Both the position numbers and the translations under genes were made by a program. Below, one piece after another: positions 1-64,000 of a stretch of DNA of 64,000 bases; positions within the stretch are counted from its first letter, which is position 1; each line of letters opens with the position of its first letter. This DNA comes from Methanosphaera sp. (lineage in GTDB: Archaea > Methanobacteriota > Methanobacteria > Methanobacteriales > Methanobacteriaceae), in assembly GCF_016282985.1 (NCBI RefSeq), contig NZ_JAEELZ010000114.1, positions 1-64,000 on the forward strand, in the 5' to 3' direction. The notes beneath the pieces are model-generated. The model saw only the letters and a list, made by a program, of their open reading frames with translations, was not told the DNA's origin and did not search any database.

Positions 1-19
1 GAGTATCTGACAAAATTAT
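1..19. repeat. Left arm of an imperfect 19-bp inverted repeat
   Basis: GAGTATCTGACAAAATTAT is the reverse complement of 1755-1773 except at two adjacent positions. The pair brackets the tnpB-type gene. Chance matches are more likely in AT-rich DNA, so this is suggestive only. Confidence 0.4.
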
Positions 20-313
20 CTTTTTATTTGTTTTTGTAATACTTTTTATCATTTTGACATTTTTTTGTTTATTATTATATTTATTTGATTATGGGTTTTA
101 TATTAGTTATCAGTTCCCCTTTTATTTGTTATCATGTCTGGATTACATTTATATATGTGTTTGTATAGAATATTATTATAAAATCATAAGTTTATTCAAT
201 AATTTTATAAATTATAAGTATATTTTATATTTTATGTTATTGTTTACTCTTTTATGATTTTTTTTTATAAAAATGGAATAATAAGGGGTGAAATTTTTTT
301 TTAGTTATTTGTT
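20..313. other. Gene-poor AT-rich stretch before tnpB
   Basis: This stretch is extremely T-rich. It can be read as a short hydrophobic open frame (54-257), but there is no ribosome-binding site and the composition explains the frame. An AGGGGTG sequence near 283-289 looks like a Shine-Dalgarno site but sits about 24 bases before the ATG at 314. I see no RNA gene here. Confidence 0.5.
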
Positions 314-1618
314 ATGTGTGTTAATGATAATTTGTATTTGACTAAGAGTATTCTGGTTCGTGGGCTTTCTAAGGAGCAGTTTAATGTTTTGGTGGATATT
401 TCATCTAAACTTAATGATTTAAGAAATTATGCTGTAGAAACAACCTATTTAATTAAGAAAAGCGATGAAAAACATTATAAAAAAATAAATTATAAAACCA
501 TTATTAATAAAGTTAAATCTAAATATGATGATGTTTATTCTTTTATTCAAGCTCATTTGGCAAATGCTGCTATTAAAAAACATGTAGGTTCTTTTAATGG
601 GTATGTTGCATTATTGAATAAAAAAATTGATAATGAATTTGATCGAGAGGTTAATAGTCCTAAAAAGCATGATAATCGTTTACATAATATTATTATACCG
701 AAAGAGTCTATAACATCTTCTAAAAAGAAACTTGCTGAGGGTTTTATTGAATTACCTCTTAGTAGGAAATATAAGAAAGAATTAGATGATGTGAAATATA
801 GGCCTAGGATTAAAATTCCAGAGGATATACGTGATAAAAAGATCATTCAGGTGGAAATAATACCAATAGACAATGGTAAAATGTTTAAGGCAAACTTTAC
901 TTATCAAATAGAAAAAGAACCACTCGGTTTGGATAAAGATAATGTTATGGGTATTGATCTGGGTGTTAATAATTTTGCAACACTGGTTACAACGGAAGGG
1001 ACTCCATTTATTGTGGACGGGAGATTTCTAAAAAATCAAATAGCCTTCAAAAGCAAAAAAATAGCACATTACCAATCAATATTAAATAAACAAGGTCTAA
1101 AAAAATCCAAAAGAATAACAAAGATAAACACCACGTTTAAACAAATACAAAACAACTATTTAAATCAAGTCACCAAGTTTATACTAAGTATATGTGAAAA
1201 ACAGGATATTGGTACAATAGTTCTCGGATATAACAAGGATTTTCAAAACCAAAGCAATATGAGACCACCTCAAAATCAAATATTCGCGCACATGGCATTC
1301 AAACAATTCAAAGAAAAACTAGAAAACAAATGCAAAATACACGACATAACACTAATAATCCAAGAAGAATCCTACACCAGCAAAAGCAGCTTCCTAGACA
1401 ACGACATACTACCCAAATACCAGCCAAACAATAACAAATCTTATGAATTCAAAGGAACAAGAATAAAAAGAGGACTATACAAAACAAGTAAAGGAAAACT
1501 TATCAATGCCGATGTAAATGCTGCCGCCAATATTATACGTAAATGTAAGCAGAAATTCCATGTTGAACGACTGTATAAGTGGGTCCAGTACGCTCCAAGT
1601 AAAATTAAGCCCATTTAA
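314..1618 (+). CDS. TnpB/OrfB-family protein (IS200/IS605, IS1341 type)
   Basis: This 434-residue protein belongs to the TnpB superfamily of RNA-guided nucleases found in IS200/IS605 elements. The RuvC-I motif GIDLGVNNFATL places the catalytic Asp at D215, and the RuvC-III motif INADVNAAANII gives D400. In the RuvC-II strand (TIVLGYNKDF, about 301-310) the usual Glu is replaced by G305. The C-terminal CxxC/CxxC zinc finger is absent; in its place is QEESYTSKSSFLDND (350-364) followed by RIKRGLYKT. This matches a known TnpB subgroup whose active site may be completed by another acidic residue, such as E351 or E352. Start is the ATG at 314; an in-frame stop at 302-304 excludes earlier starts. 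Activity is not established. Confidence 0.85.
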   Translation: MCVNDNLYLTKSILVRGLSKEQFNVLVDISSKLNDLRNYAVETTYLIKKSDEKHYKKINYKTIINKVKSKYDDVYSFIQAHLANAAIKKHVGSFNGYVALLNKKIDNEFDREVNSPKKHDNRLHNIIIPKESITSSKKKLAEGFIELPLSRKYKKELDDVKYRPRIKIPEDIRDKKIIQVEIIPIDNGKMFKANFTYQIEKEPLGLDKDNVMGIDLGVNNFATLVTTEGTPFIVDGRFLKNQIAFKSKKIAHYQSILNKQGLKKSKRITKINTTFKQIQNNYLNQVTKFILSICEKQDIGTIVLGYNKDFQNQSNMRPPQNQIFAHMAFKQFKEKLENKCKIHDITLIIQEESYTSKSSFLDNDILPKYQPNNNKSYEFKGTRIKRGLYKTSKGKLINADVNAAANIIRKCKQKFHVERLYKWVQYAPSKIKPI

Positions 1619-1716
1619 ACAATTTAGAAAAAAATTATGATTATGTCATAATTATTTTGTAATAATTGTTAGTTTGATTTTGCAAAGACAATCATTATTT
1701 TTATAAGATTAAAAGG

Positions 1717-1736
1717 ATTATCCCAAAGGGAGTAAT
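1717..1736 (+). repeat. Stem-loop downstream of tnpB
   Basis: ATTATCCC and GGGAGTAAT pair across an AAA loop with one bulged G. The position, between the tnpB stop and the right inverted-repeat arm, fits a right-end structure of an IS200/IS605-like element or part of its guide RNA scaffold. Confidence 0.45.
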
Positions 1737-1754
1737 ACTTTTTTTCTATCAAAA

Positions 1755-1773
1755 ATAATTTTGTCAAGTACTC
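1755..1773. repeat. Right arm of an imperfect 19-bp inverted repeat
   Basis: ATAATTTTGTCAAGTACTC matches the reverse complement of bases 1-19 at 17 of 19 positions. It probably marks the right side of the tnpB-containing element. Confidence 0.4.
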
Positions 1774-2095
1774 AATCTTCTGACTTATTTTTATTAACTT
1801 TTTTTAATAGTCCTATTTTTAAATTATTAATGATGATTTATTATTTTTAATATTTATTTGCAATATTTTGATTAGATGAGTATATGAAACTAAATGCAAC
1901 GTATAGTCAATCAAATACAATTTAGGATTATATTTGGATTAAGAAAATTGTGATATTTTCCTTAAAATTATCTTGGATTATTTTTCTAATCTCATTTAAA
2001 GTATAGTTTTTTCAGAGTAGTTACTTATTTTAATCTTGAATTAAATAAATAATTAATATAAATTTATAGTTTTTTAACTTTAGGGGGTTAAAAAT

Positions 2096-3178
2096 ATGAT
2101 TGGCCAAATGGATGTATTAATCTTTATAATAACGATTGTGGTTACTGCATTATTTACTGCAGTAGTTAGACGAGAATTGTTATTGGCAGATATTAGAGAT
2201 AATCCTATTGTATCAGAACATAGGCAAAAAAGTGGAACACCAACGATGGGTGGTTTTGGAATATTAATTGGTGTTGCATTAATGGCTTTGGTAACGTTTA
2301 CCTGGAATGCTGTCAGTTATTTGCATATAATGGTAATTATGATGTTTGTTGCCGGTATTTTTGGTATGTTTGATGATTTACTGGGATTTAAAGTTAAAGA
2401 ATATCAAAAAGTTGTAAGAAACAATGGTGATGAACCAGTTAAAATAGGATTGTTATCTTTACAACCTGGTGAAGAAGCTAGAGTTGCTTCACCTCAAGCT
2501 AAAAAAGATTATGCAAAAATTGTAGAAAAGGATCATAAATTGGAATTAATTGATGAAATCCCTATTAAAACAGAAACTTCTGAAACATATAAATTATTTA
2601 CTCAATTTATATTAGCATGTTTCTTGATTGTTCCTGGAGTTTTATCAACTAATATTAGTGGTTTTGAAATTGGTATTTTGATGATTCCTTTAGCAATTTT
2701 AGCAATTATTGGTTCAATTAATGCAGTTAATCTAATAGATGGTATGGATGGTTTAGCAGCAGGAATTATTGCAATTGCTTCTGTAGCATCAGCACTTTAT
2801 TGTGGTGCAATAACGGGTTCCGTTGCATCATTACCATTTGTGGTACTTGCTGGGGCATGTGTTGGATTTTTAGTTTTAAATCATTATCCTGCAAAAATAT
2901 TTATGGGGGATACAGGATCTTATGCATTAGGTACAGGTTATATGGTGGCAGCATTATTAGGAAATTCTTTAATTTTCTCAATTATTGCGTTAGCAGTTCC
3001 TATCATTTCAGTAATAATTAGTTTATTGCATAGGGCACATATAATTACATTACCTGTCGAACCGTTACATCATACATTAAATTATCATGGAATGTCAGAA
3101 CAAAAAATCATATTGTTATATTGGGGCGTTACATTAGTTGTTTCAATAATCGCTTTATTATTATTTGGAATAATTTGA
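2096..3178 (+). CDS. MraY-like phospho-sugar transferase (glycosyltransferase family 4), pseudomurein type
   Basis: This 360-residue polytopic membrane protein belongs to the MraY/WecA family, which moves a phospho-sugar from a UDP carrier to a polyprenyl phosphate. Signature motifs are PTMGGFG (about 49-55), FDDLLGF (about 93), NAVNLIDGMDGLAAG and FMGDTGS. The late motif reads EPLHHTLNYHG where bacterial MraY has a histidine cluster. A charged soluble stretch of about 65 residues separates FDDLLGF from the next membrane segment, longer than in typical MraY. Three Mur-type ligases follow, so the natural role is lipid-linked pseudomurein precursor synthesis (inference). Start: ATG with a GGGGG ribosome-binding site. 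Confidence 0.85.
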   Translation: MIGQMDVLIFIITIVVTALFTAVVRRELLLADIRDNPIVSEHRQKSGTPTMGGFGILIGVALMALVTFTWNAVSYLHIMVIMMFVAGIFGMFDDLLGFKVKEYQKVVRNNGDEPVKIGLLSLQPGEEARVASPQAKKDYAKIVEKDHKLELIDEIPIKTETSETYKLFTQFILACFLIVPGVLSTNISGFEIGILMIPLAILAIIGSINAVNLIDGMDGLAAGIIAIASVASALYCGAITGSVASLPFVVLAGACVGFLVLNHYPAKIFMGDTGSYALGTGYMVAALLGNSLIFSIIALAVPIISVIISLLHRAHIITLPVEPLHHTLNYHGMSEQKIILLYWGVTLVVSIIALLLFGII

Positions 3179-3199
3179 TTTAATTATTGAGGAAATAAA

Positions 3200-4663
3200 A
3201 TGAGTAATATCAACACATTGGATTTGTCAAAAAAGGTTGAAGGAAAGTTATATGGTTCAAATATCGAATTAAAGGGTAATTTTACTTTTCTTAACAAAGC
3301 ATCTAAAAATGATATTGTTATAAGACATTGGATTAATGAAAAAGGTATTCAAATTGCCCATGATAAGGGAATATCTTGTTTAATTACACAAAATCCGCAA
3401 GGAAATTCGATAGATGTTGCAAAAGAATTGAATTTGCCATTAATAGTTACGGATCATATTGAATATGCAACTGCTTTTGCATTAAACACTTCCGTCAATA
3501 AATATGCTAAAGATGCATTTAAGATGTCTGTAACAGGTACGAATGGTAAATCCACTACAACTCATCTTCTTTTTACTATTTTTTCAGATTTGGGATTTAA
3601 TACATATACAAATACTGATGCGGAATCTGAGGGGAATACTTTAATAGATCCAAGGGTATCTGATGAACTAACTGAATTTTATAATAATAATGGGGATATT
3701 GAAATAATTGCTTTAGAAGTCTCTGAAGTCCAAGGATGGGATGATAAATTAATGAAAAATCATTCTTGTCAAATGATTAATGCATTAGGTGCTGATGTAG
3801 CAGTAATTACTAATGCTTCTTTTGATCATATGAATTTAGTAGAATCCTTTGATGAATTATTATATGAAATTGGAGGGGCTGCTAGGGCTTTAACAAAACA
3901 AAATAAAGATACATTACTTGTTTTGAATAATGAAGATCAAAATATTAAAAAAATGTCAGAAATTGTTGAAAATAATTCAAATGTAAAAGTAATGTACTTT
4001 GGAGATTACGATTCTTCAAATTTATTGGATATTTCTTATAAAGAAAATGTTGGAATATTCTCTAAAGATAAATTGTATATTAAATATGATGATTTACCGT
4101 TTACTTCTTATCATTTTATTCAGGATATTATGGCCGCAATAGCAGTTTGCGAATATAAAGAATTAAATAAATATGATGTAATTTCTTCTTTAAAAAATTA
4201 TAAACCATTGGCAAGACGATTCATAAAACTTAGAGAAAATCCGGTTATTATAGATGATTTTGCACATAATCCTTCAGGAATTCATTTAACGATTGAAAAT
4301 GGCGCTAAATTGGGAGAACATCTTTATGTTATTGATGCTATTCGTGGAAGTCGGGGGGATGATATTAATGAGGAAATAGCCGAATCTCTTGTTGAAGTAT
4401 TGGCTAACCGTGAAAATTATTCATTAATATTAACAACCAGTACTGATGTAGTAAATCATCTTAATACAGTAACTGATTCTGAATTAAGAGTATTTACCAA
4501 TGTTTTAAAAGAAAATTCTATTTCATATGAATTATATGATACATTAGAAGAATCATTAATCTCAACATTTAATCATGCAAATGAATCCGATGTCATATTA
4601 TTGTTGGGTGCACAAGGTATGGATCCTGCAAGAAATCTATTAGAACAAAATGATATAATTTAA
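3200..4663 (+). CDS. Mur ligase family protein, probable pseudomurein peptide ligase (MurE/MurC-like)
   Basis: This 487-residue ATP-dependent amide ligase has the Mur layout: an N-terminal substrate domain, a central ATPase domain with VTGTNGKSTTTHLL (about 110-123), and a C-terminal domain with ARRFIKLRENPVIIDDFAHN. Mur ligases add amino acids to a nucleotide- or lipid-linked carrier by acyl-phosphate chemistry. In Methanobacteriales, homologues build the pseudomurein peptide. It starts 21 bases after the mraY-like stop behind GAGGAAAT, so the two are probably cotranscribed. The amino acid it adds cannot be read from sequence. Confidence 0.85.
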   Translation: MSNINTLDLSKKVEGKLYGSNIELKGNFTFLNKASKNDIVIRHWINEKGIQIAHDKGISCLITQNPQGNSIDVAKELNLPLIVTDHIEYATAFALNTSVNKYAKDAFKMSVTGTNGKSTTTHLLFTIFSDLGFNTYTNTDAESEGNTLIDPRVSDELTEFYNNNGDIEIIALEVSEVQGWDDKLMKNHSCQMINALGADVAVITNASFDHMNLVESFDELLYEIGGAARALTKQNKDTLLVLNNEDQNIKKMSEIVENNSNVKVMYFGDYDSSNLLDISYKENVGIFSKDKLYIKYDDLPFTSYHFIQDIMAAIAVCEYKELNKYDVISSLKNYKPLARRFIKLRENPVIIDDFAHNPSGIHLTIENGAKLGEHLYVIDAIRGSRGDDINEEIAESLVEVLANRENYSLILTTSTDVVNHLNTVTDSELRVFTNVLKENSISYELYDTLEESLISTFNHANESDVILLLGAQGMDPARNLLEQNDII

Positions 4664-4871
4664 CCGCCTTATTTATTTTTATTTTTCTTTAATTTTAACA
4701 AAACAAAATAATATTAGAAATATTTCTTATTCTTTCTATATTTTCTGTTAAACACTATTTTTAAGTAATAATTACAGTTAGAAAAATATATTATTTATAA
4801 AAAAAAGATATGTAACTAAGATATTATATATTGATACTTAATAAATTTTTTGATAAAATAAGGAGTTGTTT

Positions 4872-6317
4872 TTGTTGAAATTTAAAAATTGTATTGTGAT
4901 AGGTGCCGGAAATGCGGGACGACCTGTTGCTAGATTATTAAATCATCAGGGTGTTGATGTAACAATAGCCGATTCAAAAAAATATGAAGAATTTACTGAA
5001 ATACGTCAGGATATGTTGGATGTTCTTAAAAGCGAAGGTGTTAAATTAAATTTGGGTGTTGATAATCCTAATATTTCTGAATATGAAGCAATATATCTTG
5101 CTCCAACAATACCTGAAACAGCACCAATTTATGAACAAATTAAAGAAAATGATATTACAATTGTCACCAGTAAAACAATAAGTGATTTGATTAACACTAT
5201 TATCGATATGGATAAAATAGGTATAACTGGGTCATATGGTAAAACTACCACAACAACTATGATAACACATATTTTCAAAAAAGCAGGGTATAAAGTATAC
5301 CAATGTTCGTCTATGAAATGGAATTTGGTAAGTGAAGCAATAGTTGATGATATTGTTCGAGGTGAATATAAAGGTGCAGATTTAGCAATATTAGAATTAC
5401 CTCATGGAACTTTAGGTTTATTAAGTGATGTACAATTGAAAATGGGTGTTATTACAAATCTTCATCAAGAACATTTAAGTGAATTCGATGGTTCAATGCA
5501 AAGATATATAGATAGAAAATCTTTGATTTTAGATATGTGTGATAAGTTAGTTGCAAATATTCAATGTGCTGATTTACTAACATACAAAAGAGAAGATACT
5601 ATTTACTTTGATTTTGAAAATAATAATAAGGATGCTGACAAAAACAAATACTCTCCTAAATATTTAGCTTCATATGATAAAGGTAATTATATTTTCAAAG
5701 TAGTTGGTGAAAATCCTTTTGAAAAAACAGATATAAATATTGATACTGTTGCTTCTTATAATTATGCAAATTTAACAGCAGCTATCTCTGTATGTTTGGA
5801 ATATGGAATTTCATGGGATATTATAAAAGAAGGATTAGCTTTATTCACTGGAGTAAGTGGAAGAATGGAACATTTAGGTACTTTTAATGGTGTTGAAGCT
5901 TACTTTGATTCCTCTTGTTCTGAATTATCTATTAGACAGGCTTTAGATTTTATTAAAGATGAAAATATAATTGTTGTATTTGGTTGTGTTGATTCAACAA
6001 CTATCCGAGATAATACTGAAAGTGGTAGGACTGTTGGAGATTATGCAAATATGGTTATTGCAACAGGATTTGTTGAAATAACTGGTGAATTACATATGGA
6101 TTCTGCATTAGGTCTTTTAAATGCTATTGAAAATGATGATGTAATAAAATTAGCAGTTTGTACTGTTGATGAAGCAGCTGAATTGGCAATGAAATATGCT
6201 AAACCTGGTGATTACATAGTTCATTTAGGTATCGGAGGAACTACTTCTTATAATGAAGTTAAAGAAAAATTAATCAACGGATTAAATGAGGGTTGTAAAC
6301 GATATGCAAATAACTGA
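4872..6317 (+). CDS. Mur ligase family protein, probable pseudomurein peptide ligase (MurD/MurC-like)
   Basis: The protein opens with a dinucleotide-fold pattern (NCIVIGAGNAGRPVARLL) typical of MurC/MurD-like N-domains. It then has the ATP-binding loop ITGSYGKTTTTTMITHIF and a C-terminal domain with SGRMEHLGTFNGVEAYFDSS. The usual HNP after the C-domain aspartate is replaced here (FDSSCSE), which may change substrate handling. AGGAG at 4861-4865 favours a TTG start at 4872 or 4875. About 200 bases of AT-rich DNA separate it from the preceding ligase, so it may have its own promoter. Substrate unknown. Confidence 0.82.
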   Translation: MLKFKNCIVIGAGNAGRPVARLLNHQGVDVTIADSKKYEEFTEIRQDMLDVLKSEGVKLNLGVDNPNISEYEAIYLAPTIPETAPIYEQIKENDITIVTSKTISDLINTIIDMDKIGITGSYGKTTTTTMITHIFKKAGYKVYQCSSMKWNLVSEAIVDDIVRGEYKGADLAILELPHGTLGLLSDVQLKMGVITNLHQEHLSEFDGSMQRYIDRKSLILDMCDKLVANIQCADLLTYKREDTIYFDFENNNKDADKNKYSPKYLASYDKGNYIFKVVGENPFEKTDINIDTVASYNYANLTAAISVCLEYGISWDIIKEGLALFTGVSGRMEHLGTFNGVEAYFDSSCSELSIRQALDFIKDENIIVVFGCVDSTTIRDNTESGRTVGDYANMVIATGFVEITGELHMDSALGLLNAIENDDVIKLAVCTVDEAAELAMKYAKPGDYIVHLGIGGTTSYNEVKEKLINGLNEGCKRYANN

Positions 6318-7854
6318 TATTAAGGAAAATTCTGTATTTGGCGTTATTGGTGTTTGTGGAGTTAATGGTAATTTAATTGCCAGAATTTTAATGGATCATG
6401 GATATAAAGTTCAAGCTACTGATATGGTGGATAAAGATAATTGTCGTTTTGGTAGTTCATTAAATGATTATCCAAATATGGAAATTTATTATGGTGAAAT
6501 GCCTGAAGATTTTATTTCTTCATCAGACTATATAATTATGCCAACACAGTTAATAGAATCAAAATCTAATTTATTCAATAAAGTTCAAGAATTAGGTGTT
6601 CCAATATTAACTGTTGAAGATATTTTTAAATTATTTGAACCAGCACATCCAGTAATTTGTATTACTGGTACAAATGGAAAAACAACTACTACAACTTTAT
6701 TAAAACATTTGGCTTCGGATAATGGATTAAAACCATGTGAACATAATTTAGCAAATATGCAAGGTAATCTTGCAGATATTCCTCCGTTACAGGCACGTTT
6801 AAATGGTGATTTAAGCATTTTAGAAACAGGAACATTTGGTTTTGAAGGAAGTTTAAACAGATTAATCACAAATTGTAAAGCAGATGTTGGTTTAATAACT
6901 AATATTACAGAAGATCATCTTACAAATAGTCATGACTTTTTAAATTATGCAAAAGTCAAAGGTGAATTTGTAGAATTACTTAAAAATAAGACTCTTATTG
7001 TAAATAGTGATGATCCAACAATCATGTCATTACTTAAAGAATTAAATTATGTTGGAAATTTAATAACTTTTGGTATAGATGCTAAATCATTTAGAAAATC
7101 AGTCAAACAGTGTTTTTGTGGTAATGATGTAGAAGTTTGTGAGTTTATAGCAGGCGTTGGTAAATATAATTGTGTTTGCGGAGTATCTTATTCACAACCT
7201 GATTATCTTGCAACTAATATTAATGATGAACATGATCAGTTTACTTTAGTTTGTAAAGATGGAAAATTTGATTTTAAACTTAAACTTAAAGGATTACATA
7301 ATATTTATAATTCTCTTGGTGCAATTATTGTTGCTAACCAAGTCTTGGGAATGTCATTTGATGATATTAAAAAATCCCTCTTAAAATTCGGTGGCGTAAA
7401 TGGTAGAATGCAAAATATTGGGGTTATTGGTGATAAAGAGATAATGATTGATTATGCACATAATCCTGCAGGTATTACTACAGTTTTAAAAGAATTAAAA
7501 AATATATATGGAATTATTGTCAATGTTATTACAACTTCTTCTGAATCGGGTATGGTTGGAGATATGGAAATATTGAATTGTTCAGCAGATTATTCCGATT
7601 ATATAGTTCCTGCTTCATATAATGCTTATTTATGTGCTAAAGAAGCATTGGAAAAAGGGTTATTTGTTGATAAAATAATATTACCTGAAAATATGCCTAC
7701 TGATGAAAAACAAGGTACTTTGGGAGCTACCGTTGAACAAGTATTATCGGGATTTAATAAATCTTTAGAAATTGATGCTGATTTAATAATATGTACTGGT
7801 GAAGCAGCCTTCAAATATAAAGATATTTTAATTGAAAAATATGATTTGGAGTAA
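6304..7854 (+). CDS. Mur ligase family protein with MurT-like cysteine insert, probable pseudomurein ligase
   Basis: This 516-residue Mur ligase has a Rossmann-like N-domain, the ATP loop ITGTNGKTTTTTLLKHLA, and a C-domain with NGRMQNIG and IDYAHNPAG. A cysteine-rich insert lies in the central domain (C270, C272, C279, C290, C292). Its position and spacing recall the zinc ribbon of bacterial MurT, the ligase-like subunit that works with the glutaminase GatD, though the first pair here is CxC. The ATG at 6304 follows GAGGG at a suitable distance and overlaps the previous gene by 14 bases, so the two are tightly coupled. No GatD-like gene is adjacent. The substrate is unknown. Confidence 0.82.
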   Translation: MQITDIKENSVFGVIGVCGVNGNLIARILMDHGYKVQATDMVDKDNCRFGSSLNDYPNMEIYYGEMPEDFISSSDYIIMPTQLIESKSNLFNKVQELGVPILTVEDIFKLFEPAHPVICITGTNGKTTTTTLLKHLASDNGLKPCEHNLANMQGNLADIPPLQARLNGDLSILETGTFGFEGSLNRLITNCKADVGLITNITEDHLTNSHDFLNYAKVKGEFVELLKNKTLIVNSDDPTIMSLLKELNYVGNLITFGIDAKSFRKSVKQCFCGNDVEVCEFIAGVGKYNCVCGVSYSQPDYLATNINDEHDQFTLVCKDGKFDFKLKLKGLHNIYNSLGAIIVANQVLGMSFDDIKKSLLKFGGVNGRMQNIGVIGDKEIMIDYAHNPAGITTVLKELKNIYGIIVNVITTSSESGMVGDMEILNCSADYSDYIVPASYNAYLCAKEALEKGLFVDKIILPENMPTDEKQGTLGATVEQVLSGFNKSLEIDADLIICTGEAAFKYKDILIEKYDLE

Positions 7855-7877
7855 TTTATCCATAATTTTTTTTTTTA

Positions 7878-7908
7878 ACAGAATCTTTTTAGGTTCTGTT
7901 ATTTTTTA
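7878..7908 (+). terminator. Stem-loop terminator after the ligase cluster
   Basis: ACAGAATC (7878-7885) pairs with GGTTCTGT (7892-7899), with one G-U pair, and is followed by TATTTTTT. It lies 24 bases past the ligase stop and separates the wall cluster from the exported-protein genes. Confidence 0.6.
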
Positions 7909-8045
7909 AAATTTTGCATTATCTACTTATAAAATAAAAAATATAATTATTATTTAATAATTATCTACTATAAACAAAGTGTAGTTAAATTAAAAAATTA
8001 TACAAAAATTAGTTTTTTAATAATGCTTTTAATAGGGGTGAAATA

Positions 8046-8519
8046 TTGTTTATAAAAGTTAGGAGAGATACTTTAATCATTTTGATTTTAGCATTTATTT
8101 TAATTTTATCCGGTCGTGCAATGACCTATATTGCATTTGCATCATCTGATAGTGTGGAAGATGGTGTTCCTATAGCAGGGGTAATGGTTAAAGGTAATGA
8201 TATAGTACCTCTCTCTTCAATTAAATCAAATGTGGCAGCAGCTGGATTTAGGGATGGTAGTTATATAAAAGGGAATACTTTAATTACTTCTCAACGACAG
8301 TTATTGCTGTCAGATGCAATTAAAAATGCGGAACAATTAGTAAAAAGATCAACAATTCCTGGAACATCGATTGCTCCGATAAATGTTGTTGATATTCAAG
8401 TAGATTCAAATACTGGTAATGTAGTAGTAAATGTTGTTGAAGATTTTTCCGTAATAAAAGTTAATAATGTTAACAATGCGACAGCATCTCATACAGCTGC
8501 CGCTAATACAGAAACATAA
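8046..8519 (+). CDS. Membrane-anchored extracytoplasmic protein with a POTRA-like domain
   Basis: I do not recognise this 157-residue protein by name. A positively charged start (KVRR) precedes a hydrophobic helix at about 9-23, so the rest should lie outside the cell, either anchored or after signal cleavage near AFA. Residues 43-133 follow a POTRA-like pattern: IAGVMVKGNDIV, then helices, then INVVDIQVDSNTGNVVVNVVED. One TM plus one POTRA recalls FtsQ/DivIB, but the fold call is mine. The tail is rich in Ala, Thr and Asn. The TTG start follows GGGGTG. It is 11 bases before another exported protein, and the pseudomurein ligases lie upstream. Confidence 0.7.
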   Translation: MFIKVRRDTLIILILAFILILSGRAMTYIAFASSDSVEDGVPIAGVMVKGNDIVPLSSIKSNVAAAGFRDGSYIKGNTLITSQRQLLLSDAIKNAEQLVKRSTIPGTSIAPINVVDIQVDSNTGNVVVNVVEDFSVIKVNNVNNATASHTAAANTET

Positions 8520-8530
8520 TTGGTGGTAAA

Positions 8531-9796
8531 ATGAATAATCATTCAAAAATTGCAAAAATATCCGTTTTCTTGCTAATTATAATGTTATTCTCTTCAGTAG
8601 CTTCAGCAACAATGAACGTTGCAGTTATTACTGATCCTACAGGAAAAGATCCTAATGGATGTGCTGCAGGAAGTCAATCCTTTGCATCAAATATGTTTCA
8701 ATCAACGTTCATATTTTCTCAAGAACACAAAACAGCTATATTGTCTGGGGGTGAAGGTACATCTGATGTACGTATTGCTGCAATTATCACAGCTTTAACA
8801 CAACTTCAAGCAAACGCTTCACTTCAACAGATAGTAAGTGTTGCACAAAACTTTGAGGGTATACGTCTAATGGCAGTTAATCCTACGGAAGGTATTTCAG
8901 TAGGTGGGGATTTCCAAGTATATGTGGTTACAGTTGACAGTAGTAGCGCAATCAAAATCCAACCAGCAGCTGGTGGTGTAGTTTCTGTACCTGCTGGTAC
9001 AAGAGGTGCAATTATTCACCTTCGTAATTCTGAAGGAAACCCTAAATCTGGAACCGCTGATAGAGTAAGATTACAAACAGCTATGAATATAGGTAAAATG
9101 ATTAGGGATGGATATCCTGCAACAACTATTGTGGCTAAAGCATTTGAGGAAGTTGCAAAAGATTCTGGAGAAAATCACGGTGGGGGTGCAGTGAACCTAG
9201 TTTCTGGTGTTACTACTGGGGATATGTTTACACCTGAACAATTAAATGATGTTGGGTATGAAATGGATAAACCTTACAGTAAAGTAAGTAATACTGGGTG
9301 GAGTATTGGTTTCCCTGAAGCAAATAACTACCAAGTGTCTCCTGTAGATGGAAGTCCATTAACAACAATCTATGCTTATGATGCACTTAAAAATACAATT
9401 ACAGTTACTGGAGATCATCCATCTGTGTCTGTATATGGTTCTGATAAAAGAGGATTGTCTGAAGCAACTGCTGATATAGTGTCTGCATCAGTTACCAGAA
9501 ATGGTTATGATCCTGTTGCAATTACAAGATCAATTAACAGAGCGATTGATAGTGGTACTTTAGTTGGTGTTGAACATATAGATACATCTGATTTAAATGT
9601 TAAAGAAAATATTAGGGCAGTAGGGGTATATTTCACACCTGCAGCTAATGGAAGAACATCACCCGCATGGAATTTACCTATAAATTCACAAATATTTGAT
9701 GTATTAGGAAATGTACAAACAATTATAGGAATATTGTTAATATTATTAGCATTATTTAGAAGTACTTTGATTAAATCATTCTTTAGAAGACGATAA
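8531..9796 (+). CDS. Exported protein with signal peptide and C-terminal membrane anchor, function unknown
   Basis: This 421-residue protein has a classical signal sequence (hydrophobic core about 9-25, probable cleavage after VASA). It ends in one transmembrane helix (about 396-411) followed by the basic tail KSFFRRR, so it is a surface protein anchored at its C-terminus. Three helical segments look distantly alike (near residues 75-115, 175-220 and 310-345), with patterns such as IRDGYPATTIVAKAFEEV and TRNGYDPVAITRSINRAI. No catalytic motif is evident. It is translated from ATG 11 bases after the POTRA-like gene and is probably in the same operon. I cannot assign a function. Confidence 0.8.
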   Translation: MNNHSKIAKISVFLLIIMLFSSVASATMNVAVITDPTGKDPNGCAAGSQSFASNMFQSTFIFSQEHKTAILSGGEGTSDVRIAAIITALTQLQANASLQQIVSVAQNFEGIRLMAVNPTEGISVGGDFQVYVVTVDSSSAIKIQPAAGGVVSVPAGTRGAIIHLRNSEGNPKSGTADRVRLQTAMNIGKMIRDGYPATTIVAKAFEEVAKDSGENHGGGAVNLVSGVTTGDMFTPEQLNDVGYEMDKPYSKVSNTGWSIGFPEANNYQVSPVDGSPLTTIYAYDALKNTITVTGDHPSVSVYGSDKRGLSEATADIVSASVTRNGYDPVAITRSINRAIDSGTLVGVEHIDTSDLNVKENIRAVGVYFTPAANGRTSPAWNLPINSQIFDVLGNVQTIIGILLILLALFRSTLIKSFFRRR

Positions 9797-9802
9797 TCTT
9801 CT

Positions 9803-9813
9803 ATCTTTTTTTT
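9803..9813 (+). terminator. Oligo-T terminator (ATC-T8 type)
   Basis: ATCTTTTTTTT lies 6 bases past the stop of the anchored surface protein. The next gene starts only 24 bases later, so termination may be partial. Confidence 0.45.
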
Positions 9814-9836
9814 ATTTATTTTTTAGGAGTTTATTT

Positions 9837-10202
9837 ATGGCATTAATTTTAATAAGAGCAATGAATAAGAAAAAAGCTTTAAATGTTTTAGCTGATTTAG
9901 AAAGACATGCAAAATTAAACATTGTAGGTAAACCAAAATTAATCTCATCGGATAAAGTTTACGATGTTACAAAAAGAGTTATAAAACAAAAACCACGTGA
10001 TGATATTAAAGTCCCTGTTTTAGTTCAAGTTAAAGAGGATACAACAGTTAGTATTTTAAATATTAAAAAAACTCATCCTCCGGCACATGTTATAGTGATT
10101 AGTGAAGAATATCCGGAATATGATGATTTATTAAAAGAATTTAATAAAGCAAAAGTATTTGATGGTTATTATTCTTCAAAAAAGAAAAAAGATAAAAAAT
10201 AG
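9837..10202 (+). CDS. Small conserved archaeal protein, DUF356-like
   Basis: This 121-residue soluble protein starts MALILIRAMNKKKALNVLADL, which I recall as the opening of the methanogen DUF356 family. Function is unknown. The N-terminal half suggests a small alpha/beta fold and the last ten residues are almost all lysine. It is preceded by TTTTTTAGGAG and lies just after the exported-protein pair. It converges with the aMBF1 gene, with only about 10 bases between the stops. Confidence 0.65.
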   Translation: MALILIRAMNKKKALNVLADLERHAKLNIVGKPKLISSDKVYDVTKRVIKQKPRDDIKVPVLVQVKEDTTVSILNIKKTHPPAHVIVISEEYPEYDDLLKEFNKAKVFDGYYSSKKKKDKK

Positions 10203-10212
10203 TTATATACTT

Positions 10213-10722
10213 TTATTTTCTTTTTATTCTAGCTATATCTCCAATTGTTGCTTCTTTAAACCGTCTAACATCTTGGAATTCTCTTTCATCACTATCCGTT
10301 TTTTCTATTATTGATATGTTGAGAATTTTTTCAAGTTTTTTAGCTATTTTTTCATCTGGAACCATTTTTCCATTTTCAATTTTATGGATAACTGATTCTC
10401 TTTCGTACATTTGTTCTCCAAGTTGTTTTTGTGTCAGACCTTTTATTTCACGTTTTTGTCTAATAATTTTTGCATAGTCTTCTACTAATTCATATTCTTC
10501 TTCTTTTGTTTTTCTTGAATATGCTTGATTTTTCGGTCTGTTGTTGTAATTGTTACGGTTATTATTATTTTTTCCTTTTGGTGTTCGTTTGTTTGTTGGT
10601 TGTGGTTTACTTTGAACTTTACCATATCGAGAACATTCTTTACAAGTAACCATTATGGAATTATCAATTTTAGTTTTATAAGGTTCTCCTTTAATTTCGC
10701 TTCCACATATTTCACAGTTCAT
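10213..10722 (-). CDS. Archaeal multiprotein bridging factor aMBF1
   Basis: The N-terminus is a zinc ribbon with CEIC and CKEC pairs. A basic Asn/Lys/Arg-rich linker follows (about 45-75), then a helix-turn-helix of the Cro/C1 type (IIRQKREIKGLTQKQLGEQM). This is the archaeal MBF1 layout. In eukaryotes MBF1 bridges activators and TBP; archaeal aMBF1 has been linked to ribosomes and translation. I chose the ATG at 10722, giving MNCEICG as in most homologues; a GTG three codons upstream is possible. Convergent with the DUF356-like gene. Confidence 0.88.
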   Translation of the reverse strand: MNCEICGSEIKGEPYKTKIDNSIMVTCKECSRYGKVQSKPQPTNKRTPKGKNNNNRNNYNNRPKNQAYSRKTKEEEYELVEDYAKIIRQKREIKGLTQKQLGEQMYERESVIHKIENGKMVPDEKIAKKLEKILNISIIEKTDSDEREFQDVRRFKEATIGDIARIKRK

Positions 10723-10952
10723 TTTATTCACTTAATTGATTTATTATATAATATTCTGTTTTTTAGTTAAAATATCTTTTTTGTATATAAAATTTCAAAT
10801 TCATTTATTTGATACATTTTTTACAAATAATTTAATAATGATGAATTCTTAAACTATTAATGTAGGAATAATTATATTAAAAAAACAAAAAGTTAGAAAA
10901 TTTGTTAATCTGATTTAAAGTTTAAAGATTCAATTTAAAAGGAGGGTACTTG

Positions 10953-12176
10953 ATGCAAGAATCAGGATTTGATACTAATATCCAAGATGAAAAAGATTTA
11001 GAATTATCTAATTTATTGGATAAACATGAGACAATTGAACGAAATTTAACCTGGGAAGTAAGAAAATTAGAAAAAGATAAAGTGTTATTAGAAAATGAAA
11101 ATTTAAGGTTAGATCGTGAAGTTAAATCATTAAAAAGTGAAATTAGTCGATTTAGAACACCACCATTAGTATTAGCAACAATTTCTGAAATATTGGAAGA
11201 TAACCAAGTTGTTGTTAAAAGTACTACTGGACCTTCATTTTTATTAAAATATGCAGATAAAGATGCAGATAGGGTTGAAATTGGTTCTAGAGTAGCATTA
11301 AATCAACAAACATTCAGTATTGTTGATATATTAACTTCAGAAAAAGATCCATTAGTATCTGGAATGGAAATAGATGAAGCACCAGACATATCTTATGATA
11401 AAATAGGTGGATTAAAAGAACAAATAAGAGAAACTATAGAAACAGTAGAACTTCCTCTTAAAAATCCAGATATCTTTGAAAAAGTTGGTATTACACCACC
11501 AAAAGGAGTATTGTTTTATGGACCACCTGGAACGGGTAAAACTTTACTTGCTAAGGCAGTAGCACATGAAACCAATGCAACTTTTATAAAAATAGTAGCA
11601 TCAGAATTTGTTAAAAAATATATTGGAGAAGGTTCACGGTTAGTACGTGGAGTATTTGAATTAGCAAAAGAAAAATCTCCAGCAATAATATTTATAGATG
11701 AAATTGATGCAATAGCAGCAAAAAGATTACAAGGTTCAACTAGTGGTGACAGAGAAGTTCAAAGAACACTCATGCAATTATTAGCAGAAATGGATGGTTT
11801 TGAATCTAGAGGAAATGTAGGTATTATAGCTGCTACGAATAGGCCGGATATTTTGGATCCTGCTTTAATACGTCCTGGAAGATTTGATAGAATTATAGAA
11901 GTACCATTCCCTGATGAAGAGGGTAAACTTGAAATTCTAAAAATCCATACTAAAAACATGACATTGGATTCAGATGTAGACTTAAGTATTATAGCTGCAA
12001 ATGCAAAGAATGCTTCAGGAGCAGATTTAAAATCAATTTGTACGGAAGCAGGTATGTTTGCTATTCGTGAAGACAATTACAGTGTATCTGCTAAAAACTT
12101 TGAAGATGCATTAGATAAAGTTTTAAACAAAAATAAAAATACAAATGAAAAAGAAGCCGGAGTAATGTATCATTAA
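10953..12176 (+). CDS. Proteasome-activating nucleotidase PAN
   Basis: This hexameric AAA+ ATPase unfolds substrates and feeds them to the archaeal 20S proteasome. It has an N-terminal coiled coil (about 15-70), an OB domain, then Walker A GPPGTGKT (190-197), Walker [10 protein letters not shown], and the second region of homology with [19 protein letters not shown]. The C-terminus VMYH ends in a HbYX-type motif (Met-Tyr-His), which docks into proteasome pockets and opens the gate. GGAGGG at 10941-10946 is correctly spaced for the ATG at 10953. A C/D-box sRNA follows about 25 bases after the stop. Confidence 0.95.
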
Positions 12177-12201
12177 TTGATACATCTCTAACTTTTTAAA
12201 A

Positions 12202-12266
12202 AATAGCCAATGATGAACCCTATGAGCTCTGATATGATGATGAATGATGGGCGAACTGAGGCTATT
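12202..12266 (+). ncRNA. C/D-box sRNA (2-prime-O-methylation guide)
   Basis: All parts of an archaeal C/D guide RNA are present in order. They are terminal stem AATAGCC (12202-12208), box C ATGATGA (12210-12216), a 12-nt guide (12217-12228), box D-prime CTGA (12229-12232), box C-prime ATGATGA (12237-12243), a second 12-nt guide (12244-12255), box D CTGA (12256-12259) and closing stem GGCTATT (12260-12266). Two 12-nt guides are the archaeal standard. The D guide ATGATGGGCGAA can pair with the 23S A-loop sequence UUCGCCCAU as I recall it for archaea. The D-prime target would contain AGCUCAUAGGGU; I cannot place it. It lies between the convergent PAN and cbiJ genes and may be cut from the PAN transcript. 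Confidence 0.88.
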
Positions 12267-12301
12267 TATTATAAACCCCAATTCAAAAAAATTATTTATT
12301 T

Positions 12302-13075
12302 TTAAATTATTTCTTTAAGTTCTTTAATAGATCTAACCATAATATGATTATTCAATTTTTCAACTTTAGGTCTTGTAATTAAAACAACAGGTATTCCTAA
12401 TTCTAGAGCAGCATTTATCTTATTTTCAGCGCCACCGCTTTCACCACTTTCTTTAGTGATAATTGCTTTAATGTTATATTCTTTCATTATGGCCATATTA
12501 AATTCTTTGGAGTAAGTTCCTTGCATAGCAACAATATTGGCTGCAGGTACTCCGGTGTCCTGAGTTTTTGTAATACTAAAAATATTTGGAAGAACACGAG
12601 GGACAACATTTTCTGGACCAACAACTTCTGTTATTTTATTTAAGTTTAATACTCCTGCAAGGTGCATTAATTTTCCGTCATTTTTATCAATTAATTCTTT
12701 AGATTTAATAGCTCCTTCTTCGAATGAATTTACTTTATAAATAAGTTCAGATTCTGGAAGAATAGTTGAAGCTCTTTCGTAACGTATGTAATTGATACCT
12801 GCTTTTTCACTACTTTCAATTGCGGTTTCAGTTGCCACAGCTGCAAATGGGTGGGTAGCATCAATTAATGTATCAATATTTTTTTCATGAATCAATTCTA
12901 CAAAATCTTCTTTTTTCAATGCATGTGTAATAACTTCAGTTGCGCCTGCAGATTCTGCTATTTTTCCACCATAGTCTGTAACTGTGGTAGCTAAAATGTA
13001 ATTATTTTCATCTTGGCTTAAAAATTCAATAACTTTTGTTGCATCAGATGTACCAGACATCACAATATATCTCAT
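12302..13075 (-). CDS. cbiJ: Precorrin-6A (cobalt-precorrin-6A) reductase CbiJ/CobK
   Basis: This 257-residue NAD(P)H-dependent reductase of corrin-ring synthesis reduces a double bond of (cobalt-)precorrin-6A. Family marks are the N-terminal GTSDATKVIEFL, IDATHPFA, the central LAGVLNLNKI and TKESGESGGAENKI near the C-terminus. Length is typical. TTTTGGAGGATAATA precedes the ATG. Other tetrapyrrole genes in this window (cbiC, cobS, SUMT, hemD, hemL) are scattered, so the pathway is not a single operon. I recall the same neighbours (P-ATPase, UPF0146, GNAT, carAB) in Methanothermobacter. Confidence 0.9.
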   Translation of the reverse strand: MRYIVMSGTSDATKVIEFLSQDENNYILATTVTDYGGKIAESAGATEVITHALKKEDFVELIHEKNIDTLIDATHPFAAVATETAIESSEKAGINYIRYERASTILPESELIYKVNSFEEGAIKSKELIDKNDGKLMHLAGVLNLNKITEVVGPENVVPRVLPNIFSITKTQDTGVPAANIVAMQGTYSKEFNMAIMKEYNIKAIITKESGESGGAENKINAALELGIPVVLITRPKVEKLNNHIMVRSIKELKEII

Positions 13076-13234
13076 TTATTATCCTCCAAAACATTATGGT
13101 TAAATTCTTTTATTTATTTACTTTTCTATTTAATAAAATTAATACTTTTTTTTGTAATGATAAAATCATTTTGAAAAATATAGTATGGTTAATATTAAAT
13201 TTAAAAAACAATATTAAAAAAATGAAAAAAAGAA

Positions 13235-15742
13235 TTATATTATTGCATTCTCGAATTTTCGGATAATTCTTTCAGCAATAAAAATTGTAAATGAAATGAT
13301 AATTATCAAGACCCATGAATTTAATGGAATGGCCGTAGTATGGAAAATGTTCTGAAGTAATGGGATGTAAACAGCACACAATTGAAGTATAAATGAAGCA
13401 AATACGGCTATTAGTAAAGTATTGTTTCTTACATCACTTTGTGATCTACAGTTAAACACATTGAATAATTGGTACATAACAAACACAGTAAACGCACAAC
13501 TACTTGCCAATAATTGTGAGGAACCTTGATTTAATTCATAAATATATAATCCAAGTGTTCCTATAGCCATAACTAATCCTATCAGTGTTATGTGTAATAA
13601 GTTATCTAACGATAAAATGTTTTCATCACTAGGTTCTATTTTCATAATATTCTTGTCTGAAGCTTCTACACCTAATGATTGTGCAGGTGGACCATCCATT
13701 ATAATATTTATCCACAATAGCTGTACAGGATTAAATGGTAAAGGCAATACCATTATCGAAGAAGCCAATATGGTCAATATTGCTGCAATATTAGTAGACA
13801 ATTGAAATTTTATGAAACGTTTGATATTGGAATATATGGTTCTTCCTTCTTTAATTGCATAGATTATTGTAGAAAAGTTATCATCTTCCAAAATCATATC
13901 ACTTGATTCTTTTGCTACGTCAGTACCGGAACCCATACTAACTCCGATATTTGCTGCAGTTAGTGCAGGAGCATCATTTACCCCATCACCCGTCATTGAT
14001 ACAGTTTCGTTATTTGCTTTTAAAGCTTTTACAATACGTACTTTTTGTTCGGGAAATACTCTTGCAAAAACATTTATATTATTTACTAACTTTTTGAATT
14101 CATCATCGGATAATAAATTCATTTCTTTTCCAGTTAACACATCATTTGGGTTGGATATTCCCACTTTTGCAGCAATTGCTGATGCAGTATTTTTATGATC
14201 TCCTGTTATCATCTTCACAGTGATGCCTGCATTATGACATGTTTCTATGGATTCTTTTACACCTTCTCTTGGAGGATCCATCATCCCAACAATACCAGTA
14301 AAAATCAAATTTTCTTCCAAGTCATTTAAAGTATATTTTTGATAATCATCTACTTTTTTATAAGCAAACATAATTACACGAAGTGCATTATTTGTAAAGT
14401 TGACAACATTATTATTAATAATATTAATGTCCTCATCTGTTAACTCTTTAATTATTCCATCATAACTAACATATTTGCACTTTTTTATTAATATTTCCGG
14501 CGCACCCTTTACCAGAACGTACTCCTCGTTATTTATTAAATTTATGGTTGTCATACGTTTTCGATTACTGTCTAAGGGTATTTCATGTAATCTGTTGTTT
14601 TCTATGTCAACTTCATTTTTTATCGCATACTCCAGTATTGAAATATCAGTAGCATCACCTAATCGTTTATCTTTGGTTATTTTTGCATTGTTACAAAGAC
14701 AGGCTATGCTGGTTGTCATTTCATTATCAGTAATATATTCATCTGTAACAGTTAATTTGTTTAGAGTTAAAGTTCCGGTTTTATCAGTACAGATTACACT
14801 GCATGAACCAAGAGTTTCAACAGCAAGTAACTTTCTTATAATTGCCTTGTTTCCTGCCATTTTCTGCATACCTAATGCTAATGTTAATGTAAGAATTGCA
14901 GGTAAACCTTCAGGTATTGCTGCAACAGCTAAACTTACTGCTGTCATGAACGTATTTGCAGCCGGAATTCCCTGGAATAATTCCAATATAAATATAAGTA
15001 TACATATTATTACTGAGAATATACTCAGGGTTTTACTAAGAGTTTCAATTTTTTTTTCAAGTGGAGTTTTATCTTTATCTTCTTCTTGAATCATTGATGC
15101 AATTTTACCAATTTCTGTCTGCATACCTATATTAACTACAACTCCTTTTGCTCTTCCTTTGGAAACTCCTGTGTTCATAAATGCAATATTATCATGTTTA
15201 TCTTCATTATCAACAGCATGTGTTTTTGTCACAGGTAATGATTCTCCAGTTAAAGAAGATTCATCTATTTTAAGATTATATGTTTCAATTAACCTTAAAT
15301 CTGCAGGAATATTGTCTCCTTCCTCGAGGATTACAACGTCCCCTATGGTTAAGTTTTCAACATCCAATTCTTCTTTTTTAGAATCTCTTAAAACTATAGT
15401 TGATTTGGAAGTCATTGATTTAAGTTTTTCCATAGCATTTTCAGCTTTATTTTCTTGACGATATCCAAGAATTGCATTCAGTATAACAACAAAAAATATT
15501 ACTCCTGCATCAATAATGTCATTTATTAGTAAGGATATTACACCTGCAATAATTAACAGTACTGTTAATGGCTCTGTAAACTGCATTAGGAATTTTTTTA
15601 CTTCGCTTTCTTTTTCTTTTTCTTCTAATGCATTTTTACCATAGATTTGAATTCTGTTTTCTGCTTCTTTGGTAGTTAATCCAGTACTTGAAGTATTTAA
15701 TTCTTTTAATATTGAAGATATCTCTTCTTTTTCCCAATTCAT
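13235..15742 (-). CDS. P-type ATPase, probable Ca2+ pump (P2 type)
   Basis: This 835-residue P-type ATPase has the actuator motif LTGESLPV, phosphorylation site DKTGTLT, the nucleotide-domain KGAPE and hinge TGDGVNDAPAL. Membrane helix 4 carries AAIPEGLPA and helix 6 has WINIIMDGPPAQSLG, matching site II of Ca2+ pumps. In helix 5, STNIAAI lacks the site I glutamate found in SERCA and resembles plasma-membrane Ca2+ ATPases that move one ion. The N-terminus is of the cation-ATPase N type. It should export Ca2+ or another divalent cation (inference). Its start is one base from the UPF0146 stop, so the two are cotranscribed. Confidence 0.88.
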   Translation of the reverse strand: MNWEKEEISSILKELNTSSTGLTTKEAENRIQIYGKNALEEKEKESEVKKFLMQFTEPLTVLLIIAGVISLLINDIIDAGVIFFVVILNAILGYRQENKAENAMEKLKSMTSKSTIVLRDSKKEELDVENLTIGDVVILEEGDNIPADLRLIETYNLKIDESSLTGESLPVTKTHAVDNEDKHDNIAFMNTGVSKGRAKGVVVNIGMQTEIGKIASMIQEEDKDKTPLEKKIETLSKTLSIFSVIICILIFILELFQGIPAANTFMTAVSLAVAAIPEGLPAILTLTLALGMQKMAGNKAIIRKLLAVETLGSCSVICTDKTGTLTLNKLTVTDEYITDNEMTTSIACLCNNAKITKDKRLGDATDISILEYAIKNEVDIENNRLHEIPLDSNRKRMTTINLINNEEYVLVKGAPEILIKKCKYVSYDGIIKELTDEDINIINNNVVNFTNNALRVIMFAYKKVDDYQKYTLNDLEENLIFTGIVGMMDPPREGVKESIETCHNAGITVKMITGDHKNTASAIAAKVGISNPNDVLTGKEMNLLSDDEFKKLVNNINVFARVFPEQKVRIVKALKANNETVSMTGDGVNDAPALTAANIGVSMGSGTDVAKESSDMILEDDNFSTIIYAIKEGRTIYSNIKRFIKFQLSTNIAAILTILASSIMVLPLPFNPVQLLWINIIMDGPPAQSLGVEASDKNIMKIEPSDENILSLDNLLHITLIGLVMAIGTLGLYIYELNQGSSQLLASSCAFTVFVMYQLFNVFNCRSQSDVRNNTLLIAVFASFILQLCAVYIPLLQNIFHTTAIPLNSWVLIIIISFTIFIAERIIRKFENAII

Positions 15743-15743
15743 T

Positions 15744-16154
15744 CTAATCTACTCTTTTGTAAACATAAAAAGCATGTCTCTTGTAATTAACTAGTTTTAA
15801 CTTTGTTTGAAGATTATAATTTATTTCTTCACTAAATAATGGTTTTATAATAATATCTGCGTTGTATTTCAATCCTAAATTTACAATATCTTTTTGTAAT
15901 TCTTCGGGTGGTCTTATGGAATATATTAAATTTGCATGTTCATATATTGAGTCTGTTGGATTGGTTATGTCGTCTTTAATAATTGTATTACTTGAAGGAT
16001 AAATATCAACAAGATTTATTTCAGTATTAGGTAGTTTTTCTTTAAGGATATCACTTGGTTCAAGAATCTTTCCAACACCTACTTCAACAATTTTTTTGCT
16101 ATATTTATAATTATTTACAATATACTCTGTAAAATTTGACCAAATACTACTCAT
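15744..16154 (-). CDS. UPF0146 family protein
   Basis: This small archaeal protein of unknown function is related to Rossmann-fold methyltransferases. It has an N-terminal helix, then KIVEVGVGKILEPSDIL resembling the SAM-binding loop, then NLVDIYPSS and LIYSIRPPEELQKDI. It looks like a stripped-down methyltransferase fold, and binding of a nucleotide-like ligand is possible but unproven. The ATG at 16154 follows GTGAT; a GTG three codons earlier is an alternative. First gene of the run that continues with the P-ATPase, and divergent from the GNAT gene. Confidence 0.75.
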   Translation of the reverse strand: MSSIWSNFTEYIVNNYKYSKKIVEVGVGKILEPSDILKEKLPNTEINLVDIYPSSNTIIKDDITNPTDSIYEHANLIYSIRPPEELQKDIVNLGLKYNADIIIKPLFSEEINYNLQTKLKLVNYKRHAFYVYKRVD

Positions 16155-16302
16155 AAATATCACAGAAATATCTAGTTTTATTTATTATCATCTTGATTTT
16201 ATTTTTGTATTCCTTCTTAATAATGATTTTTTTTTCTAAAAAGTTATTAATTTTAAAAAATATATAATATGATATAATGTTTTATTATTTTAAGGGAATA
16301 AT

Positions 16303-16743
16303 ATGATTATTAGGGATTTCCGATTATCCGATATTGATGATGTTTTGGCAATTGAATATGAAGCATTTTCTGATCCATATCCTGTAGATATATTATTGCA
16401 ACTATACGAAAGTGGTGCAGGTTTTGCAGTAGCAGAAATTGGTAAACGGGTTGTTGGTTACATTATTTTTTGGATTCGTGGAGGAATAGGCCATATTATT
16501 GCAATTGCTGTAAATTCTAATTATAGGAATATGCATGTAGGTTCTTTATTGTTAGAAAAAACAATTAAAGTCTTTTTATCAAACAATATCAACATAATTG
16601 GATTGGAAGTTAGAAAATCAAATACTTCTGCTATAAATTTCTATCTAAAACATGGTTTTGTTAAAATTAGGGAAGAAGATAATTATTATGGTGATGGGGA
16701 AACTGCTATAATAATGAACTATACAAAATCTGAAAATAATTAA
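16303..16743 (+). CDS. GNAT N-acetyltransferase, RimI-like
   Basis: This 146-residue GNAT protein has the acetyl-CoA loop in VNSNYRNMHVGSLLLEKTI (family pattern R/Q-x-x-G-x-G/A; here RNMHVGS). It also carries the C-terminal GLEVRKSNTSAINFYLKHGFV, diagnostic of RimI/ArdI-type acetyltransferases that modify protein N-termini. AAGGGAATA precedes the ATG and a TATA-like ATATATAATATG lies upstream. An ATC-T8 terminator follows. The target is probably protein N-termini (family inference). Confidence 0.85.
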   Translation: MIIRDFRLSDIDDVLAIEYEAFSDPYPVDILLQLYESGAGFAVAEIGKRVVGYIIFWIRGGIGHIIAIAVNSNYRNMHVGSLLLEKTIKVFLSNNINIIGLEVRKSNTSAINFYLKHGFVKIREEDNYYGDGETAIIMNYTKSENN

Positions 16744-17096
16744 ATATTATCTTTTTTTTCCGTAACTTTTTTTTAGTATTAGGTACTATATATTAATATT
16801 AGAAATGAACAAGTATAATATTTTAAAAAAATTTTTTAGAATATCGTTTAATAATTGTTTTATCATTTAAAAAATAGTATATTAATTTTTATAAATTAAT
16901 TTACAAATAGTCATGCTTTTATGTCATGATTGTTTATCATATAGATTTTTTTTTTAAAAATAAAATATTATTAGACAGTATAATGTAAATTTTTTGATTT
17001 TAAAATATTTTTATAGTTCATTCACAATTATTAAGAAAAATTGATGCTGATACATTATTAACAGTATCTTATTAAAAAATCAATCGGGGTTAAAAA
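16744..17096. other. 353-base intergenic region before carA
   Basis: It starts with an ATC-T8 terminator (16749-16759). The remainder is AT-rich with weak palindromes: TCATG/CATGA around 16911-16928 and GATAC/GTATC around 17048-17071. The carA promoter should lie here, and a GGGGTT ribosome-binding site precedes its ATG. I see no RNA gene or small coding region. Confidence 0.5.
16749..16759 (+). terminator. Oligo-T terminator (ATC-T8 type)
   Basis: ATCTTTTTTTT lies five bases after the GNAT stop codon, with no strong hairpin, as expected for archaeal oligo-T termination. Confidence 0.55.
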
Positions 17097-18194
17097 ATGA
17101 TAAGAACTGCAAAATTAGCGTTGGAAGATGGAACAATTTTAGAAGGTGAAGGTTTCGGAGCTGAAACCATTAAAGCTGGAGAAATTGTGTTTTCAACCTC
17201 AATGACAGGTTATGTTGCTGCATTAACAGATCCGTCTTTTAAAGGTCAAATATTAATGTCAACATATCCATTAGAAGGAAATTATGGTGTATCTTCTGAT
17301 TGGTATCAATCTGAAGATATTAAAGCTGAAGCATATGTTGTTAGACAAGTTTGTAACGAACCTTGTCATCCAAAATCTGAAAAAACATTATCTGAATTTT
17401 TAGAAGAAAATGATGTTCCTGGAATAAGTGGTATAGATACAAGAGCATTAACTTTAAAAATCAGAGAATTAGGGTCAATGAAAGCAGTTGTAGCTAATGC
17501 AGATATTAGTGATGAAGAATTACTAAAAATCTTAGAGGAACAGCCACGTCTTGAAGATATGAATCTTGTTGAAAAAGTAACAGTAAAAGAACCAAAAGTT
17601 CTTCAAGAAAGAAAAGAATATAATGTTGCTGTATTGGATTGTGGTGTTAAAAAGAATATCACTGACCATTTAATAGCACAAGGTGTTGGAGTTACATTAG
17701 TGCCAGCTACAACAAGTGCACAGGAAATATTTGATATGGATGTTGATGGTGTATTGGTTTCAAGTGGTCCGGGAAATCCGGAAAATGTAGAAATAATTCA
17801 GGATACAATAAAAGAAGTTTCACAAAAAATGCCTATTGCAGGAATTTGTTTAGGACAACAAATTATTGCTTTGACATTTGGAGCAAAGATTTTCAAGATG
17901 AAATTTGGACATAGGGGCTCAAATCAACCAGTTAAAGATTTAAAAACTGGTAGAGTATACATGACATCACAAAACCACAGTTTTTCTATTGATGAAAATA
18001 CTATTGATGACACTGATTTAGAAATTACACAAATCAATTTAAACGATGGAACACCTGAAGCTATTAAACATAAAACATTACCTATTTCTTGTATTCAATA
18101 TCACCCAGAAGCTGGGCCAGGACCACATGATTCTAAAGTATTCTTTGACAATTTTGTAAACACAATTAAAGAATATAAGGGGAATAAAGGTTAA
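17097..18194 (+). CDS. carA: Carbamoyl-phosphate synthase small subunit (glutaminase)
   Basis: CarA hydrolyses glutamine and passes ammonia to CarB for carbamoyl phosphate, the precursor of pyrimidines and arginine. The N-domain has the CarA signature (EGEGFGA, TSMTGYVAALTDPS). The class I glutamine amidotransferase domain has nucleophile C251 in GICLGQQ and the dyad H336/E338 in YHPEAGPGPHDS. Its 365 residues are normal for the family. It is preceded by GGGGTTAAAAA and followed 26 bases later by carB, so the two form an operon. Confidence 0.97.
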   Translation: MIRTAKLALEDGTILEGEGFGAETIKAGEIVFSTSMTGYVAALTDPSFKGQILMSTYPLEGNYGVSSDWYQSEDIKAEAYVVRQVCNEPCHPKSEKTLSEFLEENDVPGISGIDTRALTLKIRELGSMKAVVANADISDEELLKILEEQPRLEDMNLVEKVTVKEPKVLQERKEYNVAVLDCGVKKNITDHLIAQGVGVTLVPATTSAQEIFDMDVDGVLVSSGPGNPENVEIIQDTIKEVSQKMPIAGICLGQQIIALTFGAKIFKMKFGHRGSNQPVKDLKTGRVYMTSQNHSFSIDENTIDDTDLEITQINLNDGTPEAIKHKTLPISCIQYHPEAGPGPHDSKVFFDNFVNTIKEYKGNKG

Positions 18195-18220
18195 AACTAT
18201 TTTTTTTAGGAGTTAAAAAA

Positions 18221-21200
18221 ATGCCAAAGGATGAAAATATTAAAAAAGTATTAATTATTGGATCAGGACCTATTCAAATTGGACAAGCAGCAGAGTTTGA
18301 CTATTCCGGTTCACAAGCATGTAAATCTTTACGTGAAGAAAATATAGAAACTGTTCTAGTAAACAGTAACCCTGCAACTATCCAAACTGATATAGAAACT
18401 GCGGATAAAGTATATGTTGAACCATTAACTGCAGAAATTGTTGCAAAAATTATTGAAAAAGAGCAAGTCGATGCGATTTTACCTACTATGGGTGGACAGA
18501 CTGGTTTAAACATTGCGGTTGATTTGGATAAAATCGGTGCACTTGACGGAATTAAAGTTTTAGGTTCTCCAATTCAAACAATTAAAGATGTAGAAGATAG
18601 GGATTTATTTGCAGAATTTATGGATAGATTAAATGAACCTATTCCAAAATGTCATGCAGTAAATTCATTAGAAGAAGCTTTTGAAGCAGTAGAGGATATA
18701 GGTTATCCTGTTATTGTTAGACCTGGATTTACTCTTGGTGGTACAGGTGGAGGTATTGCAAACAATAAAAAAGAATTTGAAGAAATTGTTATTCACGGAT
18801 TAGACATGAGTTTCAATGATCAGGTATTAATTGATGAATCAGTACTTGGATGGCAAGAAATTGAATACGAAGTAATGCGTGATAAAAATGATTCATGTAT
18901 AATTGTTTGTAACATGGAAAATGTTGATGCAATGGGAATTCACACTGGGGAAAGTATAGTAGTGGCTCCAACTCAAACTTTGTCCGATGAGGATAATCAA
19001 AAGTTAAGAAATGCTTCAATAAAAATTATTAAAGCATTAGGTATTCAAGGTGGATGTAACATACAATTTGCTTTACATCCTGAAACTAGAGAATACAAAG
19101 TTATCGAAGTAAACCCTCGTGTAAGTAGAAGTAGTGCATTAGCAAGTAAAGCAACAGGTTATTCTATTGCTAAAGTATCCTCAAAAATCGCATTAGGTAT
19201 GACATTGGATGAAATTAGAAATGATATTACTAAAGAAACACCAGCATCATTTGAACCAGCAGTTGATTATGTAATTGCAAAGGTACCTAGATGGCCATTT
19301 GATAAATTCAAAACTAGTTCTGGAGAATTAGGTGTACAAATGCAATCTACTGGTGAAGTAATGTCTATTGGTAGAACAATTGAGGAATCTTTACAAAAAG
19401 CTATACGCTCTTTAGACATAGATCAGGATGCTTTTGAATATGTTGAATATACTGATTATTACTTAGAACATGCTACTGATCAAAGATTATTCTATGTTTA
19501 TTCAGCAATTAAAGATGGTAGAGATATTCAAGAATTAGCAGATATTACTAAAATAAGTCCATTCTTCTTAAATAAAATCAAAAGTATTGTTGATTGTGAA
19601 GAAGAGATTCAAAAACAAGGCGTAGATATTTTAAAAGATCCAAAAATGTTTAGAAAAATTAAACAATTTGGTTTCTCTGATAAACGTCTAGGTCAGTTAT
19701 TGGATTTAACAGAAGATGAAGTTTCAAAAGCTCGTCATGATTTAAATATTATTCCAGAATACAAAATGGTAGATACTTGTGCAGCAGAATTTGAAGCAAA
19801 AACACCATATTATTATGGAACATATGATTCTCCATCTGATATGAAAACTTCAGATAATAAAAAAATTGCAGTGCTCGGTGCAGGACCTATAAGAATTGGT
19901 CAAGGAATAGAGTTTGATTACTGTTGTGTACATGCTGCTTTAGCTCTAAAAGATGAAAATGTTGAAACAATACTTATAAACAATAACCCCGAAACAGTAA
20001 GTACTGATTATGACATTTCAGATAGATTGTATTTTGAACCTTTAACTAAAGAAGATGTATTAGCAGTGTTAGAACAAGAAAAACCAGATGGTGTTATTGT
20101 TCAATTTGGTGGTCAAACTTCCATTAACTTAGCAGAAAGTCTTAATAATGCGGGAGTAAAAATCCTTGGAACTCCATTTGAAAGTATTGACATGGTTGAA
20201 GACAGAGAACAATTCACAGAAGTACTAAATGAACTAGGAATTCCACAAGCAGATTATGGAATTGCAAATTCTTTTGATGAAGCAAGGGATGCAGCTCATT
20301 CCATTGGGTTCCCTGTTTTAGTAAGACCATCTTATGTTCTTGGTGGACGTGCAATGGAAATTGTTTATGATGACAGTGAATTAGAGGAATATATGAAAGA
20401 AGCTGTAAAAGTTTCTAAAGAACATCCTATCCTTGTTGACAAGTTCTTAGAAGATTCCATTGAATTAGATGTGGATGCATTATGTGATGGAGAAGATGTA
20501 TATGTTTGTGGAATAATGGAACATATTGAAGAAGCTGGTATTCACTCTGGTGACTCTGCATGTGTAATCCCACCACAATCAGTATCTCAGGAAATTATAG
20601 ATCAGGTTGAAGAATATACTAAGAAATTAGCTTTGAGATTAGGCGTTATTGGTTTAATTAACATACAATATGCAATAAAAGTTGATCCGGAACCAAAATT
20701 ATACATTATTGAAGCAAACCCAAGAGCAAGTCGTACAGTTCCATTTGTAAGTAAATCAATTGGTATACCAATAGCAAAAATAGCTTCAAAAATAATGTTA
20801 GGCTCAAAACTTTCAGACTTTGATTTAGTAAATTATGCAGATATTAAACACGTGGCAGTTAAAGAATCAGTATTCCCATTCCTTAAAATCCCAGATTCTG
20901 ATTCAGTATTAGGACCTGAAATGAAATCCACTGGAGAAACAATGGGTATAGATAAAAACTTCGGTTTAGCATATTATAAATCACAATTATCTGCAAGTAA
21001 CAATTTACCTACAGAAGGTAAAATATTTTTAAGTGTTCGTGACTTGGATAAACCAAAAATTGCACCAATAGCTAAAAAGGCTAAAGAATTAGGATTTGAT
21101 TTAATTGCAACCAAAGGTACTGCAGAAGCAGCTCCGGATGTTGACATTGAAGTAATTAGAAAAGTAAGTCAAGGTTCTCCAAATATCAGGGATGCAATGC

Positions 21201-21403
21201 TTAATGGTGAAGTGGCATTCTTAATCAACACTCCTAGTGGAAAACAATCAGCTGATGATGGATATATTATTAGAAGATTGGCAGTAGAATTAGGTATTCC
21301 TTATGTGACCACTATTGCTGCAGCAAATGCTGTTTTAAAAGCTATTGAAGAAGCAAGTAATGGTGAATTAACTGTTAAATCATTAAATGAATATGCAGAA
21401 TAA
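18221..21403 (+). CDS. carB: Carbamoyl-phosphate synthase large subunit
   Basis: This single 1060-residue chain has two homologous ATP-grasp halves, starting with GSGPIQIGQAAEFDYSGSQ and GAGPIRIGQGIEFDYCC. Together they phosphorylate bicarbonate and carbamate. The halves are joined by an oligomerisation domain (about 400-540). An MGS-like allosteric domain closes the protein (about 930-1060). In some methanogens carB is split; here it is intact. AGGAG precedes the ATG. It forms an operon with carA, and CTCCTTTTAT followed by a T8 run ends the unit. Confidence 0.97.
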   Translation: MPKDENIKKVLIIGSGPIQIGQAAEFDYSGSQACKSLREENIETVLVNSNPATIQTDIETADKVYVEPLTAEIVAKIIEKEQVDAILPTMGGQTGLNIAVDLDKIGALDGIKVLGSPIQTIKDVEDRDLFAEFMDRLNEPIPKCHAVNSLEEAFEAVEDIGYPVIVRPGFTLGGTGGGIANNKKEFEEIVIHGLDMSFNDQVLIDESVLGWQEIEYEVMRDKNDSCIIVCNMENVDAMGIHTGESIVVAPTQTLSDEDNQKLRNASIKIIKALGIQGGCNIQFALHPETREYKVIEVNPRVSRSSALASKATGYSIAKVSSKIALGMTLDEIRNDITKETPASFEPAVDYVIAKVPRWPFDKFKTSSGELGVQMQSTGEVMSIGRTIEESLQKAIRSLDIDQDAFEYVEYTDYYLEHATDQRLFYVYSAIKDGRDIQELADITKISPFFLNKIKSIVDCEEEIQKQGVDILKDPKMFRKIKQFGFSDKRLGQLLDLTEDEVSKARHDLNIIPEYKMVDTCAAEFEAKTPYYYGTYDSPSDMKTSDNKKIAVLGAGPIRIGQGIEFDYCCVHAALALKDENVETILINNNPETVSTDYDISDRLYFEPLTKEDVLAVLEQEKPDGVIVQFGGQTSINLAESLNNAGVKILGTPFESIDMVEDREQFTEVLNELGIPQADYGIANSFDEARDAAHSIGFPVLVRPSYVLGGRAMEIVYDDSELEEYMKEAVKVSKEHPILVDKFLEDSIELDVDALCDGEDVYVCGIMEHIEEAGIHSGDSACVIPPQSVSQEIIDQVEEYTKKLALRLGVIGLINIQYAIKVDPEPKLYIIEANPRASRTVPFVSKSIGIPIAKIASKIMLGSKLSDFDLVNYADIKHVAVKESVFPFLKIPDSDSVLGPEMKSTGETMGIDKNFGLAYYKSQLSASNNLPTEGKIFLSVRDLDKPKIAPIAKKAKELGFDLIATKGTAEAAPDVDIEVIRKVSQGSPNIRDAMLNGEVAFLINTPSGKQSADDGYIIRRLAVELGIPYVTTIAAANAVLKAIEEASNGELTVKSLNEYAE

Positions 21404-21456
21404 CAATTCGAATTTTTAACCTCCTTTTATAACTTTTTTTTGAGATGATTTTCCAT

Positions 21457-22599
21457 ATGATAACTATTAAGAATGGTTTAGTTTTAACTGGACATACTTT
21501 AAAACCAGTAGAAACTAATGTTATAATAAATGATGAAGGAAGGATAATTAAATTATCACCTAATGATGAAGATGGTGAAATAATTGATGCTACAAACTGT
21601 ATAGTGTTACCCGCTTTTATAAATGCACATATTCATATAGGTGACTCTATATCTAGAGATGTGGGGGATGGTTTATCAATCAAAGAACTGGTAGAACCAC
21701 CTCATGGGTTGAAACATAAAATATTAGCCAAAGCTTCTGATGCTGAAATAATTAATGCAATGCATGAAACAGCTAAAGAAATGTTATATTCTGGAACAAG
21801 TACTTTTATTGACTTTAGGGAAGGTGGAATTAAAGGAATAAATTTATTAAAACAAGCAATATTTGATTTACCAATAAATGCATGTATTCTTGGAAGAAGT
21901 GATAAATATTATGATCCATCTACAACTCCTGAGGAAGCTAGGTTAATAACAAGGGAATTGTTGCAGCATTGTGATGGAATAGGATTAAGTGGAGTACAGG
22001 ATGTGGATTCTGAAATAATGCTACAAATTGCAGAAGTTTGTAACCAAGAAGATAAATTAGCTGTTATTCATGTGGCAGAATATTATGAACTTCAAGAACA
22101 ATCTGTACAATTAACCAATCAAACAGAAATAGAACGTGCATTAAAAGCCGGATTTACCACTATAGTTCACGCCACTCATCCAATTTTGCAAGATTTGGAA
22201 TTGTTGGAAGCGACGAGTCCTGTTGTTGTTGCATGTCCTAGATCAAATGGTATGTTATCAGTAGGTATTCCACCTGTTAGTGCATATGTGGAAAATGATA
22301 TAGATGTTGCATTGGGAACTGATAATGTAATGTTTAATCAACCGGATATGTTTAGGGAAATGGAATATACATTAAAAGCAGTACGGGGATCATATAAAAA
22401 TAAAATAACTGCTTATGATATATTAAAAATGGCTACAATTAATGGATTTAAAATATTGGGTAAAGATATTAGTATTAAAGAAGGAAATGTATCTGATATT
22501 TTAATAATTAAACGTAAATCTGATGATCCTTATTTATCCATTGTTAACAGATCTTCTTCTGAGGATATCATGAATTTTATCATGGGAAATCAAATGTGA
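21457..22599 (+). CDS. Amidohydrolase (cytosine deaminase/MTA-SAH deaminase-like)
   Basis: This metal-dependent hydrolase of the amidohydrolase superfamily has a beta-sandwich N-part, then the metal-binding NAHIHIGDS, HVAEYYE, HATH and the catalytic GTDNVMFN. This series is shared by aminohydrolases acting on purine or pyrimidine rings and methylthioadenosine, but the substrate cannot be fixed. GAGATGAT (21442-21449) is a good ribosome-binding site for the ATG at 21457; the ATG at 21445 lies inside that site. It sits directly after carAB, so a nucleotide-related role is plausible. Confidence 0.8.
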   Translation: MITIKNGLVLTGHTLKPVETNVIINDEGRIIKLSPNDEDGEIIDATNCIVLPAFINAHIHIGDSISRDVGDGLSIKELVEPPHGLKHKILAKASDAEIINAMHETAKEMLYSGTSTFIDFREGGIKGINLLKQAIFDLPINACILGRSDKYYDPSTTPEEARLITRELLQHCDGIGLSGVQDVDSEIMLQIAEVCNQEDKLAVIHVAEYYELQEQSVQLTNQTEIERALKAGFTTIVHATHPILQDLELLEATSPVVVACPRSNGMLSVGIPPVSAYVENDIDVALGTDNVMFNQPDMFREMEYTLKAVRGSYKNKITAYDILKMATINGFKILGKDISIKEGNVSDILIIKRKSDDPYLSIVNRSSSEDIMNFIMGNQM

Positions 22600-22606
22600 T
22601 TTTATT

Positions 22607-23080
22607 TTATTCTATAAAATCATACTTGTTTCTATTTTTATTATTTTTCATTTCTATTTTATTATTTTCTTCAATTTCTTCAAGAGTTATTAAATGTTTT
22701 TTCAATTGATTTCTAATGTTTTCTGAAATAAATTTATTTTCTTGTTTAATATAATCATAGTATAACAATATGGATTTTCCGGTTACTCTTAAAATTCCGT
22801 TTTGCCATACTTCTTGTTGTATTGTAATTGAACTTTTACCAATTTTGATTAAATAAGTCCTAATTTCCACATTATATCCAAAATATAATTGTTTGATAAA
22901 ATTAAAATCCATATGAACTAATAATAAGTTCCATTTTTTGTATGTTAATTCATGGGTTGGATTAAAAATATTATATAATTCTGTTCTTCCAGTTTCAAAC
23001 CAGACTGGTATAATATTGGGATTAATGTGTCTTAAAGCATCGGTATCTCCAATATTGGGTGTAATTTTTATTTTAAACAT
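22607..23080 (-). CDS. Acyl-CoA thioesterase-like protein (hotdog fold, 4HBT type)
   Basis: The protein begins MFKIKITPNIGDTDALRHINPN, the start of 4-hydroxybenzoyl-CoA thioesterase-like hotdog proteins. It continues with VWFETGRTELYNIF, VHMDFNFIKQLYFGYNVEIRT and IQQEVWQNGILRVTGKSILLYYD. The catalytic Asp is in GDTDAL. The last 30 residues are Asn/Lys-rich. TAGGAAAG places the start at the ATG at 23080. The substrate is not evident. It converges with the amidohydrolase and follows the small membrane protein. Confidence 0.8.
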   Translation of the reverse strand: MFKIKITPNIGDTDALRHINPNIIPVWFETGRTELYNIFNPTHELTYKKWNLLLVHMDFNFIKQLYFGYNVEIRTYLIKIGKSSITIQQEVWQNGILRVTGKSILLYYDYIKQENKFISENIRNQLKKHLITLEEIEENNKIEMKNNKNRNKYDFIE

Positions 23081-23126
23081 GTAATCTTTCCTAAAAAAAA
23101 TATAATTTTTGGGGAGGTTAAACAAA

Positions 23127-23450
23127 TTATGTACTATTTGTTCTATTGTATACAGATGTATTATTAGTATAATTTGAAGAAGTATTGGTAGTATTTGTAT
23201 TATTAGTGGTTGTATTGTTGGTTTTTACAACCGGTTTTGGAATATATAGTTTAATAGTAATATCCTTAGCTTCAAAATCTTTTTCATCAATGACTTGAAT
23301 AACATCTACTGGAGTACTAACTGATGTTGGAATAATCTGTCTGCTGAAATCTTCACCTATGTTGTTCATTCCACATATTGCTCCACAACATAAAGCAAGA
23401 ATACTTACAAAGAGAATAACAACTATTCCTCCATAAGAACTTTTTTTCAT
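23127..23450 (-). CDS. Small membrane-anchored protein with Thr/Asn-rich tail, unknown
   Basis: This 107-residue protein has one N-terminal hydrophobic helix (about 8-26, ending in CCGAICG). A short polar domain follows (VIQVIDEKDFEAKDITIKLYIP), then a tail of about 30 residues made almost only of Thr, Asn and Ser. The tail looks like an exposed stalk or wall-spanning region. GTGATAGA precedes the ATG. It lies 18 bases after glmS in the same direction, so it is probably cotranscribed with the amino-sugar gene. I do not recognise a family. Confidence 0.65.
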   Translation of the reverse strand: MKKSSYGGIVVILFVSILALCCGAICGMNNIGEDFSRQIIPTSVSTPVDVIQVIDEKDFEAKDITIKLYIPKPVVKTNNTTTNNTNTTNTSSNYTNNTSVYNRTNST

Positions 23451-23468
23451 TCTATCACATTATAGTAA

Positions 23469-25241
23469 TTATACAACTGTAACTGACTTTGCTAAATTTT
23501 TTGGTTTATCCGGATCAATATCTTTTTCTACACTTATATGATAAGATAGTAATTGTAAATCGATAATGTAGATTAAAGGTGCAATTAATTCATCAACTAT
23601 TTGATTAAATACTATTTTATCATGCACATCATCTATTTTCGTATCTTCCTCTGAACCTAATATAATCATATGAGCTCCTCTTGCTCTGATTTCTTGAAGG
23701 TTATTGAAAGTTTTTGAATAACTTGGTCCTGGTGGGAGTAATCCTACAACAGGTATTCCATCTTCAATTAATGCTAATGGACCATGTTTTAATTCTCCTG
23801 CAGGATATCCTTCTGCATGTATGTATGTGATTTCTTTAAGTTTTAATGCGCCTTCTAATGCAGTTGGATAATTGAATCCTCTTCCAATATAGAAGAAATC
23901 TTTTGCAGTTTTATATTTTTTAGCAATTACTTTAATATCTTCTTCACGTTCAATGGATTCTTCAGTAAGTTTCGGAATTGTATATAATCTTTCGATAAGT
24001 TCTTCGTTTTCACTAAGATGAGCTACTAATAAATATATACAAATTAACTGGCTAATATAAGTTTTTGTAGCAGCTACTCCAATTTCTGGTCCCGCTCTTG
24101 TATAAATAACGTGGTGGGCTTCTCTTGTAATGGAACTACCTACAACATTTACTATTGCAAGAGTTTCTGACACTTGTTTAGCAACTTTCAATGCATTTAT
24201 AGTATCTGCAGTTTCACCGGATTGAGTTATAAATATTACTAATGTATGGTCATCTAATGTGTTTTGGAAATATTCGAATTCACTTGCTAAAATTACTTCT
24301 GTAGGGATATGTAATTGTGTTTCAATTAAGTATTCTCCAATTAATGAAGCGTGATAACTGGTTCCACATGCTACAAAACATATTCTATTGAAGTTTTTAA
24401 ATTTACTAACAATTTCCTTGATTTTTGGTGATTCAGATAATGTGTCTTTAATCACTTGTGGTTCTTCATATATTTCTTTTAGCATGAAATGGTCGAAACC
24501 TCCTTTTTCAGCCATTTCAGGATCCCAATCAATTTCGACAATTTCTTTTTCTATTGGATTTAAGTTTTTATCCATAATTATAACATTATCTTTTTCTAAT
24601 TGGATAATTTCGTTATCTTCTAAGTATATTACATTTCTTGTTTCATTCAAAATGGCTGGAACATCTGATGCTAAAAAATTTCCATGATCTGATACACCAA
24701 CAATTAGAGGACTTTCTTTTCTTGCACCGATTATTTTATCTGGTTCCTCGGTACATATCACAGCTAAAGCATATGAACCTATTAATCTGTTTATTGTGAG
24801 TTGTGTGGATTTAAGTAAATCATTTCCTTCGTTCATGTATTTTTCAATTAAATGAGGAATAATTTCAGTATCAGTTTCTGATTTAAAGGTATGTCCTTCT
24901 TGTTGTAGTTCTAATCGTAATTCTTTGTAATTTTCTATGATTCCATTATGCACAACACTTATTTTATTGTCACAACTACAATGTGGGTGGGCATTTTCTT
25001 TTGTTGGATTTCCATGGGTAGCCCATCTTACATGTGCAATACCTATTTTTCCATCAATATCTTCGAGGTGAATTTCATCATCCACTTCTTTAATTTTTCC
25101 ACTACCTTTTTTAACATTAATTTTGTCCGTAACAGTAGCAATACCTACAGAGTCATATCCTCGATACTCTAATTTCTTTATTGAATCAATTATGGTAGGA
25201 GCTACTTCTTTATTTAGGATGCAACCGACAATTCCACACAT
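23469..25241 (-). CDS. glmS: Glutamine-fructose-6-phosphate aminotransferase (isomerizing)
   Basis: GlmS makes glucosamine-6-phosphate from fructose-6-phosphate and glutamine, the first step to UDP-N-acetyl amino sugars used in pseudomurein and glycans. The N-terminal Ntn glutaminase begins with C2 (MCGIVGCI) after Met removal and has [17 protein letters not shown]. Two SIS isomerase domains follow, with [24 protein letters not shown] and [19 protein letters not shown]. The C-terminus [14 protein letters not shown] is classical. Its 590 residues are normal. AGGTGATTAAATA precedes the ATG. Confidence 0.96.
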
Positions 25242-25415
25242 TATTTAATCACCTATTTATAATTTAGAGATTTATTTTTTCTTTTATAATACTGTTATAT
25301 ATTATTTAATTCATATATTATAATACTTATTATTTACAAAGATAATATTAACTAAAAAAAGATATCAATATTATTGTTTAATTATATCTTTCAAAAAATT
25401 TTTGTGGAATTTAAT

Positions 25416-26165
25416 ATGAGTGACGTTAATAGAGAATTACTTTATGCAGGTAAAGCTAAAGACATTTACAAATCTGAAAATGAAAATGAAGTAATCATTA
25501 AATTTAGAGATGACATTACTGCTGGGGACGGTGAAAAGAAAGATACCCTTAGCAAAAAAGGATTCTGTAATGTTTTAATCTCAGCAAAATTATTTAAAGT
25601 TTTAGAAGAAAATGGTATTGCTACACAATACATTGAATTATTATCTTCTGATGAAATGAGAACTAAATCTCTCGAAATGATTCCTTTGGAAGTAATTTGT
25701 AGAAATATTGCAACTGGGAGTTTATTGAGAAAATATCCGTTTGAAGATAAACAAAAATTGGAACCTCCAGTATTACAATTTGATTATAAAAATGATGAGT
25801 ATCATGATCCTATGCTTAATGATAGTATTATTAAAGCTTTGGGCATAGCTACTCAAGAAGAACTTGATGAAATTAGAGAAATTACTTTGAAAATTAATAA
25901 AATCTTATCAGATTATTTAATTGAAAGAGGAATTATATTAGTAGATTTCAAACTAGAATTTGGTAAAGATTCAGAAGGAAATATTATTCTTGGTGATGAA
26001 ATAAGTCCAGATACTACAAGATTATGGGATTCTGAAACTTATGAAAATTTTGATAAGGATATTTATAGAAAAGGTGAAGAAGGAGTAGTCGATGCTTACC
26101 TTAAAGTAGTCAATTTAGTATTATCTGATGATGAAAAAGAAAAATGGAATGTAGAACAAATATAA
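25416..26165 (+). CDS. purC: SAICAR synthase (phosphoribosylaminoimidazole-succinocarboxamide synthase)
   Basis: PurC couples aspartate to CAIR in purine synthesis. Motifs are LLYAGKAKDIY at the ATP site, FRDDITAGDGEKKDTLSKKG, EVICRNIATGSLLRKYPFE, IEL and GDEISPDTTRLWD. I chose the ATG at 25416 (MSDVNREL), which matches homologues; an ATG-like start 14 codons upstream would add an unconserved hydrophobic stretch. First gene of purC-purS-purQ, with purS starting 24 bases after its stop. Confidence 0.95.
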   Translation: MSDVNRELLYAGKAKDIYKSENENEVIIKFRDDITAGDGEKKDTLSKKGFCNVLISAKLFKVLEENGIATQYIELLSSDEMRTKSLEMIPLEVICRNIATGSLLRKYPFEDKQKLEPPVLQFDYKNDEYHDPMLNDSIIKALGIATQEELDEIREITLKINKILSDYLIERGIILVDFKLEFGKDSEGNIILGDEISPDTTRLWDSETYENFDKDIYRKGEEGVVDAYLKVVNLVLSDDEKEKWNVEQI

Positions 26166-26188
26166 TGTTACAGTGGGAAGGATTAATT

Positions 26189-26437
26189 ATGAATTATAAT
26201 GTTGAAGTAAAAACTAGTTTAAAAAAAGGAATGTTAAATCCGGAAGCATCAACAATTGAAAAAGCATTATCTTTACTTAATTTTGAAGTAAATAATACTA
26301 AAACAATTAACATAATTCAATTTACTTTAAATGCTGATTCTAAAGATGAAGCTTTATCACAAGTTGATGAAATGTGTCAAAAATTATTATGTAATCCAGT
26401 TATTCATGATTATGAAATAAATATATGTGAGGAATAA
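26189..26437 (+). CDS. purS: FGAM synthase subunit PurS
   Basis: This 82-residue small subunit bridges PurQ and PurL in the three-part phosphoribosylformylglycinamidine synthase. It begins [20 protein letters not shown] and contains [10 protein letters not shown], the usual PurS pattern. GGAAGGA places the ATG at 26189; an earlier in-frame start inside purC is unlikely. It is followed two bases later by purQ. PurL is not in the window. Confidence 0.93.
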
Positions 26438-26439
26438 GA

Positions 26440-27105
26440 TTGACAGATGTATCTGATGTTAATGTAGGTATTATTAGATTTCCAGGTACAAACTGTGATA
26501 GGGACATAGAATATGCAGTTAACTTGGTAGGTGCAAACCCTAATTATATTTACTGGAATGAAACTGATTTATCTAAAATGGATGTAGTAATTATTCCTGG
26601 TGGTTTTTCATATGGGGATTATTTAAGGGCTGGTTCAATTGCCGGTATTACACCAATTATTTCCGCAATTAAAGAATTTGCAAAAGAGAATAATCCTGTT
26701 CTGGGAATATGTAATGGTGCACAAATTCTTGGTGAAATAGATTTAGTGCCTGGTGTATTTATAGAAAATGAAAATGCAAAATTTATTTGTAAAAGTAAAA
26801 AATTAGAAGTTAAAACTAATAGAACACCTTTTACTAAATTGTACAAAAAGGGAGATATTATTGATTTACCTATTGCACATAAAGAAGGTAGATATTATAC
26901 AGATAATTTAGAAGAATTATATGATGATGATCAAATAGTTTTAACATTTAATGATGGAAATCCAAATGGTTCTTTAGATGCAATTACTGGTGTATGTAAT
27001 AAAGAAGGTAATGTAGTTGCAGTAATGCCTCACCCTGAAAGAGCAGTTGAGGACTTATTACGTTCTAAAGATGGTTTAAAATTCTTTGAAAGTTTTTTAG
27101 ATTAA
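26440..27105 (+). CDS. purQ: FGAM synthase glutaminase subunit PurQ
   Basis: PurQ is the class I glutamine amidotransferase subunit that feeds ammonia to PurL. It has [18 protein letters not shown], the oxyanion stretch [17 protein letters not shown], nucleophile Cys in GICNGAQIL, and the His-Glu pair in MPHPERA. The start is TTG, preceded by GAGGAATAAGA and only two bases after the purS stop, so translation is probably coupled. An ATC-T10 terminator follows. Confidence 0.95.
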
Positions 27106-27111
27106 TTTTCT

Positions 27112-27124
27112 ATCTTTTTTTTTT
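27112..27124 (+). terminator. Oligo-T terminator (ATC-T10 type)
   Basis: ATC followed by ten T lies seven bases past the purQ stop and ends the purC-purS-purQ unit. Confidence 0.6.
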
Positions 27125-27239
27125 AAAATATTTTAAATAAATACTTTTTATTATAATAATTTATTATTAAATCAATTTTAATACTAATTAAAACTATATA
27201 TATTAATATTGAAATCAAAAACTAATAGAGATGATATGA

Positions 27240-27965
27240 ATGACCGTGTATATGATTGGTGCAGGACCGGGTGATCCTGATTTAATAACAGTTAAAGCAG
27301 TTAAAATCTTAAAAGAAGCTGAAGTAGTATTATATGATAGCCTTGCAAATGATGTTTTATTAGATTATGCTCCTGATGATGCAGAAAGGATATATGTTGG
27401 AAAAAGAGCAGGGGAACATTATAGAAAACAACCAGAAATAAATGAATTATTGGTTGAACAAGGTAAAAAATATGATAAAGTAGTACGACTTAAAGGTGGA
27501 GATCCATTTATATTTGGTCGTGGTGGAGAAGAAGAATTAGCTCTTCTTAAAGAAGGAATTGATGTTGAATTTGTTTCTGGTATAAACTCAGCTATAGGTT
27601 CAGCAACAGGTATTGGATTACCATTAACTCATCGTGCAATTGCAACTAGTTTAACTTTAGTTACTGGACATGAAGATCCACAAAAAACAGAAAAACAAGT
27701 TAACTGGGATTATACTGCCGATACAATAGTAGTATTTATGGGTGTTGGATTACTTAAAAAATATGTTCCAAAAATATTAAAATATAAATCACCAGATACT
27801 CCAGTAGCAGTAATTGAAAATGGTACTTTACCTAATCAAAAAGTTATAACAGGTACTTTGGCAAACATTACGGAAAAACAAATTAAACCTCCGGCATTAG
27901 TTATTATTGGAGAAGTTGTTAATATTTACTTAGAGTGTGAAGAATTAAGGAGTAAATTTGAATAA
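27240..27965 (+). CDS. cobA: Uroporphyrinogen-III C-methyltransferase (SUMT)
   Basis: SUMT methylates uroporphyrinogen III twice with SAM to precorrin-2, the branch point to corrinoids, sirohaem and F430. Signatures are [19 protein letters not shown] at the N-terminus, [17 protein letters not shown] and the C-terminal [20 protein letters not shown]. Its 241 residues indicate the stand-alone enzyme with no CysG fusion. GAGATGAT precedes the ATG. The stop overlaps the hemD start by one base, so the two enzymes acting in sequence are translationally coupled. Confidence 0.94.
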
Positions 27966-28744
27966 TGTCATCTGAAGGTTTTAAAAATAAAAAAATTGTT
28001 GTTACAAGACCTGTTGAACGTTCAGAATCTTTAGCTAATATAATTCGTGAAAATAATGGACAACCAATAATAGTTCCAACATTGGAATTGCAAATTGTAA
28101 AATCAAAAGAGTTACTCTATATAGTTGAAAATATAGGTGAATATGATTGGATAGTATTTACTTCTCCTGCCGGGGTTAAATCATTTTTCAGTGTATATGG
28201 AAAAAATCCAATCCCTTCAAAAATAGCAGTAATTGGTGTTAAAACAGAAGAAATATTAAAGAAATTTGATGAAACTCCTGATTTAATACCTAAAGATTTT
28301 ACAGCAGAAGGACTTTTAGAATCATTTGCGTCAATTGATTTGGATGGAAAAAAAGTGGCTTTACCTCGTACTTTAAGTGCAAGAGATGTTTTACCTAAAG
28401 GATTAGAAGAATATGGTGCTGTCGTAACGGTTGCTGAAGCTTATACTTCAAGTATTCCTAAAGATAAAACCAAAATCATAAAATTAATGGATGATATTTT
28501 AAATGATGAAATTGATATAATCACATTTACCAGTCCATTGACGGTTCATAATTTATTAAAAGTCATTAATGAAAATTGTAATGAAAAATATGATGAATTT
28601 TTAGATAAGTTACGTTCTGATGTAATAGTTGCTTCTATTGGTCCTATAACGGGTAAAGCATTAAAACAATATGATATTCCTGCGATTGAAGCAAATAGAT
28701 ATACAGTTAAAGACATGATTGAAATATTATTACAAAATATTTGA
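27965..28744 (+). CDS. hemD: Uroporphyrinogen-III synthase
   Basis: HemD cyclises hydroxymethylbilane to uroporphyrinogen III. The sequence is divergent, as usual for the family, but has KKIVVTRPVERSESLANII, DWIVFTSPAGVKSFF, IAVIGVKTEEIL, and the second-domain pattern TFTSPLTVHNLL and ASIGPITGKALKQYDI. Its position, overlapping SUMT by one base, supports the call. The SRP19 gene begins 13 bases after its stop. Confidence 0.92.
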   Translation: MSSEGFKNKKIVVTRPVERSESLANIIRENNGQPIIVPTLELQIVKSKELLYIVENIGEYDWIVFTSPAGVKSFFSVYGKNPIPSKIAVIGVKTEEILKKFDETPDLIPKDFTAEGLLESFASIDLDGKKVALPRTLSARDVLPKGLEEYGAVVTVAEAYTSSIPKDKTKIIKLMDDILNDEIDIITFTSPLTVHNLLKVINENCNEKYDEFLDKLRSDVIVASIGPITGKALKQYDIPAIEANRYTVKDMIEILLQNI

Positions 28745-28757
28745 TGGTGAAAAAAAC

Positions 28758-29039
28758 ATGGAAACTATAGTATGGCCAGTATATATTAATTCAAATCATT
28801 CACGTAAAGAAGGACGAAGATTATCTCTTGAAGAATCAGTGGATGAACCAAAAATTCGTGAAATCAGTCAAGCTTTACGCAGATTAAAATTACAATATAC
28901 TGTTGAACACGATAAATCTTTCCCAGGTTCTTGGTGGGAAAAATCTGGACGGGTAGTTGTTACACACGAATATGAAACAAAATTAGAGTTGTTACGTAAG
29001 ATTTCAAATACGATTAAAATTAATCGTGTCTCTAATTAA
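28758..29039 (+). CDS. srp19: Signal recognition particle 19 kDa protein
   Basis: SRP19 binds the tips of helices 6 and 8 of archaeal SRP RNA and prepares it for SRP54. Features are IVWPVYINSNHSRKEGRRL, EESVDEPKIREISQALRRL and the loop DKSFPGSWWEKSGRVVV. Its 93 residues match archaeal SRP19. GGTGA six to ten bases upstream sets the ATG at 28758. It appears to ride on the SUMT-hemD transcript. Confidence 0.93.
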   Translation: METIVWPVYINSNHSRKEGRRLSLEESVDEPKIREISQALRRLKLQYTVEHDKSFPGSWWEKSGRVVVTHEYETKLELLRKISNTIKINRVSN

Positions 29040-29067
29040 TTTTTTTTTCTTTTTTAAGGGGCTTTTT

Positions 29068-30492
29068 ATGAGTTCGAATATTAATAATATAGAAGAATCT
29101 AGAAATCATATGGACTTGTTATTGAATAAAGCAAAAGATAAAATATTGGATGCTGAAGATGTAACTATTTTTACACACACTGATTGTGATGGAATTACTG
29201 CAGGTAGCATATTATCTTCTATACTTGATAAATTGGAAATAGATCACACAGTGAACTTTGTTGAAATTAATGAAGTTGAATCTTTAGATACTGAAACTGA
29301 TTTAACTATTATTTCTGATTTAGGTGCAGGACAAAATATTGCTAATTTATGTAATAATTCAAATTCTTCTGTAATAGTTTTAGATCATCATCCGCCTATA
29401 CGAAAATTAGGAACAGAGTTAAAAGGTGACTTAATTGAAATAAATCCTAATTATTATGGATTGGATGGTTCCTATACTATTTCAGGGGGAGGATTATCAT
29501 ATTTTTTAGCTAAAACATTTCATTTCTATGACTTAAGTTGGATGGGTATTTTAAGTGCTGTTGGAGATATGCAGAATAGTATGACTGGAAAACTTAGAGG
29601 TTTAAATAGGGAAATTTTAAATGATTCTACAGAAGTTGGTTGTGTAGATTATGTAAATGACTTATTATTGTATGGTAGACATACCAGACCTTTATTTGTG
29701 GCATTGTCTTACTTTGGTGATATTAATTTACCTTTGACTAATAATAGAAATGAATGTATTCATTTTTTAGAAAATTTGGATATTCCTGTGAAAAATGATT
29801 TAGGTAGTGTACGTTATTTATGTGATTTGAACATGGATGAGAAAAGTAGACTTTTTACTGAATTGTTAAAGATGATGACAAGAGCAGTTCCTGATAAATA
29901 TGTGAAATATGTGCCTAAATTAATTTCGGGTGAATCATATGAATTTACTTTCGAAGATGATTATACTTCCTTTAAAGATGCAAGTGAATATAGTACTGTA
30001 ATTAATGCTTGTGGTCGAAATGGAAGACATGAGTTGGGTATGGAAGTTATCAAAGGAAATAGATTCGAAATATCAAATGAATTGGAAGGATTAGTAAAAG
30101 AGCATAGGGCTTATTTAGCTCAAAATTTATCAAAAATACAGGAATCAAACAATGTGGAAATATTGGAAAATATTCAATATTTTGATGGAAGCGGAATTAA
30201 ACCTAGTGTTGTTGGAACTATTGCTGGAATGTTATTAAGTAATTATGACTGGCAAAAACCAATAGTTGGTTATACTCATATAGATTCTGATGAACCCGGT
30301 TATAAAGTATCATTAAGATGTTCTAAATTATTGGGTTATGAAGGAATACACTTTGGAAATATTGTTAGAGATATTTCAGAAAAGTGTGGAGGTTCTGGTG
30401 GAGGACATAGTGTAGCATGTGGTGCTTATATTCCTGAAGAAAATATGGGAAAATTTATAAATTTATTAAATAATTCAGTAAACATTGTATAA
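29068..30492 (+). CDS. DHH-family phosphoesterase, RecJ-like
   Basis: This 474-residue member of the DHH/DHHA1 family includes archaeal RecJ-like nucleases and the GINS-associated nuclease. It has the metal-binding THTDCDGITAG, then IISDLGAG, the name-giving VLDHHPP, a middle helical region, and a C-terminal DHHA1 part with RCSKLLGYEG and CGGSGGGHSVACGAYIP. The exact substrate (ssDNA, RNA or small nucleotides) cannot be told. AAGGGG sets the ATG at 29068. A perfect 9-bp hairpin ends the gene. Confidence 0.85.
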   Translation: MSSNINNIEESRNHMDLLLNKAKDKILDAEDVTIFTHTDCDGITAGSILSSILDKLEIDHTVNFVEINEVESLDTETDLTIISDLGAGQNIANLCNNSNSSVIVLDHHPPIRKLGTELKGDLIEINPNYYGLDGSYTISGGGLSYFLAKTFHFYDLSWMGILSAVGDMQNSMTGKLRGLNREILNDSTEVGCVDYVNDLLLYGRHTRPLFVALSYFGDINLPLTNNRNECIHFLENLDIPVKNDLGSVRYLCDLNMDEKSRLFTELLKMMTRAVPDKYVKYVPKLISGESYEFTFEDDYTSFKDASEYSTVINACGRNGRHELGMEVIKGNRFEISNELEGLVKEHRAYLAQNLSKIQESNNVEILENIQYFDGSGIKPSVVGTIAGMLLSNYDWQKPIVGYTHIDSDEPGYKVSLRCSKLLGYEGIHFGNIVRDISEKCGGSGGGHSVACGAYIPEENMGKFINLLNNSVNIV

Positions 30493-30516
30493 ATCAATAT
30501 TACTTTATTGATTTTT
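30491..30516 (+). terminator. Stem-loop terminator after the DHH gene
   Basis: AAATCAATA (30491-30499) pairs perfectly with TATTGATTT (30506-30514) across a TTACTT loop and runs into T-rich DNA. The stem begins inside the stop codon. Confidence 0.6.
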
Positions 30517-30591
30517 ATTATTAAGTAATAATACCTTGTTTAATAATTTCCAACTTGTTTTGTTCTATAAAAGTTTAAATAAAATCAAAAA

Positions 30592-30599
30592 TATATAAA
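30592..30599 (+). promoter_or_regulatory. TATA-like element upstream of the winged-helix regulator
   Basis: TATATAAA-type sequence preceded by A-rich DNA that could act as a BRE. It lies about 60 bases before the ATG at 30655, placing initiation near 30620, just at the end of the palindrome at 30603-30622. Confidence 0.5.
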
Positions 30600-30602
30600 T
30601 TA

Positions 30603-30622
30603 GTAATAATCAAATTTATTAC
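30603..30622. promoter_or_regulatory. Operator-like palindrome in the regulator promoter
   Basis: GTAATAA and TTATTAC form a perfect inverted repeat with a 6-base spacer, immediately downstream of the TATA-like box and 33 bases before the regulator gene. Its position would block initiation if bound, so autoregulation by the downstream protein is a natural guess. Confidence 0.55.
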
Positions 30623-30654
30623 ACATCGAATTATAACTAGATAGGTGCAGAAGA

Positions 30655-31446
30655 ATGAGAATTTTTAAGAATAAAGGTGAATTCACTAAATTCCAGATAT
30701 TAGCAAAAATAGCTCAACAGGAACCACATCTTAAACAGAAAGATATAGCAGATGAATTAGGAATTACCGTTCAAGCAGTTTCAGAAAACATTAAAACTTT
30801 GGTTAAAGAGGGTTATGTTGAAACAGGTAGTTCAAATTTTAGATATAAAATTACAAAATATGGTATTGATAAAGTCAAAACAGAGGCAATTAATCTTAAA
30901 GCTTACTCTGACATGGTATTAAATACTATGAATGGTTACAAATCTATTTGGCCTGCAATTGCTGCTGAAGATTTACATCAGGGAGAGCAAGTATGGTTAA
31001 ATATGGATGATGGTATCTTATATGCAGATACTGAAGATAAATCCGGAGCTTATGCGGAAGTATTTAGTGATGCTTTAGAAGGTGAAGATGTAACTTTAAT
31101 CAATTTAGGTGGAGAAATAGATTTAGTTCCTAAAGATGTAGTTATAGTAAAAATTCCGCCAATTTCTGAAGGTGGATCAAGAGTATGTGATATGGATAAA
31201 ATTCATGAAATTTATTCACAAGAATTTGATAGAATTGGAGTTTTGGGTACAAGTGCAAGAGCTATTACAAATCATTTAAATGTTTATCCCGATTTTGAAT
31301 TTGCTACAGCTTCTGCTACAGCAAGTGCTGCAGAAAAAGGTTTAAGAGTTTTAGTATTTTCTGTAGGAAAAATGACTAATAGAATAATCTCCAAATTAGA
31401 AGAAAAAGGTATAGTTTATACCATTGAAGATGTTAAAAAAGCATAA
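30655..31446 (+). CDS. Winged-helix transcriptional regulator with archaeal C-terminal domain
   Basis: The N-terminus is a MarR-like winged helix: [41 protein letters not shown]. The remaining 180 residues form an archaeal-specific domain with [36 protein letters not shown] and a Ser/Ala/Thr-rich [13 protein letters not shown]; it could bind a ligand but I know no function. AGGTGCAGA precedes the ATG. A palindrome overlaps its promoter. It converges on pantoate kinase, and a link to coenzyme A synthesis is speculative. Confidence 0.82.
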
Positions 31447-31452
31447 TCTTCA

Positions 31453-31463
31453 ATCTTTTTTTT
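31453..31463 (+). terminator. Oligo-T terminator (ATC-T8 type)
   Basis: ATC-T8 lies seven bases past the regulator stop and overlaps the end of the convergent pantoate kinase gene by two bases. Confidence 0.5.
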
Positions 31464-32343
31464 ATATAATATATTTTACTCCAGAAGTATTTATTTTGGT
31501 AGTTATACAATTTTCAATATTTATGTCGGGTGTATTGGATAAACAAAAAGCAGTATTTCCTAACATAGCCATTGATGAACCAATGCTTTCTTCATCCATA
31601 ATTTCCAATATTTCCTGTAATTCGGGATTAATTAATTTTGCATTTTCTGAGAATTGTCTTGATAATTTAATGAAATTTTCAATACTTGGATTTGAAAGAA
31701 GTATATTCAGTAATTTGTTTCCGCTGGAGTTAATTCTTTTTTGATAAACCGGATTGTCAATGATGTCTTTTGTATTTAATGGACTTAATGTTTTTGTAAT
31801 CACATATGTTGGTTGGGTAATTGGAATTTTATCTATTTTAGCTATCATAGGTGAACCTTCTTTTAATCTAATAACAAGACCACCATGCATTTCTGAAATT
31901 ACATCACCAAGACCACTTGATTTTGATATTTCAGTTAAATGTGCTATTTCTCCGGCTTTATTAAAGGATATGTTTAATCCTAATAATTTCGGTAGTGTGT
32001 AACTAATTCCTAAAGCAAATCCGGCACTAGTTCCAAATCCTGCACTAATAGGTAAACTGGTTTCATGATTAATGGTAATATCATAATTATTTAAATTCAA
32101 GTTAAAAGTATTCTTAAGAATATCAATTGCTTGTGGGCTAATAGTATTTAATGAATCTTTTTTATTATTTAATTTTATAATGATTTTTCCAGAACCTTCT
32201 TCAACAGTTGTTTCAGTAATAACACCTTTATCTAATGTTATTCCAGCACCTTTTGAACCTTTTAGGATAGGGTCATCATTTGTCATTATTTCAAAAAAGC
32301 CAGTAATGTGTGCAGGAACAAATACTTTAAGTTTGTTAATCAT
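31462..32343 (-). CDS. Pantoate kinase (archaeal CoA synthesis, GHMP kinase family)
   Basis: Archaea make 4-phosphopantothenate by first phosphorylating pantoate with this GHMP kinase, then ligating beta-alanine. The sequence has KVFVPAHITGFFEI at the start, GSKGAGITL, the GHMP phosphate loop LPISAGFGTSAGFALGISY, and KSSGLGDVISEMHGG. This combination is characteristic of the archaeal PoK family. No strong ribosome-binding site precedes the ATG and TATA-like DNA lies close upstream, so the mRNA may be leaderless. Phosphopantothenate synthetase is not in view. Confidence 0.88.
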   Translation of the reverse strand: MINKLKVFVPAHITGFFEIMTNDDPILKGSKGAGITLDKGVITETTVEEGSGKIIIKLNNKKDSLNTISPQAIDILKNTFNLNLNNYDITINHETSLPISAGFGTSAGFALGISYTLPKLLGLNISFNKAGEIAHLTEISKSSGLGDVISEMHGGLVIRLKEGSPMIAKIDKIPITQPTYVITKTLSPLNTKDIIDNPVYQKRINSSGNKLLNILLSNPSIENFIKLSRQFSENAKLINPELQEILEIMDEESIGSSMAMLGNTAFCLSNTPDINIENCITTKINTSGVKYII

Positions 32344-32416
32344 ATATCTATTTATATTTTTCTTTTCATAAATAACATTATATACATAAATATGATAATA
32401 TTAGGAGTATTATTCA

Positions 32417-33088
32417 ATGTCTGAAAATTTAAGAATAGATTTACATACCCATAGTATATTTAGTGATGGGGAATTATTACCTTCAGAACTTGCTAGACGT
32501 GCTGATGTATTGGGACATAAAGCATTAGCAATTACTGATCACGTGGATGCATCAAATATACAAGTTGCATCACAAATAGCAGAAGCAGTTAATGATATTA
32601 GAGATAATTGGGATATTAATTTAATTCCTGGTGTAGAAATTACTCATGTACCAATAGAAGTAATTGATAAATTAGCAAACAAAGCAAGAAAATATGGTGC
32701 AGAGATAGTTGTTGTTCACGGAGAAACAATAGTTGAACCAGTAAGGCCAGGTACAAACAGAATGTCTGCAGAATGTCCTGAAGTTGATATTATAGGTCAT
32801 CCAGGATTAATTACTGAAGAAGAAGTACAAATTGCTATTGATAATGATGTTTCATTAGAAATCAGTGCACGTAAAGGTCATTGCCTAGGAAATGGGCATG
32901 TAGCAAAATTAGGATTAGAATTAGGAGCAAATTTGGTATTAGATACTGATACTCATGCACCAGAGGATTTAATTGATTATGAATTAGCAGAAAGAATTGC
33001 TAAAGGAGCTGAAGTTCCTGATTCAGAAATTCCTAAAATATTAAAAGATAATCCTGAAAAAATACTTAAAAAACATGGATTATTATAA
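32417..33088 (+). CDS. PHP-domain phosphoesterase (histidinol-phosphatase-like)
   Basis: This 223-residue PHP domain has the metal ligands [35 protein letters not shown] and [10 protein letters not shown] in the expected order. PHP proteins are metal-dependent phosphoesterases, among them histidinol phosphatases; archaeal members of this length are usually annotated generically. AGGAGTATTATTCA precedes the ATG. It ends 13 bases from the convergent arfC. Confidence 0.85.
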
Positions 33089-33101
33089 AAAAAGTATGAA
33101 T

Positions 33102-33749
33102 TTAATTTAAAACGTTGTATGATAATACAACATCATTGTCTATTTTTTCAATATTTTTTAACTCTAATTTTACACAATTTTCCGGTTCAAAACCTTCTCC
33201 ATCAACAAATGTTTTTGAAGTAGAACCACCTAATATTTTTGAACCGATACATATAGATACTTCATCAATTAATCCTTCTTTAAACATAGAGAAGTTTAAT
33301 GTTGAACCTCCCTCTAATAATATTGAATGAATACCTTTGAGGTATAATTTTCTCATAGCTTCTTTTAAGTTTACTTGTTCATTTCCACAAACTAAAATAT
33401 CACATTTTTTTTCTAGTTTTTCAAGATTTTTTTTAGGTGCCTTTTTTGAAACTATGATAATTGTTTTTGCATCATTATTTAATACTAATGCATCTGAGGG
33501 AGTTCTACCTTTGCTATCTATTATTATTCGTATCGGATTATCTTTTTTTGGTGCTTTAATTTTGTGAATAGTTAATTTGGGATTATCAACGATTACAGTA
33601 TTAATCCCAACCATTATAGCATCATATTTTTTTCTAAGTTCATGAACCCGGATTAAATCTTGTTCACCGGATATTTGCATAGAACTATTTTCTGTAGCAA
33701 TCTTACCATCTACAGTCATTGCTGAATTTAATAAGACAAAAGGTTTCAA
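33102..33749 (-). CDS. arfC: 2,5-diamino-6-ribosylamino-pyrimidinone 5-phosphate reductase (ArfC/RibD2 type)
   Basis: This NADPH-dependent reductase opens the ribose side chain early in archaeal riboflavin and F420 synthesis. It matches the RibD C-terminal reductase family: LNSAMTVDGKIATENSSMQISGE, RKKYDAIMVGINTVIVDNPKLT, PIRIIIDSKGRTP and ILLEGGSTLNFSMFKEGLIDE. The start is TTG preceded by AGGTG, overlapping no other gene but only eight bases after the upstream stop, so it ends a long minus-strand transcript. arfB, the preceding deformylase step, lies 8 kb away at 41218. Confidence 0.92.
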   Translation of the reverse strand: MKPFVLLNSAMTVDGKIATENSSMQISGEQDLIRVHELRKKYDAIMVGINTVIVDNPKLTIHKIKAPKKDNPIRIIIDSKGRTPSDALVLNNDAKTIIIVSKKAPKKNLEKLEKKCDILVCGNEQVNLKEAMRKLYLKGIHSILLEGGSTLNFSMFKEGLIDEVSICIGSKILGGSTSKTFVDGEGFEPENCVKLELKNIEKIDNDVVLSYNVLN

Positions 33750-33757
33750 TTTAACAC

Positions 33758-34147
33758 CTACTCATAATCAACTTTCAATGCTTTAAGTGTGTTAATAATG
33801 TTTTCTCCATTTCTTACAGCATTTATCAACACTTCTTTAAATCCTTCTTTAATCAAGGAATCGTTTTGGATAATCCAAAGAATCAAATCAGGATGTTCTG
33901 TAAGTGTTAATTGATTAAATGGGATTTCCTGTTTGTTAGTATCAGTAGAAATAGTTATATGTTTTTTGTCATTGATTTCTACAGCTTTAATAGTGATTAA
34001 AATATCTTCACTTTTTACACTAAAATAGTCGCCTGGTTGTGCTAAATCCTTTACGGAATCTTCTATTTTTTCTAAATCACTTTGAATTTTTTTTTCATAT
34101 TCTTTTCTTTTTTCTACATATAACATTAACATTTCATCTTGACTCAT
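33758..34147 (-). CDS. Small conserved protein, function unknown
   Basis: This 129-residue soluble protein has an N-terminal coiled-coil-like helix (MLYVEKRKEYEKKIQSDLEKIEDSVKD region, about 6-33) followed by a small beta domain (YFSVKSEDILITIKAV) and a C-terminal helical part. AGGTGACTTTT sets the ATG at 34147; a GTG three codons upstream lies within that site. Placed between tatD and arfC with gaps of only nine bases on each side. I do not recognise a family. Confidence 0.7.
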   Translation of the reverse strand: MSQDEMLMLYVEKRKEYEKKIQSDLEKIEDSVKDLAQPGDYFSVKSEDILITIKAVEINDKKHITISTDTNKQEIPFNQLTLTEHPDLILWIIQNDSLIKEGFKEVLINAVRNGENIINTLKALKVDYE

Positions 34148-34156
34148 AAAAGTCAC

Positions 34157-34915
34157 CTATAAATTATAAACTTGTATAGCATTTTTTTCTGTCTGCTTTT
34201 CAATTTCTTCAAAGTCAATATGTTTTGTTCGTTCAATTCTTTCAATAGTCATTTTAATATTTGATGGTTGATTTGGTTCTCCCTTAATTGGTGATAAATA
34301 AGGACTATCTGTTTCTGTAAGCATATTTTCTAAGGGAACAGCTTTAATATTTTTTTTATGTTTTTTTGAAAAAAGAGCATTTGTAGCAAATGAAATATAG
34401 TATCCACAATCAACAGCTTCAAGTGCCGTAGATTTTCCTCCACTAAAACAATGGAAAATAACATCAGGTATGTTGGGATATTCTTTAATTATATCAAGTG
34501 CATGTTTTTCAGCTTCACGAACATGTAATACAATTGGCATATTGTATTCACTAGCTAATTCCAACATTTTATGAAAATTATCATGTTGTCTTTTAAGTTC
34601 ATCTTCTGATCTTTTTTCTGAAAAATCTAAACCTATTTCACCAATTGCTTGAATATTATCTAAATTTTCTATAATTTGAGCAATGGTTTTTTGTGTAGTT
34701 TCTTGATTATCTCTTCCAGCATATACCGGATGGTAACCCATAGTTGATTTAATAAATCCATCATATTTTTCTTTAAGTTTTAATGATCTTAAATTACCCT
34801 CTATACTTGCTCCACAATCTACAATATATTTAAATTCGCTCTTACATTTGTTAATTATTTCATCCCTATTCTCATCAAAATCAACAAAATTTAAATGACA
34901 ATGTGAGTCAATCAT
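34157..34915 (-). CDS. TatD-family metal-dependent hydrolase (DNase-like)
   Basis: This TIM-barrel metallohydrolase has the TatD series MIDSHCHLNF, GYHPVYAGRD, AIGEIGLDF, PIVLHVREAEKHAL, DVIFHCFSGG and LTETDSPYLSP. TatD proteins are nucleases or deoxyribonucleases in characterised cases. Length is normal. GAGGAAGATATA precedes the ATG. It is part of the compact minus-strand run from mtxX to arfC. Confidence 0.9.
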   Translation of the reverse strand: MIDSHCHLNFVDFDENRDEIINKCKSEFKYIVDCGASIEGNLRSLKLKEKYDGFIKSTMGYHPVYAGRDNQETTQKTIAQIIENLDNIQAIGEIGLDFSEKRSEDELKRQHDNFHKMLELASEYNMPIVLHVREAEKHALDIIKEYPNIPDVIFHCFSGGKSTALEAVDCGYYISFATNALFSKKHKKNIKAVPLENMLTETDSPYLSPIKGEPNQPSNIKMTIERIERTKHIDFEEIEKQTEKNAIQVYNL

Positions 34916-34927
34916 TATATCTTCCTC

Positions 34928-35695
34928 TTATTTACCAAATCTTCTTTGTCTTTTTGTATATGAACGTATTGCTCTTAAAAAATCAACTTTTCTGAGTTCA
35001 GGCCATAAACTATCAGTGAAATATAACTCCGAATATGAGGATTGCCATAATAAAAATCCACTTAAACGTTCTTCACCACTAGTTCTTATTACTAAATTAG
35101 GATCTTCTAATCCTGCAGTATATAAATTCTCATTAATCATATTTTCATCAATATCTTCCGGATTAATTTCACCTGATTTTACTTTAGCTGCGATTTTTTT
35201 GAAGGCATCTACAATTTCTACTCTACCATCATATCCCATAGCAATGTTGATTAAGCGTTTATCATATTTTTCTGTAGATTTTTCAGCATCTTTAATTGCA
35301 TCTCTAACCTCTTCTGGGAATAAATCTAATCTTCCCACAGCTTTTAATCTTACTTCATTTTTATGAATTTTTTTATTTGAACTGATGCTGAGGAAACTAT
35401 CAACAAATAGTTTCATTAAATCTTCAACTTCTTTTTCTGAGCGTTTAAAGTTTTCTGTTGAAAATGCATATACGGTAACAATATTAATTCCTAAATCAAT
35501 ACACCATTCTAAAACATTTTCTAAAGTATCAACTCCTCTTTTATGCCCTTCAATCGCATTCAAATTTCCTTGCATTTTTGAATAACGTCTATTTCCGTCC
35601 ATGATTATTGCAACATGTTTTGGCATTTTATCTTTTTCTAAGTTTTTAGAGATGTACCATTCATAAACGGAATATAATGGTTGTAATAATATCAT
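34928..35695 (-). CDS. uppS: cis-Prenyltransferase (undecaprenyl diphosphate synthase type)
   Basis: It condenses isopentenyl diphosphate in cis to make the polyprenyl diphosphate carrier used for wall and glycan synthesis. Motifs are [12 protein letters not shown] with the catalytic Asp, [30 protein letters not shown] and the C-terminal [19 protein letters not shown] followed by SYSELYF. In archaea the allylic primer is usually geranylgeranyl diphosphate. It is linked by position with mtxX (one base apart) and functionally with the MraY-like transferase at 2096. Confidence 0.94.
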
Positions 35696-35696
35696 T

Positions 35697-36398
35697 TTAA
35701 GGACCCCTATTTTTTTCTATAAGTTTTTTCATTAAATTAATCGAGTTGATATAACCTTGTGTGTTCTGTGAACGTGAAGTGTCTATAAAAATATACGGTT
35801 GGTTTAGCGTTAATGCACCGTTACTTTTCATTCCAGCTACTAAAACCAAACTTCTGAATATAAGATTTCCTGTAATTCCGTCTGGTGCTATAATTATATT
35901 TGCGTGTTCTTTGATTGCTTCTTCTATTAGAATATAATAATGTTTAATATCATATCTGTCTTTTAATAGCTTTTCAATTTTTTCACAAGTTTCAATACTT
36001 TGGTCAATTTTTTCGCTTCGTCCTTTATCATTTTTTCTACCGCCGGATATTAATGCGATTTTTGGTTCTTCTCCAAGAAGACTAATTGCTTTAGCGCATT
36101 CTTCAACGATAGTAATTTTGGAAGATGTTGAATCTCCTTCATCAATTCCTACAGGACTCAATAGAAATTTATGGCCATCTTTTTCAAGCAATGATGCTCT
36201 AAATATCTCAGGATATTCCTTTTTTAAATCCAAAATTATGTTTGATTCTAATGAACCTCTAATTACTCCATCTATTTTAGGATTTTTTAAATAATTAAGT
36301 AATTCTTGATTATTTTTTGCTAAATGAATTTTAAAAGGAAAATATTCTATCGCTTTAAGAACATCTTCATTTTCTCCTAGACCAATTGCAATTTCCAT
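35697..36398 (-). CDS. mtxX: Methanogenesis marker protein 4 / MtxX-like
   Basis: This methanogen-specific protein is related to phosphate acyltransferases. It is called MtxX, or methanogenesis marker 4, and was once annotated as a methyltransferase; the biochemical role is unsettled. Features are [59 protein letters not shown] and [14 protein letters not shown] chose the ATG at 36398 (MEIAIGLGE), preceded by GGGTA; an in-frame TTG four codons earlier is possible. Confidence 0.83.
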
Positions 36399-36532
36399 TT
36401 TTTTACCCAATTCATTAAAGTTTTATAATATTATATTTTTCTTTTAATTGATATTAAAAATTTTCTAAAAAAATATAAGCGAGTTTAAAATAATCATTTA
36501 TTTAAGAAGATTAAATAAAAAAAGGAGGGAGG

Positions 36533-37798
36533 TTATAATTCTTTAAATGCTATTTCCATAGCTTCTAAAGTTTTATCGATGTCTTCTTTTGAATGCTCAC
36601 CAGATAAGAAACAACATTCAAATTGACTTGGTGCAATAAATACACCGTTTTCAAGTAATTTATGGAAATATTTTAAGAAACCTTCACTATCTGAAAGTTT
36701 TGCTGTTTCATAATCATAGACTTCATGCTCTGTGAAATATACTTGAGTCATTGATTCAGCACCATTAATTTGGAAATCTAATTTTAGGTCATCTAATATG
36801 TTGGACATACCATTTCTAAGGTATTCTCCTTTGTCATGTAAATCTTTGTAAAATTTATCATTTAAAACTTTAAATGCTGCAATTCCACCATTGATTGACA
36901 TTGGATTTCCACTAAAAGTACCTGCTTGATAAATGGAGCCACTTGGAGCAAACTGTTCTATGTATTCTTTTTTACCAGCAATAGCTCCAATAGGGAATCC
37001 TCCACCCAATATTTTTCCAAATGTTACAAGATCTGGAACTATGTTATAATATTCTTGAGCTCCACCTTTACTTAATCTGAATCCTGTGATTACCTCATCG
37101 AATATTAATAAAATATTATTTGATTCAGTAATTTCTCTTAAGAATTTAAGGTAATCATCACGTGGAGGTACACATCCAATATTACCCATTATTGGTTCAA
37201 TGATAACACATGCAATTTCATTTTTGTTTTCATTAATGATTTTAGTCATTGCTTCTTTATCATTAAAAGGTACTAGTATTGTGTTTTTAGTAGCGTCTTC
37301 AGGAACTCCTGGAGAATCGGGTTTACCTGCCATACCTGAACCTGATTTAACTAACACAGCATCATGAGCTCCATGATATGCTCCTTCAAATTTGATTATT
37401 TTATTTCTTTTAGTAACTCCTCTTGCTAATCTTATTGCACTCATAGTAGCTTCGGTACCTGAATTACAAAAACGAACCATTTCAGCGCAAGGTACTCTAT
37501 TAATTACTTCCTTAGCAAGAATTATTTCTTTTTCTGAAGGAACACCATAAGCTGTTCCTAATTCTATTTGTTCTATTGATTCTTTTATAATTGTTTCATT
37601 AGCATGTCCAAAGATTATTGGACCATACCCTAAACAATAATCAATATATTCATTTCCATCCACATCAAATAATTTGGAACCTTTTGCTTTTTCAACAAAA
37701 AATGGATATGGTTTAAATGCTCTTATTGGTGAATCAACTCCTCCTGGGAGGAAATTAACAGATTCTTCATATAATTTTTTGGATTTATCGAAATTCAA
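36533..37798 (-). CDS. hemL: Glutamate-1-semialdehyde 2,1-aminomutase
   Basis: HemL makes 5-aminolevulinate from glutamate-1-semialdehyde, the start of tetrapyrrole synthesis for corrinoids and F430. This class III PLP aminotransferase has [47 protein letters not shown] and the PLP lysine in [11 protein letters not shown]. Its 421 residues are typical. AAAAGGAGAA precedes the ATG. It lies 15 bases downstream of cbiC in the same direction, pairing an early and a late tetrapyrrole step. Confidence 0.96.
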
Positions 37799-37812
37799 TT
37801 TATGTTCTCCTT

Positions 37813-38439
37813 TTATTTTTTTCTAATATTCAATAAAGAATTAATAACTGCTACTGCAATAGGTGTTCCACCTTTAGGTCCTGTGGTAATTACATAAGGT
37901 ATGTTTGTTTTGGATAATGCTTCTTTGGAATCTGCTGCTCCAACAAATCCGACTGGTACGCCAGCTACAGCTTTAGCATCCATTTGACCTTCTTCAACTA
38001 ATCTCATTACTTCAAATAATGCTGTAGGTGCATTTCCAATCGCTACAACTCCTTTAAAACCATCTTCAGCCGCAATTCTCATAGCTGCTGCGGAACGTGT
38101 TATCTCTTCTTTTTTAGCTAATTTTACAGCTCGTTCATCTCTAATGTAACACATTACTTTTCCATCATATCTTGTTATTCCTGATTTTACCATGTTAATA
38201 TCAGTAAGAATATCCTCTTTATTGTCAAAGCAGTTTAATGCTGTTTCAACAAATGTTGGTGATATTTTAACTAATTTGGCATATTCCGGATCGGCTGTTG
38301 AATGGACTACACGTTCCACAATATCTCGTTCTTCATAAGTTAAATCTTTTGTATCTTCATCAATTAGTGATTTAATAATTTCTCTACTTTTATTAGCTAT
38401 ATCATAGCCTGGTTTTGTTGATGCACCCATATTATACAT
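37813..38439 (-). CDS. cbiC: Precorrin-8X (cobalt-precorrin-8) methylmutase CbiC/CobH
   Basis: CbiC moves a methyl group from C-11 to C-12 to form (cobalt-)hydrogenobyrinic acid or cobyrinic acid. Motifs include [17 protein letters not shown] with the catalytic His, [30 protein letters not shown] and [16 protein letters not shown]. Start: ATG at 38439 after GGATGTGA; the in-frame GTG three codons upstream lies within this region. It leads the hemL unit and diverges from the helicase gene. Confidence 0.94.
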
Positions 38440-38712
38440 AGATTTCACATCCTTTATTATTATAAAATTTTTTCTTTACTTTATTTACAAATATATTGTA
38501 TATAATATTTGATGTACTAATTAATTATCTTTTTCTAATGTATTACTCAACATTCCTTGTATGTTTTTAATAAAAATTGATATGGGTTTAGAATATTTTA
38601 AAAATTAGACTTTTTGAAATTTCTTGTTTTGTTAGTAAAATACTAAAAAAAGCTATTACAAATATTTAATTAATATAATTGATGAATTATTTTTTAATCA
38701 GATATTGATAAC

Positions 38713-41217
38713 ATGATAATCTTAAGACGCAATAAAAAAAATGTTGAATTATATCCTATAGGGCCAGCAAAAGGTGCATTAAATAGTGAACGAGAACCTT
38801 TATTCTATAGCTATTTTAAACTCAAGGAAAATAACGGAAAAATAAGGCCATATCGTTTTATTATCCAACAAGATAATATTGAGACCTTAAAATCTCCTAA
38901 AGAAGTTATAAAGATATTGAGAAAACAAAGCGTCTTGTTAGCTACTAAAGATGAGGATATTGAATCAATGTTAAATTCTTTGAACATAGCCTATCAGTAT
39001 ACTCATATTTGTAGACACTGTACTTTCGAAGGGAAAATAACTATATTAAAAAAATCTTCTTCTTACAAATTATATGATGAATATATATGTAAAAAGTGTG
39101 CTCTTAAAGAAATTAAAAGAATAATGCATTTAAGAGGATATGATGAAAAATCATTTTCTAGTTTTAAGAAATTATTGGATAAAACGAATAATCTTGAAAA
39201 AGTATTACAAGTATTTGATCCTAAGTTTAATCCAATAAAGCATGATGATTTAACAATTTATGATAAAATAAAAGTAAAGAAAACTAAATATCCTAAGATT
39301 ACCATTAATCAACTAAAAATACCTAAACAATTGAAGAAAATTTTATCTCCTAAGATAAAACATTTATTACCAATACAAATTTTATCATTAAATGCAGGTC
39401 TGCTGGATAATAAAAACTTATTGGTAGTTTCTGCAACAGCATCTGGTAAAACATTGGTTGGAGAATTGGCGGGTATACCTAAAGCAATGAATCATCAAAA
39501 ATTTATCTATTTAACACCTTTAGTTGCATTAGCCAACCAAAAATATCGTGACTTTAAAAAACAATATAAACCATTGGGATTAAATGTTGCTATTAAAGTT
39601 GGTTCTAATCGTGTTAAAGCAAAAGGAGAATTAACAATATCCAATAAATCTGTTAAAAATGCAGATATTGTGGTTGCAACATATGAAGGATTGGATTTTT
39701 TATTACGTTCTGGAAATCATCATCAATTAAAAAATGTGGGAACTGTTGTTATTGATGAAATACATATGTTGGATGAAGAAGAAAGAGGTCCAAGATTAAA
39801 TGGTTTATTAAAAAGATTATTGGAAATATTTCCTAAATCACAATTAATTGGTTTATCTGCAACAGTTAAAAATTCTAAACAAATTGCCGATGAATTTGGC
39901 ATGAAATTGGTGGAATATAAAGAAAGACCCGTTCCATTGGAACGACATTTAATCTTCACAAAAAACGAATTTGAAAAGAGAGATTTATTGGGTAAACTTG
40001 CTAAAAAAGAATTCGAATCTAAATCCAGTAAAGGTTTTAAAGGACAAACAATTATTTTCACCAATTCCAGAAGGAAAACTCATTCAATAGCTCAACAAGT
40101 GGAAAAAAAGGGTATTTCAACTGCAGCTTATCATGCGGGTTTGTCTTATTCAAAAAAGGTTAAAATTGAAAAAGACTTTGCCGATCAAAAAATTTCAACA
40201 GTTGTTACTACAGCAGCATTAGCTGCTGGAGTAGACTTTCCAGCTTCACAAGTATTATTTGAAACGTTACGTATGGGAAATAAATGGTTAACAAATAATG
40301 ATTTTTCACAAATGTTGGGACGTGCAGGAAGACCTACTTACCACGATATGGGTAAAGTATATTTGTTACCTGAGTTAGGTAAAGAATTTGAAAATGAATC
40401 AGAAGAACAAAAAGCTATTGATTTATTAGATAGTGATGTTGATAATGTCAACGTTGAGTACAATGAAGATGACACTATTGAACAGGTATTGGCTGATATT
40501 TCCGCAATTAAAAACGTAGATGTTGATGATTTGGAAGAAAAATATTCTAAGATTGAATCACCTATTGTTTTTGAAGATGTTATAAATACATTGATAGATA
40601 AGAAATTAATCAAAGAACATAAAGATTTCTCAAACAGGTATTTGCCAACAAGATATGGTCGTGCAACTTCAGTATCATTCCTAACAGTACCTAAAGCAGA
40701 ATATATTCGTAAACATTTGAAACAAAATCCTCTATTGATTGTAGAACATCTTGAACCATTTGAAAACGCATACATCAGTAACAGATTATCAAGTCGACTT
40801 TCATCGGCTTTAAAAACAAACATTAGTTCCAGATTGTTTGCTGATTCTAATAGAGATATAATTACATCGGGTGATGTTTTAGCTAAATTGGATGATCAAT
40901 TTGCTGAGAAATTAATTACATTTCAAATTGACTTCATGAATTGTGAATGTAAGGAAAGTCCTTTTTGTAAATGTTTGGAGAAAAATGTTTCAGATAAGAT
41001 AATTAAACAAAGATTAAATGGTTGGAATCCAAATAGTATTAGCAAATATTTCATATCTAATTATGATATACACATATATCCTGGTGATATTTTCACATGG
41101 TTAGATGCTATAATTCGTATGTTAGAAGCAATATCCAGAATAAGCATTGCATTTAATAATAAAAAAACAAGTAATGAATGTAAAAGGTTAATTAAAAAAA
41201 TAGAAAAAGGTAATTAA
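38713..41217 (+). CDS. Ski2-like DEAD/DEAH helicase with zinc-binding N-terminus (ASH-Ski2-like)
   Basis: This 834-residue SF2 helicase has an N-terminal region of about 200 residues holding two cysteine pairs (CRHC, CKKC), like the DUF5814 region of the archaeal ASH-Ski2 helicase. The core has SATASGKTLVGEL, DEIHMLDEEERGPR, LIGLSATVKN, IIFTNSRRKTHSIA and MLGRAGRP. A second Cys cluster (CECKESPFCKC) lies near the C-terminus. ASH-Ski2 has been reported to partner with archaeal RNase J, so RNA processing is plausible. No strong Shine-Dalgarno sequence is visible. Convergent with arfB, whose stop abuts. Confidence 0.83.
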   Translation: MIILRRNKKNVELYPIGPAKGALNSEREPLFYSYFKLKENNGKIRPYRFIIQQDNIETLKSPKEVIKILRKQSVLLATKDEDIESMLNSLNIAYQYTHICRHCTFEGKITILKKSSSYKLYDEYICKKCALKEIKRIMHLRGYDEKSFSSFKKLLDKTNNLEKVLQVFDPKFNPIKHDDLTIYDKIKVKKTKYPKITINQLKIPKQLKKILSPKIKHLLPIQILSLNAGLLDNKNLLVVSATASGKTLVGELAGIPKAMNHQKFIYLTPLVALANQKYRDFKKQYKPLGLNVAIKVGSNRVKAKGELTISNKSVKNADIVVATYEGLDFLLRSGNHHQLKNVGTVVIDEIHMLDEEERGPRLNGLLKRLLEIFPKSQLIGLSATVKNSKQIADEFGMKLVEYKERPVPLERHLIFTKNEFEKRDLLGKLAKKEFESKSSKGFKGQTIIFTNSRRKTHSIAQQVEKKGISTAAYHAGLSYSKKVKIEKDFADQKISTVVTTAALAAGVDFPASQVLFETLRMGNKWLTNNDFSQMLGRAGRPTYHDMGKVYLLPELGKEFENESEEQKAIDLLDSDVDNVNVEYNEDDTIEQVLADISAIKNVDVDDLEEKYSKIESPIVFEDVINTLIDKKLIKEHKDFSNRYLPTRYGRATSVSFLTVPKAEYIRKHLKQNPLLIVEHLEPFENAYISNRLSSRLSSALKTNISSRLFADSNRDIITSGDVLAKLDDQFAEKLITFQIDFMNCECKESPFCKCLEKNVSDKIIKQRLNGWNPNSISKYFISNYDIHIYPGDIFTWLDAIIRMLEAISRISIAFNNKKTSNECKRLIKKIEKGN

Positions 41218-41913
41218 CTATAATAATGATTTAATATCATTAATAATTTTTTTTTCAGCATTATCAAGTAATTGTTTTCCAAATTTTTCATCAATTTTAA
41301 AGCCATTTTCTTCAATGAACTTAGCTTCTCGATCAATTATTGGTTCATTTTCACGGGCTAATTTTAGGCCTACCATACCTACTTCAGGGTTTTTTATAAA
41401 ATTTCCATGTTCTTTTATTCTACTTTCATCTAGGAATCCTAACACTTTTCCCATAGATAATTCGCCCGTGCATGCATGAGGTCCTTCTTTTTCTATAATT
41501 GAATTATTGAAAATTATTTTCAGTCCTGTTTTTTCGGAAATCTTATCAATTTCATTAATTATTAGATTATTACCACCATGACCATTTACAATTATAACCT
41601 TTGAAATTCCCAATAATTCTTTGGCATTAATTAGTTGGGGGATAATTTGATTATTTATTAAATCGTCTTTTTTAAGATGAATTCCATGTTTTACAAAGTC
41701 ATATTCGGTAGCGCCATAAAATATTCCCAAAAAGGTTGCACCGGTTTTAGTAGCAACATTCAAAGCAACATTTGCGGCTATTTTGGAATCTGTATCTATG
41801 GGCAGTGCCGTTCCGTGATTTTCTCTATGTGATCCTAGAGCTATTATTCCTATTTGATGTATGTCTTCAGAAATCACATTTCCTGACCTATATTTTAGTT
41901 TAATGTTATTCAT
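41218..41913 (-). CDS. arfB: FAPy deformylase ArfB (creatininase family)
   Basis: ArfB removes the formyl group made by archaeal GTP cyclohydrolase III, the second step toward riboflavin and F420; ArfC then reduces the product. It belongs to the creatininase family with IGIIALGSHRENHGTALPIDTDSK, GATEYDFVKHGIH, IIVNGHGGN and GPHACTGELSMGK carrying the metal ligands. Its 231 residues are typical. GAGGATTATAAG precedes the ATG. It lies 11 bases after the PUA gene. arfC is in the same window at 33102. Confidence 0.92.
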   Translation of the reverse strand: MNNIKLKYRSGNVISEDIHQIGIIALGSHRENHGTALPIDTDSKIAANVALNVATKTGATFLGIFYGATEYDFVKHGIHLKKDDLINNQIIPQLINAKELLGISKVIIVNGHGGNNLIINEIDKISEKTGLKIIFNNSIIEKEGPHACTGELSMGKVLGFLDESRIKEHGNFIKNPEVGMVGLKLARENEPIIDREAKFIEENGFKIDEKFGKQLLDNAEKKIINDIKSLL

Positions 41914-41924
41914 CTTATAATCCT

Positions 41925-42404
41925 CTATAAGTTAAGTTCCCAAATTGAATCTCCAACATAATGCAAGTTTTCAATAGCTTTACCCTTATTATTATCAACC
42001 ATTTCTTTTCCAGTAATTAAACTGATTCCTATTGCTAAAGGTTTGTGATGTGTTTCTTCAATGATAACTATTGTATCTCCAGGTTCAATATTTTCATCTG
42101 CATCAACAATACCTGGGGACATTATGTCAGCACCTTTTATAACGAAGTTAATAGCACCCATATCTACAGTAGCATATTTTTCTTGTATATCTTCATTAAT
42201 CATTGCATGTAAAGTGGGTATTGTTTTACCTTCAATTTGCATTAATAATGGTTTTCCATCTATTAATAAGATATCAGGATAATCTTCTATTTTAACAAGT
42301 TCAACTTGTGATTTTTTAGGAATAATGGTTTGGAAGTTTCCTAATTCTTTTTTTATTTCTTTAACTTTTTTATTTTTTAAAAAAAAGCGTTTTTTGATTT
42401 TCAA
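41925..42404 (-). CDS. PUA-domain RNA-binding protein (archaeal, MCT-1/Tma20-like)
   Basis: This 159-residue protein has a short basic N-terminal domain followed by a PUA domain (about 78-153) with ATVDMGAINFVIKGADIMSPGI, GDTIVIIEETHHKPLAIGIS and the closing LHYVGDSIWEL. Similar archaeal proteins are related to eukaryotic MCT-1/Tma20, which act with the ribosome; the archaeal role is not settled. The start appears to be TTG behind GAGAGGATAAAAAA. It forms a unit with arfB. Confidence 0.85.
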   Translation of the reverse strand: MKIKKRFFLKNKKVKEIKKELGNFQTIIPKKSQVELVKIEDYPDILLIDGKPLLMQIEGKTIPTLHAMINEDIQEKYATVDMGAINFVIKGADIMSPGIVDADENIEPGDTIVIIEETHHKPLAIGISLITGKEMVDNNKGKAIENLHYVGDSIWELNL

Positions 42405-42676
42405 TTTTTTATCCTCTCAAAATTATTTTTTAAGTATTATTTTATATTTTTGTCTTTATTTTCTATATAATTCCTTAAATTTTTTCTCAATAACTATTTT
42501 TTTCTTTTTTTATTAATTTGATTTAAGTTAAAGTAATAATTATTGATAGCAACTTTTATTAGATATTAATATAAAATATATATCTAATTATAAATAATTA
42601 TTTTTAATAATTAAGTTTTGAGATACATTTAAATATAATCTAAAACATATTAAAATATATATTATTGATAAGGTGA

Positions 42677-42928
<252 letters not shown>

Positions 42929-43142
42929 TTATTTAAAGGACAACTTAGTAGTTTAACTATTAATATTAATCGTCCTTATTAAAAAGTAATACCTGATTGT
43001 TGTTTATTGATTAAGGTATAATAAAGATATATTTCGATCGTGTATCTTATTTGAATAGAATTTATTCTATTCTCTAGTTTTTACCTTTTTTAAAGGTTTA
43101 ATTTTATTCATTTATTTTTTCACAGTTTATGGAGGTTATATA
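42929..43142 (+). other. Stem-loop-rich spacer between Lsm and L37e genes
   Basis: Several inverted repeats follow one another: AAGGAC/GTCCTT (42936-42941 and 42972-42977), ATACCT/AGGTAT (42989-42994, 43014-43019), AAGATATA/TGTATCTT (43024-43048), GAATAGAA/TTCTATTC with TTTA loop (43053-43072), and ACCTTT/AAAGGT (43083-43097). The last two are perfect. This could be a terminator plus leader, a processing region or a small RNA. The L37e ribosome-binding site GGAGG follows at 43132-43136. Confidence 0.5.
43053..43072 (+). terminator. Perfect 8-bp hairpin, possible terminator or leader structure
   Basis: GAATAGAA and TTCTATTC pair fully around a TTTA loop and are followed by TCTAGTTTTTA. It may end the Lsm transcript or act in the L37e leader. 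Confidence 0.45.
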
Positions 43143-43328
43143 ATGAAAGGAACACCATCATTTGGGAAACGTAATAAAAAGAATCACATCAGATGTAGAA
43201 GATGTGGAAGAAACGCATACAACCCAAATAAAAAATACTGTGCTTCTTGTGGATTTGGAAGATCCAAAAGATTAAGAAGATACAGTTGGCAAAACAAAAA
43301 ACCTGTTACAGGTCAAAGATTAAAATAG
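43143..43328 (+). CDS. rpl37e: Ribosomal protein L37e
   Basis: This 61-residue zinc-binding protein of the large subunit has C-x2-C...C-x2-C in [20 protein letters not shown] and ASCGFG, with the basic C-terminus [21 protein letters not shown]. Length and sequence are typical of archaeal L37e. A strong GGAGGTT precedes the ATG. Confidence 0.97.
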
Positions 43329-43522
43329 ATAGTTATTAGAATTTTCCTAATACATTATCTTTCTTACTATTTTTATATTTTAACTTTTTCTTAAATTAAA
43401 AACTTTTTTTAAATTATTTCTATTTAAATTCTTAAATTAAATTTATTAAAAATAGTAACCTTTGTATATTAGGTTAAACATAACTGATAAATAGAATATA
43501 ATAGTATGGATAATTATTACTT

Positions 43523-43542
43523 ATTCTTAAAATAATAAGAAT
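43523..43542. promoter_or_regulatory. Palindrome upstream of pycB
   Basis: ATTCTTA and TAAGAAT form a perfect 7-bp inverted repeat with a 6-base spacer, 80 bases before the pycB start. It could be a regulator site. AT-rich DNA makes such repeats fairly frequent. Confidence 0.3.
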
Positions 43543-43622
43543 TATAATTTAATTAATTACCTATTCAATTACGTTTTAACAATTATTTATATTACAATTA
43601 AACAAAAAAAGTAGGTGTCATT

Positions 43623-45329
43623 ATGCCAAAAGTAAAAATTATTGAAACCGCATTACGTGATGCTCATCAATCTTTAATTGCTACTAGGATGAGAACAGAA
43701 GATATGGTTCCAATTTTAGAAGATATGGATAAAGTTGGATACTTTTCTCTAGAAGCATGGGGTGGAGCAACTTTTGATTCATGTATTCGTTTTTTAAATG
43801 AAGATCCTTGGGAAAGATTAAGAACATTCAAAGATCACGTTACAAAAACACCACTTCAAATGTTATTAAGAGGACAAAATTTAGTTGGTTATAAACATTA
43901 CGCTGATGATTTTGTAAAAGCGTTTGTTGAAAAATCATATGAAAACGGTGTTGATGTATTTAGAATCTTCGATGCATTAAATGATTCTAGAAACATGGAA
44001 ATGTCTATTAAAACAGCAAAACAACAAGGAGCTTATGTACAAGGAACAATTAGTTACACTATCAGTCCAGTACACACCATAGAAAAATATGTTGATTTTG
44101 CAAAAGAGTTAGCTGCTATGGACTGTGATGCTATAACCATCAAGGATATGGCAGGGTTAATTTCTCCACAAGTTGCAACTGACTTGGTTACAGCTTTAAA
44201 AGATGAAATAGGATTACCTGTAAATTTACACAGTCATTGTACTAGTGGAATGACTTTAATGAGTTATCAGGCTGCTGTTGATGCTGGTGTTGATATTTTA
44301 GATACAGCAATATCTCCATTTTCTGGAGGAACAGCCCAACCACCAACAGAAAGTGTCGTTGCAGCTTTACAATCAACTCCATATGATACGGGAATTGATT
44401 TAAAATTATTATCACAAATCAAAGAATATTTCTCAACTTTAAATGAGAAGTATCATGCACTCTTTGATCCATTAGCATCCACAGTAGATACTGACGTGTT
44501 AATTTACCAAGTACCTGGTGGAATGCTTTCTAATTTAGTATCCCAATTAAAACAACAAGATGCTATAGACAAATATGACGATGTGTTAGCAGAAATTCCG
44601 AAAGTACGTAAAGATTTAGGATATCCTCCATTAGTAACTCCTACCAGCCAGATTGTTGGAGTTCAATCTGTTATGAATGTATTAATGGGTGAAAGATATA
44701 AAAATGTAACTAAAGAAGTAAAAGAATATCTTAAAGGATATTATGGAAGAGCACCTGCTGAAATTAATCAAGAATTATATAAAGAAGCAATTGGTGATGA
44801 AGAACCTATTACTTGTAGGCCTGCAGATTTATTAGAACCTGAATTAGAAAAAGCTCGAGCTAAATTAGAAGAAGAAAATTTACTAAAAAAAGAAGAAGAT
44901 GTTCTAACTTATGCTATGTATCCTACAGTAGCTGAAAAATTCCTTAAAGGAGAAGCAGTTGCAGAAGAAATTCCAGAACCTAAAGTTGAATACACAGCAT
45001 CAAACATTCCAAATTCCTATGATGTGGAAGTTGATGGGGAAGTATTTAGTGTTAAAATATTACCGACAGGTTACATGGAAATGGAACCATCATCACATCA
45101 AATTAAACCTTCAGTTGAAGGTGCTTTAACATCAGCTATGCAGGGTATGATTGTAAAACTCAAAGTAAGCGTTGGGGACAACGTTAACGAAGGAGATACA
45201 GTTGCAGTTCTTGAAGCTATGAAAATGGAAAATGATGTAAAAGCTGATAAATCAGGTAAAGTAACTGAAATCTTCATTAATGAAGGGGATACCGTTGAAA
45301 AAGACGATGTTTTAATGGTTATAGAATAA
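43623..45329 (+). CDS. pycB: Pyruvate carboxylase subunit B (carboxyltransferase and biotin carrier)
   Basis: In methanogens two-subunit pyruvate carboxylase makes oxaloacetate for the incomplete TCA cycle; PycB carries the carboxyltransferase and biotin. The N-terminal domain has IIETALRDAHQSLIATRMRT, DVFRIFDALNDSRN and metal ligands in LHSHCTSGM. The biotinyl domain ends the protein, with K534 in EAMKMEND as the biotin attachment site. A weak linker (about 420-490) contains Pro/Glu-rich sequence. PycA is not in the window. GTAGGTGTCATT precedes the ATG, and an ATC-T7 terminator follows. Confidence 0.95.
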   Translation: MPKVKIIETALRDAHQSLIATRMRTEDMVPILEDMDKVGYFSLEAWGGATFDSCIRFLNEDPWERLRTFKDHVTKTPLQMLLRGQNLVGYKHYADDFVKAFVEKSYENGVDVFRIFDALNDSRNMEMSIKTAKQQGAYVQGTISYTISPVHTIEKYVDFAKELAAMDCDAITIKDMAGLISPQVATDLVTALKDEIGLPVNLHSHCTSGMTLMSYQAAVDAGVDILDTAISPFSGGTAQPPTESVVAALQSTPYDTGIDLKLLSQIKEYFSTLNEKYHALFDPLASTVDTDVLIYQVPGGMLSNLVSQLKQQDAIDKYDDVLAEIPKVRKDLGYPPLVTPTSQIVGVQSVMNVLMGERYKNVTKEVKEYLKGYYGRAPAEINQELYKEAIGDEEPITCRPADLLEPELEKARAKLEEENLLKKEEDVLTYAMYPTVAEKFLKGEAVAEEIPEPKVEYTASNIPNSYDVEVDGEVFSVKILPTGYMEMEPSSHQIKPSVEGALTSAMQGMIVKLKVSVGDNVNEGDTVAVLEAMKMENDVKADKSGKVTEIFINEGDTVEKDDVLMVIE

Positions 45330-45331
45330 CC

Positions 45332-45341
45332 ATCTTTTTTT
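45332..45341 (+). terminator. Oligo-T terminator (ATC-T7 type)
   Basis: ATCTTTTTTT lies two bases past the pycB stop, in the 13-base gap before the convergent DUF2284 gene. Confidence 0.5.
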
Positions 45342-45342
45342 C

Positions 45343-45903
45343 TTATTTTTTGTATAAAATGGAAGTTACATTATTTAAATATTTAGGTAATACTCCATTA
45401 ATTAATAACAGTTCTATATCAAATAGATCTTTTAATATTTTTCTACTATCCATTCCAATCGATGCTAATGAATAGCGTCTAATTTCAGGATGTTTACATT
45501 TGGAAAATAATTCTTTACAATTCTCTGCACAATGATTACATGGTCCAGTTAAACTTTCTGCTTTCGAATAGTCTTTTTCGGACTCTAATACTTTATTAAC
45601 AATCTTTTGTTTTTCTTTAAAGAAAGTATTATATAATAATTCTTTCAATTCATCAGAACTATACTCTTTCTCATAATCTTTTGGTTCAAAAAACAATTGT
45701 GTGACGTGAATATCTATAAAATCATATTCAAGAACAAATTTTTTGATATCTATATCTACAGGGGAACAGGAATAATTAGTGTCATAACGTGGACATTCCT
45801 TACAAAATCCTTGAACCAATTCAAAATTATAAAATTTTTCAAAGAATTCTTTTGTAGTCAAGGTTTTTTTGAAATGTTTTACGTCGTAATCAATTTCTTT
45901 CAT
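45343..45903 (-). CDS. DUF2284-like cysteine-rich metal-binding protein
   Basis: This 186-residue protein has a conserved Cys set: GFCKECPRYDTNYSCSP near the N-terminus, and GPCNHCAENCKELFSKCKHP in the second half. This matches the DUF2284 family, thought to bind a metal or iron-sulfur centre; function is unknown. GAGGGAAAGT sets the ATG at 45903. It follows queC with eight bases between and probably shares its transcript with larC. Confidence 0.8.
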   Translation of the reverse strand: MKEIDYDVKHFKKTLTTKEFFEKFYNFELVQGFCKECPRYDTNYSCSPVDIDIKKFVLEYDFIDIHVTQLFFEPKDYEKEYSSDELKELLYNTFFKEKQKIVNKVLESEKDYSKAESLTGPCNHCAENCKELFSKCKHPEIRRYSLASIGMDSRKILKDLFDIELLLINGVLPKYLNNVTSILYKK

Positions 45904-45911
45904 ACTTTCCC

Positions 45912-46595
45912 TCATTTTATGTAGTTTGTATGGTCAACGATATTGGCTTGAACAAATGCTCTTCTTCTTCTTTTACAAGATTCACAAGTACCACAATGTT
46001 CTTCTGTACCCATATAACAAGAATAGCTTAAATGCATTGGGGCATTAACATTTACTCCTTTTTTTACAATGTCAACTTTATTCATATCAATAAGAGGTGC
46101 TTTAATTTCAATATTATCAAATGAACCATATTTGATTGTTTCATTAAATGCATTCAAATACTCTTTTGAATTATCAGGGAATGTAATAGCTTCTTCATAA
46201 TCCCATCCGACAATTATTATGTCTGCTTTAATACTTTCAGCGTAAGCTAATGCAATACTACAAAAAACAGTATTCCTGGCAGGAACCCATACTGATTTTG
46301 CAGTTTCTATAGCAACATCATAATTATCTAAGTCTGATTCTTCAATTACTGGAATTTCTTCATCATTTGTTAAACTAGAATTACTTATATCCTTTAGCCA
46401 GGGTAGATCAATAATTACGTGCTTCATATTTAATTCTTTACAAATTAATTTGGCATGTTTAATTTCTTGATCTAAACTTTGTTGTCCATAATTGAATGTT
46501 ATTGCAGTTAAATCATAATCATTTGAGTATATGCTTGTTGCAACAGTACAATCTAGTCCGCCAGATAAAATACTTATTCCTTTGGGTTTAGTCAT
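45912..46595 (-). CDS. queC: 7-cyano-7-deazaguanine synthase QueC
   Basis: QueC converts 7-carboxy-7-deazaguanine to preQ0 with ATP and ammonia; in archaea preQ0 becomes archaeosine in tRNA. It has the PP-loop ISILSGGLDCTVAT, VWVPARNTVFCSIALAYAE, and the zinc cluster YSCYMGTEEHCGTCESCKRR. The ATG at 46595 lies within the last codons of larC (overlap about 8 bases), so the genes are coupled. QueD and QueE are not in view. Confidence 0.93.
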   Translation of the reverse strand: MTKPKGISILSGGLDCTVATSIYSNDYDLTAITFNYGQQSLDQEIKHAKLICKELNMKHVIIDLPWLKDISNSSLTNDEEIPVIEESDLDNYDVAIETAKSVWVPARNTVFCSIALAYAESIKADIIIVGWDYEEAITFPDNSKEYLNAFNETIKYGSFDNIEIKAPLIDMNKVDIVKKGVNVNAPMHLSYSCYMGTEEHCGTCESCKRRRRAFVQANIVDHTNYIK

Positions 46596-47817
46596 TTGAG
46601 TCACTTCTTAAGTTCATTTTAAAGTCTTGTTCAACATATTCCTTTAAATCTTTAATAGGTATCTTTGTTTTTTCAGAAATTATTTTTAAATCATCATACT
46701 CAGCATTACATTTGATAATTTTTCCATCGTGTTCTCCAATTTTAAAACGTATATCCTCCATATTATTTAGAATTTTTATTTTATGTTTAACATTTTCTCT
46801 TACAGCAACGCCTCTATGAACATAAGGTAAAATTCTTACACCTAAAGTTCCTGTTTCTTCCATTAATGTATTTACTAAATGTTCAGCATCTTCTTGTTTA
46901 GATATTACTTTAACAATATGTCCCGGACGATTCTTTTTCATAATAGTTGGAGTAATACATACATCTCGAGCACCTTCATTTAACAATTTATCAAATAAAT
47001 TTCCTAATATTTCCCCACTTAACGTGTCAATATTGGTTTCAAGAATTGAAACAGTGTTTTCTGTAGAAATATCATCGGATTTGATAATTCTAAGTGCATT
47101 TAATATTTCTAAATCTTTCTTACCTGAACCATATCCTATACTTTTATTTTTTAATATTGGTGTTGAAGTTGTGTATTCATCAGTAATATTTACTAATATG
47201 GCACAACCTGTTGGGGTTGCTAATTCTGTATTAACATGTCCTCCTATAGTAGGTACATTTTTTAGAATATTAATCACGGCCGGTGCAGGTACTGGAAGAA
47301 TGCCATGTTGGGTATTAACAGTACCATTTCCAGTGGCAACAGGTAATGAATATATTTTTTCATTATCAAATTTTAATAGATGGTAAGCATAAGAAGCACC
47401 TACAATATCTGCTACAGCATCTGCACAGCCTACTTCATGAAAATGTAATTCTTCTAAACTTTTTCCATGAACTTCTGATTCTGCATCCGCTAATGTTTTA
47501 AATATATTTTTTGATAATTCAACACTTTTTATGACAGTTTCATCATCAGGATATTTTTTTCTTGTAATTTCATCTAATTTGTTTATTATCTCATCAAAAT
47601 GTCTTACAGAATTATCTTGAGTTTGAATATTTGCATATGTAGTCATTACACCCGATTTGGTTTTTTTATCAATGTTTACGCTTATGTCTCCAAATTCTTC
47701 AGCATAATTAATTATAACTTCTTTGATTTTTTCTTTATCTGCACCTAAATCAACAAATGCACCTATAAACATATTTCCAGATAATCCTGAAACTTGAGGA
47801 TCTATTACTACAACCAT
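46588..47817 (-). CDS. larC: Nickel-pincer cofactor nickel insertion protein LarC-like
   Basis: This 409-residue protein matches LarC, the CTP-dependent nickel insertase for the pincer cofactor of lactate racemase and its relatives. It starts VVIDPQVSGLSGNMFIGAFVDL and contains LHFHEVGCADAVADIVGA, GNGTVNTQHGILPVPAPA and ETNIDTLSGEILG. In many bacteria larC is read through a frameshift; here it is one continuous frame. LarA, LarB and LarE are not visible. GGAAGACAAAA precedes the ATG. It leads the larC-queC-DUF2284 unit. Confidence 0.9.
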   Translation of the reverse strand: MVVVIDPQVSGLSGNMFIGAFVDLGADKEKIKEVIINYAEEFGDISVNIDKKTKSGVMTTYANIQTQDNSVRHFDEIINKLDEITRKKYPDDETVIKSVELSKNIFKTLADAESEVHGKSLEELHFHEVGCADAVADIVGASYAYHLLKFDNEKIYSLPVATGNGTVNTQHGILPVPAPAVINILKNVPTIGGHVNTELATPTGCAILVNITDEYTTSTPILKNKSIGYGSGKKDLEILNALRIIKSDDISTENTVSILETNIDTLSGEILGNLFDKLLNEGARDVCITPTIMKKNRPGHIVKVISKQEDAEHLVNTLMEETGTLGVRILPYVHRGVAVRENVKHKIKILNNMEDIRFKIGEHDGKIIKCNAEYDDLKIISEKTKIPIKDLKEYVEQDFKMNLRSDSND

Positions 47818-48069
47818 TTTTGTCTTCCTATAAAAATTATTGTATAAATATTTGTATTTTCATTTTTATAATAATTTTTTTTAATCTTTTTTGAGTGAAA
47901 TTATAGAGACAATTATATAAAAATCTTCAAATATAATATAATTAGAATAAAATAAAGCTTTAAGCTATTAAAAATCAATTTTAGTTTATTTAACTAAATA
48001 AACTTTAAATTTTTTTTTAATTAAGGGATATTTTCAAATTCTTTATTAAAAATTTAGGGGAGGGTCTGT

Positions 48070-48591
48070 TTGAAGGTAAATATGGATGGAGTAACTATTT
48101 CTAAAAGAGGTAATGGTATAATTATAAAAAGTAATAAACCGTTATATGTTCTGGCTAATAGAGACAATTTTGACTTTCAATACATTGATGAATTTGATAA
48201 TCATTATTATAATCAGCCAAATTTAGAACGTATTTTAGTAGAAAGAAATGGAATAAGTATAATTAGTACAGTTGAGTTTTTTGAAAATAAATTTTTTACA
48301 AATATTACAGTTTTACTTGATGTTCAATTAGATAATATTACGTTATTAAATATTTACCGTACAGTAACAGAAACAATATCTACAATTTCATGGCAAGTTA
48401 ATGCAATAAATAGAGATGACTTATCAAATAAATTAGGTAATTATTATAATATGATTTACATTGCATGTAAAGGAAAATCTGATAAGATAATTTCATTTGA
48501 TATTTCATTATTTTATGAAGTCAAAGAATTAGTTGGTGAAGCATTGACGAAATCTTTTAGTAATTTGGGATATTTCAAAAATTCAAATTAG
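48070..48591 (+). CDS. Conserved protein of unknown function upstream of cobS
   Basis: I do not recognise this 173-residue protein. It appears soluble and alpha/beta, beginning with KVNMDGVTISKRGNGIIIKS and ending with an amphipathic helix (VKELVGEALTKSFSNL). It has no Cys cluster or nucleotide loop. The TTG start is supported by GGGGAGGG at 48057-48064. It ends 8 bases before cobS, suggesting a joint transcript and a possible cobamide role. A distant CbiZ-like amidohydrolase was considered but I see no motif for it. Confidence 0.7.
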   Translation: MKVNMDGVTISKRGNGIIIKSNKPLYVLANRDNFDFQYIDEFDNHYYNQPNLERILVERNGISIISTVEFFENKFFTNITVLLDVQLDNITLLNIYRTVTETISTISWQVNAINRDDLSNKLGNYYNMIYIACKGKSDKIISFDISLFYEVKELVGEALTKSFSNLGYFKNSN

Positions 48592-48599
48592 GTGATAAA

Positions 48600-49397
48600 A
48601 TGGATATTCAAGATGATGATAATAATGAATCGAAAACAATTGTTCACCCTACATTAAATGGTTTGTTGGGAATAATTTCTTTTTCAACAAGAATTCCTAT
48701 AAATCGTATGGTGACAATTGAAGAAATGGCTAGTAGTGTTGTTATTTGGCCATATGTGGGTCTCTTTATAGGTGTTTTTGGAGCTATATTGGCATACATA
48801 TCTCATTTTTTCTTAAATTTAAATACTATGCTAACAGCAGTATTGATTTATGGATTTATAATATGGTTTACAGGATTTAATCATGTTGATGGTGTTATGG
48901 ATATGGGTGATGGGTTAATGGTTCATGGAGATTCTGAAAAAAGATTAACCGTTATGCGAGATTCAGTGGTAGGTACTGGGGGAATAGCAACATTTTTTAT
49001 CGTTGCCAGTTTAACTTTAGCAGCACTATCATCTATACCTTCACAATATCTGCTTCAAACAGTATTATTGATGGAATTTGCTTCTAAATTTAGTATGATT
49101 ACTTCTATGGTTATTGGAAAAGATGATACTAGAGGAATAGGTCGTTTAATAAAATCAGGTATAAATCCTAAAATTTTATTAATATTGGTTATCATAAATT
49201 CATTAATAGGATATTTAATTTTAGGTTTGCCGGGTGTATGTGCAATTATTGCAGCAGTATGTACTGGATTATACCTTGCACATATGGCAGATAATAAATT
49301 TGGTTGCGTAACTGGAGATATTATGGGAGCTTCAAATGAGATAGCAAGAGTAGTATCTTTAATTATTTTAATAATAGCTTTTAATTTTATAATGTAA
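48600..49397 (+). CDS. cobS: Adenosylcobinamide-GDP ribazoletransferase (cobalamin synthase)
   Basis: CobS joins the lower-ligand nucleoside to AdoCbi-GDP in the last part of corrinoid assembly. The polytopic membrane protein has the signature NHVDGVMDMGDGLMVHGD followed by RLTVMRDSVVGTGG, with about six hydrophobic segments. The soluble N-terminus of about 20 residues is acidic. AGGTGATAAA precedes the ATG. It follows the unknown 48070 gene by 8 bases and precedes trm56 by 13. Confidence 0.94.
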   Translation: MDIQDDDNNESKTIVHPTLNGLLGIISFSTRIPINRMVTIEEMASSVVIWPYVGLFIGVFGAILAYISHFFLNLNTMLTAVLIYGFIIWFTGFNHVDGVMDMGDGLMVHGDSEKRLTVMRDSVVGTGGIATFFIVASLTLAALSSIPSQYLLQTVLLMEFASKFSMITSMVIGKDDTRGIGRLIKSGINPKILLILVIINSLIGYLILGLPGVCAIIAAVCTGLYLAHMADNKFGCVTGDIMGASNEIARVVSLIILIIAFNFIM

Positions 49398-49410
49398 AGG
49401 GAAGATAAAA

Positions 49411-49938
49411 ATGATAACAGTATTAAGATTAGATCATAGACTTGGAAGAGATACTAGAATTACAACACATGTTTGTTTAACTGCAAGAGCTTTTGGGGCA
49501 GATAAGGTTATTTTAAGTGGAGAACGAGATAAACATATTATAGAGTCAGTAGAAAGTGTGGTTGAAAATTGGGGTGGAGATTTCCAAGTTGAATATAATG
49601 AAAAATATTTGCCCGTCATTAAAGAACATAAAAGAAATGGTTATGAAATTATCCATTTAACGATGTATGGAAAACATGTTGAAGAAGTCATTCCAAAAAT
49701 AAGAGATAACGGTAAGGATAAATTAATTATCGTTGGTGGTTCAAGAGTACCTACGGAGGTATATGAATTAGCAGATTGGAATTTAAGTGTTACTAATCAA
49801 CCTCATTCAGAAGTAGCTGCTTTAGCTATATGTTTACATTATGTCATGGATGCAAAAGAATTAAACATAACTTATGAAGATAGTAAAATGCAAATAATCC
49901 CCAATAATGAACATAAAGAAGTTATAAAAAATAAGTAA
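49411..49938 (+). CDS. tRNA (cytidine-56)-2-prime-O-methyltransferase Trm56
   Basis: This archaeal SPOUT methyltransferase modifies C56 in the T-loop of tRNA. It has VLRLDHRLGRDTRITTHVCLTARAFGA, an archaeal hallmark, then IIHLTMYGKHVEEVIPKI and the SAM-binding knot VGGSRVPTEVYELADWNLSVTNQPHSEVAALA. Its 175 residues are typical. AGGGAAGATAAAA precedes the ATG. An ATC-T8 terminator follows. Confidence 0.93.
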   Translation: MITVLRLDHRLGRDTRITTHVCLTARAFGADKVILSGERDKHIIESVESVVENWGGDFQVEYNEKYLPVIKEHKRNGYEIIHLTMYGKHVEEVIPKIRDNGKDKLIIVGGSRVPTEVYELADWNLSVTNQPHSEVAALAICLHYVMDAKELNITYEDSKMQIIPNNEHKEVIKNK

Positions 49939-49947
49939 TTTCTTAAT

Positions 49948-49958
49948 ATCTTTTTTTT
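49948..49958 (+). terminator. Oligo-T terminator (ATC-T8 type)
   Basis: ATCTTTTTTTT lies nine bases past the trm56 stop and ends the unknown-cobS-trm56 unit. Confidence 0.55.
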
Positions 49959-50008
49959 AAAAATTTTAATATATAAAAAATAGTTTAGAAAAATAATAAA
50001 TAATATTA

Positions 50009-51112
50009 TTATCTTTCTAATTTTCCTTCTATAAATTCATCAACTTTATCATGAGCAATATCATCAGGATATTGGATTGGTGGGTGTTTCATGGTGTAAG
50101 AAGATATTGAAGTAAGAGCACCACTAATTCCTCTATTTAATGCTAATTTACAGCATCTTATTGCATCAATTACACATCCTGCACTATTAGGACTGTCTTC
50201 AACACTTAATCTTAATTCAATGTTCATTGGAACATCACCAAATGTTCTACCTTCCATACGTAAGAAACAAAGTTTGTTATCTTTTTGCCATGCAACGTAA
50301 TCACTTGGTCCAATGTGGATATCATCCTCATCTAATCTGTGTGCTAATACAGATTGAACTGCTTCTGTTTTTGATTCTCTTTTTGATGCTAATCTATCTC
50401 TATTAAGCATATTTAAGAAGTCTGTGTTACCACCAGTATTTAATTGGTAAGTTCTGTCTAATCTGACTCCTCTGTCTTTGAACAAACTGGCTAATGTTCT
50501 GTGTGTTATTGTTGCACCTATCTGTGCTTTAATATCGTCACCAACACAAGGTAATCCGGCTTCTTTAAATTTGGATTCATATTCTGGGTCACTTACAATA
50601 AATATTGGAACACAATTTACGAAAGCAATACCTGCTTCTAAGGCACAATCAGCATAAAATTTTCCAGCCTTTTCTGAACCCACAGGTAAATAATTAACTA
50701 ATATTTCTGCTCCACTTTCTTTTAATAATTCAACTATTTCTTCTTTGCTTTTTTCAGCTTCATCGGAAATAACAAAAGTTGCATCTTCTTTGTAATTACT
50801 CATGTGTGGTGCAACACCATCAAGAACTTGACCCATTGATACTTTTACGCCCATTTCTTTCATATCTGGGTAAAAAATGGTTGTACAATTAGGTTTTGCA
50901 TAAATTGCTTCACTTACGTCTTTTCCAACTTTTCTTTTGTCAATGTCTATAGCTGCAACTACTTCAATATCAGAAGGTTTATATCCTTCTATAGACCAAT
51001 GCATTAACCCATCTACATCTTCTTCGTTTTTGTCTGCATAATAATACAATCCTTGGATTAATGAACTTGCACAGTTTCCTATTCCAACTACTGCAATTTT
51101 AATTTTTTCCAT
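50009..51112 (-). CDS. Inositol-3-phosphate synthase (archaeal MIPS)
   Basis: This NAD-dependent enzyme turns glucose-6-phosphate into myo-inositol-phosphate, needed for archaeal inositol phospholipids. It has the N-terminal KIAVVGIGNCASSLIQGL, VVAAIDIDKRKVGKDV, LVNYLPVGSE, CVPIFIVSDPEYE, GDDIKAQIGAT, LNTGGNTDFLNM and SAGCVIDAIRCCKLAL. Its 367 residues are usual for archaeal and actinobacterial forms. TAAAGGTGTAAAAT precedes the ATG. It appears to be a single-gene unit. Confidence 0.94.
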   Translation of the reverse strand: MEKIKIAVVGIGNCASSLIQGLYYYADKNEEDVDGLMHWSIEGYKPSDIEVVAAIDIDKRKVGKDVSEAIYAKPNCTTIFYPDMKEMGVKVSMGQVLDGVAPHMSNYKEDATFVISDEAEKSKEEIVELLKESGAEILVNYLPVGSEKAGKFYADCALEAGIAFVNCVPIFIVSDPEYESKFKEAGLPCVGDDIKAQIGATITHRTLASLFKDRGVRLDRTYQLNTGGNTDFLNMLNRDRLASKRESKTEAVQSVLAHRLDEDDIHIGPSDYVAWQKDNKLCFLRMEGRTFGDVPMNIELRLSVEDSPNSAGCVIDAIRCCKLALNRGISGALTSISSYTMKHPPIQYPDDIAHDKVDEFIEGKLER

Positions 51113-51240
51113 ATTTTACACCTTTAGTTATTTTTTTTAAAGTTACTCAAAAGTGAATGAATTTATAACTTTTTATAATTATTCAATACTTAATTAGATA
51201 TTTTTAGTTATTAGATAATAAATTTATTGTATTCTCATAA

Positions 51241-52128
51241 TTAAAATTCTATTGATTTAGATATTTTTGCACTCATATCATCTGCATGATGTAATGCAAC
51301 TGCTTCAGGAATTCTTGGATTTACAGAAGAACCCCAACCCAATTCAACATCACCATGATGACTTAAAATAAGATGTATTAAATTTATCTTTTTATTTTCT
51401 GAGATTTTTAATGAATCCATTTTTTCTTTTACAATTGATGCACTGATAAATATATGATCTACGAGAATTCCTTTTTTGTTCATTTCAATTCGTTCAGTTT
51501 TATAGTCATATGTTTCAATTTTCCCAATATCATGCAAAATTGCACCGGTGATTAATAAATCTCTATCAATATCTTCATAAATTGTTGAAATGGTTTTACA
51601 TATCTCCACAACTTCATTTGTATGGACTAATAATCCTCCTTTATAATTGTGGTGATGTTTCTTTGCTGCAGGAGCAGTAATAAATTTTTCAAAGAATTCT
51701 TCATCTTCAAATAGTGATGCTAAAAGTAATTTGAGTTCTTTGTCTTCAATTTCATGAATAGTGTTGATTAAATATTCTATATGGCTGTCCTGATTTTCTA
51801 TTTGAATTATAAATTCTTCTTCATTAAAGTTATTAGCTAAGATTATACGTTCGATTAATATATTGAATTTATTTGAACCGTGAGGAAATTCCTGAATTTT
51901 TCCTACAATATTATATATTTTACCTTCTTCAATTTTTTCAAACTCATTATATGCTTTTTTGTTGAACATACGTCCAACAATTTGTCCAGTTTTATCCTGT
52001 AATAATAATTCTAAAAATGGTTTATTGTTTTTAGATTTTTTGATACTTTTTTCTATTATAAGAAATTGGCTTATAATTTTTCTGCTTTCATTGAATTTCT
52101 TAATATAATCAGCTTCTTTTTTTGGCAA
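51241..52128 (-). CDS. OB-fold plus HD-domain protein, YhaM-like 3-5 exoribonuclease
   Basis: An N-terminal OB-fold (about 20-100; PFLELLLQDKTGQIVGRMF) is followed by an HD domain (about 160-295). The HD domain has KKHHHNYKGGLLVHTNEVVE, GAILHDIGKIETYD and LILSHHGDVELGWGSS with further metal ligands at HHADDMSAK. This layout is that of YhaM, a 3-prime exoribonuclease best known from Firmicutes. The start is TTG behind GAAGGAAG. Substrate in this archaeon is unknown; transfer from bacteria is possible. Confidence 0.87.
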   Translation of the reverse strand: MPKKEADYIKKFNESRKIISQFLIIEKSIKKSKNNKPFLELLLQDKTGQIVGRMFNKKAYNEFEKIEEGKIYNIVGKIQEFPHGSNKFNILIERIILANNFNEEEFIIQIENQDSHIEYLINTIHEIEDKELKLLLASLFEDEEFFEKFITAPAAKKHHHNYKGGLLVHTNEVVEICKTISTIYEDIDRDLLITGAILHDIGKIETYDYKTERIEMNKKGILVDHIFISASIVKEKMDSLKISENKKINLIHLILSHHGDVELGWGSSVNPRIPEAVALHHADDMSAKISKSIEF

Positions 52129-52185
52129 TTTTCTTCCTTCATTATTTTATAGTTTAATTTTTTATTTTTTTATTAATTTATATTT

Positions 52186-53031
52186 TTAATCAATACTTGG
52201 TTCCAAACGTTTAATTAATATTATCATAAAGGAGATAATTAAGGGAAAAAAGAATAAGTATAAAATTAATAATAGTTCTGGTTGAACAATTGAACCCATC
52301 ACTGTTGTAGCTGCTATAATTAGAATAAATAAAATCACAGGAAATAGTACTGCAATAAACATATATAATAACATTATAGCATTCAATTTTTCTGAGTATT
52401 CTTTGTACTTAATTTTCATATTAGATGAATTTTCATCGGCTAATGTATTTAATGTCTCGGCTAAGTTGCCACCATTATTTAAAGTTCTAATAATTTGACC
52501 TACAAATTTTTCAATACTTGGTAAATTAATCCGTTTAGATAGATTTTCAAATGATTCAACATAGTTTGAACCATATTGAATTTCATTGAGTGTTATTTGA
52601 AATTCTTCGGATAATATTCCATAGTTACTATCGGCAATGCTTTTCATTGAATCATATAATCCTATTCCTGCTTTTAGTTGGGTGGATATTTGTCTTAAAG
52701 CATAAGGAAATTCTCGAACAATTTCTTTTTTTCTTTTTTCTGATTTTATTTTTGGAATATTACTTTTTAATATTGGATAACCAATTAATATAATGCCCAA
52801 TTTTAAACTTAAATCCATACTTTTAGTAATTATAAATACAGTTATAAATAACAGAGGAATGAATAAAAAATCTTTATTAATTTTATTTTCTTTGTTTTTA
52901 TTTTGTTTAATAAGTTCATTAAACGTTTTATTTTCAATTTTTTCTTCATTAACTATTTGTTTATTTTTAGATAAGTTTTTATAAATTTTGATAGTTTGTT
53001 GACCTATTTTAATAAATACTTCTTTTAACAT
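52186..53031 (-). CDS. Type II secretion/Tad-like membrane platform protein (GspF domain)
   Basis: This 281-residue membrane protein has a cytoplasmic N-terminus, a first hydrophobic pair (about 50-85), a cytoplasmic F domain (ALRQISTQLKAGIGLYDSM, IEKFVGQIIRTLNNGGNLAE), and two strong C-terminal helices. It matches the FlaJ/TadC/GspF family that forms the platform of archaeal type IV pili. The ATPase gene lies just upstream, 25 bases away. A second platform-type gene lies at 60826 next to a prepilin. Confidence 0.85.
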   Translation of the reverse strand: MLKEVFIKIGQQTIKIYKNLSKNKQIVNEEKIENKTFNELIKQNKNKENKINKDFLFIPLLFITVFIITKSMDLSLKLGIILIGYPILKSNIPKIKSEKRKKEIVREFPYALRQISTQLKAGIGLYDSMKSIADSNYGILSEEFQITLNEIQYGSNYVESFENLSKRINLPSIEKFVGQIIRTLNNGGNLAETLNTLADENSSNMKIKYKEYSEKLNAIMLLYMFIAVLFPVILFILIIAATTVMGSIVQPELLLILYLFFFPLIISFMIILIKRLEPSID

Positions 53032-53056
53032 TTTAACTTAAAATTATTTAAAATCA

Positions 53057-54394
53057 TTAATATGAATAATCATTTAATATTTTTTTAGTTTCATAAATAT
53101 TTCTTCCATTTTCACTATTTTCAATTAAATAAGATTCCCTATCTTTTATTTCTTTTGTAATTTCTTTAATTGAAATTCCTTTCATAGAAGCCATTTCATT
53201 TAAAGCTTTTGAACTAATGGCTGTATATTCTAATTTATCTTCAGAATAATCGTATTGGTATATTTTGTTTAATTGTACTTTATTCATTTCCATTCCAACT
53301 ACTTCGGCAACCTCAGTAACTCTTCTTATAATACCTTGGGTTGGATGAAATATTCTGTTTTGCATTACTATAAAATCTATTGAATTAATCATTATTGATG
53401 GAACATTCATTGGTGGATTGATAAGTCTTGTGATGGTTTCTTGAGTTGAATTTGCATGTAATGTACCCATTCCTGAATGTCCAGTATTCAATGCTCCAAA
53501 CAGTGTGATTGCTTCTTTTGATCTTACTTCTCCTACAATAATTCTATCTGGGCGTTGTCTTAATGAATTTTTTAATAAGATATCCATATTAATTTCGCCT
53601 TTACCTTCTATGTTTGGGGGTCTTGTTTCGGTCCTTATCACATGTTCTTGTGGTATTTGAAGTTCAAGCACATCTTCAATTGTAATTATTCTTTCATCTG
53701 ATGGGATAAAAGAACTTAATGTATTTAGTGTTGTTGTTTTTCCAGAACCGGTTCCTCCAGAAATTATTATATTTGAAGGTCTGACATTTAATCCATCTAT
53801 ATTAATCCATAAAAATGCGGCTAAATGTGGACTCAATGAATTTGATTTGATTAAATCTAATATGGTCAATTGTTCTTTTTTAAATTTCCTAATAGTAATT
53901 GTTGAACCATCTGCGGTGATGGGAGGTATGGTTGCATTAACTCTACTCCCGTTTGGTAATCTAGCATCAAGAATTGGTGTTTCTTTATCAATTTTTCTTT
54001 GAACGTAATTTGCTATTTTATTAATAATTTGTTTGGTTTCAATTTCGGAAAGATTTATTTCTGTAATCATCATTCCTTTTTTTCTATGATAAACGTATAC
54101 TGGTTTATTTTTTCCTATTATCATTATTTCTTCTAGTTCATCATCTTTTAATAATGAATCTATTTTTCCATAACCTTTTAAATCGTTGGTTAATTTATCG
54201 ATAATTTTTTGTGAATTTATTGATTTTTCTATCATTAATTCTTTTATTTCTTTTGTTTCTACATTTAAATTCTTATCATTAATTTTTAATTGAATTATTT
54301 CTTCTTTGATTTTTTGATATTCTTTTTCTTCTTTTTTTGTTAATTTTTCATTTGTTTCTGTTTTATAGAGTGGTAAATTATTTTTTATGATCAT
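53057..54394 (-). CDS. Type II/IV secretion system ATPase (TadA/CpaF-like)
   Basis: This 445-residue assembly ATPase has an acidic/lysine-rich N-terminus, the family region GRMFN-like LPNGSRVNATIPPI, Walker A IISGGTGSGKTTTLNTL, the Asp box RIITIEDVLELQIP, Walker B LRQRPDRIIVGEVRS and the His box TGHSGMGTLHANS. It drives pilus assembly or secretion and should work with the platform protein encoded 25 bases downstream. Divergent from the methyltransferase at 54483. Confidence 0.93.
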   Translation of the reverse strand: MIIKNNLPLYKTETNEKLTKKEEKEYQKIKEEIIQLKINDKNLNVETKEIKELMIEKSINSQKIIDKLTNDLKGYGKIDSLLKDDELEEIMIIGKNKPVYVYHRKKGMMITEINLSEIETKQIINKIANYVQRKIDKETPILDARLPNGSRVNATIPPITADGSTITIRKFKKEQLTILDLIKSNSLSPHLAAFLWINIDGLNVRPSNIIISGGTGSGKTTTLNTLSSFIPSDERIITIEDVLELQIPQEHVIRTETRPPNIEGKGEINMDILLKNSLRQRPDRIIVGEVRSKEAITLFGALNTGHSGMGTLHANSTQETITRLINPPMNVPSIMINSIDFIVMQNRIFHPTQGIIRRVTEVAEVVGMEMNKVQLNKIYQYDYSEDKLEYTAISSKALNEMASMKGISIKEITKEIKDRESYLIENSENGRNIYETKKILNDYSY

Positions 54395-54482
54395 AATATT
54401 TTCTAATTATTATTATTACTTTTATATTATAAAAGTATTACATCATTTAATAATAATTAATTTGATATTCAAATATTAACAT

Positions 54483-55421
54483 ATGAAATGTAATTGTACT
54501 GAAAATTGTATTCGAGATAAATCTGATGTTTTGGGAAGTGTAACTAATTTATATGATAATTGTCCATCTTGCATTAATAAAAAATTTAAAAAATCGATTC
54601 CCTTAAAAAGACAAATTAAATTATCCAAATTAGATAAAAATTATGGTTTATGTGAATCTTGTGGAAAAAGACATATAGATATTGTGATGGCACATGTATT
54701 GAAAATAATGATTGATAATAAACAAATTTCTGATTCTGCTTCCATCAGGAAAGTGGGAGTGCCATTGATTACACCGGCTATAAATTTGGATTTTTTACCT
54801 TATCTATCTAAAAAGTCTTTAGTAATTATCACAAGATTTTGTGATAAACAAACTGCTGACATAATACTTGAAAAAGTCCCTGAAATAAAAGCAATAATCA
54901 ATGGAGATACTGATATTACAATAGGTAAACTTAATGAAAATAATTCAGTCATGATTTATGAACTATTGGGTGGTTGTGATATACGTTGTGATATTCAAAA
55001 TACTGATTTGGGACCTATCTTGATTTACAAAAATCAATCTTTATTACATATTGAATACCCTAAAGAAGAATCACCAAAGATTAAACAATTATCTGAAATA
55101 TTAGATAAATATGAAAATCCGTTAGTATTGGATGCTATGTGTGGTCCCGGTACATTAGGTATTTATGCATTAATGAAAAATGCTAAAAAAGTTGTATTTA
55201 ATGATATTTATATAGAAGCATTAGAATCGCTAAAAATCAATTTAGAGGTTAATGAAATTAATAAAGATAAATATGAGATATTCAATGAAAATATATTAAA
55301 TTTACCAAGTGTGGTTGAAGAAAAATTTGATATTGGTATAGTAGATGCTTTTCCAAAAGTAGATACTACTCATTATGTTGATATTTTAAAAAATATTTGT
55401 AAGGAAGTAGTTATAATATAA
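54483..55421 (+). CDS. SAM-dependent methyltransferase with N-terminal Cys region (PrmA/Trm5-like)
   Basis: The N-terminus has several Cys pairs (CNCTENC, CPSC, CESC) that may bind zinc. The middle of the protein is a domain of unknown role (about 80-200). The C-terminal Rossmann domain has VLDAMCGPGTLGIYALM, VVFNDIYIEALESLKINL and FDIGIVDAFP. It could methylate protein or RNA; annotation as ribosomal protein L11 methyltransferase is common but unproven. No Shine-Dalgarno precedes the ATG, and a leaderless mRNA is possible. Confidence 0.75.
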   Translation: MKCNCTENCIRDKSDVLGSVTNLYDNCPSCINKKFKKSIPLKRQIKLSKLDKNYGLCESCGKRHIDIVMAHVLKIMIDNKQISDSASIRKVGVPLITPAINLDFLPYLSKKSLVIITRFCDKQTADIILEKVPEIKAIINGDTDITIGKLNENNSVMIYELLGGCDIRCDIQNTDLGPILIYKNQSLLHIEYPKEESPKIKQLSEILDKYENPLVLDAMCGPGTLGIYALMKNAKKVVFNDIYIEALESLKINLEVNEINKDKYEIFNENILNLPSVVEEKFDIGIVDAFPKVDTTHYVDILKNICKEVVII

Positions 55422-56660
55422 TTACATTAATCCTAAATAAGTTATTATTGATGGAACAATTAAAACTCCCATTAAACAACTTTTATTTAAATCCAACGTG
55501 TTTGTAATAAATCCCAATGAGGTACTGGTAATATAACATAATAACACATAATATAAACAGCCATTTGTTGAAATAGTAAATATTATAATTATTAGACTTA
55601 TTATAATAATTATAGTAATATTTATTTTTTTATAATCTATTTTTGTAATGTTTTCAATCATAAAATCACCAAGTTTCATTGATAAAATTGTTGCAATTGA
55701 AACACTAGTCAAACTAATCAATATGAAAAAAATAATCTTTGTCAGGTCAATGTTAGGCATTAAATTTTGAATATAAACACTAATTGCACTTCTGGGATTA
55801 TTTATCAAATATATTGCTATTAAAGAAAATAATGTGTCTGAAATATTTACTCCACTGTTTGTTACTAAAAATTCTTCTGAACTAATATTTTTATTAAATG
55901 TTGCAATTTGTGCAATGATAGTCCCTTGTGCAGGACCTAACCCCGGCAATAATCCTAAAATACATCCGGAGATACTTCCAGCTAATATGGATCTTTTAAT
56001 TTTATTGTTAAAAATTATTGTCTTATCTTCATCTTGTGGTGGAATTTTAGATTTGGAGTTTAAACTATACAATAAATTACTGATACTGAATAATCCTGAT
56101 AATAAGGCTAATAAACCTAAATTATTTCCTACATTACTAGTTAATACGAATAATCCTAGAATTCCGGAAATTAAGAACAATAAAATATTTTGTAATCTTT
56201 TTTCTTTTTTATTAAAAAAGAACAATAAGATCACCATTGTTATTAATAATAAATATCCAATGAAATTTTTTAATATATTGTAAATTAACGGTAAAATAAT
56301 CATTAGGATAGGCATTAGTAATATTAAAATTATTATAGAAAAATAACCTCCAAAACTGATTAATCTAATTGCTTCTTTTCCTTTTCCTTTAAATAATAAT
56401 CTATGTCCTGGTTGTATACTTAAAACGGTATCTTCTTCAGGAATTCCTAATAATAGTGAGGGGATAAATTCAATCATGGCGTGACATATGGATATGCTAA
56501 CTAAAAATGTGCATAAAGTTAAAGGATTTGTGTATTTGAGTATTTCATCGGATATTGAAAAGATAATGATTCCTATTGTATTCACATGTAATCCTGGTGT
56601 TATTCCAGAGATTACTCCAAAAAAAATTCCTAGAAAAATTGCTAAAATAATTTCAATCAT
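55422..56660 (-). CDS. TctA-family integral membrane protein (COG1784-like)
   Basis: This 412-residue polytopic membrane protein has two family repeats: GVISGITPGLHVNTIGIIIF in the N-half and GCILGLLPGLGPAQGTIIAQ in the second, both with the Gly/Pro pattern of tripartite tricarboxylate transporter TctA. About ten membrane segments are visible. No TctB or solute-binding TctC is nearby, so it may be a stand-alone archaeal exporter or importer. Its stop abuts the convergent methyltransferase stop. Confidence 0.8.
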   Translation of the reverse strand: MIEIILAIFLGIFFGVISGITPGLHVNTIGIIIFSISDEILKYTNPLTLCTFLVSISICHAMIEFIPSLLLGIPEEDTVLSIQPGHRLLFKGKGKEAIRLISFGGYFSIIILILLMPILMIILPLIYNILKNFIGYLLLITMVILLFFFNKKEKRLQNILLFLISGILGLFVLTSNVGNNLGLLALLSGLFSISNLLYSLNSKSKIPPQDEDKTIIFNNKIKRSILAGSISGCILGLLPGLGPAQGTIIAQIATFNKNISSEEFLVTNSGVNISDTLFSLIAIYLINNPRSAISVYIQNLMPNIDLTKIIFFILISLTSVSIATILSMKLGDFMIENITKIDYKKINITIIIIISLIIIIFTISTNGCLYYVLLCYITSTSLGFITNTLDLNKSCLMGVLIVPSIITYLGLM

Positions 56661-56782
56661 AATGTTGTTAATAATTATATTATTAAAAGTATTACTTATA
56701 TGTTATGATAATTCTGTTTAAAAAAGTAATAAATCTAAATAATTTTAAAAAAAGAAAATGTTGTTAGTAAATATTCGCATAT

Positions 56783-57049
<267 letters not shown>

Positions 57050-57081
57050 AATCATATCTCCTTCAATTTGTTAAAAAAAAT

Positions 57082-57246
57082 TTATGGTCCTTTAAAACCA
57101 CATTCACAAGTGTATTCATGTCCGAAAGTTCTGCATTTAGGACATCTGTATATTTCTGCATCACATTCTGGACAGTGGAATTTCACATATTCATCGATTG
57201 GTGAAATTTCTTGTTTACATGAAGTACAAGTCATTTTATCTGCCAT
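57082..57246 (-). CDS. Small zinc-ribbon protein (HVO_2753/DUF1610-like) upstream of EF-1beta
   Basis: A 54-residue protein encoded with eight cysteines in four pairs: CTSC, CPEC, CPKC and CEC. It reads [16 protein letters not shown] at the start and ends ECGFKGP. GGAGGAG just upstream is a strong ribosome-binding site. Small zinc ribbons of this type are encoded next to EF-1beta in many archaea and are thought to bind RNA. It starts one base after the mfnE-like stop, in one unit with pth2. Confidence 0.9.
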
Positions 57247-57247
57247 A

Positions 57248-57907
57248 TTATTCTCCTCCTATATGTGTATAAAAATTGTTAATATTATTATTGCTGTTTA
57301 AATGAGCCATAACCCTAGCAGGGTATTTCCCATTAATTATAAAACAGTCTAAATGATATTTAATTAGTAATTTTGGTAAACATTTATCAATACAAGTTTC
57401 TTTAAAAAATAATAGATTTTTTGCATTAATGCTTTTAATTAGTTTTTTATTATTTGAAGAAATGTTACCTCTATATATACCATCTACATTTGTTAATATT
57501 AATAGTTTGGCATTTATTTTATTTGCTATCCAACATGCTATAGAATCACTAGTCACATCCCAACTGTGTTTTAAAGGATCTTCTTTTCTCATTAATTCAT
57601 AAGTTAATATTAATGGAATTTTATTAGATTTATGTATACTTTCAATCTCTTTTAAGTCTGTAATTGGGATAATATCTTTATTTTCATCTGCAATGAAATT
57701 TCCAATTATGTCCATACATTTAATTGCATTCCAATGGTTTATATCTTCAGAAAACGAATTTATTTTATTAAATTCTCTAATATTGTTGGCTAATGTTCCT
57801 CCTCCATTTACCAAAACTAATTTTTCTTCACTTTTGGTTAAATATTCACACAATTCCTTAGTATATTCTGGAAATAAACTACCTCCAATTTTAACTACAG
57901 TAACCAT
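57248..57907 (-). CDS. mfnE: Amino acid kinase family protein, probable MfnE of methanofuran synthesis
   Basis: This 219-residue amino acid kinase fold has [55 protein letters not shown] and [10 protein letters not shown]. The length and the HWNAI motif fit MfnE, which phosphorylates aminomethylfuran-methyl phosphate in methanofuran synthesis. Other small kinases of this fold, such as isopentenyl phosphate kinase or UMP kinase, are less likely. No other mfn gene lies in the window. It lies eight bases after the pth2 gene. Confidence 0.78.
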
Positions 57908-57915
57908 AATATAAC

Positions 57916-58254
57916 CTATAATAACTTTAAATGTCCTGTTAACTTATCTATTTCTTCATCAGATCCAGGACCCACACACAAACAAGTTTTAGTACTAGGT
58001 TCTATTTGTGTATGTCCTGCATCTGTAATTAATGAACAAGGTAAACCACTTTCTTTAATTATATAATATAATTTTAATAATTCTTCTTCAGAAGATACTT
58101 TTAAAACTACTTTTTTTTGTCCAAATAGTTCCCACTCTCTAATTTTTCTTTTATCTGCTTTTTTATAACTTTCGAGACAAGCATGGCATGCTTGGGCGGC
58201 TATTTTCCCTTTACCCATTTTCAAATCAGTTCTCATTACAATTGCTTGTTTCAT
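57916..58254 (-). CDS. pth2: Peptidyl-tRNA hydrolase, archaeal Pth2 type
   Basis: Pth2 recycles peptidyl-tRNA released from ribosomes. The sequence has [58 protein letters not shown] and the end [18 protein letters not shown], a complete Pth2. GAGGAAATAAA precedes the ATG. It lies 17 bases after the ycaO stop and leads to the mfnE-like gene. Confidence 0.96.
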
Positions 58255-58271
58255 TTTATTTCCTCTTTGAT

Positions 58272-59465
58272 TTAATTAATAATGTATTTATCAGGTATTA
58301 ATCTTTTTCCGACTCTTGATTGATCAACACTATAAACTTCCATACCAGGAATAATTGACCTAACAACTGGAATATTAATACTTCTTGTTAAATTAACATA
58401 ATATGCATCTTTAATTCCGGAGGCTTCTAACATTTTCATACTTTTTTCAATATTTTCTTTGAATGTATCTTGTGAATAATCTTTCATATCATTTAAGTCA
58501 ATTTTTTCTTTAGATTCTCTAAACCAATGTTTATTGAGCCTTTTCATTCTTTCATAACCTGTTTCTCTAAGTAAATTTGCTCTTGTTGTATCTTCACGCG
58601 TTCCATGTATTTGTGTAGCTCTACTTTGAGCAACTTCTGAAATTGCTCTGATAGCAGCTATTTCTGGATTTAAATGAGTACCTATACCTAAAGTTAATAA
58701 TGCTGGATCTTTCAATGACAAGTCTTCGGAAACTGCACCGATGGTTGGAATATCATTTTCACTAGTTAGGTCAATTAATTTAATTGAAACATTTGCCTCA
58801 GTGAACTTATTAATTAATGATTGAATATATTCGTTAGTAGAATTATCACAGTTTATTTCTTTTTTATTTTCTTTAAATGCTTCAAATAGGCTCCAAGAAT
58901 CCCTTTCAACTACTTCCATCATTCCATGAAATATTGCTTCTTCTAAAGTATTTCCAGAAGCTAAACCGTTTGTGTTTGATAAAAATATATGTTTAATTTT
59001 TTCCTTGTTGTATGGATGAAAAACTGCATTTGAAGGAATAAATATTTTTTCACCTGTGATAACTGAATAACCTTCACTCCATTCAATTTCTTCATTATTA
59101 TAACTATCTTTTGGTAAAATTAAATCTTCCGGATTAATACAATCTTTTTCATCATATTTTTTTACAATGGTTTTATCATTTACTTGCATTTCAGCAGAAT
59201 ATCTTTCTACAGCTTCCATAATTGAAGATACTTTAGCATGTATTTCAGTAGGTCCTTTACCTGCATAAACACTTACAGCACCTTCTTCTGCTAGTGGACG
59301 TACCGAAGTAAAAACAGGTATTTTAATTCTATCTAAATGTGTTATATTGGAAGTTCTTGTTAACCCAATATCTAATGTGATTTTAGAAATTTTCTTTAAA
59401 GTTTCTTCTGGACTCATAGTTCTATGAGTTGATTTTTTATATGTAACAGGTGAATCATTTAACAT
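58272..59465 (-). CDS. YcaO-type protein for McrA thioglycine formation (methanogenesis marker 1)
   Basis: This 397-residue YcaO protein is methanogenesis marker protein 1, required for thioamidation of a glycine in methyl-coenzyme M reductase. Features are [71 protein letters not shown], and [18 protein letters not shown] with the ATP-binding Glu and Arg residues. It ends in DKYIIN rather than a Pro-rich tail. No adjacent TfuA gene is seen. It leads the minus-strand run to EF-1beta. Confidence 0.93.
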
Positions 59466-59759
59466 TTTATCAAACTTCGATATATTATTAACTTTAATTA
59501 TTATTAACTTTGTAATTTAATTAGCTTATTTTTTTTTAACATTTAAATATATTAACACAAAAAATTGTTGATTAATTGTATTTTATAAAATTTTCAATAT
59601 CTGTTAATTTATTGATGGATTATGATGTAAAGTTTAGTAAAATAGGATGAGGTTTAAAAAAAATAATGTTTTCGTAGATAACTATGAATGTCTGAAATCA
59701 GTTATATTAGTTATAAAATTTAAACATAGTAATATCTGAAATGAAAGGAACGAATTGTA
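59466..59759. other. 294-base spacer between divergent ycaO and pepQ
   Basis: AT-rich spacer that should hold both promoters. It contains the short inverted repeat ATAACT/AGTTAT around 59678-59703 and GAAAGGAACG just before pepQ as ribosome-binding site. I see no RNA or small gene. Confidence 0.5.
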
Positions 59760-60761
59760 ATGAAAAATGAAGAAATTATCAATCAATTAAAAGATGAAAA
59801 TATAGATTCTATGTTTGTATACTCTCCGGAAAATATTAAATATATTTCTGGTTTTTATCCTTCTAGTTTTGCATATTTGATTATTCAGGATGAACCAATT
59901 TTATATGTGAATAGTATTGATAAAGAATCTGCTGAAGAAAATGCATTAATAGAAACTAGGGATATTGTTAAATTATCTGAAGTAAAAGAATTATTAAATG
60001 GAGTTATTGCAGTAGAAAGTTCTTTAGAATTTGATCTAGTAAAACGTTTATCGGATGATATTTCTTCTATAAGAACATCAAATGTATTTGTTGATAAAAG
60101 AAAAACAAAAACAAAAGAAGAAATGACCAATATTAAAAATTCAATAGGTATTGCAGAAAATGCTATTAAAGAAATAGACTTTTCCAGTACAGAAAAATAT
60201 GCTGCTGCTTCATTAGAATTTGACATGACTATTAATGGTTCAATTAAACCTGCATTTGATACAATTGTAGCTTCTGGAAAACGTTCTAGTTCACCCCATT
60301 CTGAAACGTCTATGAATCGTGTTGAAACTCCAATAGTGGTGGATTGGGGTGCTAAATATGATTATTATTGTTCTGATATCACTAGGACATTTATTGATTC
60401 AGAACGTCAGGAAGAAATATGGAATATTGTTTTAGAAGCACAAAAAGCTGCTATAAATACAATTTCTCCAGGCGTATCTTATGCAGAAGTAGATAATGCT
60501 GCACGTGACGTTATTTCAGAATATGGATATGGTGAATATTTTATTCATAGTACTGGTCATGGGTTTGGTTTAGATATTCATGAAGATCCGGTTATTTCTA
60601 ATAAAGTCGAAGGAATTTTGGAAGAAAATATGGTTATCACAGCCGAACCTGGAATTTATATACCTGGAGAATTTGGTGTGAGGATAGAAGATGATATTCT
60701 GGTTAAAAAGAATAGTCAAGTTTTAACATCCTTAGATAAAAAATTAGATTTTACTTTATAA
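59760..60761 (+). CDS. pepQ: Xaa-Pro dipeptidase (M24B peptidase)
   Basis: This 333-residue metal-dependent peptidase of the pita-bread fold cleaves dipeptides with C-terminal proline. The N-domain ends near residue 115. The catalytic domain has VVDWGAKYDYYCSDITRTF with two metal Asp, STGHGFGLDIHEDP with the metal His, ITAEPGIYIPG and FGVRIEDDILV with the metal Glu residues. GAAAGGAACG precedes the ATG. It is followed by pilus-like genes 64 bases later. Confidence 0.93.
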   Translation: MKNEEIINQLKDENIDSMFVYSPENIKYISGFYPSSFAYLIIQDEPILYVNSIDKESAEENALIETRDIVKLSEVKELLNGVIAVESSLEFDLVKRLSDDISSIRTSNVFVDKRKTKTKEEMTNIKNSIGIAENAIKEIDFSSTEKYAAASLEFDMTINGSIKPAFDTIVASGKRSSSPHSETSMNRVETPIVVDWGAKYDYYCSDITRTFIDSERQEEIWNIVLEAQKAAINTISPGVSYAEVDNAARDVISEYGYGEYFIHSTGHGFGLDIHEDPVISNKVEGILEENMVITAEPGIYIPGEFGVRIEDDILVKKNSQVLTSLDKKLDFTL

Positions 60762-60825
60762 TTTTTTTCTTTTTTAGAAAGAGTTATATATTACTTTTTT
60801 TAAATATTTTCATAATTACTAAATT

Positions 60826-61749
60826 ATGTTTAATAAAATACTCAATATATTAAAAATTTATATAAATCATTTTCTTTCTGAAAATTCAATTATTTATATT
60901 CAAAGAAAGTTAATTGGTGCAGATATCTTTCTTAAAACTGATGATGTTTTGGTTTTAATAATTGTTTTAATGATTTTTATTTTAATAATTTCTATGGTTC
61001 TATTTTTATTTTTAAATATCTCTTTATTGTTTTCTTTAATGTTAACAATAATGGTGCCAATTTTATTTTCATCATATGTTTATTATAAAAATGAAAAACG
61101 TTTAGAACAGATAGAATTAGATTTGCCTGATTATATTCGCCAATTATCTGCTTTAATTAAAGTTGGTTATGGTATAGAATCAGCATTTAGTGAACTTTCT
61201 AAAACGATGCATAATTCATTAAATGATGAAATAAAACGGGCTTTATTAGAAACTAGTTTTGGAAAACCATTTAATGAATCATTAATGGATATTGCATATA
61301 GAAATAACTCAGAAAATTTGAAACATACCTTTCAGATCATAATTTATAGTAAAGAATCTGGTGGGAATATATCGGATATATTGGATTCTATTTCAAATGA
61401 CCTGAATGATATAATAATGTTAAGGAAAGAACGAAAAGCTAGTGTTATGATGTCTGTAATGTTTTTATTGATTTCTTCAATCATTGCAACTCCTTTTGCA
61501 CTAGGTATGATAAGATTATATTCAGAATACATTGGATTGATGGGTCGTATGAATCCATTAGATGCTGTGATTCCGATTGCAAGTATGGGGTATGTCTTAA
61601 TTCAATCGGTTCTGGTTTCATTATTGATTGGAATAGTTCTTTATTCTAACAGTAAAAAAGGCATTAAATATATTTTAGTTATTGTTCCATTTTCGTTAAT
61701 TGTTTATTATTGTTCACAGTTTTTATTTAAAGGAATTTTAGGGGTGTAA
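60826..61749 (+). CDS. Second type II secretion/Tad-like platform protein (TadB-like)
   Basis: This 307-residue protein has two N-terminal hydrophobic segments (about 40-85), then the cytoplasmic F domain with LPDYIRQLSALIKVGYGIESAF and KHTFQIIIYSKESGGNISDIL, and three or four C-terminal helices. It is of the same family as the 52186 protein but distinct. A class III prepilin follows four bases after its stop. No strong ribosome-binding site precedes the ATG. The unit is separated from the ATPase by 6 kb. Confidence 0.85.
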   Translation: MFNKILNILKIYINHFLSENSIIYIQRKLIGADIFLKTDDVLVLIIVLMIFILIISMVLFLFLNISLLFSLMLTIMVPILFSSYVYYKNEKRLEQIELDLPDYIRQLSALIKVGYGIESAFSELSKTMHNSLNDEIKRALLETSFGKPFNESLMDIAYRNNSENLKHTFQIIIYSKESGGNISDILDSISNDLNDIIMLRKERKASVMMSVMFLLISSIIATPFALGMIRLYSEYIGLMGRMNPLDAVIPIASMGYVLIQSVLVSLLIGIVLYSNSKKGIKYILVIVPFSLIVYYCSQFLFKGILGV

Positions 61750-61753
61750 TATT

Positions 61754-61939
61754 ATGAATGATGTATCAGGTCAAGTGTCCACAGAATTGATCTTGTTAAT
61801 GGCATGTATTTTAATGATAGTTTTAGCAGCGGTTTCTATTTATAGCGATTATTTGGAAGAATTTACTTTTGAAATTAATAATACAGAGTTAAGTATATTA
61901 GAAAATAAAATTGATAAAATTAGTGAAATATTAAATTAA
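61754..61939 (+). CDS. Small class III signal peptide prepilin
   Basis: This 61-residue protein has the archaeal class III (EppA-type) motif SGQVSTELILL, with cleavage expected between G6 and Q7. A single hydrophobic helix follows (about 12-30), then an acidic tail ending in a coiled-coil-like stretch. Such proteins are the pilins of archaeal pili. GGGGTGTAATATT precedes the ATG, and the gene is 4 bases after the TadB-like gene. Confidence 0.87.
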   Translation: MNDVSGQVSTELILLMACILMIVLAAVSIYSDYLEEFTFEINNTELSILENKIDKISEILN

Positions 61940-61957
61940 AGAAGGGGAAGAGTAGGT

Positions 61958-62683
61958 TTATTCTTTTAAAAATTGGTCAACTAAATTTCTAGTTTCATTA
62001 AAAGCTGCAACATCCACATGTTGAGGAAGACTACCTAATTCACCTTCTACATTTTTCAATATTCCTTCTCCAGCACCGAGGAACATTCCTTCACTACTAA
62101 TTCCCATAAAGGCACTAGGTGGTAACAAAGCTACGGCAACTTTATCATTATCTTTGACAGTTAAATCGTTGGTTATAACAGTTATTGCACGTTTACCTAA
62201 ATTAACATTACATACCATTAATGTATCTGTATTTGGGTGTTTACTTACACTAACTAATTCTCCTACTTTAATGTCCACTCCAATAACAGGATCATCTATT
62301 TCACCTAACATTAATCTATCAGGTAATCCTCTTATCGTGTTGAAAAAGAATTTCATTTTAGATAATGGTAATTCTAATTTTTCTCTATCTTCACGATTTA
62401 GTTCAGATAAGAATTTTTTTGAATAATCTTCTCCACCAAGATTTTCAATTATGTCATCTACATCAGACAATAACTTTTCCATTTGAGGTGTTTTTGATAA
62501 TTCCTGTGGAGTAATGTAAGAATAGTACATAGTCTGAATTTCGGGGTTCATATTTTTTGCAATTAATTTTACTTGTTTCTTATTCCATGAACCTCTTAAA
62601 TTTGATCCTTCAATTACTCTAATAAATTGTTCTATTGCTTTTTCTGCTACTTTTAATCTATAATCTTTACTAGTGTCCCACAT
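61958..62683 (-). CDS. Protein with C-terminal tRNA-binding (EMAP/Trbp111-like) OB domain
   Basis: The 241-residue protein has an N-terminal helical region (about 1-130) and a C-terminal OB domain (about 135-241) with [31 protein letters not shown] and the partner [25 protein letters not shown], as in the tRNA-binding domain of EMAPII and MetRS beta. It could deliver tRNA to a synthetase. I chose the ATG at 62683 behind AGGGGATAAT; an in-frame start 13 codons earlier is unlikely. Confidence 0.85.
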
Positions 62684-62874
62684 ATTATCCCCTATATGTT
62701 CTATGTTTAAAAAAAAATTCAAAAAATAATTTAATTTGCTATTAAAATATTTTGTATTTATTCTAATTTATTTCTTTCTAATTCTTGAATTTTATTTAGA
62801 TGTTTATTAAATATATGATTTCTAAATAAAAAAATAAATTTATATAATATGTTTAACATATAATAAATAGATTA

Positions 62875-62897
62875 GAAATTATTATTTTAATAATTTC
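62875..62897. promoter_or_regulatory. Perfect palindrome upstream of the PRC-barrel gene
   Basis: GAAATTATTA and TAATAATTTC form a 10-bp perfect inverted repeat around TTT, 90 bases before the gene. TATA-like DNA lies both upstream (62841-62850) and downstream (62936-62946), so the palindrome could be an operator or the start of a leader hairpin. Confidence 0.4.
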
Positions 62898-62987
62898 AAT
62901 TAAGGATATTAGACCTTTTTAACGATTATTGAAGACTTATAAAAGACGTATCATTAATTACATTGAAATAAAACATTTGGTGATAAT

Positions 62988-63365
62988 ATGGTAAATTTAT
63001 CTACATTTTACGATTTAAATATTTACAATACTGAAGGAAAATTTATAGGAAGAGTAAACGAAGTAGTTTTAAACATCAAAAAAGGAAGAATTTCATTTTT
63101 CAAAACTAAAGCATTAACAGAAGACAATAGGAATGTAGGTTTAAAAGATGTTTTCAGAAATTCATTAAGATTAGTGCCTGAAGAAGAAGATGTTAATCCA
63201 GTGAGAACTGAAGGTATAATTGATATCCCATATGAAGTTGTTACTGCAGTGGGAGATGTTATATTGGTAGATCAAGATAAGTTTACACAATACCAATCAT
63301 CTAATCAAAATAAAATTAATGCACAAAAAAGAACTGTTGTTAAAAAACCAGTTATGAAATCTTAG
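62988..63365 (+). CDS. PRC-barrel domain protein
   Basis: This 125-residue protein has a PRC-barrel beta domain (about 1-90) with FYDLNIYNTEGKFIGRVNEVVLN and IPYEVVTAVGDVILVD, and a basic, polar tail of about 25 residues (QNKINAQKRTVVKKPVMKS). PRC barrels occur in RNA-maturation (RimM) and photosynthetic proteins; archaeal single-domain forms are of unknown role. GGTGATAAT precedes the ATG. The aspartate dehydrogenase gene begins 12 bases later. Confidence 0.88.
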   Translation: MVNLSTFYDLNIYNTEGKFIGRVNEVVLNIKKGRISFFKTKALTEDNRNVGLKDVFRNSLRLVPEEEDVNPVRTEGIIDIPYEVVTAVGDVILVDQDKFTQYQSSNQNKINAQKRTVVKKPVMKS

Positions 63366-63377
63366 TGGAGATTGTTG

Positions 63378-64000
63378 ATGAAAATAGGGATTATGGGTTG
63401 TGGATCTATTGCAAAGACATTAGTAAATTTCAAATTAAATAATAAACTAAATGTTGATCTTGCATATTTCTATGATTTAAACTTGGATAATGCGAAAAAA
63501 TTGGCTCAACAAGTTGATGCTAAAGTTTCTGATTCATTGGAAGATTTAATAGAAAATTCAGATTTAATTTTGGAATCTGCATCACAAGGGGCTGTACGTA
63601 ATTCTATTCCTCAAGTTCTTGAAAATGGTACAAACGTAGTTATTATGAGTGTTGGTGCATTATTGGATGAAGATTTTAGATTAAACTTAGAGTCCATAGC
63701 TAAAAAAAATGGTGCTAAAATATATTTACCAACTGGTGCTATAACTGGAATTGACACAGTTAAAGCTGCAAAATTAGGTGAAATTGAATCAGTAACATTA
63801 ATTACTAGAAAACCTCCTCTATCTTTAGGTTTAGAATTAGAGGGGGATGATGAAATAATTATATTTTCTGGAAAAGCATCTGAAGCAGTTAATAAGTTTC
63901 CAAAAAATATTAATGTTTCTTCAACTCTAAGTTTAGCTTCGGGTATGGATGCTGATGTAAAAATAATTGCTGATCCTAAAATTTCAAGAAATACTCATGA
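63378..64000 (+). CDS. nadX: L-aspartate dehydrogenase (partial, runs off the window)
   Basis: The first 207 codons of an NAD(P)-dependent aspartate dehydrogenase, which makes iminoaspartate for NAD synthesis in archaea. It begins MKIGIMGCGSIAKTLVNF (Rossmann motif), with ADLILESASQGAVR-like sequence LILESASQGAVRN, VVIMSVGALLDEDF, and LPTGAITGIDTVKAAKLG. The homology runs to the end of the window, where the frame is still open. GTGGAG about seven bases upstream supports the ATG at 63378. Confidence 0.88.
   Translation, partial: MKIGIMGCGSIAKTLVNFKLNNKLNVDLAYFYDLNLDNAKKLAQQVDAKVSDSLEDLIENSDLILESASQGAVRNSIPQVLENGTNVVIMSVGALLDEDFRLNLESIAKKNGAKIYLPTGAITGIDTVKAAKLGEIESVTLITRKPPLSLGLELEGDDEIIIFSGKASEAVNKFPKNINVSSTLSLASGMDADVKIIADPKISRNTH

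Follow-up and report, generated by a model that had tools for sequence, protein, structure and literature searches.

What kind of protein is encoded by the short open reading frame (ORF) that follows the pseudomurein genes of a Methanosphaera species, and does it belong to the cell wall machinery? The window, that is, the whole stretch of DNA that we analysed, comprises 64,000 nucleotides of one contig. From the layout of the predicted protein and the genes beside it, a first-pass annotation had proposed a POTRA domain, a resemblance to FtsQ/DivIB and a wall-linked role. We asked how much of this proposal holds, and which other proteins the gene is tied to.

The ORF is a genuine gene. Its coordinates are as first recorded (Table 1 also gives its TTG start, strand and length), and its product matches the NCBIfam family NF053641 ("Mfer763") with 221 bits against a curated cut-off of 170, over model positions 1-137 of 137. 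Orthologues across the sampled genomes are 40-94% identical to the window protein, and many have GGTGA-type sites 5' of the start. The family is catalogued without a function or fold, and Mfer763 and its neighbour Mfer764 are already known as genes for hypothetical proteins (NCBIfam; PMC11915815). Our alignment of 48 Mfer763 orthologues reaches as far as Methanopyrus-like sequences, which are about 41% identical.

Table 1. Positions in the window of Mfer763, its proposed partner and the adjoining pseudomurein genes
Feature	Position	Strand	Basis
Archaeal MraY (lipid-linked precursor synthesis)	2096..3178	+	NF053644, 505 bits
pMurE peptide ligase	3200..4663	+	NF053648, 647 bits
pMurD1 peptide ligase	4866..6317	+	NF053646, 618 bits
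pMurC peptide ligase	6286..7854	+	NF053645, 717 bits
Shine-Dalgarno-like AGGGGTGA before the Mfer763 TTG start	8034..8041	+	Sequence; GGTGA-type sites in many orthologues
Mfer763-family gene (TM + predicted POTRA), TTG start, 157 aa	8046..8519	+	NF053641, 48-sequence alignment, AlphaFold2 model
Mfer763 predicted N-terminal membrane helix, residues 7-33	8064..8144	+	AlphaFold2, hydropathy, conservation
Mfer763 predicted extracellular POTRA domain, residues 42-134 (b1-a1-hairpin-a2-b2-b3)	8169..8447	+	AlphaFold2, Foldseek, profile vs PDB
Mfer763 variable, low-confidence C-terminal tail, residues 135-157, without the FtsQ beta domain	8448..8516	+	pLDDT, orthologue tail lengths
Mfer764-family gene (signal peptide, ectodomain, C-terminal TM), 421 aa	8531..9796	+	NF053642, 631 bits; alignment; AlphaFold2
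Mfer764 predicted signal peptide, residues 1-26, A-x-A type cleavage site before T27	8531..8608	+	Orthologue conservation
Codon of invariant Mfer764 Thr27, proposed N-terminal nucleophile of an Ntn-like fold	8609..8611	+	First strand 28-33; Foldseek
Mfer764 predicted C-terminal membrane helix, residues 386-420	9686..9790	+	AlphaFold2; 61% mean pairwise identity over 388-412

As the first-pass annotation described, Mfer763 begins with a short basic N-terminus (K4, R6 and R7) that leads into a single hydrophobic segment (Kyte-Doolittle maximum 2.25). Residues that are invariant among the 48 orthologues include G23, R24, Y28, G50, G124, V126, V130, E132 and D133. The tail after the POTRA domain ranges from 4 to 48 amino acids among orthologues, and in the AlphaFold2 model its pLDDT is about 50-74.

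The AlphaFold2 model of Mfer763, made from the 48-orthologue alignment, has a mean pLDDT of 83, rising to about 90 across the domain core. Its predicted elements are a helix (7-33), a strand (45-49), two further helices (56-66 and 88-100) and two strands (112-119 and 125-132). This reproduces the strand-helix-helix-strand-strand order that had been read from the letters, with a small beta hairpin (72-87) added to the POTRA order between the two domain helices; the VKGN and GNVVVNVVED ends quoted earlier lie on the first and last strands, together with invariant residues. When the model is compared with the PDB by Foldseek, the first-ranked structure is FtsQ of an FtsB-FtsL-FtsQ complex (8hhf_Q; E 3.7e-3, probability 1.00), and nearly all others among the top 50 are POTRA structures of BamA, Omp85, TamA and SAM50. 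The Foldseek E-values never come down to 0.001, which is modest and usual for a small domain, and whole-chain TM-scores are below 0.4, partly because the comparison takes in the membrane helix and tail as well.

Sequence profiles provide a separate, independent line of evidence. Among 177,635 PDB sequences, the Mfer763 profile has 38 matches up to E = 10, all to BamA (best 3.5e-5, in a POTRA domain) and none to FtsQ. With hhalign, E. coli BamA aligns at POTRA2 (E 0.0012), as against E 0.53 for FtsA, which served as a control, and E. coli FtsQ gives no signal (E 0.67), a weak test in that it uses a single sequence. The Pfam POTRA models stay below cut-off: PF07244 is found in four of the 48 members (best E 0.029), and a PF08478 search of the window's genome and five relatives gave no match at Mfer763 and only sub-threshold ones elsewhere. 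With sequence profile and predicted structure in agreement, assignment of Mfer763 to the POTRA fold class is well supported, and the check for an unrelated fold that had been suggested along with the original guess came out on the side of POTRA. As to the nearest POTRA, structure points to FtsQ first, and sequence to POTRA2 of BamA.

The hydrophobic segment of Mfer763 could be a membrane anchor or a signal peptide that is removed. Conservation in the protein is highest over residues 9-29, with 73% mean pairwise identity versus 63% for the POTRA domain, whereas the cleaved-type signal peptide of Mfer764 has 31% versus 62% for its own ectodomain. From this contrast in conservation, we consider an anchor clearly the more probable of the two. 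The alternative is that Mfer763 is secreted, with a Sec signal peptide cleaved at A30-x-A32|S33, leaving the POTRA domain outside the cell as a soluble factor that binds the wall or acts as a chaperone. We regard this as a minority possibility, albeit one to be taken seriously, because a small-x-A/S motif occupies residues 30-32, just before residue 33, in all 48 orthologues, and takes the form AxA|S in 36 of them. A role as a signal peptide alone sits poorly with the invariant G23, R24 and Y28 in this most conserved part of the protein, and with AlphaFold2, which gives one unbroken helix over residues 7-33.

Published predictions also touch on this question. In one single-contig Methanothermobacter-like genome (G149, locus L089, 7608-8856), an apparent frameshift, whether real or due to a sequencing error, divides Mfer764 in two. 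We take this genome to be that of M. thermautotrophicus delta H. An independent pangenomic study describes two hypothetical proteins of cluster A, one with a Sec signal peptide and no TM helix and the other with one TM helix, and it calls OG0001472 a pseudogene in M. thermautotrophicus delta H (PMC11915815). The order in which the proteins are listed there, the pseudogene remark and the split Mfer764 gene of G149 together suggest that Mfer763 is OG0001162 and Mfer764 is OG0001472. On this tentative mapping, the protein with a Sec signal peptide and no TM helix may be Mfer763, as secretion would predict.

Mfer763 is restricted to archaea with pseudomurein genes. The family was detected in 139 of 152 genomes of the pseudomurein phylum, covering all 20 genera searched, and outside the phylum in four Methanopyrus-like genomes of a single family (f12), three of which were inspected and have MraY, pMurE and pMurC near Mfer763. 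At a match threshold of 1e-5, it is absent from all 240 other archaeal genomes and all 14 controls. Mfer764 is equally restricted among the 200 genomes searched for it, and the two hypothetical proteins of this cluster are given as exclusive to pseudomurein archaea in the pangenomic study (PMC11915815). The first-pass annotation had called for a check of whether archaea without pseudomurein possess the gene equally; these searches show it to be confined to genomes with the pseudomurein cluster. The 13 genomes of the phylum in which Mfer763 was not found are mostly fragmented drafts. Since in several of them a contig begins near archaeal MraY, on the side where Mfer763 is expected, gaps in assembly are a likelier explanation than loss, although not necessarily in every genome.

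Two weak matches to the Mfer763 model were set aside. One (G196; E 8e-5), in a non-pseudomurein archaeon, was judged to be due to chance: its ORF encodes two hydrophobic stretches, and the C-terminal domain is of another kind, by eye like a bacterial PH domain. The other (G079) lies inside an 1818-aa frame with no cluster gene near and was rejected. In addition, one draft genome (G092) has two Mfer763 copies (C63:70-480 and C7:6905-7234), both near contig ends, and is probably a mixed assembly.

The pseudomurein neighbours named at first reading are borne out, in that the archaeal MraY, pMurE, pMurD1 and pMurC genes at 2096-7854 all score above their curated cut-offs. A mur gene does adjoin Mfer763, but which one varies with lineage: in most it is pMurE, and in a few lineages, the window's genus among them, it is pMurC, with pMurD1 and pMurC lying between pMurE and Mfer763. 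In the deepest lineages, Mfer763 overlaps pMurE or is within 2 nucleotides of it. On the other side, Mfer764 lies directly 3' of Mfer763 on the same strand in each of 22 fetched neighbourhoods as well as in the window, where it starts 11 bases after Mfer763 and is followed by a DUF356 gene. The gap between the pair, computed for relatives with start codons of our choosing, is -19 to +36 nucleotides in nearly all loci, and larger only in L073, L106 and L089, the last of which has the split gene. Because of the pairing in all loci and the contact with pMurE in the deepest lineages, the genomic tie of Mfer763 is tightest to Mfer764 and then to pMurE. Neither ftsZ nor sepF was found in the cluster, in which the neighbours are precursor-synthesis genes and Mfer764.

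Other features flank the cluster. Near the contig start, an IS605 OrfB/TnpB-type transposase gene (314-1618) lies just 5' of MraY; a small ATP-grasp (CPS-like) gene that is found 5' of MraY in relatives was not seen there in the window. The block beyond Mfer764, consisting of genes for DUF356, an MBF1-like protein and the proteasome-activating ATPase, is also kept in many Methanobacteriales loci. In the window, the MBF1-like helix-turn-helix protein is encoded on the minus strand (10213-10731) between the other two.

Mfer764, encoded beside Mfer763 throughout, resembles an enzyme in its predicted fold. AlphaFold2, run on an alignment of 44 orthologues, models it (pLDDT 83) as an alpha-beta-beta-alpha sandwich whose elements, starting at residue 28, follow the order b-b-b-b-a-a-b-b-b-b-a-a-b. 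The best Foldseek match is a circularly permuted taspase-1 (E 8.3e-5, probability 1.00), a structure presumably built to begin at the catalytic threonine, and the list also includes DUF1028, HslV, Anbu, the proteasome and the GlmS glutaminase domain. PP2C phosphatases, which have a similar sandwich, match as well, mostly with lower probability. A26, T27, N29 and D35 are invariant in all 44 orthologues, and the -3 residue relative to A26|T27 is small or aliphatic, and thus of a permitted kind, in all 44. If the signal peptide is cleaved at A26|T27, Thr27 would become an exposed N-terminal nucleophile. Searches by sequence found no Pfam match for Mfer764, only a chance GH95 match for its profile in the PDB and no signal against an archaeal DUF1028 alignment (hhalign, E 0.16). 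Because of this last result, it is the fold on which the Ntn assignment is based, and we describe Mfer764 as having a predicted Ntn-hydrolase-like ectodomain with Thr27 as its putative nucleophile. Most orthologues also have a zinc-ribbon-like CxxCG...CPxDG insert (for example, in L071 and L104), whose cysteines are missing in the window's protein (encoded at about 9280-9370) and in its close relatives.

These observations lead us to propose, with somewhat better than even confidence, that Mfer763 serves pseudomurein assembly as a docking scaffold, a POTRA domain held by a membrane anchor, with Mfer764 as its closest partner. Mfer763 would cross the membrane once, through its anchor helix, with the short basic N-terminus in the cytoplasm and the single POTRA domain outside, and would position Mfer764 where pseudomurein precursors are put together. 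Mfer764 would be exported and held by its C-terminal anchor, and the wall's peptide (acyl-amide) portion would be the probable substrate of its Ntn-hydrolase-like domain. The POTRA domain might hold its partners by edge-strand pairing, by analogy to FtsQ and BamA, while the anchor helix might pack against the membrane helix of Mfer764 or another membrane protein. As a result, the enzyme and the MraY-derived precursors would be brought together.

A bolder version of this scaffold model treats Mfer763 together with Mfer764 as the extracellular half of a pseudomurein synthase of archaea. In it, the POTRA protein would recruit an Ntn-type ectoenzyme whose Thr27, exposed by signal peptidase, would transpeptidate (cross-link) or trim pseudomurein peptides. 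We advance this version tentatively. If it were true, the chemistry would be unrelated to that of bacterial penicillin-binding proteins and would be organised by an FtsQ-like scaffold.

A different possibility, which we consider unlikely, is that Mfer763 is a true FtsQ/DivIB counterpart, a septum-specific divisome scaffold that joins FtsZ-SepF inside the cell to septal pseudomurein synthesis outside. The common layout, the rank of FtsQ among structural matches and the location beside mur ligases, with pMurC directly 5' in a few lineages that include the window's genus, are all consistent with such a role, but the protein lacks the FtsQ beta domain and a PF08478 match, the cluster lacks ftsZ and sepF, and the association with Mfer764 and precursor enzymes suggests general wall synthesis. 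FtsZ-based division is widespread in archaea, far beyond those with pseudomurein (PMC8178401). A septum-only role is less supported because the Mfer763 family is absent from FtsZ-dividing archaea without pseudomurein, and because its neighbours are precursor enzymes. The likeness to FtsQ/DivIB claimed in the first-pass annotation is thus retained as to layout and given up as to family membership, there being neither a beta domain nor a sequence match to PF08478 or E. coli FtsQ. The descriptions "FtsQ-like layout" and "wall-linked" are supported because the predicted fold is POTRA and the distribution is limited to pseudomurein archaea.

It is also improbable that the POTRA domain of Mfer763 serves protein export or folding in the manner of BamA/Omp85, for adhesins or other surface proteins, with its place in a wall cluster being incidental. 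The sequence signal, which is to BamA POTRA domains and not to FtsQ, speaks for such a role. Against it are the lack of a barrel and of an outer membrane, a cluster position conserved all the way from Methanobacteriaceae to Methanopyrus-like genomes, and the absence of the family from other archaea, which secrete proteins too. Finally, small alpha/beta domains can look alike and the Foldseek E-values are modest, but a resemblance to POTRA arising by convergence or as an artefact of structure prediction is very improbable, as the sequence profile and the structure comparison, two different methods, agree in yielding almost nothing but POTRA proteins.

The docking scaffold model bears on the polymerisation and cross-linking of pseudomurein outside the cell, and Mfer763 and Mfer764 become concrete candidates for the extracellular part of wall assembly. 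The pangenomic study names as candidate cross-linker a transglutaminase encoded outside the clusters, and lists the two cluster proteins without known domains (PMC11915815). A literature search, which covered the main texts of mostly open papers, found no experimental work on either protein, and no paper assigning them a POTRA or Ntn-like fold; both fold assignments appear to be new. Mfer763 would represent a scaffold fold of the wall or division type in archaea that have no outer membrane, and bears on the extent to which archaeal and bacterial wall machineries have parts in common beyond Mur ligases.

Compared with the catalogued Mfer763 and Mfer764 families (NF053641 and NF053642), the gene pair and cluster described here are the same, and the POTRA and Ntn-like assignments are added. 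Mfer764 resembles taspase-1/type-2 asparaginases, DUF1028 proteins and HslV in its predicted sandwich, with the first strand beside an N-terminal threonine. It differs from Ntn-hydrolases in its lack of detectable sequence similarity, in having an extra C-terminal domain, a zinc-ribbon-like insert and a TM helix, and in that its threonine would be exposed by signal peptidase rather than by autoproteolysis.

Among proteins with POTRA domains, BamA/Omp85 (PF07244) provides the best sequence-profile match to Mfer763, through POTRA2 of BamA. However, Mfer763 has one such domain instead of several, has no outer-membrane barrel (at 157 aa, it has no strands after the POTRA domain), and comes from a monoderm archaeon. 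The FtsQ beta domain carries the contact with FtsB in bacteria. Relative to FtsQ/DivIB (PF08478 + PF03799), Mfer763 has no C-terminal beta domain and no Pfam match, is little over half as long as FtsQ (157 versus 276 aa), and has neither ftsZ nor ftsA beside it. What it shares with FtsQ/DivIB is a basic N-terminus, a membrane-proximal POTRA domain, which in Mfer763 (42-134) comes directly after the hydrophobic helix, and mur ligase neighbours, and probably also a single uncleaved TM helix. The description that fits it best is that of a minimal TM-POTRA protein.
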